From assembly GCF_004661485.1 (NCBI RefSeq), contig NZ_PQVH01000008.1, positions 310,001 through 374,000 on the forward strand: 64,000 bases of DNA. Reading direction: 5' to 3'. The notes beneath the pieces were generated by a model, which did not search any database, had not been told where the DNA came from, and worked only from the letters and a program-made list of their open reading frames with translations. This DNA comes from Methylotenera oryzisoli. Its GTDB lineage: Bacteria; Pseudomonadota; Gammaproteobacteria; Burkholderiales; Methylophilaceae. A program made the translations under genes and the position numbers. This document shows, in pieces, positions 1-64,000 of this stretch. Position 1 is the stretch's first letter. Each line of letters starts with the position of its first letter.

Positions 1-312
1 CGCTTGCGTATGTGTGGTAGCAATCGTTAAAGTGCCAGTTTCCACATCACTAAATTCTTCACCTACACGCTTTATATTTTCAATATCGCGCATCACCTTA
101 TCAGCCAGCATCACAATCTGCTGACCAGGCACTGTCAAACCAGTTAACCGTTTACCATTGCGCTTAAATATCTGCAAACCAAGCTCTTCTTCAATCAACT
201 GAATTTGCTTACTCACGCCGGGCTGTGATGTATACAAAGCATCGGCTGCACTGGTAATATTTAACCCCTGCTTCACCACTTCATGCAAATAACGTAACTG
301 ATGTAATTTCAT
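1..312 (-). CDS. cysB: CysB-like LysR regulator, C-terminus cut by window edge
   Basis: The minus strand reads open from an ATG at 312 to the window edge, giving the first 104 residues of a LysR-type regulator. It begins MKLHQLRYLHEVVKQGLN and carries the N-terminal winged helix-turn-helix (about residues 1-60, with TSAADALYTSQPGVSKQI as helix-turn-helix and recognition helix), followed by the linker helix. That N-terminus is typical of CysB/Cbl, which activate sulfate assimilation genes in response to O- or N-acetylserine. It is divergent from the sulfur assimilation genes starting at 502, which fits CysB. The effector domain lies outside the window, so CysB and Cbl cannot be separated with certainty. 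Confidence 0.88.
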   Translation of the reverse strand, partial: MKLHQLRYLHEVVKQGLNITSAADALYTSQPGVSKQIQLIEEELGLQIFKRNGKRLTGLTVPGQQIVMLADKVMRDIENIKRVGEEFSDVETGTLTIATTHTQA

Positions 313-501
313 TGGATTAGCTTCTTCTAAACAACCTAATTAACGAGATATTTCAAGCACACCGCTAACACTGTCAATGTGTAAAAATACGTACACCTTA
401 TATAACTAAACGATATATCCATAGAATAACATATTCTTAAAAAAAACGAGAACGCACTGTTATAGTACGCGCCTAAATTTAGTTGATAACGGATACTCCA
501 C
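313..501 (+). promoter_or_regulatory. Divergent cysB / sulfur operon control region
   Basis: This 189-bp AT-rich gap separates the cysB-like gene from the sulfur operon. It contains the short inverted repeat AGAATA-ACA-TATTCT (about 423-437) and, further on, TATAGT (461-466) that could serve as a -10 for the operon; no good -35 is seen 17 bp upstream. An activator-dependent promoter with LysR-type sites is the expected arrangement for a CysB target. The exact sites are inferred from position and symmetry only. Confidence 0.4.
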
Positions 502-1296
502 ATGGAATTTGGTTATGTAATCTCGGGCTTTGCCGTAGGTTTGCTTGTTGGCGTCACAGGTGTAGGTGGCGGTTCATTAATGACCCCCTTACTCGTTTTT
601 TTATTCGGTTTCAAAGCAGCAGTTGCTGTAGGTACCGACTTGCTCTACGCAGCCATTACCAAAACTGGCGGTGTGTTTGTACATCACAATACGCATAAAT
701 CTGTTGATTGGCGAGTGGTAGCATGGATGTCGGCTGGCAGCTTACCTTCTGCGGTAATCACAATTTTTGTGATTAAACACCTTATCCAAATTGAAAAAGA
801 TATTTCAGGCATTATCACCCATACATTGGGGGTTGCACTCATTTTAACGGCGATAGCTTTAATAATCCGCAGCTATTTAACACGCAAAAAAATACGCGAA
901 ATTGAAGATAGTGTCATTAGTAGTGGTCGTTTTAATAAAATTCAGGTCCCAGCAACCATATTTACTGGCATAATACTGGGTGCGCTAGTTACAATTTCCT
1001 CAGTAGGTGCAGGTGCGCTTGGCACACTGGCGATACTCTTCCTTTATCCTAAGATGAGCACGCTCAAAGTAGTAGGTACTGATTTAGCGCATGCAATCCC
1101 GTTAACGGCGGTTGCTGGCTTCGGTCATTGGACGCTTGGACATGTCAACTTTGAACTGTTAGGCACATTACTCATCGGATCTCTGCCTGGAATATGGGTG
1201 GGTAGCCATTTGAGTGTAAAAATTCCAGAAAAAATACTACGCCTAATTTTAGCCACGCTACTACTTGTGATTGGTTTGAAATTCGTTTTAGTTTAA
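502..1296 (+). CDS. TauE/SafE family permease, probable sulfite/sulfate transporter
   Basis: This 264-residue, very hydrophobic protein belongs to the TauE/SafE (DUF81) anion permeases. It has about eight membrane segments and the family glycine motif GVTGVGGGSLMTPLL near residues 18-32, partly repeated as the SSVGAGALGTLAILFLYP stretch in the second half. Members move sulfite, sulfoacetate or related anions across the inner membrane. As first gene of the sulfur assimilation run, 31 bp before cysI, it most likely handles sulfate or sulfite; no CysTWA or CysZ gene is visible. Direction of transport cannot be read from sequence. An ORF in another frame at 483-698 is a shadow. Confidence 0.87.
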   Translation: MEFGYVISGFAVGLLVGVTGVGGGSLMTPLLVFLFGFKAAVAVGTDLLYAAITKTGGVFVHHNTHKSVDWRVVAWMSAGSLPSAVITIFVIKHLIQIEKDISGIITHTLGVALILTAIALIIRSYLTRKKIREIEDSVISSGRFNKIQVPATIFTGIILGALVTISSVGAGALGTLAILFLYPKMSTLKVVGTDLAHAIPLTAVAGFGHWTLGHVNFELLGTLLIGSLPGIWVGSHLSVKIPEKILRLILATLLLVIGLKFVLV

Positions 1297-1327
1297 TTTA
1301 AAAGTTAGTTTAAAAAGCACTATATAT

Positions 1328-2995
1328 ATGTATAAATATGATGAAATAGATCAACAAATTGTTGATGAACGCGTTGCCCAATATCGCGACCAGACTCGTC
1401 GCTACTTAGCTGGCGAGCTATCAGAAGATGAGTTCCGCCCGCTACGCCTTCAAAATGGCTTATATATCCAACGTCAGGCACCGATGCTCCGCATCGCCGT
1501 GCCTTATGGCATGTTATCTAGCGCACAATTGCGCAAACTTGGCGATATTTCAAAAAAATACGACAAAGGTTATGGTCACTTCAGCACACGTCAGAACTTG
1601 CAATTAAACTGGCCTAAGCTAGAAGATGTGCCTGAAATCCTAGCAGATTTAGCCACAGTGGAAATGCACGCCATTCAAACCTCAGGTAACTGCATCCGCA
1701 ACATCACTACCGACCAGTTCGTAGGCGTTGCACCGGATGAAGTGATTGACCCACGCGCGATTGCTGAAATCATGCGCCAATGGAGCACGTTCCACCCTGA
1801 ATTCGCTTTATTGCCACGTAAATTCAAAATTGCAGTTTCTGGTACTAAAAATGACCGCGCGCTAGTACAAGCCCACGACATTGGCTTAGAGTTTTACCGT
1901 GACAGCAACAACCAAGTAGCAATCAAGGTATGGGTTGGCGGTGGCTTAGGCCGCACACCAATCTTGGGTACAGTAATCCGCGAACATCTGGAATGGCAAC
2001 ATGCCCTTACCTATTGCGAAGCGATTATTCGTGTCTATAACTTACATGGCCGTCGTGACAATATCTACAAAGCACGTATCAAGATTTTAGTGAAGGCTTT
2101 GGGTATTGATGAATTCCGCAAACAAGTAGACGCGGAATGGGCACATATTAAAGATACAGAAAACACCATCAGCGAAGCTGAGTTAGCTCGCGTGGCGCAA
2201 CACTTTGATGTGATGCCTTATGAAAACGTGCCAGCACATGACGCAGGTTTTGATGCGGCAGTTGCTAGCAACCCTGCGTTTGCCGCATGGGTTAAACGTT
2301 GCGTACATCCACACAAACAAACTGGCTATCGCGCAGTGACACTTTCACTCAAACCGCACGGCCAAGCACCTGGCGACATTAGCTCTGAGCAAATGTGGAC
2401 TGTGGCTGACCTTGCTGACCAATACAGCTTTGGTGAGTTACGTTCATCTCATGAGCAAAACCTAATATTGGCTGATGTTAAATTAAGCGATTTATTTGCC
2501 TTGTGGGAAAAAGCACGTGCTAATGGTTTAGCAAGCCCTAACATCGGTTTGCTGACAGATATCATTTGCTGCCCAGGCGGTGACTTCTGCTCACTTGCTA
2601 ACGCAAAGAGTATTCCTATCGCTAAAGCGATTCAAATGCAATTTGACAACCTTGACTACCTGCACGACATTGGTGAGATGGAACTGAATATTTCAGGTTG
2701 TATGAACGCCTGCGGCCACCACCATGTGGGTCACATTGGTATTCTCGGTGTAGATAAAGATGGCTCTGAGTGGTATCAAGTCACAATCGGTGGCAAACAA
2801 GGTAACGATGCCAGCATTGGTACTGTAATTGGGCCTTCATTCTCAGCTGATGAGATGCCTGGCGTCGTGCAAAAGTTAATTGAGGTTTACATTCAAGAAC
2901 GTACACCTGAAGAAAGATTTATTGATACTGTGCGTCGCTTGGGCGTTGCCCCATTCAAAGCACATGTCTATGCAAAAAATGAGGTTGCAGCATGA
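1328..2995 (+). CDS. cysI: Sulfite reductase hemoprotein (CysI type)
   Basis: 555 residues, the normal length for the siroheme/[4Fe-4S] sulfite or nitrite reductase family. Two ferredoxin-like half domains and two siroheme-binding halves are present. The cluster ligands are visible as CPGGDFC (Cys415 and Cys421) and CMNAC (Cys458 and Cys462), that is C-x5-C-x36-C-x3-C, where Cys462 also bridges to siroheme. It reduces sulfite to sulfide with six electrons in the cytoplasm. Nitrite reductase is the alternative, but placement among cysH, cysD and cysN makes sulfite the substrate. No flavoprotein partner (cysJ) lies nearby. The stop overlaps the next start by 4 bp (ATGA), so the two are translationally coupled. 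Confidence 0.95.
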   Translation: MYKYDEIDQQIVDERVAQYRDQTRRYLAGELSEDEFRPLRLQNGLYIQRQAPMLRIAVPYGMLSSAQLRKLGDISKKYDKGYGHFSTRQNLQLNWPKLEDVPEILADLATVEMHAIQTSGNCIRNITTDQFVGVAPDEVIDPRAIAEIMRQWSTFHPEFALLPRKFKIAVSGTKNDRALVQAHDIGLEFYRDSNNQVAIKVWVGGGLGRTPILGTVIREHLEWQHALTYCEAIIRVYNLHGRRDNIYKARIKILVKALGIDEFRKQVDAEWAHIKDTENTISEAELARVAQHFDVMPYENVPAHDAGFDAAVASNPAFAAWVKRCVHPHKQTGYRAVTLSLKPHGQAPGDISSEQMWTVADLADQYSFGELRSSHEQNLILADVKLSDLFALWEKARANGLASPNIGLLTDIICCPGGDFCSLANAKSIPIAKAIQMQFDNLDYLHDIGEMELNISGCMNACGHHHVGHIGILGVDKDGSEWYQVTIGGKQGNDASIGTVIGPSFSADEMPGVVQKLIEVYIQERTPEERFIDTVRRLGVAPFKAHVYAKNEVAA

Positions 2996-3609
2996 GTAAT
3001 TTAATCAAACTGAACAATGGCGTGGCTAGCGTGGTAGAAGATGACTGGACACTGGTTCAGTTGCCTGCCACACAAGTAGAAGAGCGCAAACAAGCTGGTA
3101 AAGTTGTTTTATTTAAACTGACCGGTGAGACTACCGTCACCGATGCTCAAATTGCAGATACGGCGATTCCAGCAACTGGAAAAATCATTCTGCCGTTAAG
3201 TGTATTTATCGCACGCAACGACGAAATTAAAGCTCGCATTGCGCAAGGTGAAGTCGGCGTCTGGTTAGCAACACATGAACTGCTAGAAAACCTGACGCAA
3301 CATCAAGCTGACTTAAATGCACTGCCTATCATCGCGATTTTTGTAGAGCGCTTTGCAGATGGCCGTATTTTCTCATTAGGTAACTTGCTACGCACACGCT
3401 TTGGCTTTAAAAATGAATTACGTGCGTTTGGCGATGTGTTACGTGACCAACTGTACTTCTTGAAACGTAGTGGCTTTACTAGCTACTTAGTGCGTGCAGA
3501 CCGCTCAGCACAAGAAGCGATTGCCAGCCTAAGTGACTTTACTAAACCATACCAAGGCGCGGTCGATGAGCCACGCCCTGTATTTAAGCGTTACAACAGA
3601 GGCGCATAA
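2992..3609 (+). CDS. DUF934 family protein of the sulfite reductase operon
   Basis: 205 residues matching the DUF934 family, which is commonly found beside cysI-type sulfite reductases in Proteobacteria and has no firmly assigned biochemical role known to me. The conserved centre reads FADGRIFSLGNLLRTRFGF followed by ELRAFGDVLRDQLYFLKRSG. There is no signal peptide, membrane helix or cysteine-rich cluster motif. It overlaps cysI by 4 bp and abuts cysH directly (stop at 3609, ATG at 3610), so it is made in step with both. A role in electron delivery to, or assembly of, CysI is a guess from context. Confidence 0.9.
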   Translation: MSNLIKLNNGVASVVEDDWTLVQLPATQVEERKQAGKVVLFKLTGETTVTDAQIADTAIPATGKIILPLSVFIARNDEIKARIAQGEVGVWLATHELLENLTQHQADLNALPIIAIFVERFADGRIFSLGNLLRTRFGFKNELRAFGDVLRDQLYFLKRSGFTSYLVRADRSAQEAIASLSDFTKPYQGAVDEPRPVFKRYNRGA

Positions 3610-4389
3610 ATGACTACGGATGTAGATTTAGGTCAGGTTGTAATGCTTAAACCTAGCGCGAACAACCCAGCGACTAGACCAACACTAACGGATGAATTGG
3701 TAGCAAGCGTTAATCAAAAAGCGGGCGAAGTGCTAGCACTATTAAGCAGTGCCGCAAACGAGTTTGGCGCGAATGAAGTCACCTTTGCCAATAGCTTTGG
3801 CGCAGAAGACATGGTGTTAACCGACATCATTCAACGCCAAAAAATCGCGATTGAGATTTTCTCGCTGGACACTGGCCGCCTGCCTGTTGAAACCTACGAT
3901 TTAATTGCCAAAACAGAGCAAACTTACAATACCAAACTTAAAATCTTTTTCCCACAGTCTGACGCGGTAGAAAGTTATGTAAGAACCAATGGCATCAATG
4001 CATTCTATGAATCCATTGATTTACGCAAAGCCTGCTGCTTTATGCGTAAAGTAGAACCATTGCAACGTGCTTTAAAAGGCAAAAAAGCATGGGTAACCGG
4101 TATGCGTGCAGAGCAATCTACCACACGCGTCAACCTGCCCTTCCGTGAGTTTGATAGTGGCAACAAGCTAGAAAAATTTAACCCGCTTAGCAACTGGACG
4201 GAAAAAGAAGTATGGGCATACATCCGCATGTTTGATGTGCCATACAACAAACTGCATGACCAATTTTACCCAAGCATAGGCTGCGCCCCATGTACGCGCG
4301 CGATTGCGATGGGTGAAGATGTGCGGGCCGGCCGCTGGTGGTGGGAAGACCCCAACAGCAAAGAGTGCGGATTACACGTAAAGAAGTGA
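3610..4389 (+). CDS. cysH: Assimilatory adenylyl-sulfate (APS) reductase
   Basis: 259 residues of the PAPS/APS reductase family (PP-loop-like fold). The motif FGAEDMVLTDI binds the nucleotide sulfate. Cys142-Cys143 and Cys225-x2-Cys228 form the CC...CxxC signature of a [4Fe-4S] cluster, which marks the plant/bacterial APS-using type rather than the cluster-free E. coli PAPS reductase. It reduces APS to sulfite using thioredoxin or glutathione. The C-terminus ends in KECGLHVKK, carrying the catalytic cysteine (ECGLH motif). The absence of a cysC kinase in the operon agrees with direct APS use. Confidence 0.95.
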   Translation: MTTDVDLGQVVMLKPSANNPATRPTLTDELVASVNQKAGEVLALLSSAANEFGANEVTFANSFGAEDMVLTDIIQRQKIAIEIFSLDTGRLPVETYDLIAKTEQTYNTKLKIFFPQSDAVESYVRTNGINAFYESIDLRKACCFMRKVEPLQRALKGKKAWVTGMRAEQSTTRVNLPFREFDSGNKLEKFNPLSNWTEKEVWAYIRMFDVPYNKLHDQFYPSIGCAPCTRAIAMGEDVRAGRWWWEDPNSKECGLHVKK

Positions 4390-4459
4390 TTTTATAAAAT
4401 TCTGCTACGTATCCAGTATTAGCATTAAGTAGTAATTTTGATTTTTGAAACCTAAGAAT

Positions 4460-5392
4460 ATGACAACAACTAAACAACCCTTATCTCATTTAGACTGGCT
4501 AGAGTCTGAGGCCATTTACATTCTGCGCGAGGTCGCGGGGCAATGTAGCAACCCTGTACTATTATTCTCAGGTGGCAAAGATTCACTTTGTATTTTACGT
4601 TTAGCTGAAAAAGCATTCCGCCCTGGTAAATTCCCGTTTCCACTCATGCATATTGATACTGGTCACAACTATCAAGAAGTGCTGGATTTCCGTGACCAAC
4701 GCGCAGCAGAATTAGGTGAGCGCCTGATTGTACGTTCAGTTGAAGACTCAATGAAACGCGGTACCGTGGTACTTAAATCACCTGATGAGCCACGCAATAA
4801 ACACCAATCAGTCACATTACTTGAAGCAATTGAAGAGTTTGGCTTTGACTGCTGTATCGGTGGCGCACGCCGCGATGAAGAAAAAGCACGTGCCAAAGAA
4901 CGTATCATGAGTTTCCGAGATGAGTTTGGCCAGTGGGATCCTAAAAATCAACGCCCTGAGTTATGGAACCTGTATAACGCTCGTTCACACAAAGGCGAAA
5001 ACATCCGTGCCTTCCCTATTTCTAATTGGACAGAAATGGACGTATGGCAATACATCGAGCGTGAGAACTTAGGCTTGCCAAGCATCTACTTCTCGCACAA
5101 GCGCGACATTATTATGCGTGGCGGCGCGATGATGCCTGCAAACGTACCACTAGCTAACGGCGAGGTAATCAACCAACCTAAAGCAGGTGAAGAAGTCATT
5201 AATATGCAAGTTCGTTTTAGAACTGTAGGTGACATCACATGTACAGCACCAGTACTGTCTGATGCAGACAATGTGAGCAAAATTGTGATTGAAACGGCCA
5301 CCACCACCATTACAGAACGTGGTGCTACCCGCTTAGATGACCAAACCTCAGATGCTTCAATGGAACAACGCAAAAAAGAGGGATATTTCTAA
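4460..5392 (+). CDS. cysD: Sulfate adenylyltransferase subunit 2
   Basis: ATP sulfurylase small subunit of the PAPS-reductase-like N-type ATP pyrophosphatase fold, making APS from sulfate and ATP with CysN. The PP-loop LLFSGGKDSLCILRLAEKA lies near the N-terminus and the protein ends EQRKKEGYF, the usual CysD tail. The frame is open from a TTG at 4445, but the ATG at 4460 (MTTTKQPLSHLDWLESEAI) fits the family's start better and gives 310 residues. It lies 70 bp after cysH and is followed by a 104-bp gap containing an imperfect hairpin before cysN. Confidence 0.95.
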   Translation: MTTTKQPLSHLDWLESEAIYILREVAGQCSNPVLLFSGGKDSLCILRLAEKAFRPGKFPFPLMHIDTGHNYQEVLDFRDQRAAELGERLIVRSVEDSMKRGTVVLKSPDEPRNKHQSVTLLEAIEEFGFDCCIGGARRDEEKARAKERIMSFRDEFGQWDPKNQRPELWNLYNARSHKGENIRAFPISNWTEMDVWQYIERENLGLPSIYFSHKRDIIMRGGAMMPANVPLANGEVINQPKAGEEVINMQVRFRTVGDITCTAPVLSDADNVSKIVIETATTTITERGATRLDDQTSDASMEQRKKEGYF

Positions 5393-5413
5393 AAAATACT
5401 ATCAAGATATGCC

Positions 5414-5454
5414 GATTAAATCGATTGCTAGACACTTTATGCAATCGCTTAATC
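5414..5454 (+). repeat. Imperfect hairpin between cysD and cysN
   Basis: GATTAAATCGATTGC (5414-5428) faces GCAATCGCTTAATC (5441-5454) across a 12-nt loop, giving about 13 pairs with one internal irregularity. No U-run follows, so it is not a classical terminator. It could protect or process the mRNA between the two subunit genes. Function is not shown. Confidence 0.45.
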
Positions 5455-5496
5455 AAACATCTTATCTAGCATTTTTGATATTTTGAAAATTTAATT

Positions 5497-6774
5497 ATGA
5501 CAAACACAACGCACAACGACTCACTATTACGCTTTATGACATGCGGCAGCGTAGATGACGGCAAAAGCACACTGATTGGCCGCTTGCTATACGATACCAA
5601 AACCATCTTGGCTGATACGCTGACACAAATTTCAAACACCTCTAAAAAACGGGGTATGGAAGCTGTGGACTTATCACTACTAACCGACGGCTTGCAGGCT
5701 GAACGTGAGCAAGGCATCACGATTGACGTTGCTTACCGCTACTTCAGTACTGGTACACGTAAATACATTATTGCCGATGCCCCAGGCCATGAGCAATACA
5801 CACGTAACATGGTAACGGCAGCATCAACAGCAAACCTTGCGATTATTTTGATCGATGCACGTAGAGGCGTACTCACGCAAACACGTCGCCATAGCTATTT
5901 AGCGCATTTAGTAGGCATTCCACACATTGTGGTAGCGGTTAACAAAATGGACTTAGTGAACTATGACCAAGCTGTTTACGACAAAATCTGTGCCGATTAT
6001 GCTGCCTTCGCGGCAGAAATTGGCTTAGCAGCCGCTAGAGACATTCGCTTTATTCCTATGTCTGCATTAAATGGCGACATGCTAGTAGACCGTTTAGAAA
6101 ATATGCCTTGGTACACAGGCGAGACATTGATTGAAATGTTAGAAAAGGCACCAGCTGCGCATACAGAACAATCTGAAGCATTCCGCTTCCCAGTGCAATT
6201 TGTATGCCGCCCACACGCATCTGATGACCCTGAGTTACATGACTTCCGTGGATTTATGGGTCGTATTGAGTCAGGCGAAATTGCAGTTGGTGATGCAGTA
6301 ACGGTACTGCCAAACGGCTACCAATCAAAAGTAAAAGCTATCCAGCTCGGGACAGACCAATTGCAATCAGCCTCTACAGAACAAAGTGTTACTTTGCTGT
6401 TAGAAGATGAAATCGACACTTCACGTGGTGATATGATTGTTAAAAGTGCTGAAGCGATTGAACCTGTAAAACAAGTAGAAGCATTTGTTTGCTGGCTGTC
6501 AGAAACACCGCTGTCCACTGCACGCACTTACATCATTCGTCACACCACGCGTGAATCTAAGGCTAAAGTAGGCACCATCAGCTATAAAGTAGATGTCAAT
6601 ACATTAGAACAACAAGCCACTAGCGACTTAAAAATGAATGACATTGCGCGCATTAGCTTCAAGCTGGCGCAACCACTGATGATAGATAGCTATAAAAATA
6701 ATCGTGCTACCGGTGCTTTCATCATTATTGATGAATCTACCAATAACACTGTTGGCGCTGGCATGATTGTGTAG
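5497..6774 (+). CDS. cysN: Sulfate adenylyltransferase subunit 1 (GTPase)
   Basis: 425-residue translation-factor-like GTPase that drives APS synthesis with CysD. GTPase motifs are seen in order: G1 GSVDDGKST (about residues 13-21), G2 region around the GITIDVAYRYF stretch, G3 DAPGHEQYTRN and G4 NKMD. Elongation-factor-like beta-barrel domains follow. The length matches stand-alone CysN; there is no C-terminal CysC (APS kinase) fusion, in keeping with an APS-type CysH. It is the last sulfur gene before a strong inverted repeat. Confidence 0.95.
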   Translation: MTNTTHNDSLLRFMTCGSVDDGKSTLIGRLLYDTKTILADTLTQISNTSKKRGMEAVDLSLLTDGLQAEREQGITIDVAYRYFSTGTRKYIIADAPGHEQYTRNMVTAASTANLAIILIDARRGVLTQTRRHSYLAHLVGIPHIVVAVNKMDLVNYDQAVYDKICADYAAFAAEIGLAAARDIRFIPMSALNGDMLVDRLENMPWYTGETLIEMLEKAPAAHTEQSEAFRFPVQFVCRPHASDDPELHDFRGFMGRIESGEIAVGDAVTVLPNGYQSKVKAIQLGTDQLQSASTEQSVTLLLEDEIDTSRGDMIVKSAEAIEPVKQVEAFVCWLSETPLSTARTYIIRHTTRESKAKVGTISYKVDVNTLEQQATSDLKMNDIARISFKLAQPLMIDSYKNNRATGAFIIIDESTNNTVGAGMIV

Positions 6775-6776
6775 GT

Positions 6777-6813
6777 TATATAGTTACCATGTCTAGACAC
6801 AGGTAACTATATA
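6777..6813 (+). repeat. Perfect 12-bp inverted repeat after cysN
   Basis: TATATAGTTACC (6777-6788) and GGTAACTATATA (6802-6813) are exact complements. The 13-nt loop itself contains the palindrome TGTCTAGACA (6790-6799). It starts 2 bp after the cysN stop and has no following T-run. It may be an mRNA 3'-end stabiliser or a protein-binding site in front of fdxA. Confidence 0.6.
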
Positions 6814-6888
6814 GAATTAGTCATCGCAAACTAATAGAATTTCTAATAAAATAACGTTTTAGCTTTTAAGCTGTAAAGGACTATAAAA

Positions 6889-7212
6889 ATGACTTACGTC
6901 GTTACCGAAAACTGTATTCAATGTAAATTCACTGACTGCGTAGATGTTTGCCCAGTTGATTGCTTTGTAGAAGGCCCTAACTTCCTTGCAATTAACCCAG
7001 ACGAGTGTATTGACTGCACACTATGCGTTGCAGAATGTCCAGCTGAAGCCATCTTTGCCGAGGATGATGTCCCTGCAGACCAGCAAGAGTATATTGCGTT
7101 GAACGCTCGCTTTGCACAAGTTTGGCCAGTGATTACTGCGCGTAAAGAAGCACTTCCAGATGCCGAAGCAATGAACGGCGTACCAGGTAAGCGTAATTTA
7201 CTAGTTGAATAA
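6889..7212 (+). CDS. fdxA: Ferredoxin FdxA, 7Fe type
   Basis: 107 residues, the usual length of the FdxA-type [3Fe-4S][4Fe-4S] ferredoxins. The N-terminal half carries C-x2-C style ligands ([19 protein letters not shown]) and then [12 protein letters not shown], with the C-terminal tail typical of the Azotobacter FdI/FdxA group. It is a soluble low-potential electron carrier. It starts 114 bp after cysN, beyond the inverted repeat, and is closed by a terminator. Its position behind a cysI that lacks cysJ makes it a candidate electron donor for sulfite reduction, but FdxA also occurs unlinked to sulfur genes. Confidence 0.93.
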
Positions 7213-7233
7213 TCTAGTACGCGTCAAACACAT

Positions 7234-7258
7234 AAAGGAGGCATATGCCTCCTTTTGT
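7234..7258 (+). terminator. Rho-independent terminator of fdxA
   Basis: AAAGGAGGCAT/ATGCCTCCTTT (7234-7255) is a perfect palindrome that folds into a GC-containing stem with a 4-nt loop and ends in a short T-run. It lies 22 bp after the fdxA stop. Confidence 0.85.
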
Positions 7259-7305
7259 CTATGTGCTAGCGCCTGTTATACAAGCTTAAAGACTAAGCCG
7301 CTGTG

Positions 7306-7806
7306 ATGACTAAACCGTTAAGATTTCTCCAACATTACTCACCTACCCTGCAAGATAAGATCAGACAATTGCAAGCGCAGGGCTTGCTTGGGGACTATAT
7401 TACACAGCGCTATCCGCAACATCACACCATACAAACAGACAAAGCCCTGTATCAGTATAGCAATGAAATTAAGCAAACGTTTTTGCGGAATGCACCCCAG
7501 CTCGATAAAGTACATTACGATAACAAATTAGGCATAGAACACCATGCATTAGGCCTCAATACCGCAATCTCACGCGTACAAGGCGGCAAGCTCAAGGCTA
7601 AAAAAGAAATCCGAATCTCATCATTCTTTAAAGAGTCTCCCACAGAATTCTTACGCATGATTGTGGTTCATGAGTTGGCTCATTTAAAAGAGCGTGATCA
7701 TGACAAGGCTTTTTACCAGCTTTGCCAGCATATGGAGCCTAACTACCACCAGCTAGAGTTCGATTGCCGCGTTTATTTAACGTGGAAAAGTGAAGCTAAG
7801 GCTTAA
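7306..7806 (+). CDS. YgjP-type (WLM/DUF45) zinc metallopeptidase-like protein
   Basis: About 166 residues with the zinc-dependent motif VVHELAHLKERDH (HExxH) near residue 125, followed by a third histidine region in the CQHMEPNYHQLE stretch. This is the YgjP/DUF45 group of predicted metal-dependent hydrolases. The protein is shorter than most members and starts with a conserved FLQHYSPTLQDKIRQL segment. The open frame begins at a GTG (7303), but the ATG at 7306 is the simpler start. Substrate is unknown. It is convergent with the SPFH gene, 40 bp away. Confidence 0.82.
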   Translation: MTKPLRFLQHYSPTLQDKIRQLQAQGLLGDYITQRYPQHHTIQTDKALYQYSNEIKQTFLRNAPQLDKVHYDNKLGIEHHALGLNTAISRVQGGKLKAKKEIRISSFFKESPTEFLRMIVVHELAHLKERDHDKAFYQLCQHMEPNYHQLEFDCRVYLTWKSEAKA

Positions 7807-7846
7807 GCACCCAAAACAATGCTTTAACATTAGCTTCTCCCCTTTA

Positions 7847-9313
7847 CTAGCTCTCTTTTTTATCTCTGCTAGCAGTTGAAGTAACTTTATCCATAATTGC
7901 TTTGCCTGTATCTGTTTGAACCAATGCCTCTAGCATTGCACCTAGCTGCGTACCACCATTTGAGCTAAATAAATCTGTAACATTATTTAGGCCCGCGTTA
8001 ACACTTGCACCATTAGCAATCACTTTAACATTGGCTTTTTCTAATGCTTTGGCTTGCTCCACACCAACAGAACCCATCACCTCAACTTGCTTGAGCGAAA
8101 CTAAATACTTTTGATAAGATTCATTATTACCAATTTTCTCTGCCAATGTAATCTCAGCTTCTACTGAAGCTAGTTGCATCAATTTCTCTGCATTTGCTTT
8201 TGCAGCACCCTCGGCATCAATGCCTTTAGCTTCAAAAGTCTTAGATTGGAAATTACCATCTGCAATCATGACAGTTGAGGCTTTTTCACCTTCTGCTTTA
8301 ATGAGGGCTGATTGTTTTTGTGCCTCAGCATCAATCACCGTAGTTTGTTTTTTAGCTTCTGCATTAATTACAGTAGTTGCTTTCTCTTTCTCAGCCTCAA
8401 CAATTTTGACTTGTTTATCAATTTCAGCCTGATTTACCTGAGCCACTTGAAGAATACTCATTTCCTTTTCCTTTGTGATTTTTTGTTGCTCAGCAATCAC
8501 TTGTGTTGCTTGTTCATTGGCAATACCAACTTCACGTTCTTTCTCTGCCGTTCTTAGCCCAACCTGCTGCAAAGCCTCTTGTTTCTTCACATCTGTTTCA
8601 CGCTGCGCCTCTATCTCTGCAATCTGTGCTTTTTTGTTGTTCTGAGCAACCTCGGTACGACTTTCCATCTCAATTTGAGATTTCTTTTTGTCCATTATGT
8701 TTTTAATGACATGCGAATCTTTCGCGTCGCGAATGTCCATAAGTTCAACACTCTTTACTGTACTAACACCCCAAGACTTCAGATTATCATCAACCTCTTT
8801 CGTGAATGCCTCACCAAATTTCGCACGGTCTTGCATAATTGATTCAATGCTATTTGTTGCCAAAATACTACGAATACATCCTTGAAGAATTGCATTTAAC
8901 TGGCTACGCATCTCACTAAATGATGACACTCTTCTCGCAGCTATCTCACTATCACTAATGCGAAAAAATGCTTTTACATCAATAACGAACGGTAACCGCC
9001 CTTGGTCATAAGCTTCGTAATCAATAAGTTCTTCAGCAAACACAGATACAGGATATTTTGATACCAGCACACCAATTACAGGAATCCATGATGGAAACTC
9101 ATAGTAAGTATTCCCATTTAAGCCTTTGGCACTAATCTGATCGTCTGTTTCTTTGGTACTACTTGATTCAATACCTACCCCATAAGAAATGGAGCGCTTG
9201 CCTGACTGTACAATATGTACTTCATTTGTGGGCACCACGCGACGTAATAGTACAATCCAAAAAGTGAACAGTGCTACAAGAATAACTAAAACAGAAACAT
9301 AAATAACGTCCAT
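7847..9313 (-). CDS. SPFH/flotillin-like membrane protein
   Basis: 488 residues. One N-terminal membrane segment (about 4-25) is followed by an SPFH/Band-7 domain (about 28-190). A long coiled coil rich in Glu/Ala/Lys/Gln repeats (about 200-370, repeats such as EAEKEKATTVINAEAKKQ) and a flotillin-type C-terminal region follow. Such proteins oligomerise at membrane microdomains. No NfeD-type partner lies next to it, so it appears to be a solitary gene. The repetitive coiled-coil codons create several long open frames on the opposite strand (8220-8885), which are not genes. Confidence 0.85.
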   Translation of the reverse strand: MDVIYVSVLVILVALFTFWIVLLRRVVPTNEVHIVQSGKRSISYGVGIESSSTKETDDQISAKGLNGNTYYEFPSWIPVIGVLVSKYPVSVFAEELIDYEAYDQGRLPFVIDVKAFFRISDSEIAARRVSSFSEMRSQLNAILQGCIRSILATNSIESIMQDRAKFGEAFTKEVDDNLKSWGVSTVKSVELMDIRDAKDSHVIKNIMDKKKSQIEMESRTEVAQNNKKAQIAEIEAQRETDVKKQEALQQVGLRTAEKEREVGIANEQATQVIAEQQKITKEKEMSILQVAQVNQAEIDKQVKIVEAEKEKATTVINAEAKKQTTVIDAEAQKQSALIKAEGEKASTVMIADGNFQSKTFEAKGIDAEGAAKANAEKLMQLASVEAEITLAEKIGNNESYQKYLVSLKQVEVMGSVGVEQAKALEKANVKVIANGASVNAGLNNVTDLFSSNGGTQLGAMLEALVQTDTGKAIMDKVTSTASRDKKES

Positions 9314-9364
9314 AAATACCCCTTATTAAAATTTTTATTATTTACAGCCAATACAGACAAGATT

Positions 9365-10546
9365 TCATTTGAAAATCTTACTTTTAAATATCATAACCCA
9401 ACTAACCATTAAATATACTGCCATAGCAATTGCCAGTCCTGAAGGTGCATACCAAACCAGAGGGACAACCAAGCCAGCGGATACTGTAGATAGCAACATT
9501 TGAATAAAGGCTTGCCCTGACGCTGCCGTACCACGAATTTTGGGGTGCCGGTCTAACGCTGCTAATGAAAGTATAGGCATCGCTAATGCCATGCCAATGT
9601 TAAATAGCGCGATTGGCACAATGTTGTAAATAACATTGGTAGGGAGATATAAGCAAACACCGATGTTAAGCAAGACCATTGCTGACATCCACACATACGC
9701 CAGCTTAATTACTTTGCTTTGTGCGTACCGGCCAGCAGCGCGTTTGGCCAGGTAAGAGCCCAACACCATGCCACAGACCGTGGGAATAAACATGTAAGAA
9801 AATTGATGCTCAGTTAGGCCTAAGTGTTTGACCAAAAACACAGGACTTGCTAGCACATAAAGAAAGAATCCAGCAAAGTTTGCACCAAGTGCAAACACTA
9901 CATAATTAAATTCTTTATCACTAAAAATGACGCGATAGTCTTTAATAACCTGCTTCGCAGAGAGGGGTAAGCGCTTTTCTTTAGGCATGGTTTCAGGCAG
10001 ATACTTCACTGCTGCCCAAAGGCTGAACGCGGCATATAACGCTAAAAAGATAAAGATAGCCTGCCAATGAATACCAAGTAGTAATCCACCGATGATAGGG
10101 GCAACTGCTGGCGCAATACCAAACAGCATTTGTACGGTTGCCATCACACGCTGGGCTTGTGGCCCTTCAAACAAATCACGCACCATCGCACGTGCCACCA
10201 CATTGCCTGCACCACCAGATAAGCCTTGCAACGCACGGAAGAACCATAATGTTTCCACATTAGGCGCAAAAGCACAGCCAATAGAGGCTGCAACAAAAAC
10301 GCCTAAGCCCCATTTAATCGTAGTGATACGACCAATAGAGTCCGATATCGCACCGTGCCATAACGTCATCAGTGCATATGGCAGCAAGTAAAATGTAAGG
10401 CTTTGCTGTAACTCTATTGAACTGCCTTGTAGCGCACGCTCTAGTGACGGAAATGCAGGTAGGTAAGTATCAATTGCAAATGGTGCAAGCGCAGCCAAGC
10501 TTGCAAGCACAAAAGACAATACCAATGGGGAGGATTGATGCTTCAA
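9365..10546 (-). CDS. Bcr/CflA family MFS drug exporter
   Basis: 393 residues with about twelve hydrophobic segments, typical of the drug:H+ antiporter-1 Bcr/CflA subfamily. Visible family features are the first-helix stretch APFAIDTYLPAFPSL, the loop 2-3 region DSIGRITTIKWGLGVF and the helix-5 region APAVAPIIGGLLLG. It probably exports small toxic compounds from the cytoplasm. It lies downstream of pqqE on the same strand but is separated from it by a strong terminator, so it is probably not part of the PQQ operon. Substrate is unknown. Confidence 0.88.
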   Translation of the reverse strand: MKHQSSPLVLSFVLASLAALAPFAIDTYLPAFPSLERALQGSSIELQQSLTFYLLPYALMTLWHGAISDSIGRITTIKWGLGVFVAASIGCAFAPNVETLWFFRALQGLSGGAGNVVARAMVRDLFEGPQAQRVMATVQMLFGIAPAVAPIIGGLLLGIHWQAIFIFLALYAAFSLWAAVKYLPETMPKEKRLPLSAKQVIKDYRVIFSDKEFNYVVFALGANFAGFFLYVLASPVFLVKHLGLTEHQFSYMFIPTVCGMVLGSYLAKRAAGRYAQSKVIKLAYVWMSAMVLLNIGVCLYLPTNVIYNIVPIALFNIGMALAMPILSLAALDRHPKIRGTAASGQAFIQMLLSTVSAGLVVPLVWYAPSGLAIAMAVYLMVSWVMIFKSKIFK

Positions 10547-10580
10547 ACTAAAACTTTCAATAAAAGATATTTACTGGCAA

Positions 10581-10617
10581 TAAAAAAGCGCGCTACTGAT
10601 TATTACAGTAGCGCGCT
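10581..10617 (-). terminator. Terminator of the pqq operon
   Basis: AGCGCGCTACTG (10587-10598) and CAGTAGCGCGCT (10606-10617) are exact complements, a 12-bp GC-rich stem with a 7-nt loop. On the minus strand it is followed by a run of T (10581-10587). It sits about 70 bp after the pqqE stop and before the Bcr/CflA gene. Confidence 0.9.
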
Positions 10618-10684
10618 AGATTAAATCACAATAATGCTATTAATGCACCTTTGCGAGACTCAAAACCAACGACTGCCTCAATAA

Positions 10685-11920
10685 TTAAGGCAAGGCATGG
10701 AACTCATTTACTCGCTCCTTAAGCTCACCAGCGATGATTCTTTTAGAGTTTTTGTCATTTCTAAACACTATAGGCTGTGCTGCAATAGTCGGATTTCTTG
10801 AATCAAGTATCGCCTGCTCTATGAGATGATGATGCGGCGATTTACTGCAAACTGGGTCGGCAGCCTCAGCATCGCCAGTAAGCAGGAATGTTTGGCAACG
10901 ACAGCCCCCTAAATCTTTTTCTTTCTCGTCGCATGTACGGCACGGTTCTTTCATCCAGCTATCACCGCGATACTTGTTAAATGCCGGGGAGTCTTTCCAA
11001 CTCCAACCTAGGTCTGTATCTTTAACATTTGGAAATTGCATGTTAGGTAATACACGTGCTGAGTGACACGGCAACACATCGCCATTAGCTGTCACAATCA
11101 TAAATACCTCACCCCAGCCATTCATACATTTTTTAGGGCGGTCAGAGAAGTAATCAGGCACCACAAAGAAAATCTTCATCTTGCTACCAGACTTTTCTCT
11201 AAATTCGTTAGTGATTCTTTCCGCCTCTTCTACCTGCTCTTTTGTCGGCATTAATTGGCTGCGATTTACCAAAGACCAACCATAATATTGTGTGTTGGCG
11301 AGCTCGATATACTCTGCACCGAGAGCATCAGCCATCTCTAGAATTTCTTTCATGTGACCAATGTTGTAGCGATGAATCACAACATTCAGCACCATTGGAT
11401 AGCCATGACTTTTAATCATCGCTGCAACTTTTTTCTTAAGCTCAAAAGTTTTAGTATTGGTAATAAAGTTATTAATTTCTTCAGTAATATCATGCATTGA
11501 TAACTGAATATGGTCTAAACCTCCCTCTTTAAACGCCTGAATGCGTTTTTCTGTGAGGCCAACACCTGAGGTAATTAAATTACTGTAATAACCAAGCTTT
11601 CTGGCTTCAACAACGATATCTTCAATATCATCACGCAATAAAGGCTCACCGCCGGAAATACCCAACTGTATCGCGCCTAATTTACGCGCATCACGTAGCG
11701 CCTGTATCCATTGCTCGGTAGTTAATTCATTTTGCGTATGCTTGTCATAATCGGTAGGGTTATAGCAAAATGCACAATGCAAGGGACAACGATACGTCAC
11801 CTCAGCCAGCAGCCATAAGGGCTGTGTTTGTGTAACACTGGCTGCAACACCATTATTTTGAGTTTGAGTGGCATGAATGGTCTTTTGAACCACTGACTCA
11901 CCTAAAGACGCTTGTGTCAT
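10685..11920 (-). CDS. pqqE: PqqA peptide cyclase, radical SAM enzyme
   Basis: 411 residues. The radical-SAM cluster motif C-x3-C-x2-C is Cys45, Cys49 and Cys52 (YRCPLHCAFC). A SPASM-type C-terminal region holds further cysteines (MNGWGEVFMIV...LPCHSA and the CRTCDEKEKDLGGCRC area) for auxiliary clusters. With PqqD it forms the Glu-Tyr C-C bond in PqqA, the first step of PQQ synthesis. An N-terminal extension of about 30 Gln/Thr/Ala-rich residues precedes the core. The gene is last in the cluster, 20 bp after pqqD. Confidence 0.97.
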   Translation of the reverse strand: MTQASLGESVVQKTIHATQTQNNGVAASVTQTQPLWLLAEVTYRCPLHCAFCYNPTDYDKHTQNELTTEQWIQALRDARKLGAIQLGISGGEPLLRDDIEDIVVEARKLGYYSNLITSGVGLTEKRIQAFKEGGLDHIQLSMHDITEEINNFITNTKTFELKKKVAAMIKSHGYPMVLNVVIHRYNIGHMKEILEMADALGAEYIELANTQYYGWSLVNRSQLMPTKEQVEEAERITNEFREKSGSKMKIFFVVPDYFSDRPKKCMNGWGEVFMIVTANGDVLPCHSARVLPNMQFPNVKDTDLGWSWKDSPAFNKYRGDSWMKEPCRTCDEKEKDLGGCRCQTFLLTGDAEAADPVCSKSPHHHLIEQAILDSRNPTIAAQPIVFRNDKNSKRIIAGELKERVNEFHALP

Positions 11921-11940
11921 TTTGCTACTCCTAAATTTAT

Positions 11941-12225
11941 CTAAGCTTTACGTATCCAAGCTTTACTTAACGCAAGCTCAAACATGCCAATAATATCTTT
12001 TTCGATGTTTTCAGCATCTGGAAATGCGGCTTTCAAATCAGCGATTACGTCACCCACGGTTGCTTTACCATCTAGACGTTTAATCACCTCACCTGCACCA
12101 CCATGTAGTTTGACCATGCCTTCTGGAAAAAGTATCACATAGCTGCTTTGTGCTTCTTCCCACTGAAAGCGGTGATGAAGTGAAAGTGTGTAAATATCAC
12201 TGTTTTCTATCTTGTTATCCATCAT
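11941..12225 (-). CDS. pqqD: PqqD peptide chaperone
   Basis: 94 residues of the PqqD/RiPP-recognition-element fold. It binds the PqqA peptide and delivers it to PqqE. Conserved parts include HHRFQWEEAQSSYVILFPEG and the helix with KRLDGKATVGDVIADL. Two adjacent ATGs (12225 and 12222) follow AAGG; the second has the more usual spacing. The gene starts 9 bp after pqqC ends and precedes pqqE, the usual C-D-E order. It is a stand-alone protein, not fused to PqqC as in some methylotrophs. Confidence 0.95.
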   Translation of the reverse strand: MMDNKIENSDIYTLSLHHRFQWEEAQSSYVILFPEGMVKLHGGAGEVIKRLDGKATVGDVIADLKAAFPDAENIEKDIIGMFELALSKAWIRKA

Positions 12226-12233
12226 CTACCTTC

Positions 12234-12998
12234 TTAGCTAACGTTCATCACCGGTTGACGCAAGTAATCCCGACCTTCAACCTTAATGTCAGTTGATTGC
12301 AACATAATCGCATCAGCCATGACCCATAATACATCCAATTTAAATTGCAAGATGTCTAATGCACGCATTTGCATTTCACGGCTTTGGCTGAAGTAATCTA
12401 ATGTCACTTCCAAACCTTGCTCAACGTCACGGCGTGCCTGAGTCAATCTGTTTTTAAAATATTGCATACCTTCTGCATTGATCCATGGATACATCTCAGG
12501 CCAAGAGTCTATACGCTGTTGGTGAATGTGCGGAGCAAACAGTTCAGTCAAACTCGAGCAAACAGACTCTTGCCATGGGCGCTGTTTTGCAAAGTTAATG
12601 TATGCATCTACAGCAAACTTAGTACCAGGAGCAACCAGTTTCAATGAGGTTACCTCTTCACGGCTTAAACCTACGGCTGCGCCCAAGTGAATCCAAGCTT
12701 CAATACCACCTTCACCACCTTCTGCAATTTGGCCGCTACCATCATGGTCAAAAATACGTTGGATCCAGCCGCGACGTAATTCACGATCTGGGCAGTTTGA
12801 TAAAATTGCCGCATCTTTCATCGGAATCGCAATTTGATAGTAATAGCGATTTGCAACCCATGCCTGCATTTGTTGCTGTGTGAGTTTTCCCTCATACATC
12901 AACACGTGAATTGGATGGTAGATATGATAACCCTTACCTTTTTCACGTAATTTAGCTTCAAACTCTTCTTTAGACCAGGGTGCCAACTTTTCAGCCAT
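12234..12998 (-). CDS. pqqC: Pyrroloquinoline-quinone synthase
   Basis: About 254 residues, the standard size of PqqC, the cofactor-free oxidase that performs the final ring closure and eight-electron oxidation to PQQ. Recognisable conserved segments include [17 protein letters not shown], the [20 protein letters not shown] active-site helix and the [19 protein letters not shown] stretch. The frame opens from a TTG at 13010, but GGAG precedes the ATG at 12998 with good spacing, so the protein starts [14 protein letters not shown] 111-bp gap separates it from pqqB. Confidence 0.96.
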
Positions 12999-13121
12999 TT
13001 TTTTCTCCAAATATTTAAAGTGATTTATCCAATTAAACGCTTTTACTTTAGACTCTTATCAGCAAATGCTGCTTCAAAGCCTATTTTCTCGTGCATAAAA
13101 GCGTCTAAGCACTTTGTATTC

Positions 13122-14039
13122 TTACAAAATAATATCCATGCCATCATAAGCCACTTCAATTTTGTGTTCGTTCAACACAGCGCGCTCGGCAGAATCTTCA
13201 CGTAAAATCGGGTTGGTGTTGTTGATATGAATCAACACTTTTCTTACATCACCAAATTTATCTAGCTCTTCAATCATGCCATTTGGGCCAGACTGAGGGT
13301 TATGACCAATACTGCGTGCGGTCTTAGTCATTAAACCCAAGTCCAACATTTCTGTATCTGTCCAGAAGGTACCATCCACCATAATGCAATCAGCCTGACT
13401 CATTAATGCAGGTAGATGTGGCTCAATTTCACCTAAACCCGGTGAATACCAACATTTTTTGCCTGAGCTAATCTCTTCAATCAATACACCAATCGTATCG
13501 CCAGGATGCGGGTCATTACGATGTGGTGAATAAGGAGGCGCCGCACTCTTTAGTGCAACTGCGGTGAATTTTAAGTTAGGGACATTTGGGATGGTGAAGC
13601 TAGTTTTACCATCAATCGGTACATTGTGATGATTAACGCCACAATAATGGTTTAGTATATTTAGGATCTGATTACCTGAAGTTAAGTCCTCATACACCAT
13701 ATCTGTACAGTAAATCTCACGTTTAACTTTACCCTCACGCAACATAAACAGGCCTGTGGTATGGTCAATTTGCGCATCGATCAGCACAATCGCCTGAATG
13801 CCACTATCCCGCACAGCACGGCCTGGCTGCAACGGGGCAAAGTCTTGAATCTGCTGCAACACATCTGGAGAAGCATTAAACAGTACCCAATTTACGCCAT
13901 CACCACTTACGCAAATTGATGACTGTGTACGCTTGGTTGCTTTGATTGTGCCTTTACGTAAACCATCACAGTTAAAACAATTACAATTCCACTGTGGAAA
14001 ACCACCCCCAGCACCAGCGCCTAATACATGTATATGCAT
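13122..14039 (-). CDS. pqqB: PqqB, metallo-beta-lactamase-fold hydroxylase
   Basis: 305 residues with the PqqB N-terminus HVLGAGAGGGFPQWNCNC and the two-cysteine segment NCNCFNCDGLR. It carries a metallo-beta-lactamase-like fold; the usual HxHxDH is replaced by the DAQIDHTTGLFMLREG region, as is typical of PqqB. PqqB is held to hydroxylate the crosslinked Glu-Tyr dipeptide during PQQ maturation. It is separated from pqqA by about 165 bp containing two hairpins, so its expression is probably lower than that of pqqA. Confidence 0.96.
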   Translation of the reverse strand: MHIHVLGAGAGGGFPQWNCNCFNCDGLRKGTIKATKRTQSSICVSGDGVNWVLFNASPDVLQQIQDFAPLQPGRAVRDSGIQAIVLIDAQIDHTTGLFMLREGKVKREIYCTDMVYEDLTSGNQILNILNHYCGVNHHNVPIDGKTSFTIPNVPNLKFTAVALKSAAPPYSPHRNDPHPGDTIGVLIEEISSGKKCWYSPGLGEIEPHLPALMSQADCIMVDGTFWTDTEMLDLGLMTKTARSIGHNPQSGPNGMIEELDKFGDVRKVLIHINNTNPILREDSAERAVLNEHKIEVAYDGMDIIL

Positions 14040-14106
14040 GAATCTCTACATTTCTATTTAAGTTAAACTTCAATCACTAAAAAGTGTGCTTTATTAAGCA
14101 CCGCGA

Positions 14107-14162
14107 TTTTTTTGTAAAAAAACGATGATAGCTTTATCTGGAATCATTTTTTTACAAAAAAA
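14107..14162 (-). repeat. AT-rich inverted repeat between pqqA and pqqB
   Basis: Seven T, GT and seven A at 14107-14122 are the exact complement of 14147-14162, a 16-bp arm. After a 3-nt bulge, four more pairs (14126-14129 with 14143-14146) extend it. It lies directly downstream of the pqqA terminator-like hairpin and shares its A-run, so the two structures would compete. Confidence 0.6.
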
Positions 14163-14186
14163 GGCTGTCTCTCGGCAGCCTTTTTT
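14155..14186 (-). terminator. Terminator or attenuator after pqqA
   Basis: On the minus strand AAAAAAGGCTG (14186-14176) pairs with CAGCCTTTTTT (14167-14157) around an 8-nt loop and is followed by further T. It starts about 20 bp after the pqqA stop. Partial termination here would give an abundant short pqqA transcript and a rarer pqqA-E transcript, as is known for pqq operons in other bacteria. Confidence 0.8.
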
Positions 14187-14205
14187 AATATTACGTGAAC
14201 AATAA

Positions 14206-14277
14206 TTACTTGTTCATTACGTACATTGTTACTTCAAAGCCAAAACGCATTTCAGTAGCTGCTGGTGTTGTCCACAT
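14206..14277 (-). CDS. pqqA: PqqA, precursor peptide of PQQ
   Basis: A 23-residue peptide, MWTTPAATEMRFGFEVTMYVMNK in effect (given here in two parts: MWTTPAATEM and RFGFEVTMYVMNK). Glu15 and Tyr19 in the E-V-T-M-Y motif are the residues that become PQQ. AAGGAT lies about 5 nt before the ATG as a ribosome binding site. It is first in the cluster, in the standard A-B-C-D-E order, and is followed by two hairpins. At this size it is easily missed by automatic gene calling. Confidence 0.96.
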   Translation of the reverse strand: MWTTPAATEMRFGFEVTMYVMNK

Positions 14278-14424
14278 AATCTTATCCTTTTAAATTTAGT
14301 TGATTTCGTTACGCGCTTATTGCTGTAACGTGAGAAGCATTCTGCGCCCTAATTTATATGTACAACACTGCAAACTTACCCAATATCTACTAAGTAAATT
14401 CATGATGCGTAGGCGCTTATTTGC

Positions 14425-15519
14425 TTAGGGCTTCATTATGCGGGTTAATACCTCTAAAAACTTCGCATTCTCAGAGAACAGACCAATGCTCACTCGCAGA
14501 TACTCAGGCATTTCGTAGTTAGCAACAGGCCTCACTATCACGCCCTGCTGTAACAGTTTTTGATTAATAGCGGCAGCATCGCCTACTTTGACACTAATGA
14601 AATTTGCAAATGATGGAATATAAGTCAAGCCTAGCTGTTCAAAGCCATGCTTTAACTGTGCCATACCAGCTTGATTCAATGCATAACTGCGCGCAACGAA
14701 ATCATCATCAGCCAGTGAAGCAACCGCTGCGGCTTGCGCAATGCTATTCACATTAAAAGGCTGGCGCACTCGATTCATCATATCTGCAATTTTGGCATGG
14801 CATAAACCAAACCCGATGCGTAACCCAGCCAAACCGTAAGCTTTAGAGAAAGTACGCGAAATCACTAAGTTCTCAAACTCTTTTAGCCAGCCAATGGCTT
14901 GAGATTTATACTCAGCAGGCAAATATTCGTCGTATGCTTCATCCAGCACTACCAGCACATGCGGCGGCACTTGTTTCAAGAACGCATATAAAGCATCTTT
15001 AGCTAATAAAGTGCCCGTTGGGTTATTAGGATTGGCAATAAAAATCAAACTGGTTTTATCCGTCACAGCTGCCAGCATCGCTGCTAAATCGTGGCCGAAA
15101 TCTTTAGCTGGTACCACTACCCCTTTAGCACCCATCGCTTGGGTGACTAATGGATAAACTGCAAATGCATGTTGGGAGTAAATAACCTCACTATCGCTAC
15201 TCAAATAAGCACGTGCCACCAACTCTAAAATATCATTAGAGCCATTGCCAAACACAATCTGCTCGGGTGCAACACTAAACTTATTGCTTACGGCTTCACG
15301 CAAAGCAAAACTATTGCCATCTGGGTATCTGGCAATATCTAGAATTGCCTCTTGAATGGCATAGTCAGCTTTAGGGCTGATGCCTAACGGGTTTTCATTT
15401 GAAGCCAGTTTAACAATATCTTCAACGTTTAAATTCATTTCTCGCGCAAGCTCAGTGATCGGCTTTCCACCCTGATATGGTGCGATTTTTTGGATATGTT
15501 GAGGTGCTTGTATAGTCAT
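14425..15519 (-). CDS. hisC: Histidinol-phosphate / aromatic aminotransferase
   Basis: 364 residues of the class I/II PLP-dependent aminotransferases, HisC group. The PLP lysine lies in SRTFSKAYGLAGLRIGFG, the substrate and phosphate contacts in the FIANPNNPTGTLL and VVLDEAYDEY segments. HisC interconverts histidinol phosphate and imidazole-acetol phosphate. As last gene of gyrA-serC-pheA-hisC it is more likely the HisC2 paralogue that also transaminates prephenate or aromatic keto acids. Specificity cannot be settled from sequence. Two hairpins lie in the 199-bp gap from pheA. Confidence 0.9.
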   Translation of the reverse strand: MTIQAPQHIQKIAPYQGGKPITELAREMNLNVEDIVKLASNENPLGISPKADYAIQEAILDIARYPDGNSFALREAVSNKFSVAPEQIVFGNGSNDILELVARAYLSSDSEVIYSQHAFAVYPLVTQAMGAKGVVVPAKDFGHDLAAMLAAVTDKTSLIFIANPNNPTGTLLAKDALYAFLKQVPPHVLVVLDEAYDEYLPAEYKSQAIGWLKEFENLVISRTFSKAYGLAGLRIGFGLCHAKIADMMNRVRQPFNVNSIAQAAAVASLADDDFVARSYALNQAGMAQLKHGFEQLGLTYIPSFANFISVKVGDAAAINQKLLQQGVIVRPVANYEMPEYLRVSIGLFSENAKFLEVLTRIMKP

Positions 15520-15576
15520 GGTCTGATTAGATATTGAAAGTTAACAGTGAAGAAGATAAGAAAATAAAATCATTAA

Positions 15577-15671
15577 CAAGTTGCAAGCGGTAATCTGCAA
15601 CTTGCCATTTAATTAGCACGGTCATTACATTTACTCACTAAAAGCTGCACATGCATGCATCGTGCAGCTTT
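15577..15671 (-). repeat. Two hairpins between pheA and hisC
   Basis: CAAGTTGCA (15577-15585) pairs exactly with TGCAACTTG (15596-15604). AAAGCTGCAC (15641-15650) pairs exactly with GTGCAGCTTT (15662-15671). Reading on the minus strand, the pheA-proximal hairpin is followed by TTTTAGTG, a weak terminator tail. They may set the ratio of hisC to pheA message or mark RNA processing. Confidence 0.5.
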
Positions 15672-15718
15672 CTGCATTAAATAAGCCACAAAAAGCATTT
15701 AATTGAAGTTAAGCAACC

Positions 15719-16816
15719 TTAAACAACGGCCAGCGGATAAGATCCTAAAAGCTTTAGATAAGAGGCTTTAGATGTGACTTCTTGTATCGCAGAAGCAACA
15801 TTGGCATCTTGTACATGCCCTTCAATGTCCACATAGAATACATATTCCCACATACCACCTTTGGCTGGTCTGGATTCCAGCTTAGTCATGCTCACATTGT
15901 GCTTAGCCAATGGCTCCAATAACCCTAAAATTGCACCAGGTTGGTTCTTGGTTGCCGTGACAAAAGAAGTCTTATCTTGGCCCGATGGCGCCACATCATG
16001 CGCTGACAACACTAAAAAGCGCGTGGTGTTTTTAGGGTCATCTTCAATATTTTCAGCAAGAATATTTAAATTAAATAACTCCGCTGCACGCTTACTTGCA
16101 ATTGCTGCAGCAAAAGTACCATCCGCTGCAATTAAATCGTGAATCATCTGTGCTGCACGTGCATTGCTAGTCACTGGTTCGCGCTCTGCTTTTGGCAGCA
16201 TTTTATTTAGCCACTCATGGCACTGCGCTAAAGACTGCGAATGTGAAAATACGTGTGAAATCTGCTGTATATCGGTTTGCTTAGACAGTAAACAGTGATG
16301 AATTGGGATTGTGACTTCACCACAAATTCTAAGTGGGCTGCTCAATAGTAAATCTAAGGTTAAACCAACAGCACCTTCATTTGAGTTTTCTACAGGCACT
16401 ACGCCATAATCAGCCTGACCAGACTCAACGGTACGAAAAACCTCGTCAATTGAGCCACACACCACCGCATGTTTGCCTTCACCAAACTGCTTAAGTGCAG
16501 CCTCTTCACTGTAAGTGCCAAGCGGGCCTAAAAAGGCCACGGTCAACTCTTTTTCCAATGCACGGCAGTTAGACATAATGCTACGGAAAATATTGGTGAC
16601 AGCCTCAGCTGGCAATGGACCAGCATTTAAATCCATTAAACGTCTTAAGACCTGAGCCTCACGCTCCGGACGGTAAATCACCCCATCATCTTTAAGTTCG
16701 CCAATATGTCGTGCATGGCTCGCGCGCTCGTTGGCAAGCTTAAGGATTTGTTCATCAATCGCATCAATTTGGTCACGATGCTGCTTTAACAGGCTTGATA
16801 ATTGTTCTTTAGACAT
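15719..16816 (-). CDS. pheA: Chorismate mutase / prephenate dehydratase (P-protein)
   Basis: About 365 residues with three parts: an AroQ chorismate mutase helix bundle (first 90 residues, with RDQIDAIDEQILKLANERA), a prephenate dehydratase domain (LGPLGTYSEEAALKQFG; later NTTRFLVL) and a C-terminal ACT domain (QPGAILGLLEPLAKHNVSMTK with ESRPAK) that senses phenylalanine. It converts chorismate to phenylpyruvate. The frame opens at a TTG (16834), but the ATG at 16816, one base after the serC stop, gives the expected start MSKEQLSSL. Confidence 0.96.
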   Translation of the reverse strand: MSKEQLSSLLKQHRDQIDAIDEQILKLANERASHARHIGELKDDGVIYRPEREAQVLRRLMDLNAGPLPAEAVTNIFRSIMSNCRALEKELTVAFLGPLGTYSEEAALKQFGEGKHAVVCGSIDEVFRTVESGQADYGVVPVENSNEGAVGLTLDLLLSSPLRICGEVTIPIHHCLLSKQTDIQQISHVFSHSQSLAQCHEWLNKMLPKAEREPVTSNARAAQMIHDLIAADGTFAAAIASKRAAELFNLNILAENIEDDPKNTTRFLVLSAHDVAPSGQDKTSFVTATKNQPGAILGLLEPLAKHNVSMTKLESRPAKGGMWEYVFYVDIEGHVQDANVASAIQEVTSKASYLKLLGSYPLAVV

Positions 16817-16817
16817 A

Positions 16818-17894
16818 TTAGTGCGCTTTTTCAAATTCCTGCATATAACTCACCAATGCTTGTACACCCTCAATTGGCATCGCGTTGTAAATTGACGCAC
16901 GCATACCACCCACCATGCGATGTCCTTTTAACTGTAACAAGCCTTTGGCTTCAGCACCTTTTAAGAAAGCATCATTTAATGATTCATCCGCCAAGAAAAA
17001 TGGAATATTCATGCGCGAACGATTATGCACAGCAACGTTATTGATGTAAAAGTCAGTGCTATCGATGTAATCATAGAGCAAATTGGCTTTTTGAATATTC
17101 ACTTGCTCTATCGCGCTCACACCGCCTTGCGCTAGCAGCCACTCAAATACTAAGCCCGCAATATAAATACTATAGGTTGGCGGTGTATTGATCATTGATT
17201 GATTTTCAGATTGCGTTTTCCAGTTGAACACAGCTGGTGTCAATGGGGATGCACGATCCAATAAGTCTTCACGCACAATCACAATACATAACCCTGCTGG
17301 ACCTATGTTTTTTTGTGCACCGCCGTAAATCACACCATATTTAGTCACATCAATCGGGCGCGACAGAATATGTGAAGACATATCAGCCACAATAGGCACG
17401 TCGCCAGCATCGGGCAAGCCATCAAACTCTACACCGTTGATCGTTTCATTGGTACAGATGTGCAGATAAGCTGCATTTTTATTGAGCTTCCAAGTTGAAT
17501 ACGCAGGCACATTAGTAAAGCCATCAGCCTCACTGCTGGCTACTAAATTGATTTTGCCATAGGCATTGGCATCTTCCACACTACGTTTGGACCATGCTCC
17601 AGTCACCACGTAATCGGCCTCACCACCATTGAGTAAATTCATTGGGATAATTGCATTTTCAGCAATCGCGCCACCTTGTAAAAACAGTACTTTATAGTTT
17701 TTCGGCACATCCAGCAGTTTACGTAAGTCAGCTTCTGTTTTAGCCAGAATACTGGTGAACTCCTTACCGCGATGTGACATTTCCATCACACTCATGCCTG
17801 AGCCGTGCCAATCTAGCATCTCGGCCTGCGCACGTTCTAAAACAGGCTTAGGTAACACTGCAGGACCTGCAGAAAAGTTATAAATTTTAGTCAT
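16818..17894 (-). CDS. serC: Phosphoserine aminotransferase
   Basis: About 358 residues, full length for SerC, a class V PLP aminotransferase that makes O-phosphoserine in serine synthesis and also acts in pyridoxine synthesis. It begins with the family N-terminus [20 protein letters not shown], and the PLP lysine is in the [18 protein letters not shown] segment. The ATG at 17894 is preferred to a TTG one codon earlier. It stands between gyrA and pheA in the order common in Betaproteobacteria, and its stop lies one base before the pheA start. Confidence 0.97.
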
Positions 17895-18021
17895 CAATTA
17901 AGTTCTAAATCAAAAAAATATTATTGAAATTAAGTAGTTAATCTAATCAGCCAGATTAGGCACACACTAAGCCATATAGCAGCACTTGCACTCAATGCAT
18001 TGCCATTAGCCTAGCTATGCG

Positions 18022-20610
18022 CTATTCGATTTCACCGCCAACTTCGATATCAGCTTCAGGTTCGCCATCTTCTTCGTCATCGGTTTCTACAATTTTCTCT
18101 ATGCCTGAGAGTTTTTCACCCTCACCTAGATTGATCAAAGTAACACCTTGCGTTGCGCGGCCTAGCTCACGAATCTCACTTACACGGGTGCGAATCAACA
18201 CGCCACCTGTGGTAATCAGCATAATTTCATCTTCATCGTTGACTAGTTTTGCTGCAACCACTAGACCGTTACGATCACTCACTGCAATCGCTTTCACCCC
18301 CTGCGTACCGCGGCCTGAGCGGCGGAAGTCTGCTAGCACGGTGCGTTTACCATAACCATTTTCAGTCGCCACCATCACTGTTTGCTGGTCATCCGAAGCA
18401 ATCAATAGTGATAAAACTTGCTGACCTTCAGCAAGCTTCATACCGCGTACACCACGTGTGGCACGCCCCATTTCACGCACTTCATCTTCATCGAACCATA
18501 CGGCTTTACCGCCATTAGATACGAGTACGACATCATTGCTGCCATTCGTGATTTCCGCACCGATTAAGTAATCACCTTCATCCAGATTAATCGCAATAAT
18601 GCCTGATTTACGTGGGTTAGAGAATTCCGTCAGAGCTGTTTTCTTCACGGTACCCAGTGACGTTGCCATGAAAATAAAATGATTTTCATCAAAACTCTTC
18701 ACAGAAAGAATCGCGTTGATTTTTTCGTTTTCTTCCAACGGGAACAAGTTAACAATAGGCTTACCACGGCTGGTACGGCTACCTTGCGGCACTTCATATA
18801 CTTTAAGCCAATATACGCGGCCTCTATTTGAGAAGCATAAAATGTAATCGTGGGTATTCGCCACGAACATTTTATCGATAAAGTCATCCTCTTTCGTCGC
18901 AGCTGCCTGCTTGCCACGGCCACCACGTTTTTGTGCACGATATTCATCTAAAGGCTGAGATTTGATGTAGCCGGTATGTGACAAAGTCACCACAACGTCT
19001 TGCGGCGCAATCAAATCTTCTAATGATAAATCTTGCGCATTCTCAACGATTTCACTGCGGCGCTTATCGCCAAACTGCCTTCTGATTTCATTCAACTCAT
19101 CTGTAATAATCGCAGTCACGCGAGCAGCAGTTGCTAGAATGTCTAACAAATCTGCAATCACATCCATGACTTCTTTGTATTCGTTAACAATTTTGTCTTG
19201 CTCAAGGCCAGTCAAACGTTGCAGACGCATTTGCAGAATTTCTTGCGCTTGCACATCGCTTAACTTGTAACCATCAGACGTCAGGCCAAAATTCACAGCC
19301 AAGCCTTCCGGACGTGCAGCTTCCATCGCCGCACGCTTTAACATCTCTTCAACCACAGGAGACTGCCAGGATTTAGCCATCAAGTCTTTTTTGGCTTCTG
19401 GTGGTGTTGGCGCAGCTTTAATGATGGCAATCATTTCATCTACGTTTGCCAAAGCAACTGCCAAACCTTCTAACACATGGCCGCGCTCACGTGCTTTACG
19501 CAACTCGAACACAGTCCTACGCGTAACAACTTCACGACGGTGGCGTAAAAATGCCTCCAGCATCTGTTTTAAATTAAGTAGACGCGGTTGACCATCTAAC
19601 AAGGCCACCATATTCATACCAAAGGTGTCTTGCAACTGCGTTTGCTTATAAAGATTATTCAGCACAACATCAGGAATCTCGCCACGTTTTAGTTCAATCA
19701 CTACGCGCATACCTGATTTATCAGACTCATCACGTAAATCAGAGATACCTTCGATTTTTTTCTCGTTCACAAGCTCAGCGATTTTCTCAATCAACGTCTT
19801 CTTGTTCACTTGGTAAGGCAGTTCATCAATAACAATGGACTGACGACCACCTTTGTCCATATCCTCAAAATGCGTGCGGCCACGCATCACAACACGACCA
19901 CGCCCTGTACGGTAACCCTCTTTCACGCCAACCGTACCGTAAATAATACCCGCCGTTGGGAAGTCAGGCGCTGGTACTAATTCGATCAACTCTTCAACCG
20001 TAGTCTCTGGATTTTTAAGCAATGCAAAACAGGCATCCAACACTTCGTTCAGATTGTGTGGTGGGATATTCGTTGCCATACCCACAGCAATGCCTGAGCT
20101 ACCGTTAATCAGCAGATTAGGAATGCGGGCTGGCATAATTAATGGCTCATGCTCAGAACCATCGTAGTTAGGGCCGAAATCTACAGTTTCTTTGTCAATA
20201 TCAGCTAACAACTCATGTGCAATTTTAGCCATGCGGATTTCCGTATAACGCATCGCCGCCGCATTATCACCATCCACTGAGCCAAAGTTACCCTGACCAT
20301 CTACCAGCATGTAGCGCAATGAGAAATCTTGTGCCATACGAACAATGGTGTCATAAACCGCAGTATCACCATGAGGGTGGTATTTACCGATCACATCACC
20401 AACGATACGTGCTGATTTTTTGTATGGCTTATTGTAATCGTTAGATAGCTCATGCATCGCGTATAAAACGCGTCTGTGCACAGGCTTCAAACCATCCCGA
20501 ACATCAGGTAGCGCACGTCCTACGATTACGCTCATTGCGTAATCAAGGTAAGAGCGGCGCATCTCATCTTCTAGACTAATGGGGAGGGTTTCTTTAGCGA
20601 ATTGATCCAT
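18022..20610 (-). CDS. gyrA: DNA gyrase subunit A
   Basis: 862 residues, full length. The catalytic tyrosine is Tyr122 in AMRYTEIRM. The quinolone-resistance region reads [13 protein letters not shown] with Thr83 and Asp87 (E. coli numbering coincides); Thr at 83 occurs naturally in other species and does not itself show selected resistance. The GyrA box QKRGGRGKQ precedes six beta-pinwheel repeats, and the acidic C-terminal tail ([17 protein letters not shown]) is present. The subunit cuts and rejoins DNA and, with GyrB, introduces negative supercoils. It is first of the gyrA-serC-pheA-hisC run. Confidence 0.98.
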
Positions 20611-20956
20611 ATTTTGACTGTCTTATAATGGTTTTTATATGAGGCAAATTTTAGCATGATTAGCGCGCAAAATAACGCTTACAACCATACTTTTAACATA
20701 GTTTTTCAGCACTAAAAATGTGAGGGAAATCTTACTAGAAGTAAACAAGGCAACCAGCTTGAAAATAGCGTGCTTTGCGTGTATTAAGTGGCATGAACTG
20801 ACGGCAAAACACTAGCAGTCAGCACTGTATCCACCTCTTGAGAGTTAAGTAGGCTTTAATGATTGCCGTAGCTTAATTATGCGTGATAATTTAGGATAAA
20901 CTGGGGCGTGTTCTGGAAGTCATTTAGATATTAGGGCATCTGACACAATGCGCAAT
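20611..20956 (-). promoter_or_regulatory. 346-bp gap holding the gyrA promoter region
   Basis: No gene is seen in this AT-rich stretch. About 45 bp before the gyrA ATG, the minus strand has TGCTAAAAT, an extended -10 (TG-N-TAAAAT), without a clear -35. This is the likely gyrA promoter. The remainder, toward the metallo-hydrolase stop at 20957, shows no terminator or open frame that I can support. Confidence 0.4.
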
Positions 20957-21769
20957 CTAAGGTACGATATAGTGATCTTGCGTCATTAAATCTACACCGC
21001 ACTCAAGGTTCTCAACCCAATCAATAAAGCGATTGACCATCACCTTACCCACAAATGAGCGCCCATGCTGCGGCACGATGGACTCGATCTCTAGCTTACG
21101 CACCATTGCTGCCCACAAACGACAAGCCTTATTGGATGTCATGTATCGGCGGTGAAACGGCAACATCGTGGGTAAATGACTATCAAAATCGGTGACCGGC
21201 TCAACAGCAAGGTCATGGTGTACCAGCGATGCGCCTAAATCGCCTGAAAATAAAATCTTGCTGGTCACATCGTAAAACTGGAAATTACCTTCGGAATGAA
21301 GAAAATGTGCAGGTATTGCCTTGATGGTTGCACCGCCCAAAGTGATATTCATCCCACGGTCAGGAATACCAATAATGCGGTTTTTGGTATTCCCCACACT
21401 ACAAAAATGCGGCAGAAATCGCTCCCAAATCGCAGGCGCCAGCACCTTGCACTCCGTGCCTACCAGCCACTTATTGATGGAGGCCACGATATCTGGATCC
21501 TGATGAGAGGCAAAAATATAATCCAGCTTGCGAAAGTGAAAATACTTCCCCATCCCCATGACCAGCGCACTGTAGGTCATATTACCACCTGGATCAATCA
21601 GCGCACCGTGACCGTTGTTCACAATTAAAAACTGATTGGACTGCACTGCCTCGTCTGATGAGTCAGTGTCTGATAAGTCGCTGAATTTCACACAAATGTG
21701 CTTACCGTCATTAAATAGTTCTGATGCCACGTTTCGCCAACCTTTAGCCCACAAATCAAAACTGCGCAT
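20957..21769 (-). CDS. Metallo-beta-lactamase-fold diiron protein (ODP/FDP-like)
   Basis: About 270 residues resembling the diiron domain of flavodiiron proteins and the stand-alone oxygen-binding diiron proteins. Candidate metal ligands, numbered from the ATG at 21769, are His89, Asp91 and Asp93 (SHQDPD), His158 (HFLHSEGNF), Asp177 (FSGDLGAS) and His235 (VPQHG). No flavodoxin domain follows, so it cannot be a complete NO/O2 reductase by itself. A role in O2 or NO sensing is inferred from the family. A GTG start one codon upstream (21772) is possible. It is a single gene between gyrA and the metZ terminator. Confidence 0.8.
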   Translation of the reverse strand: MRSFDLWAKGWRNVASELFNDGKHICVKFSDLSDTDSSDEAVQSNQFLIVNNGHGALIDPGGNMTYSALVMGMGKYFHFRKLDYIFASHQDPDIVASINKWLVGTECKVLAPAIWERFLPHFCSVGNTKNRIIGIPDRGMNITLGGATIKAIPAHFLHSEGNFQFYDVTSKILFSGDLGASLVHHDLAVEPVTDFDSHLPTMLPFHRRYMTSNKACRLWAAMVRKLEIESIVPQHGRSFVGKVMVNRFIDWVENLECGVDLMTQDHYIVP

Positions 21770-21804
21770 CACTCACTAAAGTCACGATAGGCAGAATGTT
21801 AATT

Positions 21805-21836
21805 AAAAAAAAAGACAACCCTAGGGTTGTCTTTTT
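21805..21836 (-). terminator. Terminator of metZ
   Basis: AAAGACAACCC and GGGTTGTCTTT form a perfect palindrome (21811-21833) with A-run on one side and T-run on the other, so it can terminate in either direction. It lies about 55 bp beyond the metZ stop and 36 bp upstream of the metallo-hydrolase start. Confidence 0.88.
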
Positions 21837-21885
21837 ACCTCAATTAAACATTGCCGCTGCTGATATACATCAAACAGACAAGCAT

Positions 21886-23076
21886 TTAGCTTGTTAACAG
21901 CGCTAAATCCGCTTTTAAATCCTCTATGTGCTCCAACCCCACTGCGATACGCACCAAACCATCACTAATCCCTGCAGCCGCACGAGCCTCAGGCGTTACG
22001 CGGCTATGCGTGGTAGTTGCTGGATGCGTAATCGTACTTTTTGCATCTCCTAAGTTCGCGGTAATTGATATCAATTGTGTAGAGTCAATTAACGCCCATG
22101 CCGACTCTTGAGCAGTTTTACCTGCACGTGGCTTAACCTCAAAGGTCACAATACCAGCACCGCTCAACTGCTGGCTCATGGCTAGCGCATGCTGTGGATG
22201 AGACTTCAGTCCAGGATAATGGACACGACTCACTTGCGGCTGCGCTTCCAGCCATGTGGCTAACGCTAAGGCATTTTTGGCATGCGCTTCCATACGCACA
22301 TGCAACGTTTCCAAACCTTTTAAAAACACCCAGGCATTAAAAGCACTCATGGTCACGCCAGCCGTGCGCAAGAAAGCATAGACTGGTTCCATCAAGGTCT
22401 TAGGACCCAATACAGCGCCACCTAAGCACCTACCCTGCCCATCTATGTATTTTGTGGCGGAGTGAATCACGATATCGGCTCCTAATGCTAATGGGCGCTG
22501 AATTGCCGGGGTGCAAAAACAATTATCCACCACTAAGTGCGCGCCCGCCTGATGTGCAATGTCAGCCAACAGGCGAATATCGCATACCTCAGTTAATGGA
22601 TTAGAGGGCGTTTCCACGAAGAACAATTTAGTTTTTGCCGTTGCTGCAGCCTGCCACTCACTCGCGTCAGTCAGCGAAACAAATGTCACATCCAGCCCCC
22701 AGCGCTTTAGAATATTGCCAAACAACTGTACGCTGGTGCCAAAGATACTGCGCGAAGCCACAACATGATCACCGGCAGAACACAAACCCATGACGCATGC
22801 CAAGATTGCAGACATACCACTAGAAGTTGCCACACACTGTTCAGCACCTTCTAAGGCTGCCAGTTTATTTTGGAACATGGTGACAGTAGGATTAGTGAAG
22901 CGCGAATAAATGTTACCGGGCTCCGTGCCACCAAATCGAGCTGCAGCTTGTGCTGCGCTTTCAAACCTAAAGCTAGAATTCAGGAACAAAGCCTCGGAGT
23001 TCTCTCCATAAGGCGTTGACTCGCTACCGGCACGCACACTAAGTGTTTCTGGGTGAAATTGTAAATTATTATTCAT
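21886..23076 (-). CDS. metZ: O-succinylhomoserine sulfhydrylase
   Basis: About 396 residues of the Cys/Met-metabolism PLP enzymes. The PLP lysine lies in VIHSATKYIDGQGRCLGG, and the N-terminal FRFESAAQAAARFGG and YSRFTNPTV segments are typical of MetZ. It makes homocysteine directly from O-succinylhomoserine and sulfide, so it consumes the sulfide produced by CysI. Cystathionine gamma-synthase is the alternative, but this gene order after purF is usual for metZ. AGAGG spaces better to the ATG at 23076 than to the one at 23079. Its leader carries a SAM-II riboswitch and a terminator. Confidence 0.92.
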   Translation of the reverse strand: MNNNLQFHPETLSVRAGSESTPYGENSEALFLNSSFRFESAAQAAARFGGTEPGNIYSRFTNPTVTMFQNKLAALEGAEQCVATSSGMSAILACVMGLCSAGDHVVASRSIFGTSVQLFGNILKRWGLDVTFVSLTDASEWQAAATAKTKLFFVETPSNPLTEVCDIRLLADIAHQAGAHLVVDNCFCTPAIQRPLALGADIVIHSATKYIDGQGRCLGGAVLGPKTLMEPVYAFLRTAGVTMSAFNAWVFLKGLETLHVRMEAHAKNALALATWLEAQPQVSRVHYPGLKSHPQHALAMSQQLSGAGIVTFEVKPRAGKTAQESAWALIDSTQLISITANLGDAKSTITHPATTTHSRVTPEARAAAGISDGLVRIAVGLEHIEDLKADLALLTS

Positions 23077-23101
23077 CATTACCTCTAAATTCTAAGGACA
23101 T

Positions 23102-23137
23102 AAAAAAACCCGCTCAAGCATTGCGCTAAAACGGGTT
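23102..23137 (-). terminator. Terminator in the metZ leader (riboswitch expression platform)
   Basis: On the minus strand AACCCGTTTTAGC pairs with GCTTGAGCGGGTT around the 5-nt loop GCAAT (one mismatch, two G-U pairs), followed by seven T (23108-23102). It ends about 25 bp before the metZ start. The 5' arm contains TTTAGC, which is complementary to the GCTAAA of the upstream aptamer, so aptamer and terminator can be linked by an antiterminator. It may also end purF transcripts. Confidence 0.85.
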
Positions 23138-23145
23138 CTTTTTTA

Positions 23146-23225
23146 CTCGCTTTAGCTGTGTTTATAATGCGCCCGCAAGCTGAGTGTGGCCTTGATTAAT
23201 GTTGGCAAACTCAAATCAGCGCAAT
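23146..23225 (-). ncRNA. SAM-II (metA-motif, SAM-alpha) riboswitch upstream of metZ
   Basis: Reading on the minus strand, the family's conserved blocks appear in order: TGCGC, TGATTTG, a loop, GCTTGC, GCGCA, then TTATAAA and GCTAAAG. TGCGC (23223-23219) pairs with GCGCA to form P1, and GCTAAAGCGAG is the 3' pseudoknot strand. The first loop is longer than in the minimal SAM-II aptamer and can hold an extra stem (TGAGT/ACTCA with inner GCC/GGC). The location before metZ is the classic target. SAM binding is expected to switch metZ off. Recognition is by eye from remembered consensus, not a covariance search. Confidence 0.85.
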
Positions 23226-23228
23226 TTC

Positions 23229-23257
23229 ATGTTAGCCCTAAGTTTAAGCTCAGTCAA
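23229..23257 (-). promoter_or_regulatory. Sigma-70 promoter of metZ
   Basis: On the minus strand TTGACT (23257-23252) and TAACAT (23234-23229) are separated by exactly 17 bp. Transcription would begin near 23222, right at the first helix of the SAM-II aptamer, so metZ has its own promoter behind purF. Confidence 0.75.
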
Positions 23258-23297
23258 GCAATAAACATGGGCAACATTACGTGTCAGACCGTTTAAA

Positions 23298-24842
23298 TTA
23301 AACGCCTTCCTCTACTTCAATGCCATTAGCGTTGATTAAATTCAAATCTAATTGCGTGCTTGAATTTGCCGGTTTAGCGTTTTTCTGGCCATCACCGCGC
23401 GCAGATTCGATTCTTGATAAATACGCCTCACTAATATCACCAGTGACATATTTACCATCGAAACATGAGCAATCAAACGCTTTGATATTTGGGTTGCTTA
23501 ACTTGATACCATCCACTAGCGCATCAAGATCTTGGTAGATAAGCGCATCTGCACCGATTTCTTTACAGATTTCCTCATCACTACGGCCTGTGGCCAGCAA
23601 CTCATCACGGCTAGGCATATCAATACCGTACACGTTAGGGAAACGTACTGGAGGTGCGGCTGAAGCAAAGTACACTTTAGTTGCGCCTGCATCGCGTGCC
23701 ATCTGCACAATTTGCTGTGAAGTAGTACCACGGACGATAGAGTCATCTACCAGCAATACATTCTTGCCTTTAAACTCAATACCAATCGGATTGAGTTTTT
23801 GGCGTACTGATTTTTTACGCAAGGCTTGGCCAGGCATAATAAAAGTACGGCCAATGTAACGGTTTTTAATAAAGCCTTCGCGGTAATCCAAACCTAATGC
23901 CAAACCAACTTGCAGCGCACTAGGACGGCTAGTATCCGGAATTGGGATAACAACATCAATCTTTTTATCGGCCCATTCACGCTTGATTTTTTCAGCTAGG
24001 CTTTTACCCATATCCAAACGCGTTTGATACACTGACACGCCATCAATCACTGAGTCTGGACGTGCTAAGTACACGTACTCAAAAATACATGGGTTCAGTT
24101 TTGCTTCATCTGAACATTGACGTGAATAGAAGTTACCTTCCATATCGATAAATACTGCTTCACCAGGCTCTACATCACGCACAACCTCAAAGCCCAACAC
24201 ATCTAACGCCACGCTTTCTGAGGCTACGATGTATTCGGTACCTTTATCTGTTTCACTTTTGCCAATCACCAGCGGGCGAATACCGTTAGGATCACGGAAT
24301 GCAAGTAAACCAAAGTTCGCAATCATCGCTACCACTGCATACGCACCCTTACAGCGCTTGTGAACACCAGCAACCGCATCAAATGCCATGTCAGTATTCA
24401 ACACTGCGTTACGTGATGTTTTTTCAATTTCATGCGCAAGCACGTTCAGTAACACTTCTGAGTCTGAACTAGTATTGATATGACGTAAATCCTGACGGAA
24501 CATCTCAGATTTTAATTGCTCGGAATTGGTAAGATTACCGTTATGACCCAGCACAATACCAAATGGAGAATTCACATAAAACGGCTGTGCTTCAGCAGCA
24601 TTAGATGAGCCTGCTGTTGGATAACGTACATGGGCAATACCAGCATTGCCAACTAGGCTACGCATATGACGAGTTTGAAATACGTCTTTCACTAGCCCGT
24701 TATTTTTATGCATAAAGAAAGTATTACCGTCACAGGTCACAATGCCTGCGGCATCTTGTCCTCTATGCTGAAGCACCAGTAACCCATCATATAACAACTG
24801 GTTAACCGGGTTCTTACCAACAATCCCTATAATTCCACACAT
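23298..24842 (-). CDS. purF: Amidophosphoribosyltransferase
   Basis: 514 residues. Cys2 of MCGIIGIVG is the N-terminal nucleophile of the class II glutamine amidotransferase domain, and no propeptide is needed after Met removal. The phosphoribosyltransferase domain has the PRPP loop [14 protein letters not shown]. The enzyme makes 5-phosphoribosylamine, the first committed step of purine synthesis. It lies 29 bp after cvpA, the standard cvpA-purF pair. The C-terminal tail after about residue 480 is low in conservation. Confidence 0.97.
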
Positions 24843-24871
24843 GTATCGAGCCTTCTATATAAATAATAATT

Positions 24872-25363
24872 CTAGTCGTATTTAACGTGCTTCGCGATGC
24901 TCTCAGGCATCCAAGGCAACAAGTTAACTACCAGCGCCTCTATGGGTGCGCTAAACATTGCATTGCGCCATCTAGGGTCTTTAGGGATATCCGTTAGCCC
25001 GGCCAGAAAGACAATGACACACACAATGAGTAATCCTCGGGCGACACCAAACAAAGCCCCTAAAAATCGATTTAACCAGCCTAGGCCGGCTTTTTTAAAA
25101 ATTGCAGATAACGCAATGCCAAGCAATGTAGCAAGCAGCAAGGTTGCCAAGAACAGTACTAAAAAGGCGGCTAGCACTCGCAGTGCGTCGTTAGGGATAT
25201 CCACAGGCATCATCGGAAGCAATTGGTTGGTGTAAGTAACGCCAACGTAAAATGCTGCGACCAAGCCAACAATTGCGAGCACTTCTCTAATCATGCCACG
25301 CATAACACTTAATATTACTGACAAGCCTATTATGATTAATACAATGTAGTCAAAAATCGTCAT
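24872..25363 (-). CDS. cvpA: CvpA family membrane protein
   Basis: 163 residues with four predicted membrane segments (about 5-22, 27-45, 64-88 and 105-122), matching the CvpA family named for colicin V production in E. coli. Its biochemical role is poorly defined; links to envelope stress and purine metabolism are known from other bacteria. It lies directly upstream of purF and after the SPOR protein, the common order. Confidence 0.92.
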   Translation of the reverse strand: MTIFDYIVLIIIGLSVILSVMRGMIREVLAIVGLVAAFYVGVTYTNQLLPMMPVDIPNDALRVLAAFLVLFLATLLLATLLGIALSAIFKKAGLGWLNRFLGALFGVARGLLIVCVIVFLAGLTDIPKDPRWRNAMFSAPIEALVVNLLPWMPESIAKHVKYD

Positions 25364-25423
25364 TTCAAGTCTCTACCAACTTTATTAAAACACATCGCCG
25401 TTAAGAGGGATCGCTGCATCAGA

Positions 25424-26170
25424 TTAATCATTACTGATAACGATACCAGACAGCCCGATCTCTTTTATCTTTACTAATGCGTTCATTGCGTCCTGACGAG
25501 ATGTGAATTTACCAGCTTTAAGGCGTAGCGCATCACCTTTCGGGGTGGTCGCTTTTTCGGTTGTGGTTGCAAATCCAGCCTGCTTAAGCTGCTCTTGTAA
25601 GCGCTTTACATTAGCAGCATCAGAATACACGCCAACCTGCACAGTAAAGTTGGATACGGATTTTGGTGCTGACTTTTCTTCAACGGCTTTAGGCTGGGCT
25701 GTATTGGTTTCAACAACAGCTTTTTCCACAGGCTTCACAGCTTTTACCGGCTCAGGCTTTTGAACCTCAGCTTTAACCGCTGCAACTGCCTCAGTTTTCG
25801 CTTCGGCCGCTTTGGCTAAAGACTTTCTACGCTCAAGTTCTTTTGCTTCTGCCTCTTTTATCGCTGCAATATTTTCCACATTAGGTGTGTCAATCAGCTC
25901 GGTTTCTGCCGGACTTTGAGGCTCAGTTACAGCTTGCTCAATCACTGGCTGAGTCGGCACCGGAGGTTCATTCGGCTCAGAAGTTTGCTCATGCTTAACT
26001 TCAGGCATTGTAATTTTGATAGACTCTGGCTTGGTGAGCGCAGAACGGTCTTGCAGTATCTGCGGCAAGATAATGATCATCAACAGCACGAGTGCAACCG
26101 CACCCACTAAGCGCCTACGCGCTCTTTTTTTAAGTATTAATGCTTGATCCACTTGTAAATCTACGGACAT
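25424..26170 (-). CDS. SPOR-domain membrane protein (DedD-like)
   Basis: About 248 residues. A short cytoplasmic N-terminus is followed by one membrane helix (about 21-40, VGAVALVLLMIIILPQIL), a Pro/Glu/Lys/Ala-rich linker, and a C-terminal SPOR domain (about 170-248, beginning SNFTVQVGVYSDAANVKRL). SPOR domains bind denuded septal glycan, so this is probably a divisome-associated protein like DedD. The true start is the ATG at 26170, which overlaps the folC stop by one base (TGATG), rather than the GTG one codon earlier. Confidence 0.9.
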   Translation of the reverse strand: MSVDLQVDQALILKKRARRRLVGAVALVLLMIIILPQILQDRSALTKPESIKITMPEVKHEQTSEPNEPPVPTQPVIEQAVTEPQSPAETELIDTPNVENIAAIKEAEAKELERRKSLAKAAEAKTEAVAAVKAEVQKPEPVKAVKPVEKAVVETNTAQPKAVEEKSAPKSVSNFTVQVGVYSDAANVKRLQEQLKQAGFATTTEKATTPKGDALRLKAGKFTSRQDAMNALVKIKEIGLSGIVISND

Positions 26171-27546
26171 CACTGCTTCCTTAAGGGGGTGTTTACATGT
26201 TCGTTTAAATATTGCATGACACTAGAAACCGTGAAAAACGAACCGAACGCCACGATTTTATCATTTTCGCGCTGTTCTATACAGCTTTCTCTATCCATAT
26301 AAGCCTGAGCATACGCATCTGCCAAACTAGCAAAAATTTTGACCGATGCATCCGGTATGACTTCATTGATTGCTGCCACCAAGGCAGCAACACTGGCACC
26401 TCTGACATGCTCAATCGGGGCCACATACCAAGTGTCAATTTCATGCTTTAACGCTTCAACCACACCCTTTACATCTTTATCAGCCAACATAGAGAAGACA
26501 GAAAGAATGTTAACAGGCACTCCACCTTCGTTACTGGCAGCTAATTTAAGGGCTTTCAAATTTTCCGCTAAGGCCAATGCCGCATGCGGATTATGTGCAA
26601 CATCTAATATTAACCATGGGAAACGCGCATCTGTATAAAATCTCCCCATCAGTTTAATCTCTTGCATGGCTTTTACAATAGATTCCACTGCAACTGGCAA
26701 TACTGACTGCAACGCAGTAACTGCGGTTACTGCGCATGCTGCATTATTTAACTGATATTGACCTTTTAAGGCTGGGATAGGTAAATGGTACATGCGCTGC
26801 TGGTTGCTTAAGTAATACCAGCCTGAATCTGCCAACTCGTAGCCAAAGTCATGCTGTATACACTTTAAGTCAGCATTCACCTCTTTAGCATAGGCAATTA
26901 AAGTGCTGGGGGGATTTACATCTCCACAAATAGCGGGGATTAACGAGCGATACACACCAGCTTTTTCAAAGCCAATCAGCTCACGCGTATCTCCCAAAAG
27001 ATCTTGATGATCTAGATCTACATTGGTGACTACTGTGCAATCTGGCTCAAAAGCATTGACCGCATCCAACCTGCCGCCCAGCCCAATTTCCAGTATGGCA
27101 ACATCAACACCTGCCTGCACAAAGTGCCACACAGCGGCGAGCGTGCCAATTTCAAAATACGTGAGTGATATTGCACCGCCCTGATCTGCTGAGCCCTGCC
27201 TTGCCTCCTCAACAGCTGAAAATGCAGCACATAAGGCCGCATCGCTCGCCTCTTGGCCATTAACCTGAACGCGCTCGTTATAACGTAGGATATGCGGAGA
27301 TGTATAGCAAGCCACACGATATCCTGCATGCTGGTAAATTTGAGACAACATAGTGCATGTTGAACCCTTACCGTTAGTGCCGGCTACCGTAATAATCTTG
27401 AATGTTGGCTTTAGCGCTAATCTATCAGCAACTTTCTTAATACGCCCCAATCCCATTTCGATGGCACTGGGGTGTAATTGCTCAATATATGTTAGCCAAG
27501 CTGATAAATCTTTGGGTGATGCCGCCTGTAAAAAGCCATTAGACAT
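26170..27546 (-). CDS. folC: Dihydrofolate / folylpolyglutamate synthase
   Basis: 458 residues of the Mur-ligase-like FolC family. The ATP-binding P-loop is GTNGKGSTCTML (about residues 56-67), and the DVAHNPHAA and LGLGGRLDAVN-type segments are present. It adds glutamate to dihydropteroate and to tetrahydrofolate, which matters for C1 metabolism. It is coupled to the SPOR gene by overlapping stop and start and lies 70 bp after accD. Confidence 0.96.
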   Translation of the reverse strand: MSNGFLQAASPKDLSAWLTYIEQLHPSAIEMGLGRIKKVADRLALKPTFKIITVAGTNGKGSTCTMLSQIYQHAGYRVACYTSPHILRYNERVQVNGQEASDAALCAAFSAVEEARQGSADQGGAISLTYFEIGTLAAVWHFVQAGVDVAILEIGLGGRLDAVNAFEPDCTVVTNVDLDHQDLLGDTRELIGFEKAGVYRSLIPAICGDVNPPSTLIAYAKEVNADLKCIQHDFGYELADSGWYYLSNQQRMYHLPIPALKGQYQLNNAACAVTAVTALQSVLPVAVESIVKAMQEIKLMGRFYTDARFPWLILDVAHNPHAALALAENLKALKLAASNEGGVPVNILSVFSMLADKDVKGVVEALKHEIDTWYVAPIEHVRGASVAALVAAINEVIPDASVKIFASLADAYAQAYMDRESCIEQRENDKIVAFGSFFTVSSVMQYLNEHVNTPLRKQ

Positions 27547-27616
27547 GCAAAAAGCCTTTATGCATTTAAAGTCAGCCCCAAAAAAGTAACCTCTAAATAT
27601 ATAGAAAAATCAAATA

Positions 27617-28480
27617 CTAAGCGACTGCTGGCAAACGCATCAAATTAGCCAAAAGCGAAGCTAATCGATTGCGCATTTCGCGACGATCAATAATCAAATC
27701 GATTGCCCCGTGCTCCAGCAAAAACTCTGCGCGCTGAAAACCGTCCGGCAATGTCTCACGCACAGTTTGCTCAATCACTCGAGGGCCAGCAAAACCAATC
27801 AATGCCTGTGGTTCAGCCACAATCACATCACCCAACATAGCAAAACTGGCAGAAACACCACCCATTGTTGGGTCAGTTAATACAGAAATATATGGCAAAC
27901 CGGCTTTACTTAACTGTGTTAACGCAGCGCTGGTCTTAGCCATTTGCATAAGCGACAGTAAACCTTCTTGCATACGTGCACCGCCACTGGCAGAAATACA
28001 AATAAATGCCATTTTGTTATCAATTGCAGTTTGTACGCCTCGCGCGAAACGCTCGCCAACCACTGAGCCCATGGAACCACCCATGAACTTAAACTCAAAA
28101 ACCGCCACTACTGCAGGAACAGACTTAATACTGCCCTGCATCACGATTAATGCATCTTTTTCATTGACAGATTTTTGTGATTCTTTGATACGTTCGGCGT
28201 AGCTTTTGCTATCTTTGAATTTTAACGGGTCGATTGGCTGCACATTAGCACCAATTTCAAACTGACCTTCAGCATCTAGTAGTTGCGCTAAACGTGCGCG
28301 GGCACCAATACGGTTGTGGTAGCCACACTTAGGACAAACCTCTGCGTTGTCTTCTAAATCTTTACGGTAGAGTACAGATTGGCATGATGAGCACTTACTC
28401 CAAAGCCCTTCTGGTACTGTTTTCTTATCAGCACCAACTACTCGTTGAATCTTTTGCGGTAATTTATTTAACCAACCCAT
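27617..28480 (-). CDS. accD: Acetyl-CoA carboxylase carboxyltransferase beta subunit
   Basis: 287 residues, full length. The zinc finger is Cys30, Cys33, Cys49 and Cys52 (CSSC...CPKC), followed by the crotonase-like carboxyltransferase domain with the [19 protein letters not shown] and [12 protein letters not shown] motifs. It joins AccA to transfer CO2 from biotin to acetyl-CoA, the first step of fatty-acid synthesis. It lies between trpA and folC, as in many Proteobacteria. Confidence 0.98.
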
Positions 28481-28499
28481 TGCATATTCCTTTTAACAA

Positions 28500-29300
28500 T
28501 TACGCAGCATCAACTGCGGCTTTTAACTCTTGCATCAATGCAGCAACATTGCCTAACAAATTATCATCGTTAGAAGCTTCAATTTCCTGCACCATACGGC
28601 TACCTACGACAACCGCATCAGCAATTGCAGCAGTAGCCTTAGCGGTAGCTGCGTCACGAATCCCAAAACCAACACCAACCGGTAGCTTAGTTTGCTCTCT
28701 AATTGAGGCTACACGTGCTGAAACTTCTACAATATCTAAATTTGCGGCGCCGGTCACACCTTTAAGCGACACATAATAAACAAAACCACTTGCCTGATTA
28801 ACGATCAACTCCACACGCTTTGGCTCGGTTGTCGGTGACAATAGAAACACAGGGTCAATATTGCGTGCGCGCAACTCTTTAACAAAATCACCACACTCTT
28901 CCGGCGGATAGTCTACGGTGATTACACCATCCACATCCGCAGCCTTGGCTCTATCAGCAAAGACAGTAGCACCAATCGCCTCAATTGGGTTGGCATAGCC
29001 CATCAAGATAATCGGGGTTGTTTGGTTGGTTTGGCGAAATTCTTTGACCATATCCAACACCGCAGTTAAACCCACTTTATGCACTAATGCCCGCTCACTC
29101 GCACGCTGAATCACAGGGCCATCCGCCATCGGGTCTGAGAAAGGCACACCTAACTCAATCATATCCGCACCATTTTTAACTAAGGTGTGCATTAAATTAA
29201 CAGTGTGCTTAGGATGCGGATCCCCTGCTGTAATATAAGGGATCAAGGCGGTTTTACCTTGCTGTTTCAATGTAGCAAAAGTTGTTTGAATTCGTGACAT
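28500..29300 (-). CDS. trpA: Tryptophan synthase alpha subunit
   Basis: 266 residues, a TIM barrel. The catalytic Glu lies in [17 protein letters not shown] and the catalytic Asp in [14 protein letters not shown]. It cleaves indole-3-glycerol phosphate to indole and passes it to TrpB. It is 134 bp downstream of trpB, a wider gap than usual for this pair, with no terminator seen, and 19 bp before accD. Confidence 0.98.
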
Positions 29301-29434
29301 AGTGAGCTTAATGTTGTACTAGTTAGTTAATTTTAAGATCAGGATTCAGTGAGTAATGTGTAAACTGCAACATAGCCCTGCATGGGCAATCTTTAGCGCA
29401 ATACCCACTAAAATCTGTAACCTTAACGTTCTAT

Positions 29435-30637
29435 TTATAAAGTGATATTTGCTAGTTTAGCAACGGTATTAATGTCCTTATCACCGCGGCCCGACAAGTT
29501 AACCAAAACAATCTGATCTTTATCCATGGTTTTAGCAAGCTTTTGCCCATAAGCTAGTGCATGGCTTGACTCTAATGCAGGAATAATCCCTTCAGTACGG
29601 CATAGGTTATGGAATGCTGCCATGGCTTCATCATCAGTAATCGCGACATACTCTGCGCGCTTAATATCTTTCAACCAAGCATGCTCAGGGCCTACACCAG
29701 GATAATCCAAACCAGCAGAAATAGAGTGCGTTTCGATAATTTGACCGTCAGCATCCTGCATCAAGTAAGTACGATTACCGTGCAAAACACCTACCGGGCT
29801 ATTAGCAGTAAGTGGCGCGGCATGCATGCCGGTCTCAATACCGTGTCCTGCTGCTTCAACACCAATTAGTCTTACATTAGGTACATCAATATACGGGTAG
29901 AAAATACCCATGGCATTTGAACCACCGCCCACACAGGCAACAACAGCATCAGGCTGGCGCCCTGCCATTTCCAGCATCTGCTCTTTGGCTTCCACACCAA
30001 TCACTGCCTGGAAGTCACGTACCATCATTGGATATGGATGCGGCCCCGCTACAGTGCCGATAATATAAAAAGTATTGTGTACGTTAGTCACCCAATCACG
30101 CATCGCTTCATTTAGCGCATCTTTAAGCGTTTTAGAGCCACTTTCTACCGGCACAACGGTAGCGCCTAATAACTTCATTCTGAATACGTTTGGTGCTTGA
30201 CGTTTAACGTCTTCGCTTCCCATATACACCACGCACTCTAAACCCAAGCGCGCTGCGATAGTAGCCGTAGCAACACCATGCTGACCTGCGCCAGTTTCCG
30301 CAATCACTCTTGGTTTGCCCATGCGCTTAGCTAACAAGGCCTGGCCAATCGTATTATTAATCTTGTGCGCACCAGTATGGTTTAAATCTTCACGCTTCAA
30401 GTAAATCTGTGCGCCGCCGATTTGGTCAGACAAACGCTTTGCATGATAAATCGGGCTTGGACGACCGACAAAATGTTTTAAATCATATGCATACTCAGCT
30501 AAGAACTCAGGGTCATGACGATATTTCTCGTACATCACACGCAACTCTTCAAGCGCTTCCACTAAAGTTTCTGCGACAAAAGTACCACCGAACTGACCAA
30601 AATGCCCACGTGCATCCGGCATATCATAAAGCTGCAT
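29435..30637 (-). CDS. trpB: Tryptophan synthase beta subunit
   Basis: About 400 residues. The PLP lysine is in the [17 protein letters not shown] motif, and the GGGSNAMG phosphate loop binds PLP phosphate. It condenses indole with serine. The frame opens at a TTG (30643), but GGAG at proper distance supports the ATG at 30637, giving [18 protein letters not shown]. It follows trpF by 55 bp. No trpE, trpG, trpC or trpD is in the window, so the pathway is split, as is usual in this group. Confidence 0.98.
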
Positions 30638-30692
30638 ATTCAATCTCCACTTAAACTCACTGCGTTCTATCTAAATTAAAAATAGGTTTAAA

Positions 30693-31313
30693 TTACAAAT
30701 AGACTTGTTGCATAAATGCAGCAATTTTTGCTGCATCTTTAATTCCTTTAGATGCTTCTACACCACCGCTTACATCGACCGCATAAGGCTTGACTTGCCT
30801 AATTGCCAACGCCACATTTTCAGCGGTTAAACCACCTGCCAATACAACCGGCTTGTTTAAATCAGGCGGGATTAACCCCCAATCAAACACATGACCAGTA
30901 CCGCCAGCCACACCTTCGGTATAGGTGTCCAACAACAATGCTCTGGATGCAGAATAATCTTTCGCATATTGTACCAAATTTGTGTCTGACTTAACGCGAA
31001 CTGCCTTGATAAAAGGTAAGCCATACTGCGTACACTGCTCTGGAGTTTCGTCTCCATGAAACTGGAGCAGATCTAACTGTACGCGTGAGGTCACCTCTTT
31101 AATAAAATGCTCTTCGGCATTCACAAATAAGCCAACCACACTTACAAAAGCCGGCATTTGCTCTGCAATAGCAACCGCTTGCTCTATGGAGACAGCGCGG
31201 GGACTAGGAGCATAGAAAACCAAACCAATGGCATCAGCCCCCTGCGCTACAGCAGTTAAGGCATCTTCCACTCTGGTAATCCCACAGATTTTTACTCTGA
31301 CTCTCAAAACCAT
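30693..31313 (-). CDS. trpF: Phosphoribosylanthranilate isomerase
   Basis: 206 residues, a TIM barrel. The catalytic cysteine is in [12 protein letters not shown] near the N-terminus and the catalytic aspartate in LLLDTYTEG. It performs the Amadori rearrangement in tryptophan synthesis. It is a single-domain TrpF, not fused to TrpC, and stands between truA and trpB. Confidence 0.97.
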
Positions 31314-31384
31314 ATCCTTGAATTGCTTAGCTAAAAGCTTCTGTGCTTTATTTCAGCATAAAATAGAGGTACAGCATTGTAACG

Positions 31385-32170
31385 CTAAACCAACAATTTC
31401 AAACCAGGCTGTATATTTTTAGGTAGTCCCCACTTTGCATCATATCCAACATCAGTTAAATATAATCCATTTGGCGAAAACGTAGGCGGCGATAAGGTGC
31501 GGTCTTTATTTTGCAATAACGCTTGCATGTAAGCTGGCGGATACTTGCCCTTACCTATGTAAATTAAAGCGCCCACCATATTACGTACCTGATGTTGTAG
31601 GAAAGCATTGGCTGAAAAATTAAACAAAAAATACTGCCCAGACCTAATCACCTCAGCTTGGGATAAGTGCCTAGTAGCTGTCTTAGCCTGACACTCAGAG
31701 GCACGAAAAGCAGTAAAATCATGCTCCCCTACCAAATAGGAAGCAGCTTCCGCCATTGCCGCGTAATCTAAGGGCAAATGGAACCACCCTGCCTTATTCG
31801 CCATAAGTGCAGACGCTACTGGCGCGTTATACAACAAATACTGGTAACTCCTGCTAAAAGCAGAAAATCTGGCATGAAAGTCATCTTCTACCGCATGCGC
31901 CCACTCCACACGCACGGTTTCAGGCAGATGCGCATTTACGCCGCGCACCCAAGCTGACAAGGGGCGTTTAGCAACAGTTTCAAAATGCACAATTTGACCT
32001 AAGGCATGCACACCAGTGTCAGTCCTACCCGCGGCATGCACCCTCACGGTATGCTGAGCTACACTTTGTAGCGCAGACTCTAATGCATCCTGCACCCCGC
32101 AAGCTGACGGCTGGCTCTGCCAACCACAAAACAGTGAGCCATCATACGACACTCCCAAGGCGATTTTCAC
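31385..32170 (-). CDS. truA: tRNA pseudouridine(38-40) synthase
   Basis: 261 residues, full length for TruA. The catalytic aspartate lies in AAGRTDTGVHALGQ, about residue 51. It modifies U38-U40 of tRNA anticodon arms. The start is a GTG at 32170 that overlaps the stop of the upstream EcfT-like gene by 4 bp (GTGA), showing translational coupling. It precedes trpF. Confidence 0.97.
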   Translation of the reverse strand: MKIALGVSYDGSLFCGWQSQPSACGVQDALESALQSVAQHTVRVHAAGRTDTGVHALGQIVHFETVAKRPLSAWVRGVNAHLPETVRVEWAHAVEDDFHARFSAFSRSYQYLLYNAPVASALMANKAGWFHLPLDYAAMAEAASYLVGEHDFTAFRASECQAKTATRHLSQAEVIRSGQYFLFNFSANAFLQHQVRNMVGALIYIGKGKYPPAYMQALLQNKDRTLSPPTFSPNGLYLTDVGYDAKWGLPKNIQPGLKLLV

Positions 32171-32796
32171 ACAAACCTCATTACAATCATTACCATCAAA
32201 ATAAACAATATCAGCACCATAGCAATTTTATCTGTCAAATTAAAAGGTTCTTGCTCAAAAACCACAACATCTTTAGTTGGTATGGCCGCTAACTCACGGT
32301 GAATATCATCAATATGATGAAAACTGAAACTAGCTTTAGCCTTGCTTGCAAACTCATCCACATAATTAAGTGTTAGCAACAAACGTAGTGAAAACCGCTC
32401 AACATCTAAGCCTAAATAACGCAACGGTTTTAGCAACACATGTAAGGCCAGCATTAACTCTGCCTTGGTAGAAGTAGCAAGCAGTACAGTGAGTGTCGCC
32501 AACGCAATGATCAATCTTGAAATTTGCAACAGCCCCAATTGCAAGCCTTCATAACTTGGGGCGACACTGAACGGAAACCGAGGAAGCAACTCACCTGGTG
32601 TACCCAAAGCATAAATCAGAAAAATTGAGACAAAGAACCAGCGCATACGTTTTAGCGTAGTCAAAAAATCTTTGCATTGTAGCCTGAGCGCCATAATGCA
32701 GACTACAAGCAACAGTGCCATTAATTGCAGAGCACCCATCACACTGGCTGCTAATAGTAGCAAAAAGAACAATAACAACTTAACAAAGGGATGCAT
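32167..32796 (-). CDS. EcfT/CbiQ-like membrane protein
   Basis: About 209 residues with four to five membrane segments: paired helices in the first 70 residues, one or two in the middle (LLQISRLIIALATLTVLLATS) and one at the C-terminus. The cytoplasmic stretch LMLALHVLLKPLRYLGLDVERFS resembles the coupling region of ECF-transporter T components (CbiQ family). No ECF ATPase or substrate-binding S subunit lies nearby. The ATG at 32796 is preferred to a TTG at 32805. The stop overlaps the truA start. Family membership is moderate-confidence; substrate is unknown. Confidence 0.7.
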   Translation of the reverse strand: MHPFVKLLLFFLLLLAASVMGALQLMALLLVVCIMALRLQCKDFLTTLKRMRWFFVSIFLIYALGTPGELLPRFPFSVAPSYEGLQLGLLQISRLIIALATLTVLLATSTKAELMLALHVLLKPLRYLGLDVERFSLRLLLTLNYVDEFASKAKASFSFHHIDDIHRELAAIPTKDVVVFEQEPFNLTDKIAMVLILFILMVMIVMRFV

Positions 32797-32818
32797 ATTT
32801 AACAAATATTAGTCCGGG

Positions 32819-32824
32819 ATTATA
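32819..32824 (-). promoter_or_regulatory. Possible -10 of the EcfT-like/truA/trp transcript
   Basis: A consensus TATAAT on the minus strand lies about 22 bp before the ATG at 32796, after the fimV terminator. The -35 at 17-bp spacing is poor. Since a terminator separates fimV from this gene, a promoter is needed here. Confidence 0.35.
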
Positions 32825-32887
32825 TTTTCTAGCAGTCAATATCTACGCAAAAACACCCTTAGTCCAGCTTGATGCCAACAGCCTCAA

Positions 32888-32927
32888 CGAACAAAAAGGC
32901 CGAGCAAATGCTCGGCCTTTTTGTTAA
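32888..32927 (-). terminator. Bidirectional-type terminator after fimV
   Basis: AACAAAAAGGCCGAGCA (32890-32906) and TGCTCGGCCTTTTTGTT (32909-32925) are exact complements with a 2-nt centre, a very strong GC-rich stem flanked by A- and T-runs. It lies 11 bp after the fimV stop and divides the leu-asd-fimV part from the truA-trp part of the run. Confidence 0.93.
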
Positions 32928-32935
32928 AGCGATAA

Positions 32936-35932
32936 TTACAAACCAGCTAGCAACTGCTCAGCACGCAGTTTTTGTTGAGGCCCACCTTCTTTTAATACCT
33001 CTTCTAACAACTCACGCGCACCTTCTTTATCGTCCATATCAATGTATGCTGCAACTAAGTCTAGCTTAATATCAACATCCTGATTCTCGGACGCGCCAGA
33101 TGCCGGCGTTGATAACGTCAAATTCTCATCTGCATTTTCTGTCGACAACTGCACATCATCACCCAAATCTAAACTAATGGCTGAGAAATCGAAATCATTT
33201 GATGCAAGCTCATCCGATAGCTCTTTCGTATCAACTGATGCAGGTGTGTCTGATTCATTATCTAATGCGAAATCAAAGCTGATATCTTCAACTAGGGGCT
33301 CTGGACTCACACCATTGACAGCTGTGCTCTCGGCCTGCAATAAACTGCTGAAATCAACATCGCCTGCTTTATCTAAATCTAATGATGTATTAAATGATAC
33401 ATCCATCGGCGTATCAGGTATTTCAATAGCTACAGGCTCTTCAACAGCAAATTCAAACTCAGCAGTATCTGCTACACTTGGTGCAGTTGTTAACGCTAAA
33501 TCATCATTGAGTGCAACGTCATTTGAGAACTCAATATTAGGTGCTGTATCCAAGAATGATGGCACTTCAAAAGAAGCAGCATCGCTTGATGGCGCATCCG
33601 GTTCCACACTTATTGGCTCAGCAATTGTCAATGCAGGACTATCATCAGAGCTCATTGTGAATTCTAAGATACTCTCGTCATCAGCCGCCACTACATCACT
33701 GGCATCTGCAACAACAACTTCATCAGCAAGGCTAGATACCGCCACTTTGGCAGGCTCAGGCTCAACAACACCTAAATCAAATTCAAGGCTATTATCAGCC
33801 GCTTGAACTGAAGCAAAACTTTCCATGACCGCAGAGTTCGGACTCAGCTCGCTCTCCAACATGTCAGCTGTGAAAGTTTCAGCTAAAGGCGCATCGGCTT
33901 TAACTTCAGTTACAGTGTCAGATACATCATCTAAAGAGAAGTCCAAACCAACATCTTGTGATGAGAACAACTCACTCTCTGCCGAAGCGTTATCACTTAG
34001 CGAAGCGGAAATCACAGCGGTGCTCGCTGCTGTAACGCCTGCAACCGCAACAGCTGGCGCGACAACGCCAGAAAGCTGGTAAAGTGGATTATCTGGCTCT
34101 AGCTTACCACCCATTTCAGCGATTTTCGCCCAAGTCGGATCATCTGCACCCAATGTGGTATATAACTCACCTGCCACCGCCTCAAACGCAGAAACATCTT
34201 TACGGCCTGCATACATTTCCAACAGTTTCAGATGCAACTCATAACGTTTAGGCTCTTTAACAATAGCATCTTTGAGTATTTCCTCCGCCTGCGCATCGCG
34301 ACCATAAGCCATATAGACTTCAGCCTCGGCGATTGGGTCAACATCATTCGTATCAATCATGCTGCCATCAGCACTTTGTGCGAAATCAGTTAAAAAGGAA
34401 GTATCAGACGTACTTGAGTTACCAGTTGTATTACCAAATACGGTATTTGCGCGCAAACCACCAGAAGTTAAAATACCCCGCTCGAAACTATCCAACTCTC
34501 TTCTACGTTTGTTACGCAGGAATAACCAGCCAGCACCCAGCACGACCAAAGCCGAAGTGCCGCCTAATAACTTAATATCAAGCCCATCAATCAGACCTTC
34601 AAAGAATGATGGCTCTGGCGCAGGGCTCACCACAGGTGGTGGTGCTTTAACTACAGGTTTTGCTGGCGGCTCTTTTGTAGGCTCAACTTTGGCCACAGGT
34701 TCTACAGCTACTGGCTTTTCCGCAACGGGTGCAGACGTAGTTTCTGCATTTTTCTGCAGTTCAGTCATTGTCTGATTTTTCAGCGCCAATAACTTCTGCA
34801 TATCTTCAATTTGTTTTTCTAACGCGGCAGCGCGCGACAATGACTCTTTTAATGCGTTCTCACGTGCAGTAGCCTCTTCCTGCAAAGCTGCTATTTTTGC
34901 CTCAGCTTCAACCGCACCTGATTTTTGGCTATTCACAGCACCCTTATCACCAGCTGAAAGCTTGACCACATCTTGCACGCCCGGCTTGATTGTTGCGGAT
35001 TTATCTTCCGCCGAAGCTATTTTTCCTGATGCTGATTGTTTTGGTTCGTTTTCTTCTGAGGCCGCTGCAGTTTTCACGTTACCAGCGAGAGAATTACGGT
35101 ATGCGTTCCAGTTGGATGCATGTACTTTTAAAGCTTGTTTTGCTTGCTTCGTGTCTATAGCGGTAAGCGTCTCAACAGAAGGGGCTTTAATGATCTGCCC
35201 AACTTTAAGTTGGTTCATATTTGAATTGGCAAAAGCAGATTTGTTATTTTCGAACAAACCTACCAGCATTTGATCCAGACTGACGCCCTCAACCTGCATT
35301 TTCTGTGCTATCGCAGCCAAGGTATCGCCACGCTTGGTGGTTAGCTCACCAACGCCAGCCTCTTTTTGGCTAGCATCTTCGGGGCGGGCTGCACGAACAC
35401 TTTTCTTTTGTGACCGCTTAGCGTTGCCAGCTAAAGACTTTGGTGCACTACTGACGCTAGAGGTACTAGCAGCACTCACATTCGGTCTGACCACTGGCGA
35501 AAAATCAGAGGCGGCATTGGTTGCCTGCTTGTATTCAGGTGGATCGAGTAAAACTGTGTACTCGCGTAACAAGCGGCCTGAAGCCCAGTCCACTTGGATC
35601 AACATATCTAGATACGGGTCATTGATGGGGGTGTTAGAACGAATTCTTAAGACCGGTGCACCCAGATCACTTTTAGCTACATCGACTCTGATATTGCTGT
35701 GAATGCCTAAACGTGTAATCCCCTGCACGTTATAAGCTTCTTCTGAGGCGATAGCGGCGGTCAAGGTAGAAAGTTCTTCTGGCGTAACAGATAGAAGCTC
35801 AACCTCGGCTTTTAATGGTTCACCCAGACCTGAATTAACATTTAGCTTCCCCAAGCCTGCTGTGTAGCCAACGATTGGCATAAATGCCATACAGACCGCT
35901 AACGAAATTTGCTTTATTTTTGATTTACGCAC
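32936..35932 (-). CDS. fimV: FimV/HubP-like polar pilus-assembly protein
   Basis: About 999 residues. Order of parts: signal peptide (ISLAVCMAFMPIVGYTAG), the FimV N-terminal domain (LGKLNVNSGLGEPLKAEVEL), a LysM peptidoglycan-binding domain (about 200-247), a coiled coil and Pro/Ala linker, a membrane helix (about 454-472), a long acidic cytoplasmic region and a C-terminal FimV/TPR motif (DVDIKLDLVAAYIDMDDKEGA). FimV/HubP proteins organise the cell pole for type IV pili, flagella and cyclic-di-GMP signalling. AAAGG precedes the GTG at 35932, which suits the signal peptide better than the TTG at 35965. The acidic region makes long antisense open frames that are not genes. Confidence 0.9.
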   Translation of the reverse strand: MRKSKIKQISLAVCMAFMPIVGYTAGLGKLNVNSGLGEPLKAEVELLSVTPEELSTLTAAIASEEAYNVQGITRLGIHSNIRVDVAKSDLGAPVLRIRSNTPINDPYLDMLIQVDWASGRLLREYTVLLDPPEYKQATNAASDFSPVVRPNVSAASTSSVSSAPKSLAGNAKRSQKKSVRAARPEDASQKEAGVGELTTKRGDTLAAIAQKMQVEGVSLDQMLVGLFENNKSAFANSNMNQLKVGQIIKAPSVETLTAIDTKQAKQALKVHASNWNAYRNSLAGNVKTAAASEENEPKQSASGKIASAEDKSATIKPGVQDVVKLSAGDKGAVNSQKSGAVEAEAKIAALQEEATARENALKESLSRAAALEKQIEDMQKLLALKNQTMTELQKNAETTSAPVAEKPVAVEPVAKVEPTKEPPAKPVVKAPPPVVSPAPEPSFFEGLIDGLDIKLLGGTSALVVLGAGWLFLRNKRRRELDSFERGILTSGGLRANTVFGNTTGNSSTSDTSFLTDFAQSADGSMIDTNDVDPIAEAEVYMAYGRDAQAEEILKDAIVKEPKRYELHLKLLEMYAGRKDVSAFEAVAGELYTTLGADDPTWAKIAEMGGKLEPDNPLYQLSGVVAPAVAVAGVTAASTAVISASLSDNASAESELFSSQDVGLDFSLDDVSDTVTEVKADAPLAETFTADMLESELSPNSAVMESFASVQAADNSLEFDLGVVEPEPAKVAVSSLADEVVVADASDVVAADDESILEFTMSSDDSPALTIAEPISVEPDAPSSDAASFEVPSFLDTAPNIEFSNDVALNDDLALTTAPSVADTAEFEFAVEEPVAIEIPDTPMDVSFNTSLDLDKAGDVDFSSLLQAESTAVNGVSPEPLVEDISFDFALDNESDTPASVDTKELSDELASNDFDFSAISLDLGDDVQLSTENADENLTLSTPASGASENQDVDIKLDLVAAYIDMDDKEGARELLEEVLKEGGPQQKLRAEQLLAGL

Positions 35933-36085
35933 ATCGCTACCTTTAAACGTACTAAATATTTGCAATATGAAAATAACATCAAATAGTTAGGTATGCAAGC
36001 TCATAATGCACATTATATTTGTGCCGTAATCTGGCAGCGATATTTCGTCAGGTATTTTTACAATCCAGATTTGCTCTGGATTGAT

Positions 36086-37198
36086 TTATTTTTCTATTAA
36101 AATCCGCAGCATACGACGCAATGGCTCAGCAGCGCCCCACAGCAATTGGTCACCTACAGTAAACGCTGACAGATAGTCATTACCCATATTAAGTTTACGC
36201 AACCTACCCACTGGGGTGATTAGCGTACCAGTCACCGCCGCAGGCGTTAACTCTCGCATGCTTACTTCACGCTCATTAGGCACTACTTTTGCCCATTGAT
36301 TAGCCTCTGCCAACATTTGGCTGATTTCATCCAGTGGCACGTCCTTTTTAAGCTTGATGGTCAAGGCTTGGCTATGGCAACGCATAGCACCAATGCGTAC
36401 GCACAAGCCATCAATCAGTACAGGATTAGCTTCGCGACCTAGAATCTTATTAGTCTCTACGCCACCTTTCCACTCTTCCTTACTTTGACCATTACCTAAG
36501 TCTTTATCAATCCAAGGGATTAAACTACCAGCTAGAGGCACGCCAAACTGTGCGGTAGGGAAACGTTCATCACGTAATGTACCAGCAACTTCCCTATCAA
36601 TATCTAATATGGCAGAAGCTGGGTCTTTTAAAAACTCACTTGCTACACGGTGCGCTTCACCCATTTGGTTCAATAACTCACGCATATTTTGTGCACCAGC
36701 ACCTGAAGCAGCCTGGTATGTCATTGAAGTTGCCCACTCAACTAAATCGGCTTTAAATAAGCCATTTAACGCCATTAGCATCAATGAAACTGTACAGTTA
36801 CCGCCCACCCAGTTTTTAGTTCCTTTTGCATAAGCATCTTGGATAACGTTCATATTGACCGGATCCAGCACAATCACCGCATCTTTTTCCATACGCAATG
36901 TAGATGCAGCATCAATCCAGTGACCATTCCAACCAGCAGCGCGCAACTGCGGGAATACTTCAGTCGTGTAATCACCGCCTTGGCAAGACACGATTGCATC
37001 CATTGCCTTTAACGCATTAATATCTTTAGCGTCCAGTAAAGCAGGCGTATCTTTACCTACATTCGGACCCTTGCCGCCGACTTGTGAGGTTGTGAAAAAT
37101 TGCGGTTCAATGAGTGCAAAGTCATTTTCTTCCAACATACGTTGCATCAAAACAGATCCAACCATGCCACGCCAGCCTACAAAACCTACTTTAAGCAT
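36086..37198 (-). CDS. asd: Aspartate-semialdehyde dehydrogenase
   Basis: About 370 residues, the long Gram-negative type. It starts [21 protein letters not shown] with the NADP-binding glycine motif, and the catalytic cysteine is in [18 protein letters not shown]. It reduces aspartyl phosphate toward lysine, threonine, methionine and diaminopimelate. GGAA at a suitable distance supports the ATG at 37198, not the GTG at 37210. It stands between leuB and fimV, the common betaproteobacterial order. Confidence 0.97.
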
Positions 37199-37300
37199 TT
37201 TATTTTCCACTTTTAATAATTAACTGTTGCTGAAAAATCAGCAGGTTATCAAATAATAAACCCTAATTACTACGAACGCCAAACCAACTGGATTTTCAAG

Positions 37301-38356
37301 TTAGAGTGCAGCAACTACCGCGTCACCCATTGCATTACAGCCCACCTTGTTTGAACCTTCAGTCCAAATATCAGCAGTTCTGTAACCTTGCGCTAGTGCT
37401 TTTTTCACTGCGTTTTCTACGCGTTGCGCATTTGCTTCATCGTTAAACGTGTAGCGCAGCATCATGGCAACTGAAAGTATGGTCGCCAATGGATTAGCAA
37501 TATCTTTACCTGCGATATCAGGTGCTGAACCGTGGCTAGGTTCATACATACCTTTGTTGTTTTCATCTAAAGAGGCGGAAGGCAACATACCGATAGAACC
37601 GGTAAGCATAGATGCCTCGTCTGACAAGATATCACCAAAAATATTACCGGTGACCATTACATCAAACTGCTTAGGTGCCCGAATCAATTGCATTGCTGCG
37701 TTATCTACATACATGTGACTAAGTTCAACTTCTGGGTACTCTGCAGACAACTCAATCATCACCTGACGCCATAATTCAGTCGCTTCTAATACGTTAGCTT
37801 TATCTACTGAACACACTTTTTTATTACGCTTCATTGCGATATCAAACGCTACACGGCCAATACGACGAATCTCAGATTCGTTATAGCGCATGGTGTTAAT
37901 GCCTTCGCGCTCGCCATTTTCCAACTTAGAAATGCCGCGTGGCTGACCAAAGTAAATATCGCCTGTTAACTCACGCACAATCATGATATCTAAACCAGAA
38001 ACCACCTCAGGCTTTAGTGTAGATGCTGAAGCAAGCTCAGGGTACAGCAATGCTGGACGCAAGTTAGCAAATAAATTAAGCTCTTTACGAATACGCAATA
38101 AGCCGCGCTCCGGACGCAAATGACGCTCTAATTTGTCATACTTCCAATCACCAACAGCACCCAACAACACCGCATCAGCTTCTTTAGCCAACTTTAGCGT
38201 TGCTTCCGGCAACGGATCACCAGCAGCTTCGTAACCGGCACCGCCAATTGGTGCTTCAGTCATGCTGATATCTAAATCAAGCGCCTTTAATACTTTAACG
38301 GCTTGTGCAACGATTTCTGGACCAATACCATCGCCTGGCAATACTGCTATTTTCAT
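37301..38356 (-). CDS. leuB: 3-isopropylmalate dehydrogenase
   Basis: 351 residues of the isocitrate/isopropylmalate dehydrogenase family. Substrate-binding arginines lie in [14 protein letters not shown] and [15 protein letters not shown], and the metal-binding aspartates in the [21 protein letters not shown] region. It oxidises and decarboxylates 3-isopropylmalate in leucine synthesis using NAD. It follows leuD by 146 bp. Confidence 0.97.
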
Positions 38357-38502
38357 GAAAAGACTTTCTTTAACTTAATGTTATCTATACTAAAATTTTA
38401 ACTGAACCGATTGTGTTTGCATTGAGATAGCTATGATGTGCCGCAACTTTAAGGCAACCTTAGTGACAGTTAGCTACAAGACAACAACCTCAATTACTAC
38501 GC

Positions 38503-39141
38503 TTAGTTAAAAAGCCAAGGTTGAGATTGTTGATGCTTAAGTTCAAACGCTTTAATTTTATCCTGATGCTGCATTGTTAAACCGATGTCATCTAGGCCGT
38601 TTAACAAGCAATGCTTGCGGAAAGCATCTACTTCAAAAGCATAAGATTCACCGGTAGGCGTTGTAATTGTCTGTGCCTCTAAATTCACATCAAGCTTATA
38701 TCCTGGATTAACCGCAACCTGATTAAATAGCACATCAATAATGTCCGCACTTAACACGATGGGTAACATGCCATTTTTGAAGCAGTTATTAAAGAAGATA
38801 TCAGCAAAACTTGAAGCGATAATAACTTTAAAACCGTAGTCTTCCAGCGCCCATGGCGCATGCTCACGACTGGAACCGCAGCCAAAATTTTCACGGGTTA
38901 ACAACACGCTCGCGCCTTGATAGCGGGATTGATTCAACACAAAATCAGGATTCAATGGACGCTTACTATTATCCATACCTGGCTCGCCTTGATCTAAATA
39001 ACGCCACTCATCAAAAGCGTTTGGACCAAAACCACTGCGTTTGATCGATTTCAAAAACTGCTTAGGAATAATCGCATCCGTATCCACATTAGCGCGGTCT
39101 AACGGTGCTACTAATCCATTCAATTGCGTAAAAGCTTGCAT
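38503..39141 (-). CDS. leuD: 3-isopropylmalate dehydratase small subunit
   Basis: 212 residues, the swivelling aconitase-like domain. Typical segments are [20 protein letters not shown] and [19 protein letters not shown]. With LeuC it isomerises 2- to 3-isopropylmalate. It is separated from leuC by a small lipoprotein gene. Confidence 0.97.
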
Positions 39142-39243
39142 GATATTTTCTTAAATTTTAGTTAATAATCCGGTCGCCTATTGAGCGTACTATTTACAAA
39201 AATAGCGCGTAGGGTTAACCAGGTATTGCTTAATTTGCTGATT

Positions 39244-39363
39244 TTAGTTTGCTGACTTCTGAATAGCTTCGCCGCCTTTTTCCAGATCTTTACCAATACC
39301 TGCTACGGTATTACAAGCTGACAATACGGCTGCGATCATGACAAGAAAGAAGAACTTTTTCAT
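39244..39363 (-). CDS. Entericidin A/B-like small lipoprotein
   Basis: A 39-residue ORF below the usual length cutoff. It starts MKKFFFLVMIAAVLSACNTV, a lipoprotein signal with lipobox LSAC (cleavage before Cys17), followed by AGIGKDLEKGGEAIQKSAN, which matches the entericidin family (G-x-G-K-D-x-x-x-G-G-x-A-I pattern). Mature size is about 23 residues. Entericidins are outer-envelope lipopeptides; a toxin/antidote role was proposed for E. coli EcnAB, but only one gene is present here. It lies inside the leucine run between leuC and leuD. Confidence 0.88.
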   Translation of the reverse strand: MKKFFFLVMIAAVLSACNTVAGIGKDLEKGGEAIQKSAN

Positions 39364-39382
39364 TTATATATCCCTTTAAAAT

Positions 39383-40795
39383 TTAACTTAAATCTCTTAC
39401 GTCGACAAAATGACCGGCAACCGCTGCTGCTGCTGCCATTTCAGGGCTAACCAAATGCGTACGACCGCCTTGACCTTGACGCCCTTCAAAATTACGATTG
39501 CTTGTTGATGCACAGCGTTCACCAGGTGCTAAACGATCAGCATTCATGGCTAAACACATTGAACAACCCGGCTCGCGCCACTCAAAACCAGCTTCAGTAA
39601 AAATCTTATCCAAGCCTTCTTGCTCAGCTTGTGCTTTAACTAAGCCTGAGCCAGGGACAACCAATGCCAGCTTCACATTAGGTGCAATATGCTTGCCTTT
39701 GGCAATTGCTGCAGCTGCGCGTAAATCTTCGATGCGTGAGTTGGTGCAAGAGCCGATAAACACTTTATCAATACTAATTTGATTAATTGGCGTGTTAGGC
39801 GTTAACCCCATGTAAGCATAGGCACGCTCCCAGTCACCACGTTGCACGTCGTTTTTAGCCAAATCTAAACTTGGCACTTTACCGTCGACACCTACCACCA
39901 TCTCAGGTGAAGTACCCCAAGTGACCTGAGGCTGAATATCTTTTGCATCCAAAGTAACGGTCGCATCGAACTGCGCACCTTCATCGCTATGCAAAGTGTT
40001 CCAGTACGCGACAGCGGCATCCCATTGCTCAGCTTTAGGTGCAAATGGACGACCTTTTACGTAGTTGATTGTGGTGTCATCCACGGCCACCATACCAGCA
40101 CGCGCGCCCGCTTCAATCGCCATATTGCACAAGGTCATGCGACCTTCCATGCTCATATTGCGTATCACTGACCCTGCAAACTCAATCGCGTAGCCATTAC
40201 CACCCGCCGTTCCGGTTTTTCCAATAATCGCAAGCGCAACATCCTTGGCCGTTACACCTTTACCTAAAGTGCCATTGACTACCACGTGCATGGTTTTAGA
40301 TTTTTTCTGTACCAAACATTGCGTGGCCATCACGTGCTCAACTTCAGAGGTGCCAATACCATGCGCCAGTGCGCCAAACGCACCGTGTGTGCTGGTGTGC
40401 GAGTCACCACAAACCACAGTCATGCCTGGCAAGGTAGCGCCTTGTTCAGGCCCAACCACATGCACGATACCCTGACGAGCATCCATAAATGGAAAGTAGG
40501 CTTTTGCACCAAACTCGCGAATATTGTCGCTCAAGGTTTCTATCTGTAAACGCGCTACAGGGTCTGCAATACCAGACAAGCCTTTATCCCAGCCATTGGT
40601 CGGCGTGTTGTGATCTGCCGTTGCTACGATAGAAGAAATACGCCAAGGCTTACGCCCAGCGAGACGCAGGCCTTCAAACGCCTGCGGGCTTGTCACTTCA
40701 TGCACCAAATGACGGTCAATATAAATGAGCGCCGTGCCGTTTTCCTCGGTCACAACGTGGGAATCAAACAATTTGTCGTATAACGTTTTTGCCAT
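39383..40795 (-). CDS. leuC: 3-isopropylmalate dehydratase large subunit
   Basis: 470 residues of the aconitase superfamily. [4Fe-4S] ligands are the cysteine in [14 protein letters not shown] and the two cysteines in [16 protein letters not shown]. The substrate-contact segment [20 protein letters not shown] is intact. It works with LeuD. It is the first gene of the leu-asd-fimV run, and 19 bp separate it from the lipoprotein gene. Confidence 0.98.
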
Positions 40796-40835
40796 AGTTC
40801 TCTGCTTTTAAGTACACAATAAATACTGCGCTTAC

Positions 40836-41330
40836 TTAATCCCTAAAATTACCAAACTGCAACGGAAAATCCGTTACATTCTTTTTCACAAATGCAATCG
40901 CATCTTGCAAGATATCGCGTTTAGCCCCGTTCACACGCACGGTATCACCCTGAATACTCGCTTGCACTTTCATGCCCGAGTCTTTAATCAACTTGGTAAT
41001 ACGCTTGGCCAGATCACTATCAATGCCAGCGCGGATTTTCATCTCTTGCTTGACTTTATTGCCCGATACTTTTTGGACATCTTTATGATCTAGGCGTTTA
41101 GATGAATCCGGCTCTTTCTTTTCCATCGCAGGCAACAAAATATCTTTAACCTGATCAAGCTGAAAGTCATTGTCGCCAAACAGCGTAATCACGCTATCTT
41201 TTTCGTTTAGCTCAACCTTAGCTGAGCTACCTTTAAAATCATAGCGATTGGTAATTTGTTTACCCGCGGTATCAATCGCATTCTTCAAAGCAACCATATC
41301 GACTTCTGAAGAAATATCAAATGAAGGCAT
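40836..41330 (-). CDS. yajQ: YajQ-family nucleotide-binding protein
   Basis: 164 residues, the normal YajQ length. It starts MPSFDISSEVDMVALKNAID and ends with FVKKNVTDFPLQFGNFRD, both family signatures; two ferredoxin-like halves are expected. Members in Xanthomonas and Pseudomonas bind cyclic-di-GMP, so this could be an effector for the GGDEF/EAL proteins encoded after 44.5 kb. That link is inferred. Confidence 0.94.
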   Translation of the reverse strand: MPSFDISSEVDMVALKNAIDTAGKQITNRYDFKGSSAKVELNEKDSVITLFGDNDFQLDQVKDILLPAMEKKEPDSSKRLDHKDVQKVSGNKVKQEMKIRAGIDSDLAKRITKLIKDSGMKVQASIQGDTVRVNGAKRDILQDAIAFVKKNVTDFPLQFGNFRD

Positions 41331-41418
41331 ACATTATCCCTAATATTATTTTCTAACCAAAGTAAGATTAATTAATTGCATGTGGCACTCATTCATAGCC
41401 ACATACAATGAATTTAAA

Positions 41419-41730
41419 TTACTCAAAGTGGCAAACGTAATCTACTGTTTCCACTGTTTCGATATCAAATGACGAGTTACCTGGCACAGTGAACTTCTCA
41501 CCTTCACTGTATGTTTTCCAGCTATCTTCGCCTTGCAGGCGCACTTTACACACGCCAGCATTAATTTCCATCAACTCTGGAGCAGCCGTATTAAAAGTAA
41601 GTGTGCTAGGAAAAATAACACCAATCGTGCTACGTGTTCCATTTGGGAACATAACCGTGTGACTAACGCACTTGCCATCAAAATAAACGTTAGCTTTCTT
41701 TTTAACACTGACATTATCAAATTGTGCCAT
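41419..41730 (-). CDS. ppnP: Pyrimidine/purine nucleoside phosphorylase PpnP
   Basis: 103 residues of the cupin-fold PpnP/YaiE family (formerly DUF1255). Conserved pieces are [20 protein letters not shown] and the C-terminal [20 protein letters not shown]. The enzyme phosphorolyses several ribonucleosides. It is a separate small gene 88 bp after yajQ on the minus strand. Confidence 0.93.
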
Positions 41731-41885
41731 TTGCTTTAGCTTTCAGAAAAAATCAAAACACTATTATCGCAGAAAAGCCCTGCCAAACCAATAAATGACT
41801 CGCAAATGGTTACCACATGCAAGCGCTCAGCTAGTCCAAAGAAAAACATCCAACTTTTTTACGGTGAGATTTACCGATGAGTCTA

Positions 41886-41954
41886 ATCACTGACTATTTG
41901 ATAAAGCTCTGGAGCCTTAGGTTCACGGTAACTTGCCCCTAAGTTAACCATTGA
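41886..41954 (-). other. Short in-frame continuation after arsC resembling TonB-receptor sequence
   Basis: In the same frame as arsC, beyond its TAG stop, about 27 codons continue to a TAG near 41886. They contain an ATG and the string MVNLGASYREPKAPELYQ, which looks like the R-x-P-x-x-x-E-L-Y strand motif seen in TonB-dependent receptors. It could be a gene remnant, an untranslated tail or chance. Confidence 0.2.
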
Positions 41955-41966
41955 GGTTTCTAATGC

Positions 41967-42446
41967 CTAGGCTAGGATGTCCGCAATATTATCCAACTCA
42001 GCTTTAAGTACCATCCTATCCTGCTTGAGCGTTTCTAATGGCAATGCAAAGAAGGCTTCAATACGTGCACGTAAAATTCTATAGGCCTTTATAAAAGCAG
42101 CATCAATTTCTTCGTCGGTACCAACCGCGTGCGCAGGGTCTTCTACCCCCCAATGGGTACGAAGCACCGCACCTAAATAAGCAGGGCAAGTTTCACCCGC
42201 AGCACTACCACATACCGTAATTACTATATCGGGTATAGCAGGCAAATCTTCCCAAGATTTACTAAAATAACCTGCTGTGGATATACCTTCACGCGCTAAC
42301 AGAGCAAGCGACCGTGGATGCACGTACCCAGCTGGTTTGCTGCCAGCGCTCATCGCATGCCAACCGGTTGGCGCTAAGTGATTAAAAGTAGCCTCACCCA
42401 ATATTGAGCGACATGAATTACCTGTACATAAAAACAACACATTCAT
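41967..42446 (-). CDS. arsC: Arsenate reductase, low-molecular-weight phosphatase type
   Basis: 159 residues of the LMW protein-tyrosine-phosphatase fold. The P-loop is C-x5-R-like, CTGNSCRS with Cys7 and Cys12. A second pair, Cys79 and Cys87 (ITVCGSAAGETC), corresponds to the redox cysteines of thioredoxin-coupled arsenate reductases. It reduces As(V) to As(III) for export by Acr3. It is last in the arsR-arsI-acr3-arsC operon, 36 bp after acr3. Confidence 0.92.
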   Translation of the reverse strand: MNVLFLCTGNSCRSILGEATFNHLAPTGWHAMSAGSKPAGYVHPRSLALLAREGISTAGYFSKSWEDLPAIPDIVITVCGSAAGETCPAYLGAVLRTHWGVEDPAHAVGTDEEIDAAFIKAYRILRARIEAFFALPLETLKQDRMVLKAELDNIADILA

Positions 42447-42482
42447 TTAAAGATTCCCGGTCTATAAAGAAAATTTACGGAA

Positions 42483-43541
42483 TTAGTTAGACTCATACCA
42501 ATGACGACTACGATTAACAATACGCACTACAGAGAGCATGACCGGCACTTCAATCAGCACGCCAACAACAGTCGCAAGCGCTGCGCCTGAATTAAAACCA
42601 AACAGTGCAATTGCAGTAGCAACAGCCAACTCAAAAAAATTAGATGCACCAATCAAAGCAGAAGGTCCGGCTACACAATGCGCTACTTTAAGCTTTTTGT
42701 TCAACCAGTATGCGAGCATTGAGTTAAAGTAAACTTGAATAATAATAGGCACAGCCAGCAAAGCAATGACCAAAGGCTGACGCAGTATTTGCTGCCCCTG
42801 AAAACCAAACAACAGCACCAAAGTAACAAGCAATGCAATTAATGAAACAGGATGCAATTGCTTAAGTACCAAGGCTAAAGAATCCGCTCCTTTTGCCAAT
42901 AAACGTTTACGCATCCACTGACTAATAAAAACTGGCACCAAAATAAACAACACTACAGACAAAAACAAGGTTTCCCATGGAATGCTAATGCTAGACAAGC
43001 CCAGCAACAATGCCACCAAAGGCGCAAACGCAAAGAGCATGATGACATCATTAATGGCTACCTGAGATAAAGTAAACTTCGGCTCACCGTCACACAAATT
43101 ACTCCAGACAAAAACCATCGCAGTGCATGGTGCCGCTGCCAGCAGTATCAACCCGGCAACATAGCTATCCAACTGCTCAACTGGCAGGTAGCCCGCAAAC
43201 AAATGGCGTACAAACACCCATGCTAGCAGCGCCATTGAAAACGGCTTGACCACCCAGTTAATAAACAGTGTGACGCCAATACCTTTACTATGTTGCAATA
43301 CATCACGCATTGCGTAAAAGTCAACTTTTAGCAGCATCGGGATAATCATCAGCCAAATCAAGCTAGCAACAACCAAATTCACTTCTGCGATTTTTATATT
43401 ACCGATTGATTGAAATAACTCCGTACTAAGCTCGCCCAAACCGATGCCAACAAAGATGCACCCTAACACCCACCAAGTTAAATTACGCTCAAAAGTACCA
43501 ATTTTGGGAGTAGCGGTTAAAACTTTAGATGCTTGTGTCAT
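42483..43541 (-). CDS. acr3: Arsenite efflux permease, ACR3 family
   Basis: 352 residues with about ten membrane segments. The start FERNLTWWVLGCIFVGIGLG and the conserved cysteine motif LAAAPCTAMVFVWSNLCDGEP are ACR3 signatures, distinct from ArsB. It exports arsenite using the proton gradient. Its ATG overlaps the arsI stop by 4 bp. Confidence 0.95.
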   Translation of the reverse strand: MTQASKVLTATPKIGTFERNLTWWVLGCIFVGIGLGELSTELFQSIGNIKIAEVNLVVASLIWLMIIPMLLKVDFYAMRDVLQHSKGIGVTLFINWVVKPFSMALLAWVFVRHLFAGYLPVEQLDSYVAGLILLAAAPCTAMVFVWSNLCDGEPKFTLSQVAINDVIMLFAFAPLVALLLGLSSISIPWETLFLSVVLFILVPVFISQWMRKRLLAKGADSLALVLKQLHPVSLIALLVTLVLLFGFQGQQILRQPLVIALLAVPIIIQVYFNSMLAYWLNKKLKVAHCVAGPSALIGASNFFELAVATAIALFGFNSGAALATVVGVLIEVPVMLSVVRIVNRSRHWYESN

Positions 43542-44011
43542 TGTGATTTGTTTCTACGTGATAGAAATTGAACCTGCTGCATAGGGGGCGCACAACAAGC
43601 TGAAGCAGCGTGACTATCCGCATCATTAAGCACTGAGGCACTAAAAGTAGGCGCACTATCTAATGTGTGATAAGTCTCCCAAGCAATGCCGGACGGATCT
43701 TGCACCCAATGCTTATCTGACTTTGCGTAACAGCAAGTGGTGTTTTCCTGAGTCAGCACGCCTAACTCTGCTGAATCAAACCTCGCTTTCATTTCAGATA
43801 AAGCATCATCGCTATCCACTTGAATACCGACATGATCTAAGCCAACCTTCGCGCCACGCTGACTAATCGCAAAATTTACCAAAGGATCTTCTAACATCCA
43901 TTTGGCATAATCAGGTTTAACCACCGTCGGCTTCTCACCAAACAAAGTGTTATAAAAATTGATACTTTTATTAAGATCATCCACCGACACATGTAAATGC
44001 ATACGTTTCAT
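43538..44011 (-). CDS. arsI: ArsI/CadI-family dioxygenase (C-As lyase)
   Basis: 157 residues of the VOC superfamily. His5, His60 and Glu112 occupy the positions of the iron ligands known in ArsI, and the vicinal pair Cys93-Cys94 (NTTCCYAKS) matches the organoarsenical-binding cysteines. ArsI cleaves the C-As bond of trivalent methyl- or aryl-arsenicals using Fe(II) and O2. CadI-type cadmium-induced proteins of the same family are the alternative. A C-terminal CCAPP motif adds two more cysteines. It overlaps arsR and acr3 by 4 bp each. Confidence 0.87.
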   Translation of the reverse strand: MKRMHLHVSVDDLNKSINFYNTLFGEKPTVVKPDYAKWMLEDPLVNFAISQRGAKVGLDHVGIQVDSDDALSEMKARFDSAELGVLTQENTTCCYAKSDKHWVQDPSGIAWETYHTLDSAPTFSASVLNDADSHAASACCAPPMQQVQFLSRRNKSQ

Positions 44012-44349
44012 GATTGCAACTCCTTTTCATCAACACTACATGCCACATCAGGACAGCACGACGACTGCCCTGCGCAACAATTTTCTGTCAAATAGGCCAA
44101 CAGCCCGTTCATGGCGTCATAATTAGCGATGTAATAAACATAGCGCCCTTGCTGGCGCGAGCTTAATAGCCCTGCGCGGCTTAACTCTTTTAAATGAAAA
44201 GATAGCGTACTCGCTGGAATTTTTAGCTGCTCACCCACCACACCTGCCGGCATGCCGCAGACCCCAGCCTGAACTAAAAGCCTAAAAATACCCAATCGCG
44301 CTTCTTGCGCAATAGATGCCAACTGAATGACTGCTAATTTATTATCCAT
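44008..44349 (-). CDS. arsR: ArsR-family arsenic-responsive repressor
   Basis: 113 residues with a winged helix-turn-helix (about 8-80; recognition helix in PASTLSFHLKELSRAG). Metalloid-binding cysteines are not in the classical ELCVCDL helix. They cluster at the C-terminus (Cys91-Cys92, Cys98-Cys99, Cys104), as in the Acidithiobacillus-type ArsR. It represses the operon until As(III) binds. Its ATG lies within a 14-bp perfect inverted repeat. Confidence 0.93.
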   Translation of the reverse strand: MDNKLAVIQLASIAQEARLGIFRLLVQAGVCGMPAGVVGEQLKIPASTLSFHLKELSRAGLLSSRQQGRYVYYIANYDAMNGLLAYLTENCCAGQSSCCPDVACSVDEKELQS

Positions 44350-44385
44350 ATTTCTATATTTTCATAAATATAGAAATATTGTCAA
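44348..44385 (-). promoter_or_regulatory. ars promoter with overlapping ArsR operator
   Basis: The arms 44348-44361 and 44366-44379 are perfect 14-bp complements with a 4-nt spacer. On the minus strand TTGACA (44385-44380) abuts the operator and GAAAAT (44363-44358) follows at 16 bp as a -10. Transcription would start near 44351, so the message has almost no 5' leader before the ATG at 44349. No ribosome binding site is seen. Confidence 0.75.
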
Positions 44386-44508
44386 TTATTTTTTAAAAAC
44401 AACACGGCTAGAAATACCGTCTATTAATAATCTAGAAAAAAATATGCACTATTTAAAGTGAATTACGACAAATTGACGATGTAGCAAACAATATAATTTT
44501 TAGGTAAG

Positions 44509-46776
44509 ATGACCCAAAGATGTGTTAACACATCGATTCAACTACACAGGAAGCTCAATGACTTGAAACCTCCTAGCCTCCCACAGAATGAAGTTAACCG
44601 ACTTGAGTTTCTCAAAGGTCTCAAGATTCTCGACTCCTTGCCAGAGCAAAGCTTTGATGAACTCACTAGCCTTGCATCAGAAATCTGCAAAACACCGATT
44701 GCTATCATCACGCTTCTTGATGAGACACGCCAATGGTTCAAGAGCAAGGTTGGCTTAACTGCCACAGAAACACCGAGAGATATCTCATTTTGCGGACACG
44801 CCATTCTTGGAGATGGCATATTTGAAATCCCCAACGCCTTGAATGATGATCGGTTTAACGACAACCCTTTAGTCACTGGCGACCCTAACATACGTTTTTA
44901 TGCTGGCATCCCGCTCATCAGCAGTAACAATTACGCACTTGGAACACTCTGCGTCATTGACCGCAAGGCTCGGGAGCTCTCTGTAGAGCAACGCAACGCA
45001 CTTAAAAAACTGGGCAATTTAGTAGAAACACTAATCGACACACGTATCCAATCCAGAAAACTGGAAGAAATGAGTGTAGCGCTATTTGATAAAACAGCCT
45101 TTCTAAATACACTATTATCCAGTGCGGGCGCATCCATCATATCAACCGACCTTAATGGCTTAATCACCAGCTTTAATCGTGGTGCGGAAAACATGCTGGG
45201 ATATAAAGCAGAGGAATTAATCGGCTTAAAATCACCTGCTATATTTCATGATGCCAATGAAATGCATCAACGTGCTAATGAACTGAGCAGGATTTTAAAT
45301 AAACCGATAGAAACCAGTTTCTACGTCTTTATATCGCAAGCATTACAAAGAAAATCAGAAACTCGTGAATGGACATACATTCGCAAAGATGGCACCTCAC
45401 TACCTGTCAGCCTCACCGTCACCCCTATGTACGACAACATGGATGCATTGTTTGGCTACCTTGGCATTGCACATGACATCAGTTTGCGCAAACAGGCAGA
45501 ACAAGCAACCAACTACATGGCTGATATATTGGAGCGTACCGGAGAGCTAGCCAAAGTAGGTGGATGGGAGTTAGATATTGCCAGCATGCAGATTAAGCAC
45601 TGGTCTACAGAGGTCTTCCGCATCCATGAGTTGGATCCGCCACAGCTACCTTCAGTAGAACAAGCGATATCGTTTTATCCGCCAGAATCCAGACGCGAAC
45701 TGGAAGCTACGATTGAACATGCAATCCAGACAGGTAAGCCATGGGATATGGAGCTACCGCTCACCACAGCTAAAGGCCATCACATTTGGGTGCGGACCCA
45801 AGGTTCAGTCGTCATGCGCGATGGCAAGGCCGTTAGTCTGATTGGCGCATTTCAAGATATTACCGCGCAAAAAACAGTTGCAAATGCATTAAAAGCGCGG
45901 GAAAAAAGCTTTAACGACATCATTGAGTACGCCCCTATTGGCATGGCTATCGTGTCACTTGAAGGTAGGTTCACCCGAGTCAATCAAGCACTGTGTAATA
46001 TCGTTGGTTACAGTAGTGAGGAGCTGATGCAACTCACCTTTCAGGAAATCACTTTCCCGGATGATTTAGAAGCTGACTTAGAACGCGTGAGCCAGCTCAT
46101 TGAAGATAAAATCAATACATATCAAATAGAAAAACGTTACATCCATAAAGATAAAAGAATCGTATGGGTTCAGTTATCTGTGAGCATTTCTAGAGATGAG
46201 GATCGCACGCCTAAATACTTAATTGCTCAAATTGAAGACATTACCGAACGAAAATACCAGCATGAAGAGGCAGAGCAGTTTGCATATCATGACGCGCTGA
46301 CTAATTTGCCCAATCGCAGAATGTTACTAAGCAGATTACACCAGGCATTAATGCAAAACGAGCGCTTTGATCGAGCAATGGCGTTACTGTTCCTAGATTT
46401 AGATCACTTTAAGAATGTTAATGACTCATTAGGCCATGATGTAGGAGATCTGCTGCTCAAAGAAGTAGCCAATCGACTGTTAAAATGCGTGCGTTCTATT
46501 GACACTGTTTCAAGACACGGTGGTGATGAATTTGTGATTATTCTTTCAGAAATCTCACACGCTGAAGATGCAGAACTAGTGGCTCAAAAAATCATCGCAA
46601 GCTTTAAACAACCGATTCTGGCGAACGGACATGAAATTAACATGAGCACTAGCATTGGAATTGCAGTGAGTGTGCACGAAAAGCCAACGAAAGTAGATGA
46701 ATTAATGAAGCACGCGGATAAGGCCATGTATGAGGCTAAAGGCGCTGGTAGAAACAGATATTGTTTTCACGCTTAA
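44509..46776 (+). CDS. GAF-PAS-PAS-PAS-GGDEF diguanylate cyclase
   Basis: 755 residues. Parts in order: GAF domain (about 35-185), three PAS domains with PAC-type ends (about 200-325, 335-450, 455-575), and a GGDEF domain (580-755) with intact motif at residues 671-675 and an RxxD inhibitory site just before it (RSID). It should make cyclic-di-GMP and be feedback-inhibited. No membrane segment or signal peptide is seen, so it is cytoplasmic. Ligands of GAF and PAS are unknown. The last PAS plus GGDEF closely resembles that of the gene at 56032-58893. AGG lies shortly before the ATG. Confidence 0.92.
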   Translation: MTQRCVNTSIQLHRKLNDLKPPSLPQNEVNRLEFLKGLKILDSLPEQSFDELTSLASEICKTPIAIITLLDETRQWFKSKVGLTATETPRDISFCGHAILGDGIFEIPNALNDDRFNDNPLVTGDPNIRFYAGIPLISSNNYALGTLCVIDRKARELSVEQRNALKKLGNLVETLIDTRIQSRKLEEMSVALFDKTAFLNTLLSSAGASIISTDLNGLITSFNRGAENMLGYKAEELIGLKSPAIFHDANEMHQRANELSRILNKPIETSFYVFISQALQRKSETREWTYIRKDGTSLPVSLTVTPMYDNMDALFGYLGIAHDISLRKQAEQATNYMADILERTGELAKVGGWELDIASMQIKHWSTEVFRIHELDPPQLPSVEQAISFYPPESRRELEATIEHAIQTGKPWDMELPLTTAKGHHIWVRTQGSVVMRDGKAVSLIGAFQDITAQKTVANALKAREKSFNDIIEYAPIGMAIVSLEGRFTRVNQALCNIVGYSSEELMQLTFQEITFPDDLEADLERVSQLIEDKINTYQIEKRYIHKDKRIVWVQLSVSISRDEDRTPKYLIAQIEDITERKYQHEEAEQFAYHDALTNLPNRRMLLSRLHQALMQNERFDRAMALLFLDLDHFKNVNDSLGHDVGDLLLKEVANRLLKCVRSIDTVSRHGGDEFVIILSEISHAEDAELVAQKIIASFKQPILANGHEINMSTSIGIAVSVHEKPTKVDELMKHADKAMYEAKGAGRNRYCFHA

Positions 46777-46875
46777 ATTAATACCCAACTAACCAGCTAA
46801 CACGCCAGAAAATGGGTATGGCCCAGCCTTTGTGACTGCTTGAATTTAAATCTAACGTTTAAATCCAAAACAAAG

Positions 46876-46953
46876 TTGTAACAATTTGTAATTTTCGGTA
46901 ATAATTAGCTCCAATATAACAAAGGGTAACAAAAACTATAATCATAGTTACCC
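46876..46953 (+). promoter_or_regulatory. Promoter and inverted repeat before the multi-PAS gene
   Basis: TTGTAA (46876-46881) and TAATAA (46899-46904) are 17 bp apart. Downstream, GGGTAAC (46924-46930) and GTTACCC (46947-46953) form an inverted repeat in the leader, just before the AAGGG ribosome binding site. It may be an operator or an RNA hairpin that affects translation. Confidence 0.45.
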
Positions 46954-46967
46954 AGAATAAGGGCTAG

Positions 46968-49900
46968 ATGTTTCAACAGTGTGCTAATTTATTTGATACA
47001 GTTTTTGAAGACGCAAGCATTGGTATCTGCATAGTCAACTCGCAAGGTCATTTTCAGAAGGTCAATAACTATCTTTGTCAGATTTTAGGTTATTGTCAGT
47101 CAGAATTAATTAACATTTCTCTTGATGAGATTACGTCCAACCACTCATCCGATACAAAGTTAGATTTCAATCAGCAAGTAGCTAGGTCAAACGCCACTCA
47201 ATCATCTATTCAAAATGCATATGTCCATAAAAACGGCAGTGCAGTTTTGATGGAAGTGATTATCTCTCCCATCAAAAATCTTAATGAACAACCGCCATAT
47301 TTTATTGTTCACATGATTGATATTACAGCGCGCAAAACTAACGAAATTAAATTACGGGAAAGTGATGAAAAGCTGCGTACGCTATACGAACTCTCCCCAT
47401 TAGGAATTGCATTAACAGACATACATGGAAACTTCGTAGACTGCAACAGCACTTTTAGTCGTATATGCGGATACAGTAAGGCAGAGTTAAAAGAAACGCC
47501 CTATTGGTCACTTACCCCAAAACATTACGAGGTGAATGAGGTAACGTCTTTAAAAAACACGGGTAAATATGGACCTTATGAAAAAGAATATATTCGTAAA
47601 GATGGAACGCTAGTCCCTATTCGGCTCAATGGAGTAATGCTGACAGATTCCAAAGGTAACGATTTTATATGGTCTTTCATTAAAGACATCTCTGAACAGA
47701 AAGTCTTACAAAAGAATCTTTGCCTCGCATTTACAGCTATTGAAAAAAGTAAAAATGCTTTTTTTTGGATTGGGTCTAACGGAGATGTGAGATTAGCAAA
47801 TGATTTTGCATGCCATAGTCTTGGATATACTAAAGATGAACTGATAGGAAAGTATATTTGGGACTTTGATCCAGATTTCAGTCAAGAAATGCTTGAACCG
47901 GTGTTTAATGAAGTAAAACTAAATGGGTTAGCTACTTTCGAGTCACGTCACATTCGCAAAGATGGCTCTACTTTTTCTGTAGAGATAACAGCTAATTACT
48001 TTACATTTGAAACAGAAGAATTAGTTTTCTGTTCAGTGCTCGACATTACATGCCGTAAACAAGCCGAACGGAGTCTTTTACTCACGCAGTTCGCCATGGA
48101 CCACGCTTCTGTTGCGGTTTATCAATTAGATGCGGATAGTAGGATACTGTATGCAAACGCGGAGGCATGTCGGACCTTAGGATACACCGCAGAAGAGCTA
48201 AGTGTGATGACCGTACCTGACATAGACATTCTTTATAACAAAGAAGAGTGGCCTGGGCATTGGAGAAGTTTGAGTAATTTGAAATCTCTCTCCTTTGAAA
48301 CAATCCATAAGCGCAAGGATGGTAGTACGTTCCCTGCTGAAGTTTCAGCAAACTACATTGCATATGATGACATGGAGTATAACTTTGCGTTTGTACGTGA
48401 CATCAGCGAACGAAAACTTATAGAGAAAGAGATTCAGTTAGCTGCCACCACATTTGAATCTCAAGAGGCGATTATCGTTACCGACGCAGAAGAGAATATA
48501 TTACGCGTCAATCAGGCCTTTACTAAGATTACAGGATTTTCTTCAGAAGAGGTCGTAGGCAACAAACCCTCAATGTTTAGCTCTGGATTTCACGATGAAA
48601 AATTTTATCAGGTCATGCATGAGAAACTCAAAAACGAAGGCTTCTGGCAAGGCGAGGTTTGGGATAAACATAAAAATAATCATATATATCCAAAACTACT
48701 TTCAATCTCCGCAGTTACTGATATCTCAGGGAGTATTAGCCATTACGTAGGAAGCTTTCTCGACATAAGCGAACGCAAGAAAGCTGAGGATGAGATTTAC
48801 AATCTGGCTTATTTTGACTCACTTTCAAAGCTTCCTAATCGACGCTTAATGATTGATAGATTGGACCACGCTTTAGCAGCAAGCTCACGCAGCGGCCAAC
48901 ACGGTGGATTGCTGTATCTCGATATCGACAACTTCAAACATCTAAACGATACTAAGGGACATCATTACGGAGACCTACTTGTAACTCAAATCGCTGATAG
49001 ATTACAGGCTTGTTTGCGTGATTGCGACACTGTTGCTCGTTTTGGTGGCGATGAGTTTATTGTCATGATAGAAAATCTCGGCGAGATACCCGATTTGACT
49101 GCGTCTCATATACAAAGAGTGTGCGACAAAATAGTCGAAGCTTTTAATGCACCATTTTTGCTAGAAGATTTTGAATATTACACATCAGCAAGCGTTGGGA
49201 TGACCATGTTTAATGGTAGAGACAGCGACCGTAAAGAGTTGCTCACTCAGGCTGATATGGCAATGTATGAGGCCAAAAAATCTGGCCGAAATACACAGAA
49301 GTTTTTTGATCCAGTAATGCAGCAAACACTGGATGCACGCGTTGCGCTAGAGCACTCATTACTTAAGGCATTGCCTAATAATGAATTTAAACTTTATTAC
49401 CAACTTCAGGTAGATCATGATGCCCGTCCGGTTGGCGTAGAGGCATTAATACGCTGGATGCATCCGGAACGTGGGCTCGTTCCACCTATGGAGTTCATCC
49501 CTCTTGCAGAAGAGATTCGTCTGATTGTGCCAATTGGAAAATGGGTACTTGAAACCGCATGCGCCCAGCTCAAAGCTTGGGAAAGTACAGATATTGCGAA
49601 TGCTTTATCTATAGCAATCAATGTCAGTGCCTATCATTTTCAGCAGAGTAATTTTGTAGATGAACTGAAAACCATTACTAATCATTATGGCGTTTCTCCC
49701 AATAAACTTAAATTGGAACTCACAGAAAGTATAGTGCTTGGAGATTTGCAGGACGCAATTGTTAAAATGGAACAGTTGAAAGCGCTTGGGTTTATTCTAT
49801 CCATGGATGACTTTGGTACTGGGTACTCTTCTTTAAGTTACTTAAGAAGGCTACCTTTTAATCAACTAAAGATGGATCGCAGTTTTATCATGAACGCACT

Positions 49901-50105
49901 TGAAAATGCTAATGATAGCTTTCTAATTCAGATGGTGACATCAATGGCTGAACAATTTGGTATGGATGTAATTGCTGAAGGCGTTGAGACAGAGCAGCAA
50001 CAGCAACATTTAATAAAACTTGGCTGCAAAGCGTTCCAAGGTTACTTTTTTGGCAGGCCAATGCCGATTAATGAATTGGAAGCAGTATTAAAAAGAAGTA
50101 ATTAA
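46968..50105 (+). CDS. Multi-PAS GGDEF-EAL protein
   Basis: 1045 residues. About five consecutive PAS/PAC domains fill residues 1-615, followed by GGDEF (intact motif at 693-697, RxxD as RDCD upstream) and EAL (signature at 825-827 in GVEALIRWMHPERG). Later EAL residues look conserved (ELTES, MDDFGTGYSSLSYLRRLPF and the AEGVETEQQ motif). It could both make and degrade cyclic-di-GMP; which activity dominates cannot be read. No membrane segment is seen. The gene is convergent with metE. Confidence 0.92.
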   Translation: MFQQCANLFDTVFEDASIGICIVNSQGHFQKVNNYLCQILGYCQSELINISLDEITSNHSSDTKLDFNQQVARSNATQSSIQNAYVHKNGSAVLMEVIISPIKNLNEQPPYFIVHMIDITARKTNEIKLRESDEKLRTLYELSPLGIALTDIHGNFVDCNSTFSRICGYSKAELKETPYWSLTPKHYEVNEVTSLKNTGKYGPYEKEYIRKDGTLVPIRLNGVMLTDSKGNDFIWSFIKDISEQKVLQKNLCLAFTAIEKSKNAFFWIGSNGDVRLANDFACHSLGYTKDELIGKYIWDFDPDFSQEMLEPVFNEVKLNGLATFESRHIRKDGSTFSVEITANYFTFETEELVFCSVLDITCRKQAERSLLLTQFAMDHASVAVYQLDADSRILYANAEACRTLGYTAEELSVMTVPDIDILYNKEEWPGHWRSLSNLKSLSFETIHKRKDGSTFPAEVSANYIAYDDMEYNFAFVRDISERKLIEKEIQLAATTFESQEAIIVTDAEENILRVNQAFTKITGFSSEEVVGNKPSMFSSGFHDEKFYQVMHEKLKNEGFWQGEVWDKHKNNHIYPKLLSISAVTDISGSISHYVGSFLDISERKKAEDEIYNLAYFDSLSKLPNRRLMIDRLDHALAASSRSGQHGGLLYLDIDNFKHLNDTKGHHYGDLLVTQIADRLQACLRDCDTVARFGGDEFIVMIENLGEIPDLTASHIQRVCDKIVEAFNAPFLLEDFEYYTSASVGMTMFNGRDSDRKELLTQADMAMYEAKKSGRNTQKFFDPVMQQTLDARVALEHSLLKALPNNEFKLYYQLQVDHDARPVGVEALIRWMHPERGLVPPMEFIPLAEEIRLIVPIGKWVLETACAQLKAWESTDIANALSIAINVSAYHFQQSNFVDELKTITNHYGVSPNKLKLELTESIVLGDLQDAIVKMEQLKALGFILSMDDFGTGYSSLSYLRRLPFNQLKMDRSFIMNALENANDSFLIQMVTSMAEQFGMDVIAEGVETEQQQQHLIKLGCKAFQGYFFGRPMPINELEAVLKRSN

Positions 50106-50171
50106 CCAAAGACTCTTTTGAGAACTACCTAATACTTATACATTTTGGAACTCACCCGCTAATAAGCCAGA

Positions 50172-50207
50172 GCTGTGCGTAGCATCCTAATGCACACCAC
50201 GCACAGC
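50172..50207. repeat. Hairpin between convergent genes
   Basis: GCTGTGCGT (50172-50180) pairs exactly with ACGCACAGC (50199-50207) around 18 nt. It lies 13 bp beyond the metE stop and after the multi-PAS gene. There is no T-run on either side, so any terminator role is uncertain. Confidence 0.45.
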
Positions 50208-50219
50208 AAGCTAATGATA

Positions 50220-52511
50220 TTAAACCATGGCACGCAGCGTTTTGGCGGCTGCAACCATGTTAGCCAATGCAGGCAACACCTCTGACCATTGCCGAGTTTT
50301 CAGACCGCAATCCGGGTTAACCCATAAACGTTCAGCAGGCACACGCTCGGCAGCTTTCTTCATTAATTGAACAATCTGCTCTTGCGTCGGAATATTAGGC
50401 GAGTGAATATCGTACACACCAGGCCCAATCTCATTTGGGTAGTTGAAGTTGTCAAAAGCATCTAATAACTCCATATCTGAACGTGAAGTCTCTATCGTAA
50501 TGACATCCGCGTCCATATCCGCAATCGCCGCAATAATGTCGTTGAACTCGGAATAACACATATGCGTATGAATCTGTGTTTCATCCTGCACGCCGTTGGC
50601 AGTAATACGGAATGATTCCACCGCCCAATTCAGGTATTCTTTCCACTGCGATTTACGTAGTGGCAGACCTTCACGTAAAGCCGCTTCATCAATCTGAATC
50701 ACGTTGATACCTGCTTGTTCTAAATCCAGCACCTCCTCCCGAATCGCCAATGCCAACTGGTAGCAACTCACTGCACGTGGCTGATCATCACGCACAAAAG
50801 ACCAGTTAAGGATAGTTACCGGGCCAGTCAACATGCCTTTCATGGGCTTGCTAGTCAATGATTGGGCATATTTAATCCACCCTACCGTCATGGCTTGCGG
50901 GCGGCTAATATCACCAAACAAAATAGGGGGTTTAACACATCTTGAACCATAAGACTGCACCCAACCAAATTGACTAAATGCATAACCGCTTAATTGCTCG
51001 CCAAAGTACTCCACCATATCATTACGCTCAGCTTCACCGTGCACCAGTACATCCAGCCCAAGCGCTTCCTGCTCGCGAACACTACGCTCTATTTCTGCTT
51101 TCATCGCTAGCTGATAATCAGCATAATCCAGCTCACTAGATTTAAATTGGCTGCGGGCCAAACGGATTTCCGCTGTCTGTGGAAATGAGCCGATAGTCGT
51201 TGTTGGGTACTTTGGCAAATTGAGTAATGCAGCTTGTTTACTGGCCCGCTGTGCGTATACATTCTGACGTTGACCAAGTTGTGGCGTTAGCTTACCCAAT
51301 GCCTCTCTAACCGCTGGGTTATGCACACGTTGTGAATGACGGCGAGCTTCAAGTGCCGCATGATTGGTTGCCAACCGCTCCTTAACTGCCTCGCGCCCAT
51401 GATTTAAGGCTACCGATAAAATGTGCAGCTCTTCTAACTTTTGCTTGGCAAACGCCAGCCAAGATTGAATCTCAGCATCCAGCTGATGCTCGCTGTCCAA
51501 ATCTACCGGTACGTGTAGCAAAGAGCAAGAAGGTGCAATCCATAAGCGCTCACCTAAACGCTGAGCCAATGGCTCCAGCCAGTCTAATGTAGCGGTCAGG
51601 TCAGTTTTCCAAATATTACGGCCATTTACCACACCAATAGAAAGCACTTTATGAGAAGGCAGCATACCAATCAGAGGTAATATTTCATGACGGGCATTAA
51701 TAGCATCTACGTGCAGGCCTGCAACCGGAAGATTGGCAGCCAAATATTGGTTATCGGCTAATTGACCGAAATATGTTGCTAATAACAATTTGACGCGACT
51801 GCTCTTCAATTGGTGATATGCGAGATTAAATGCATGTTGCCAATCAGCATCCAGCTCAGTCACCAAAATAGGCTCATCAATCTGTACCCACTCAACCCCT
51901 TGTGCTGCTAAAGCTTCCAGCAACTCCACATACACTTGCACCAATTGAGGCAACAACGCTAATCGGTCTGAATTATCTTTGGCCTTACCAATAGCAAGAT
52001 AAGTCACTGGACCAATAATTACCGGCTTGGCCTTAACATTCAGCGCTTGTGCTTCAGCCAGTTGCTCCAGCAAGTTTGTAGCATTCAGTTTGAACGTGGT
52101 AGTTGCAGTGAATTCAGGCACGATATAGTGATAATTGGTATCAAACCATTTGGTCATCTCACCAGCTGCCACACCTCCACAGCATTGTGCATGGTCATCA
52201 TCAGATTGTGCTGAGCGGCCACGTGCAACACGGAAATAGTTATCTAATTGGTCACCATGGAAGCCTATTACACGCTCGGGTAAATGACCAAGCGTAAATG
52301 ACATATCTAACACCTGGTCGTAAAAAGAAAAGTCGCCCACGGGCGATAAATCTAATGCTGATTGCAGGCTCCAGTGACGCTGGCGCAGATCTTTACCAAG
52401 TGCCTTCAATGTGTCACGTGTCGATTGTCCTTTCCAGTAAGACTCCAGTGCAAATTTCAGCTCTCGCTTTGCCCCTATGCGTGGAAAACCAAGATTGTGT
52501 GTAGATACCAT
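50220..52511 (-). CDS. metE: Cobalamin-independent methionine synthase
   Basis: About 763 residues, full-length MetE with two barrel halves. It starts [20 protein letters not shown]. The zinc and homocysteine site is visible as [11 protein letters not shown] (His and Cys) and NPDCGLKTR (Cys). It transfers methyl from methyltetrahydropteroyl-triglutamate to homocysteine without B12. The frame is open from 52526, but AGGA spacing points to the ATG at 52511 or the one just before it (52514). It is divergent from metR. Confidence 0.97.
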
Positions 52512-52514
52512 CAT

Positions 52515-52613
52515 AATTCCTATCATTTTGAAAGATGCTGAATTTTATAAAGAGCAATCAATGAAGTAAAATGGTAATATTTCAACAATCAATTAATTTT
52601 ATTCATACATAAA
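52515..52613. promoter_or_regulatory. metE/metR divergent control region
   Basis: About 100 bp of AT-rich DNA separates the two divergent genes. It holds TGAA/TTCA half-sites (for example TGAAG at 52562 and TTTCA at 52580) of the kind MetR uses, though not with the exact TGAA-N5-TTCA spacing. MetR control of both genes is the expected arrangement. It is too short for a cobalamin riboswitch. Confidence 0.4.
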
Positions 52614-53501
52614 ATGTTAGAACGTATCCATTTAGCGATTATTCGTGAGGTTGATCGACAAGGGTCACTGACTGCGGCCGCCAATACCTTGTGCCTAACA
52701 CAATCTGCATTAAGCCATTCGATCAAAAAATTAGAACAGCAGTTAGATACAGACATCTGGTTACGTGAAGGTCGAAGCTTACGCCCGACTCAAGCCGGGC
52801 AATATTTGCTGGCAGTCGCTAATCGTGTATTACCGCAGCTATCGTTAGCAGAAGAACAACTGCGACAGTTTGCCCAAGGCGAGCGTGGGACGTTACGGAT
52901 TGGCATGGAATGCCATCCTTGCTACCAATGGTTACTGAAAGTGGTCTCGCCCTATTTAGAAGCATGGCCAGACGTGGATGTAGACGTTAAACAGAAGTTT
53001 CAATTTGGCGGCATAGGTGCACTGTTTGGTTATGAAATTGATATGCTGGTCACACCAGACCCGCTATATAAACCAGGACTGCATTTCGAGCCGGTGTTTG
53101 ATTATGAGCAAGTATTGGTCGTTAGTCGACATCATCACTTGGCTAAGCAAAGCTATGTAGAGCCTGAGCAATTAAGCCATGAAACACTGATTACTTATCC
53201 GGTAGAGATTAATCGATTAGACATTTACAACCAGTTTCTACAGCCAGCAGGCATCCATCCTAAAAGCCACAAAACGATTGAAACAACCGACATCATGTTG
53301 CAAATGGTTGCCTCTAACCGCGGCGTTGCTGCCCTGCCGAGATGGCTCGTAGAAAAGTATGCGCATGAAATAGCCATCGCACCAGTACAGCTAGGGCAAC
53401 GAGGTATTGCTAAACAAATTTTTCTAGGTGCACGAGAGGCTGATGTGAATATAGACTATTTAAAAGCATTTTTCCAAACAGCTCGGTCTGCCCCTTTTTA
53501 A
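52614..53501 (+). CDS. metR: LysR-type regulator MetR
   Basis: 295 residues. An N-terminal winged helix-turn-helix (TAAANTLCLTQSALSHSIKKLEQQ) is followed by a periplasmic-binding-like effector domain. The opening MLERIHLAIIREVDRQGSLT and divergent position next to metE identify it as MetR, which activates metE with homocysteine as co-effector. The length is standard for the family. Confidence 0.93.
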   Translation: MLERIHLAIIREVDRQGSLTAAANTLCLTQSALSHSIKKLEQQLDTDIWLREGRSLRPTQAGQYLLAVANRVLPQLSLAEEQLRQFAQGERGTLRIGMECHPCYQWLLKVVSPYLEAWPDVDVDVKQKFQFGGIGALFGYEIDMLVTPDPLYKPGLHFEPVFDYEQVLVVSRHHHLAKQSYVEPEQLSHETLITYPVEINRLDIYNQFLQPAGIHPKSHKTIETTDIMLQMVASNRGVAALPRWLVEKYAHEIAIAPVQLGQRGIAKQIFLGAREADVNIDYLKAFFQTARSAPF

Positions 53502-53640
53502 GTAAACAAATCTAATCACAAACGACTAATGACTTGCTACTGCATAAACTTGGCAATACTCTGTAACTTTAGTCAACACTTCAAATTTAAGCCCGTCCAT
53601 TTAAATTTTACTCATATAGAAGAGTCACCTATAAATCTGT

Positions 53641-53669
53641 TTGCAATTTTTAAAATATATTAATAGAAT
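53641..53669 (+). promoter_or_regulatory. Probable promoter of the GAF-GGDEF-EAL gene
   Basis: TTGCAA (53641-53646) and TAGAAT (53664-53669) are 17 bp apart, followed by a roughly 70-nt leader and AAGGAGA before the ATG at 53741. Confidence 0.45.
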
Positions 53670-53740
53670 CAACTGTGTTCGGCTCCGTGCCAAGAATGAA
53701 AAATTATTCTGGCTACGAATAAAAATAAAGGAGACCTTGG

Positions 53741-55927
53741 ATGAGATGTCCGGCGATACTACAGACCGAGTCAGAGAGACTAACTGCTTTATCGAACCAT
53801 GGATTAGATGACGAAAGTCTGATTCCAAACTTGGACCCTGTTGTTCATATTGCAGCACGCATGTTCGGCATGCCGGTAGCTGCGGTCAATATGATCGGAA
53901 GCGACCATGTCTTTTTTGCGGCTCATGTTGGCGCTGGCAAATTTGATATGAGCCGCGATGTCTCTTTCTGCGCTCACACGATCAATCAACCAGACGTAAT
54001 GGTCGTACCAGATGCCACCTTGGATGAGCGTTTTCATGATAACCCTTTAGTCACCGGCGAAATCAATCTTCGCTTCTATGCAGGTGTTCCGCTCTTTTCT
54101 CCAGAAGGATTAGCGCTTGGTGCACTTTGCATTGTAGACAATCAACCACATACAGACTTCTCTGCGAGTGATCAATTAAGACTACAAGAGCTTGCCAAAA
54201 TGGCATCGGACAGGCTGGAATTACGCCGTATTGAAGTGAGCGGTAATAAATCTAGGCCAAATTTTGAAGAATATGCAGGCAACTCCACCACCCCAGTCGT
54301 GTGGTTTGACCAAACGCTTCGCATCACTGCATGGAACAATGCAGCGGCTCAATCCCATGGCTATAGTTTAGAAGAAGGTATAGGTAAACCTGTTGAGCAA
54401 TTGATGCCAGAACGCTCTCGCCCCATCTTCCATGAAATCATCAACAAAGCGATAACTGCAGGATCCTTAGACGATCTGGTTATTCCATCAGAGATCAATG
54501 GCCTGCGTAAAGATGGCACACAATTCATTCTAGGTTTCTCACTATTTAGTTGGAAAGACGCTGGCGGTATTAAATTTGAGGCTGTGCTTAAAGATATTAC
54601 AGCACAACGTCTTGAAGAAATTGAGCTCCACCAGCAAGCAAACATCGACCCATTAACTGGGCTGGGAAATCGTGGCAGCTTTTACCGCGCTGTAGAGTCA
54701 GCAATGATTACACCATCGCCGATGACAGTGCTGATGATTGACCTTGACGGCTTTAAGGATGTAAACGATACCCTGGGCGATGCAGCCGGAGATACCATTC
54801 TAAAAGAAGTATCAAACCGGCTGCTCAAACTGGTCGATACCGTAGGTGTTGCCGCGAGGATAGGCGGTGATGAGTTTGCTATCATGTGGCCGCACATGAC
54901 TGACCCTGGCCTTGCGACACAACTAGCCGAGGCCGCTGTTGCAACCATCGCAATCCCCATCAATGTTGATGGGCAAGAAGTACGGGTAGCCGCAAGTTGT
55001 GGTATTGCAATTGCTCCTAAACAAGCGCAAGAAGCATTAGAGTTAGTCAGTAACGCAGACTTAGCCTTATTTAAAGCTAAAAGTATTGGCCGCGGGCAAG
55101 TTTTTCTTTTTGTCACGGCTTTACGTCTTGAAGCAGTTGTGCGTCGTCTTTATGCTTTGGAGCTACATCGGGCTGTCGATGATGGCGAGTTTCTGCTGTT
55201 TTATCAACCACAGGTTGATTTAATCACAGGCGAAATCACAGGTGCCGAAGCCTTGCTACGCTGGCATCACCCTGAAAGGGGCATATTATCGCCAATTGCC
55301 TTTCTACCAGCATTGGAACGCGGTACTTTAGCCGCAACTGTCGGGACATGGGTACTGGATGAAGCTTGCGCACAAGCTGCATATTGGCGTAGAAACGGCT
55401 CACCTAACCTACGCATGGGCGTTAACCTCTTCGGTGCCCAATTTCATGTCGGCAACCTAGTGACTGAGGTAATAGAAGCATTAGAACGGCACGGCTTGCC
55501 ACCAGAAGCACTAGAGTTGGAGATTACCGAAACTATCGCACCGGATAACGATGACGTCGTGCTTAACTGCCTCCATCAGCTGTACAACTATGGCGTTGGT
55601 ATCGCCTTGGATGATTTTGGTACCGGCTATGCCTCATTAAGCTTACTCAAGACCTACCCATTAACGCGCATCAAGATCGACCAATCATTTGTACATGGCA
55701 TGCTAGAACACGAGCAAGACGCTTCTGTGATTCGTGCCACTTTAGATATAGCACGCAGTTTTAGATTAGAAACCATTGCAGAAGGCATAGAAACAGAAAG
55801 CCAACGATACTACTTACTTGAAAAAGAATGCATGGAAGGACAAGGCTACCTGTTCGGGAAGCCTATCCCCGCAGCACAGTTCTCTGCATTAATTGAGTCC
55901 AATAAACGCTCTAAAGCGTTTGCCTAA
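53741..55927 (+). CDS. GAF-PAS-GGDEF-EAL protein
   Basis: 728 residues: GAF (about 25-170), PAS (about 185-290), GGDEF (300-465, motif intact at 375-379) and EAL (480-728, signature at 503-505). The RxxD inhibitory site is absent at its usual place before GGDEF (LVDTVGVAARI instead), so feedback inhibition may be lost. EAL residues such as ELEITET, LDDFGTGYASLSLLKTYPL and AEGIETESQ are in place. The GAF domain resembles that of the protein at 44509. It is cytoplasmic. AAGGAGA gives a strong ribosome binding site. Confidence 0.92.
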   Translation: MRCPAILQTESERLTALSNHGLDDESLIPNLDPVVHIAARMFGMPVAAVNMIGSDHVFFAAHVGAGKFDMSRDVSFCAHTINQPDVMVVPDATLDERFHDNPLVTGEINLRFYAGVPLFSPEGLALGALCIVDNQPHTDFSASDQLRLQELAKMASDRLELRRIEVSGNKSRPNFEEYAGNSTTPVVWFDQTLRITAWNNAAAQSHGYSLEEGIGKPVEQLMPERSRPIFHEIINKAITAGSLDDLVIPSEINGLRKDGTQFILGFSLFSWKDAGGIKFEAVLKDITAQRLEEIELHQQANIDPLTGLGNRGSFYRAVESAMITPSPMTVLMIDLDGFKDVNDTLGDAAGDTILKEVSNRLLKLVDTVGVAARIGGDEFAIMWPHMTDPGLATQLAEAAVATIAIPINVDGQEVRVAASCGIAIAPKQAQEALELVSNADLALFKAKSIGRGQVFLFVTALRLEAVVRRLYALELHRAVDDGEFLLFYQPQVDLITGEITGAEALLRWHHPERGILSPIAFLPALERGTLAATVGTWVLDEACAQAAYWRRNGSPNLRMGVNLFGAQFHVGNLVTEVIEALERHGLPPEALELEITETIAPDNDDVVLNCLHQLYNYGVGIALDDFGTGYASLSLLKTYPLTRIKIDQSFVHGMLEHEQDASVIRATLDIARSFRLETIAEGIETESQRYYLLEKECMEGQGYLFGKPIPAAQFSALIESNKRSKAFA

Positions 55928-56031
55928 GGTAATCAACTATCTGTATATCACCAGTAAGCATCGAATAAAGTGAACAAAAGATAGCAGCATACTGCGCCCA
56001 GGCATTACGTGCCAACCTCCGCCACTGCAAA

Positions 56032-58893
56032 TTAAGTTGAAGTATAGAAACTGTACCTATTTCTACCAGAAGCCTTGGACTCATACATCGCTGAATCTGC
56101 TCTCTTCATTAGCTCTCTAATAGTAGTTTTAGTATCTCCATCATGCACTGCAATACCAATACTGGTGCCAATAAACAACTCACTACCGTTCACATCAATC
56201 GGCTCACTAAAATTATTAAGGATTTTTTCTGCGAGTAATTGGGCATCATGTGCACTAGAAACATCATTCAGTATAATCACAAACTCATCTCCCCCAAGCC
56301 GTGAAACTGTATCGCTACTACGCACACAGGATAATAGGCGTGAGGCTGCTTCTTTAAGTATGATATCGCCAGTATCATGGCCTAAAGTGTCATTAATTTG
56401 TTTGAAATGATCTAAATCTAAAAAGAATAATGCAAACTTGCGTTGATGATGTTCAGACTGAGACAAAGCTTGAGAGAGTTTCTCCATCAACATGCGGCGA
56501 TTAGGCAATTTAGTCAGTGTGTCGAAATATGCATGTTGATGCACTTCATTATCACGAATCTTACGCTCACTGATATCCTCAATCTGTGCAATAAAATATT
56601 GAGGGGTTAAATTCTCATCTCTAAAAATACTGGCAGAGAGTTGAACCCACACTGGCACATTATCTTTGCGAATATATCGTTTCTCCATGCGGTAAGTATC
56701 AATTTCACCATCTAGCAGACGCTGCACATGCTCTAGATCAAGAGATAGGTCATCTGGATAAGTAATTTCCTGGAAAGTACGCCTAATCAACTCATCATTG
56801 GTATACCCAACGATATTACATAGTGTTTGGTTCACAACAGTGAATCGTCCATCCAAAGAAACGATAGCGATACCAATTGGCGCGTACTCAATAATTTCTT
56901 TAAAGCTTTTTTCACTGGCACGTAAAGCGAACTCAATCTTTTTACGGTCAGAAATATCATCAAACACAACGAGAGTACCGATAATTTCATTATTTCTGAA
57001 AAATGGAACAGAGTTTACAGAAACGTAAATTGGTGAACCATTTTTATGCCAGAAAACCTCTTCCGTTGACTTATAAGGCTGTTTTGAATGAATGACATTG
57101 CTGATAAGACACTCGCGCTCTGTGTGACTAGACCCTTCAATAGGCCTGTGATGAAATAACGAATGGGCATTTTGACCTAACAACTCTGACTCACTACGCC
57201 CCAATAGGTCTTGCGCTTTAGGATTGGTGAAAGTAATCACGCCATTGATATCCGTCACATAGATTCCCTCACCAAGGGTAGAGGTGATTTCTTGAAAGCG
57301 ATAAAAACTGTCCTTAAGCTCCTCAGTTTTTTGCTTAACCAAGTTCTCGATGCGAGCAGTATAGCCAGTGCCTATAAGCAGTAGCGCCCCCATTAAACCA
57401 GTACCGAACAAACCAACCGCAAGCATATTCCAGCTTTGCCATCCACGGTGCTGCTGATAGTATTGTGCAGTTGGTAAGGTATCCAGACGGTAATACCTGC
57501 CACCAAACCTGAAGTCTCTTGTATACAAGCTATCTATTTGATTATCTGCAAAGTTATTATATAAATACTTGCCAGATTCAACATCTGTTAAGCGTACATG
57601 CACGGTATGCGCAAATGGCTTGAAGAGTTCACCAAAAAAAATGTTTGCTCTCAGTACGGCTGATAACACGCCATCTTGGCTTGTGCCATGTATTGGGTAA
57701 ATTAACATTAAGCCAAGCTCGGTACCGTCATTAATAATCAGTCTGGTTGGCGGTGAGGCAATCGCTGCCTTCAAGCTGATAGCGCGCTGAATCGCATCCT
57801 TACGATCGGGAAGCGAGGCTAGATCAACACCCAATATTGCGCGCGTCGACTCCTTAAGCGGCACGATATAGGTAATAGGAAAGTAAAAATCTTTGTCGCT
57901 TGAAACAACTAACTTCCTTTGCGCATCCAACTGTTTAATTTCAAAATCTTGAAATTCTTTTGAGAGCTGTTTGACATATGACGCTCGCTCACGATGTGTT
58001 ACTTTGGGCGCCCACTCTATCGCGAAGGTCATTGGGGACTCTCGCTTGATGGCACTCACAAAATGGTAAAAATCTTGCCTCGTTACTTTTTCGCTGGCCC
58101 GATAGCTAAACAAAGCGCTCGTTTGCCCGATAACGGCCTCTTGAGACTCAAATCGAACGCGCAGTTGTTCAGATATCTGGTTGGATAAAGCATCAAACTC
58201 GACCAATGACTCTTTACGCTCCCATCTGCTAACAACCACAAACGTGATAATCAGCAATGCAAACGTAATAAGCATGGGCACCGCTATGGTAAGGGAACGT
58301 TTTTTCCATATTGCTCTGGGCTTCCCTATTGCCACCAAAGTGAGCGGTAACATGACAATTAAACCCAGGGTGTCGCCTATCCACCATGATGCCCAGCTTG
58401 TAAAGAACAGAGACTTCTCAATCAAGCCTAATGAGAGTAAACCTGTTACAGAGATAGTGGCACTAATCAAACAGATGACTGGTGCTGAAATGAAAAACGT
58501 CACAACATCGACAGGACTATCTAAAGTAGTTGGGTAGTGAATCTTATGTTTTAACCACCAACCACCCAGATATGCTTGCAGGGCAGAAGCAACCGCGATC
58601 AGCAGCGCCACCTCCACATCAGTCATTTTGACCTGATGGCCAGCGCTATAACCCACTAAAATATTAAGTAGAAATGACCCTAAAAATATAGCAGGCAGCA
58701 CTGTGCGCCCTGCAACAAAAACTGCCGCGATTGCAATTCCTGCTGGCGGAAATATTGCTGAGGCATAACCTGGAGGCAATGCCAACATAAGCCCTAGCTT
58801 GCCAGTAATCACATAGGCAAGTATTAGCAGCAGGCTATAAACTACGGCATTCTTTTGTATTGATAGTGGGTTAATCATCAAACATATTTTCAT
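56032..58893 (-). CDS. MASE1-CHASE-PAS-PAS-GGDEF diguanylate cyclase
   Basis: 953 residues. An N-terminal MASE1 membrane domain (about 10-220, many helices, with MLALPPGYASAIFPPAGIA) is followed by an extracytoplasmic CHASE domain (about 250-440, with AIEWAPKVTHRERASYV). A further helix (about 475-495) and two PAS domains (about 520-640, 655-780) precede GGDEF (motif intact at 867-871, RxxD as RSSD). It is a membrane-bound cyclic-di-GMP synthase sensing an external ligand. The start at 58893 has a weak ribosome binding site; an ATG five codons later (MINPLSIQ) is possible. It is 97 bp after the HD-GYP gene. Confidence 0.92.
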   Translation of the reverse strand: MKICLMINPLSIQKNAVVYSLLLILAYVITGKLGLMLALPPGYASAIFPPAGIAIAAVFVAGRTVLPAIFLGSFLLNILVGYSAGHQVKMTDVEVALLIAVASALQAYLGGWWLKHKIHYPTTLDSPVDVVTFFISAPVICLISATISVTGLLSLGLIEKSLFFTSWASWWIGDTLGLIVMLPLTLVAIGKPRAIWKKRSLTIAVPMLITFALLIITFVVVSRWERKESLVEFDALSNQISEQLRVRFESQEAVIGQTSALFSYRASEKVTRQDFYHFVSAIKRESPMTFAIEWAPKVTHRERASYVKQLSKEFQDFEIKQLDAQRKLVVSSDKDFYFPITYIVPLKESTRAILGVDLASLPDRKDAIQRAISLKAAIASPPTRLIINDGTELGLMLIYPIHGTSQDGVLSAVLRANIFFGELFKPFAHTVHVRLTDVESGKYLYNNFADNQIDSLYTRDFRFGGRYYRLDTLPTAQYYQQHRGWQSWNMLAVGLFGTGLMGALLLIGTGYTARIENLVKQKTEELKDSFYRFQEITSTLGEGIYVTDINGVITFTNPKAQDLLGRSESELLGQNAHSLFHHRPIEGSSHTERECLISNVIHSKQPYKSTEEVFWHKNGSPIYVSVNSVPFFRNNEIIGTLVVFDDISDRKKIEFALRASEKSFKEIIEYAPIGIAIVSLDGRFTVVNQTLCNIVGYTNDELIRRTFQEITYPDDLSLDLEHVQRLLDGEIDTYRMEKRYIRKDNVPVWVQLSASIFRDENLTPQYFIAQIEDISERKIRDNEVHQHAYFDTLTKLPNRRMLMEKLSQALSQSEHHQRKFALFFLDLDHFKQINDTLGHDTGDIILKEAASRLLSCVRSSDTVSRLGGDEFVIILNDVSSAHDAQLLAEKILNNFSEPIDVNGSELFIGTSIGIAVHDGDTKTTIRELMKRADSAMYESKASGRNRYSFYTST

Positions 58894-58990
58894 TAAAGTT
58901 GAAATTTAAAACCATTCGTTCACCTAATTACCAACTATGTTGATGCACGAAAAAAAGGAGATGTAGCGATGTTACAAGGCGACTGCACTA

Positions 58991-60256
58991 TTACGTGAGA
59001 GGTAAAGCTTGCTCTCCGCCCTTGATTTTTTGTATGACTCTTAAAATCTCCTCACTATTTTCAACATCGTCCTTCATCACCCTTAAACTGACATCTCTAA
59101 ATACGTCCTTCAACTTCCACTCCACCTCATTAATGGTGATGAAAAGCTCGTGATTAACTTCTTCATCAAGCTTTATTTGCTCCCACATACCCAGCTCAAT
59201 ACAATCTGTCAGGCCAGAAGCATAAATAGTCTGGCAGATTCTGCTTAGCCTCAAGATCAAATAGGTTGCAAGCTCTTTAAGCTTGGGATGCGAACGTTCA
59301 AGCGCCTTAAGCAGTTCAATCATTTCTTCAATGTTTTTTAATTGTGTTAGAAGATGATCCAATATGGGGTTAGTGGCTTTTACGTTCTCTAGCTTTCGCA
59401 GTGAAGACAACAAGTCAATTAAGGCATTAAATTGCAGTGACGGAAAATCATGATTCACCAGCTTCAATGTAATAATTAAATTACTTAAGTCATATTGTCG
59501 CCTGACCATTCCTGAAAATGCTTCAGCAACAATCAGCACCTTACCAATATCGCTACAGTGCGCTGCAGGCAAATGATTTGGATACCCTGAACCATCATTT
59601 CTTTCATGATGCTCTAATATTGCCTTATAAACACTGACAGAATAGCCCATATGCTGCCTCACCACAGAACTGCCAATGATGGGGTGCGTCATGATGCTGC
59701 GCCAATGCTCTAATGACAGGTTTTTGGTATTGGGGATGACACAATACAGTTCACCAACATCATGAAGCAGGCTTGCAATCGTTAAATCATGAGTTTTGTT
59801 AGCATCATAATGTAGCCTTTTAGCAATCTGTCTTGCAATTAGCATCACCAGCAAAGTGTGCTCAAATGCTTCCTTACTGTTATTTCTCTGAACAGTGAGT
59901 AATAGTGAAGCTAATGGCGCCAACTCTAAAAACTTAACGACAGATACATCCAACTTTAATTCAGCGCTAAAGCTCAATAAAAAAGTATTATTGTTAATTA
60001 ACCGCTCGGCTTCCAAGTAAATATCTTGAGCAGTTAATAGTGAGTCAGAGGAAATAGAGGTTTCTAAGGGTTTTTTAAGCACCCGATTAATCAATTTATC
60101 TTTGATGCTTGGAGTAACTTTATACCCCTTACCCAGAAGTTTATTGCCAGCATGATCATAGACATCTTCAGACAAATAAAACTCTGAGCTCTCAGACGCA
60201 GAGATGATATTTTCAATAATATTTAGATTTGTATCGCTAGTTTGACTCGTCATCAT
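58991..60256 (-). CDS. HD-GYP domain protein, putative cyclic-di-GMP phosphodiesterase
   Basis: 421 residues. A variable N-terminal part (1-120) is followed by an HD-GYP domain with His165-Asp166 (LLHDVGEL) and the HHE-x2-DGSGYP motif starting at His216. The usual lysine of HDxGK is glutamate (Glu169), which may alter metal or substrate handling. A helical C-terminal region of about 130 residues has no assignment. It should hydrolyse cyclic-di-GMP if active. It is upstream of, and probably co-transcribed with, the MASE1-CHASE cyclase gene. Confidence 0.85.
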   Translation of the reverse strand: MMTSQTSDTNLNIIENIISASESSEFYLSEDVYDHAGNKLLGKGYKVTPSIKDKLINRVLKKPLETSISSDSLLTAQDIYLEAERLINNNTFLLSFSAELKLDVSVVKFLELAPLASLLLTVQRNNSKEAFEHTLLVMLIARQIAKRLHYDANKTHDLTIASLLHDVGELYCVIPNTKNLSLEHWRSIMTHPIIGSSVVRQHMGYSVSVYKAILEHHERNDGSGYPNHLPAAHCSDIGKVLIVAEAFSGMVRRQYDLSNLIITLKLVNHDFPSLQFNALIDLLSSLRKLENVKATNPILDHLLTQLKNIEEMIELLKALERSHPKLKELATYLILRLSRICQTIYASGLTDCIELGMWEQIKLDEEVNHELFITINEVEWKLKDVFRDVSLRVMKDDVENSEEILRVIQKIKGGEQALPLT

Positions 60257-60387
60257 CGCTATCTTTAGCTAACACCATTTATTGTTGTATCGACGCAATC
60301 CTGTTTGATTCTACCGCCAATTAATGACGGTTTCAATTGAACGATGACCAATAGCTTTGCATACACGTAAGTAAAATTTATTAGACG

Positions 60388-60416
60388 AAAAAAAACCTGC
60401 ATTTAAGCAGGTTTTA
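60388..60416 (-). terminator. Terminator of ssrA
   Basis: On the minus strand AAAACCTGC pairs with GCAGGTTTT around a 6-nt loop and runs into eight T. It lies about 70 bp after the tmRNA 3' end. Confidence 0.85.
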
Positions 60417-60484
60417 TAAGCATTATGGGAAACTGTAAAACTTGACAATCAACCCAAAAAAACACTTTTATTTGATACTAAATT

Positions 60485-60850
60485 TGGTGGAGCAGGCGGG
60501 AATCGAACCCGCGTCCGCAAGCCCTCCACAGACAGTTCTACATACTTAGCCTTGTTGTTTAATTTAACGTGCAACACACCAACAGACAAGCAGTTTGCAC
60601 GCGAGCTACCTAAAGGTTAATGAAGTGCTAAGTAACCCAACACAACACGTATCCCGTGTATATGACACTACGTATGGGTTACCCCAATCCACCCCACGGG
60701 AGAGATGGTGCAGCGTCCAGCCGGGATTAAGCGGCTAGAGAGTAAGTTTCGTCGTTTGCGACTATACTTTTTCTAGTGTATTTACGAGGGTACTAGTCCT
60801 CGGTATGCCCTGCACTGCTTTGCAACCCACGTCGAAACCTGGTCAGCCCC
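60485..60850 (-). ncRNA. ssrA: tmRNA
   Basis: 366 nt on the minus strand, starting GGGGCTGACC and ending with the tRNA-like 3' part that closes in CTCCACCA (CCA at 60487-60485), including the T-arm GGTTCGATTCCC. The tag frame (60759-60727) begins at the resume codon GCA and encodes ANDETYSLAA followed by TAA. tmRNA with SmpB rescues stalled ribosomes and tags the unfinished protein for proteolysis. smpB lies about 115 bp upstream. Confidence 0.97.
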
Positions 60851-60965
60851 ATTAAGTCTGCGACTAAAACAACAGCCACATTATGACAGATGAAATATCC
60901 AACAGTTCAAACGTTGTAATTTCAAAAGCAGATTCAATTATACGCTTTTAAAATAGCCAACAGAA

Positions 60966-61415
60966 CTATTTATTATGTGCGCGCATAATTCTGCCTTTTT
61001 CGCGCTCCCAATCCCGCGCTTTCTCAGTGTCACGCTTATCATGCTGCTTCTTACCTTTTGCAAGGCCAATTTGCACTTTTACGCGCCCTTTAGAGAAATG
61101 CATGTCGAGCGGCACCAAGGTGTAGCCAGAACGTTCCACTTTACCTATTAATTTTGATATTTCTTCATTATGTAACAGCAACTTACGCGTTCTAATGGCA
61201 TCAGGGCGAATATGCGTAGAAGCAGCGCCTAGTGGCGTCACATGGCACCCTATTAAATAGATCTCACCGCGCTGGATAATGACATAAGCTTCTTTAATAT
61301 TGACACGGTTATCTCGTATCGCCTTTACTTCCCAACCCTCTAAAACGATACCGGCTTCATATTTATCTTCGATAAAGTAATCAAAAAAAGCTTTTTTATT
61401 TTGTGCAATGCTCAT
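60966..61415 (-). CDS. smpB: SsrA-binding protein
   Basis: 149 residues, the usual SmpB length: a small beta-barrel starting with [20 protein letters not shown], the [19 protein letters not shown] motif, and a basic C-terminal tail with [17 protein letters not shown] that enters the decoding site. It escorts tmRNA to stalled ribosomes. It is encoded directly upstream of ssrA on the same strand and diverges from ratA. Confidence 0.98.
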
Positions 61416-61558
61416 AAAACTAAAAATTTCTTGGCGAATAGCTTAAAATCATCATTTTACTCTACTCTCTTGTTTGTTTGGTTGAACATGTTGAGTAATC
61501 AAAAGTAATTTGCTCGCGTTTGAGCCAATCAGATTTAAGGTAATGTTTAAAGGTAAGC

Positions 61559-61993
61559 ATGGCTCATGTTAAAAAAACCGTTTTAGTCAACCACTCTGCA
61601 GGTCGCATGTTTCATTTAGTGGATGACGTTGAGCAATATCCAAAGTTTTTGCCTTGGTGCGGTGGTGTTGATTTAATTCAACAAGACGATGCCAGTACTG
61701 TTGCAACCCTGCATATAGACTACCATGGATTACGTCAAAACTTCACAACAGAAAACCATAAGACATTCCCCCAAACCATGGAAATCGAGTTAAAAAATGG
61801 GCCATTTAAGCATTTAAATGGCTCATGGAATTTTCTGGCACTGAGCGATGATGCTTGTAAAGTTGAGTTTTCACTTAACTATGAGTTTGAAAATCATTTT
61901 CTAGAAAAAATTATTGCCCCAGTATTCAACCATATTGCCAACACATTCGTAGATGGTTTTGTGAAGCGCGCCAATGCTATCTATGCAAAATAA
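61559..61993 (+). CDS. ratA: RatA-like START/SRPBCC protein
   Basis: 144 residues of the coenzyme-Q-binding/START-like fold, with the family start MAHVKKTVLVNHSAGRMFHL and the VEQYPKFLPWCGG motif. E. coli RatA was described as a ribosome-association toxin; related proteins (Coq10-like) bind ubiquinone and help respiration, which is equally likely here. AAAGG precedes the ATG. It diverges from smpB and is followed after 12 bp by ratB. Confidence 0.92.
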   Translation: MAHVKKTVLVNHSAGRMFHLVDDVEQYPKFLPWCGGVDLIQQDDASTVATLHIDYHGLRQNFTTENHKTFPQTMEIELKNGPFKHLNGSWNFLALSDDACKVEFSLNYEFENHFLEKIIAPVFNHIANTFVDGFVKRANAIYAK

Positions 61994-62005
61994 TGGAAGA
62001 CTGCA

Positions 62006-62329
62006 ATGACTCTACCAACTGAGATTACCGTAGAAGTTGCTTATGCACTACCTGATGAGCAATTAATCATTCCTATCAAAGTAGTAGATGGCGCCACCGC
62101 AGAGGACGCTATCAAAGCTTCAGGCATCATAGGTAAGTTCTCTGACATTGATTTAAACATCAACAAAATAGGTATTTTCGGAAAACTGACCAAATTAGAT
62201 ACAAAACTACGCCATTTAGACCGCGTAGAAATTTATCGCCCGCTCATCGCAGATCCAAAAGAAGTAAGAAAACAAAGAGCTGCTGATGGAAAAGTAATGA
62301 AAAAAGGCGGTGGTGATATATCCGCCTAA
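62006..62329 (+). CDS. ratB: RnfH/RatB family ubiquitin-like protein
   Basis: 107 residues of the UPF0125/RnfH family with a beta-grasp (ubiquitin-like) fold. Conserved parts are EVAYALPDEQLIIPIKV, IGIFGKLTKLDTKLRHLDRVEIYRPL and the basic tail DPKEVRKQRA. The biochemical role is not established. It is paired with ratA, the usual arrangement. Confidence 0.92.
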   Translation: MTLPTEITVEVAYALPDEQLIIPIKVVDGATAEDAIKASGIIGKFSDIDLNINKIGIFGKLTKLDTKLRHLDRVEIYRPLIADPKEVRKQRAADGKVMKKGGGDISA

Positions 62330-62370
62330 ATTTAGCATCAACCAACTCAAATATGAAATGGTATTGCTCA

Positions 62371-62398
62371 GCAAAAAAAATGGGCGCACTTGCGCCCA
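62371..62398 (-). terminator. Terminator of the DUF4124 gene
   Basis: TGGGCGCA and TGCGCCCA (62381-62388 and 62391-62398) form a GC-rich stem; on the minus strand it is followed by eight T (62380-62373). It lies 22 bp after the DUF4124 stop and between the convergent ratB and DUF4124 genes. Confidence 0.9.
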
Positions 62399-62419
62399 AA
62401 TAAACTTACAGCCTAAATC

Positions 62420-62929
62420 TCAATTACAGTAAGCATCGACATCTTTTTGTGAGTCAGCTTTACCGCGCGCCAAATCCTCCTCGCCAAGATACTCACGCTC
62501 ACCAGCATCATTAATCTTCGAAATTCTGCCGCCCGTTGTATAAATCACTAAATTCTTTTTGGCGGCCATGCAGTTCTCTTGCTTAACCTTTAGTTCAGCC
62601 TGTTTTTGTTGGTCAGTTGCCTTTTGCACCTCTGCATCATGTGCGCGTTTTTTTGCGGCCTCATCTTGGGCCGCACCGCTTTCTTTGGTTTTTTCTGGTG
62701 TTTTATTTTTATTGGTAGCTGTTGTGATATCACCTGCAACAGGTGCTAGAGGCGCCTGCCCAGTTGGCTTCACTACACTTTTGCCGTGAATAGACTCTTG
62801 TTTAATATTGGAAGGCGGCGGCACATCACTGTAACGAGTAACGCCATCTTTATCTTTCCATTTGTAAATTTCAGCACTAGCCATCAATGGTAACAGTGCC
62901 AAACATAACAGTAGCAAACGAGCTAACAT
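62420..62929 (-). CDS. DUF4124-domain exported protein
   Basis: 169 residues. A signal peptide (MLARLLLLCLALLPLMASA) is followed directly by a DUF4124 domain (EIYKWKDKDGVTRYSDVPPP), a low-complexity Lys/Glu/Ala-rich middle and a short C-terminal part with two cysteines (ENCMAAKKN and DAYCN), probably a disulfide. It is expected in the periplasm. Function is unknown. It is divergent from guaB. Confidence 0.9.
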   Translation of the reverse strand: MLARLLLLCLALLPLMASAEIYKWKDKDGVTRYSDVPPPSNIKQESIHGKSVVKPTGQAPLAPVAGDITTATNKNKTPEKTKESGAAQDEAAKKRAHDAEVQKATDQQKQAELKVKQENCMAAKKNLVIYTTGGRISKINDAGEREYLGEEDLARGKADSQKDVDAYCN

Positions 62930-63037
62930 AAAACATTCCCTTGATTTATAGGTTCTTAGTCATATTATTGCTAATCTAAATTACTAGCAAGTAGCACAAT
63001 TAACGACTATTTGCATTTATAGTTTACAAATAAATGA

Positions 63038-63075
63038 TTGACACACTCGCTAAGTCGATTATAAGTCTGTATAAT
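63038..63075 (+). promoter_or_regulatory. guaB promoter
   Basis: TTGACA (63038-63043) and TATAAG (63060-63065) are 16 bp apart, 36 bp before the guaB ATG. A perfect TATAAT at 63070-63075 is 26 bp from the same -35, too far to pair with it, but could act with another upstream box. AAGGAT lies about 9 nt before the ATG. Confidence 0.65.
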
Positions 63076-63101
63076 TTCGTTTTGGGTACAAGGATTTACG
63101 C

Positions 63102-64000
63102 ATGCGTTTATTGCAACAAGCTCTCACTTTTGATGATGTTTTACTAGTGCCGGCCTACTCTAATGTGCTGCCACGCGAAGTTTCGCTTACCACACAACTC
63201 TCACGAAACATTCGTTTAAACATCCCTCTCATCTCAGCCGCGATGGATACCGTTACAGAAGCGCCTCTAGCAATTGCATTGGCACAAGAAGGTGGCTTGG
63301 GCTTCATCCACAAAAACATGACTGCCATGAAACAGGCAGCACACGTAGCGCGTGTTAAACGCTTTGAATCTGGCGTTGTGAATGACCCGATTACAATTCA
63401 AAGCCACATGACGGTGCGTGATGTATTAAACCTAACCAATACACACAAGATTTCTGGCATCCCTGTGGTTGACCACGGCAAGATTGTTGGCATTGTGACC
63501 AATCGCGATCTTCGGTTTGAAACAAACTTAGACCAGCCAATCAAAAATATCATGACACCTAGAGATAGGTTAGTCACGGTTAAAGAAGGCGCAGCTAAAG
63601 ACGATGTGATTCGCTTACTACACCAACATCGCCTTGAGCGCGTTTTAGTTGTAGATGATGCCGATACATTAAAAGGCTTAATTACTGTTAAAGACATTCA
63701 AAAATCAACAGACCACCCTCTGGCTTGCAAAGATGCTCAGGGCAGACTACGTGTTGGTGCAGCTGTTGGCGTAGGTGACGGCACAGAAGAGCGCGTTGCA
63801 GCGCTTGCTGAAGCTGGCGTTGATGTGATTGTTGTGGATACAGCACATGGCCACTCACAAGGCGTTTTAGACCGCGTAACTTGGGTGAAAAAACACTTCC
63901 CACAAATTGATGTTATTGGTGGCAATATTGCAACTGCCAGCGCTGCACTTGCTTTAGTTGATGCAGGTGCCGACGGCGTTAAAGTAGGTATCGGTCCGGG
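63102..64000 (+). CDS. guaB: IMP dehydrogenase, cut by window edge
   Basis: The first 299 residues, from [20 protein letters not shown] to GVKVGIGPG at the window edge, just before the catalytic cysteine expected in the GIGPGSxC loop. The N-terminal barrel part is interrupted by two CBS domains (about 95-205, with [19 protein letters not shown] and the [18 protein letters not shown] region), as in full-length bacterial enzymes. It oxidises IMP to XMP, the committed step to GMP and so to the GTP used for cyclic-di-GMP. The C-terminal third is missing only because of the window end. Confidence 0.97.

Follow-up and report, generated by a model that had tools for sequence, protein, structure and literature searches.

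What kind of RNA precedes metZ in Methylotenera oryzisoli, and would it control the gene? The window, that is, the whole stretch of 64,000 nucleotides analysed here, comes from the 2.66 Mb genome of a freshwater methylotroph of the family Methylophilaceae, and its minus strand carries purF (23298-24842), a gap of 218 nt and metZ (21886-23079), with a leader element occupying most of the gap. Both gene names come from NCBIfam equivalogs over their cut-offs; for metZ, the putatively regulated gene, which encodes an O-succinylhomoserine sulfhydrylase of 397 aa, these are NF006003 (684 bits) and TIGR01325 (565 bits). An initial annotation had described a promoter, aptamer blocks, a P1 stem and a terminator on the minus strand at 23102-23257, and all of them lie there as described: the interval, which contains the promoter, the whole of a SAM-II aptamer and an intrinsic terminator, ends 22 nt before metZ. 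From the comparison of related sequences, we consider it very likely that the metZ leader is a SAM-II riboswitch of a subtype with an insert in loop L1, and that it works as an OFF switch by transcription attenuation.

Organization of the metZ leader

The promoter, P1, the pocket nucleotides, the terminator and the alternative pairing are all recognised by sequence comparison. The promoter consists of a -35 box, TTGACT (23252-23257), and a -10 box, TAACAT (23229-23234), with a 17-nt spacer, and the RNA start would fall at about 23222. A promoter consensus scan gave two sites against 1.0 expected in shuffles, which is near chance. In the relatives, 82 of 87 distinct sequences have TTGAC no more than 50 nt upstream, against 4.1 expected from mononucleotide shuffling, and 80 of the 87 have a -10-like box at 16-18 nt as well.

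The aptamer begins with the 5′ strand of P1, TGCGC (23219-23223), which forms 5 bp with GCGCA (23168-23172). The L1 block TGATTTGA (23211-23218) contains TGATTTG (23218-23212), with pocket nucleotides U10-U12 at 23215-23213, and runs into the L1 insert hairpin P3 (23182-23212), in which GAGT (23212-23209) pairs with ACTC (23185-23182) and, further in, GCC (23206-23204) pairs with GGC (23191-23189). The 5′ strand of P2, GCTTGC (23175-23180), provides U20, U21, G22 and C23 as TTGC at 23178-23175. L3, delimited from the sequence and the family alignment, is TTATAAACACA (23157-23167), with TTATAAA at 23167-23161, and the 3′ strand of P2, GCTAAAGC (23149-23156), provides G42, C43, U44, A45, A46 and A47 as GCTAAA at 23156-23151.

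In the mechanism that we infer, this RNA would bind SAM, which would promote termination and switch metZ off. Transcription would start near 23222, and plentiful SAM would fix the pseudoknot stem P2 (GCUUGC with GCUAAAGC); with the GCUAAAGCG strand held in P2, the terminator at 23137-23107 would form before metZ. When SAM is scarce, GCUAAAGCG would be free to pair with CGUUUUAGC once the latter had been transcribed, and this pairing would use up the 5′ arm of the terminator and let the polymerase continue into metZ.

Terminator and alternative pairing

The terminator hairpin, AACCCGTTTTAGC-GCAAT-GCTTGAGCGGGTT (23107-23137), is accompanied by a T tract at 23102-23108, the tract ending at 23102. 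An automated terminator scan of the locus did not report this terminator (23137-23107). It folds with -15.5 kcal/mol, and of 81 distinct stretches downstream in relatives, 80 fit a terminator pattern, the sole miss (L024) having a visible hairpin and a broken T run. The complementarity of GCTAAA in the aptamer to TTTAGC in the terminator, already pointed out in the initial annotation, is present, and it extends over 9 bp, not 6: GCTAAAGCG (23156-23148), the 5′ half of the putative antiterminator, pairs with CGTTTTAGC (23133-23125), the 3′ half, which lies within the terminator 5′ arm, and the resulting hairpin has a calculated energy of -11.0 kcal/mol. Of 80 relatives, 63 have a terminator 5′ arm that pairs 9/9 with the aptamer's GCUAAAGCG at one fixed offset (G-U allowed). 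Comparison among relatives thus gives good support to the proposed attenuation of metZ by a terminator and an antiterminator. Furthermore, the entropy summed over positions 5-11 of the 5′ arm is 5.25 bits, against 9.16 bits for the opposite positions of the 3′ arm, figures that were counted without gaps and that bulges can blur. A 5′ arm more conserved than the 3′ arm is what one would expect if the 5′ arm also pairs elsewhere, while a terminator alone needs no such bias.

Folding of the nascent RNA, calculated as lowest-energy folds in 4-nt steps and free of pseudoknots, gave P1 and P3 up to 76 nt, then a nested P2-like pairing with P1 open at 80-88 nt (0.4 kcal/mol below the 76-nt fold). At about 96-112 nt P1 is closed again and accompanied by the antiterminator; from about 116 nt onwards the RNA has the terminator and an open P1. 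For the full-length leader without SAM, the lowest-energy fold, in a calculation that leaves pseudoknots outside, already holds the terminator, again with P1 open; the ON state would therefore have to be kinetic and won by timing.

That ligand-free fold would also suit a SAM-II aptamer that acts mainly on translation or on the stability of the leader RNA, with a constitutive terminator that yields a short leader sRNA, and a parallel exists in S. meliloti, where the terminator after the metA SAM-II is, in the relevant passages of PMC9373788, not predicted to be controlled by SAM; nevertheless, the metZ start lies beyond the terminator, and a constitutive terminator would predict neither the antiterminator pairing nor the conservation bias of the 5′ arm, which makes this account improbable. 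We therefore retain attenuation by SAM as the preferred reading for the metZ leader.

The alternative pairing is not spread evenly among more distant elements. Among the elements listed in a wider sample, a simple detector found terminators no more than 95 nt downstream in 43 of 57 beta-, 9 of 16 gamma- and 2 of 30 alphaproteobacterial elements and in 4 of 18 others, and pairing of at least 8/9 with GCTAAAGCG within 75 nt downstream was found in 28/57, 8/16, 1/30 and 6/18, respectively, where shuffles lead one to expect about 20, 23, 8 and 14%; the beta rows include five long-loop Methylophilaceae, and the alpha rows are strict-pattern elements only. Of 48 short-loop beta- and gammaproteobacterial terminators among the matches listed, 14 have pairing of at least 8/9 in their 5′ half and 6 have it in the 3′ half, which served as a control, with one short-loop element from Methylophilaceae (L101) counted among both the 48 and the 14. 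Because only 14 of these 48 terminators show the 5′-half pairing, we rejected the idea of one antiterminator for all betaproteobacteria; the other relatives probably use another alternative pairing.

Identity of the aptamer

According to PMC3764141, 13 nucleotides of SAM-II (U10-12, U20, U21, G22, C23, G42, C43, U44, A45, A46 and A47) are completely conserved because they form the SAM pocket; we follow the numbering of that paper, PMC11508383 numbering another SAM-II. All 13 are present in the window, and among 76 distinct family sequences, chosen by a pattern that allowed two mismatches and with duplicates dropped, 12 of the 13 never vary and U44 is found in 75. Three of the 90 fetched loci (L009-L098) gave no pattern match, namely L092, L093 and L096. 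In L093, which belongs to the same genus (G157), the terminator is kept, the aptamer has apparently decayed (ACTTGC...GCTTAAGCG) and the TGATTTG block was not found, so that this locus looks like a riboswitch being lost.

In the 76 family sequences, 97.4% of the P1 cells are paired, with a change from CG to UA in two. We also searched for the core with a three-block pattern that leaves P1 free, in one genome per species, which gave at least 119 stretches and, taken from them, 122 elements. Among these listed matches, P1 is paired 4/4 in 120 of the 122, whereas 500 shuffles gave 64 on average and at most 81, a comparison that keeps relatedness among the elements in; 11 different tetramers occur, and the two failures (L115 and L206) pair 3/4 each. 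When the commonest tetramer is removed, 36 of the 38 remaining listed elements pair, against 13.7 expected. For P2, all 9 counted pairs can form in the window and 98.7% of the cells are paired in the 76 family sequences, and a search for covariation in these sequences found that 7 of the 9 pairs never vary, which amounts to conservation. On this analysis, the support for P2 is conservation, together with published mutants of another SAM-II, and not covariation.

A covariance search with the Rfam model SAM_alpha (RF00521), which the initial annotation had put forward as a check, with the lack of a significant match as a refutation, gave no match over the cut-off. The model is covered end to end in the window with 20.1 bits, against a gathering score, a threshold rather than a structural feature, of 36 bits; the E value is 0.031 when 501 bases are searched and 0.039 for the whole genome, in which the metZ leader is the best of 15 weak matches. 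By itself, this match is not significant. Weak matches to RF00521 are cheap: at E up to 10, they occur in 14 of 14 control genomes, none over the cut-off, and at E 0.1 they still occur in 2 of the 14. The sole Rfam match over its cut-off in the window is a tmRNA at 60485-60850 on the minus strand.

We judged the sub-cut-off score uninformative as a test of identity, because a short-loop metZ leader of the same family passes and because scores fall as the L1 insert grows. For the 20 loci of the family for which the two were compared, the longer the insert, the lower the score. Nine loci with inserts of 6-9 nt score 25.8-37.2 bits, two of them over the cut-off: L083 (Novimethylophilus, before metZ) with 36.9 and L075 (an extra copy in genome G159, not before metZ) with 37.2, the remaining seven reaching 25.8-32.2. 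Inserts of 14-20 nt (L042, L044 and L061) go with 26.1-27.1 bits, and inserts of 28-42 nt (L058, L074, L091 and L095, four of the five loci with at least 28 nt) with 20.3-21.2 bits; among the 20 loci, L055 (17 nt), L048 (19 nt), L069 (22 nt) and L088 (37 nt) gave no match at E 1. The shortfall of the window below the SAM_alpha cut-off thus goes with its L1 insert.

A second covariance model, R1, was built from the family alignment, of which the sequence of the window is one row, and it scores 91.6 bits at the locus, as a sequence inside its own alignment. With R1, matches occur at E 1e-4 in 149 of the 187 genomes of the family, at E 0.01 in 205 of the 300 of the order and at E 1e-3 in 82 of the 185 of the class, while 16 of 119 good-quality family genomes have no match at E 1e-4. 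In the same 300 order genomes, RF00521 finds 167 at E 0.1 and 51 over its cut-off. The two models overlap: counted by eye, 17 of the best 20 RF00521 places in the order genomes are among the R1 matches listed, and the genomes of the other three (G252, G320 and G282) likewise have R1 matches. The SAM-II identity proposed in the initial annotation is therefore well supported by comparative evidence despite the score below the cut-off, given the complete pocket, the P1 pairing among the elements listed, the overlap of R1 with RF00521 and the score gradient.

The insert in loop L1

Counted from G13 up to the C that precedes AGCTTGC, the L1 insert measures 6-9 nt in 12 of 87 family loci and 14-42 nt in 75. 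An extra stem in this loop had been suggested as a possibility, and comparison upholds it: among 54 distinct long inserts of 14-42 nt, 52 have GAG/CTC as their closing stem, and the inner stems differ, varying by genus (GACTT/AAGTC, GGC/GCC, TGCTG/CAGCA and TACCGTG/CACGGTA). Long inserts fold better than their mononucleotide shuffles in 49 of the 54 (mean z -1.6, with 39 below -1), and five do not. Among the 122 elements listed in the wider sample, 117 have 4-8 nt between the blocks; the other five, each from Methylophilaceae, have 29-30 nt.

The CUC at 23184-23182 has alternative partners, namely GAG at 23212-23210, which gives P3, and GAG at 23148-23146 after GCTAAAGC, which gives a longer P2. 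The outermost pair of this P2 extension has both sides changed in 3 of 76 rows (one U-A and two A-U), and most rows are compatible with P3 and with the extended P2. It is conceivable, though we think it rather unlikely, that P3 of the Methylophilaceae acts as a functional third part of the switch, competing with P2 and tuning SAM affinity or timing.

Downstream genes

In the family, the longest downstream ORF is MetZ-like at 79 of 85 loci, a set for which the stricter pattern missed two loci that have the element (L049 and L078). Of the six others, L019, L041, L076 and L079 have no more than 233 nt of sequence, and L053 and L075 have a different ORF. Outside the family, 30 of 113 downstream ORFs match the MetZ of the window at 1e-10, some with only 32-47% identity. 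A further 18 downstream proteins from outside the family, chosen by hand, were scanned for protein families: 16 have a family match, and 14 of these are Met/SAM enzymes (seven MetX, three MetH, two betaine-homocysteine methyltransferases, one MetA, whose MetA models are just below the cut-off, and one MetK), the other two being SsuA; two of the 18 gave no family at 1e-60.

Several of these arrangements can be noted individually. SAM-II-like elements lie upstream of metK in a gammaproteobacterium (L210), upstream of betaine-homocysteine methyltransferase genes in two Acidimicrobiia MAGs (L133 and L216), and upstream of genes for SsuA-type sulfonate-binding proteins in Microvirga and Rhodoplanes (L137 and L143). 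Possible tandem riboswitches, with SAM-II-like pairs about 55-75 nt apart on one strand, are found in L106 (3569-3732), G594:C37:37948-38117 and G561:C2:263697-263865. A MAG of Methylotenera oryzisoli (G159) has two extra SAM-II copies with P1 GTGC/GCAC, in L248 (about 2326-2510, plus strand) and in L249 (about 137-195, minus strand), each followed by a terminator and then by a second SAM-II-like aptamer; the latter scores 21.4 bits in L075, which is the same place as in L248, and the copy in L249 was judged by eye. After the extra copy in L248 comes an ORF of 62 aa, of which 45 residues were searched with no Pfam match, and no methionine gene was recognised there.

The nature of the downstream genes also bears on the ligand. 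A change of ligand in a SAM-II-like pseudoknot, for instance to S-adenosylhomocysteine or methionine, might be imagined, as the L1 insert adjoins the pocket strand and SAM is only the putative ligand here; with all 13 listed pocket positions kept and the identified downstream genes of wider relatives mostly Met/SAM, we regard such a change as highly improbable, and SAM as the ligand to be expected of this SAM-II aptamer.

Relation to previously described elements

The window shares with SAM-II (SAM_alpha, metA; RF00521), as described in PMC1273637, the H-type pseudoknot of P1 and P2, the pocket nucleotides, the promoter a few nucleotides before P1, the downstream terminator and the methionine gene; it differs in the 31-nt L1 insert segment with its own hairpin and in its score below the Rfam cut-off. 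The initial annotation overstated the novelty of a terminator-bearing SAM-II in a betaproteobacterium. Corbino et al. (2005; PMC1273637) included Bordetella bronchiseptica in the founding alignment, reported terminators in "many representatives" and placed the promoter just before P1; a SAM-II in the same position before metZ, also predicted to terminate transcription, is described for S. meliloti (PMC9373788), which differs in being an alphaproteobacterium; and the metXZ element of 2014 (PMC4239095) belongs to the same picture.

Leyn et al. (2014; PMC4239095) described metXZ in 35 betaproteobacterial genomes, upstream of metX or metZ, including metZ in three Methylophilales, as six conserved blocks with a pseudoknot (1-4 and 2-6) and a terminator downstream. 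The window matches this description in the text of the paper, being a betaproteobacterial metZ leader with a pseudoknot and a terminator, and block 3, described as partnerless, would correspond to GCTTGC, which pairs with GCTAAAGC as P2, if the identities of the blocks are as the text suggests. In the passages of the paper that present it, the element is called new and is not tied to SAM-II; we infer that metXZ is SAM-II. That the leader instead represents a new RNA class, like SAM-II by chance or convergence, would agree with the Rfam-profile scan of Proteobacteria by Leyn et al., in which SAM_alpha appeared only in Rhizobiales and Rhodobacterales (PMC4239095), but is hardly credible given that the current Rfam model exceeds its cut-off in order genomes, that its best places there are largely R1 places as well, and that the core motif and P1 are common to relatives of the metZ leader and alphaproteobacteria.

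Another element, Bp2_Cand287 (Bp2_287; RF02424), was reported upstream of methionine genes by Khoo et al. (2012; PMC3521395) from prediction and RT-PCR; a cis element for methionine was suggested, and a figure legend names purF, metZ and metX. The kind of locus, beside methionine genes, is the same as in the window. RF02424 scores 109.7-158.4 bits, over its cut-off, in six Paraburkholderia loci (L153 at 7493-7670, plus strand, L139, L145, L159, L177 and L205), and in all six, as in its weak match in the window, it lies on the strand opposite to the SAM-II aptamer and metZ; in none of these seven places is the aptamer on the strand that the model reads. Read backwards, the RF02424 consensus contains, in our own reading, the aptamer and a terminator-like hairpin, and RF02424 apparently represents the same element, with the wrong strand taken for its model. 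The Paraburkholderia element differs from that of the window in a hairpin-like L3 stretch (GGG-CAA-CCC-like) and a short L1; the aptamer in L153 scores only 12.8 bits with SAM_alpha.

The SAM-II long loops family (RF01726; PMC2864571), which by its name has longer loops and is listed there for Bacteroidetes and marine samples, gave no match to the window at E up to 10. In the open-access literature, we found no paper that equates metXZ or Bp2_287 with SAM-II, and a transcriptome paper (PMC3728764) mentions neither metZ nor a riboswitch. Thus, the SAM-II class is known, and, as far as our searches show, the L1-insert subtype and the unification are new.

Implications

If this reading is true, SAM-II, the metXZ element of 2014 and RF02424 would merge into one riboswitch class. 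The family would also offer a natural series of SAM-II RNAs with and without the L1 hairpin, and with a clean terminator and antiterminator, for studying how a small pseudoknot controls termination; should the doubtful role of P3 as a switch element prove true, the Methylophilaceae would have a SAM-II subtype whose aptamer carries its own regulator. More generally, R1 finds matches in 205 of the 300 order genomes at E 0.01, which suggests that SAM-II may be a common means by which SAM controls the steps from homoserine to homocysteine in betaproteobacteria.
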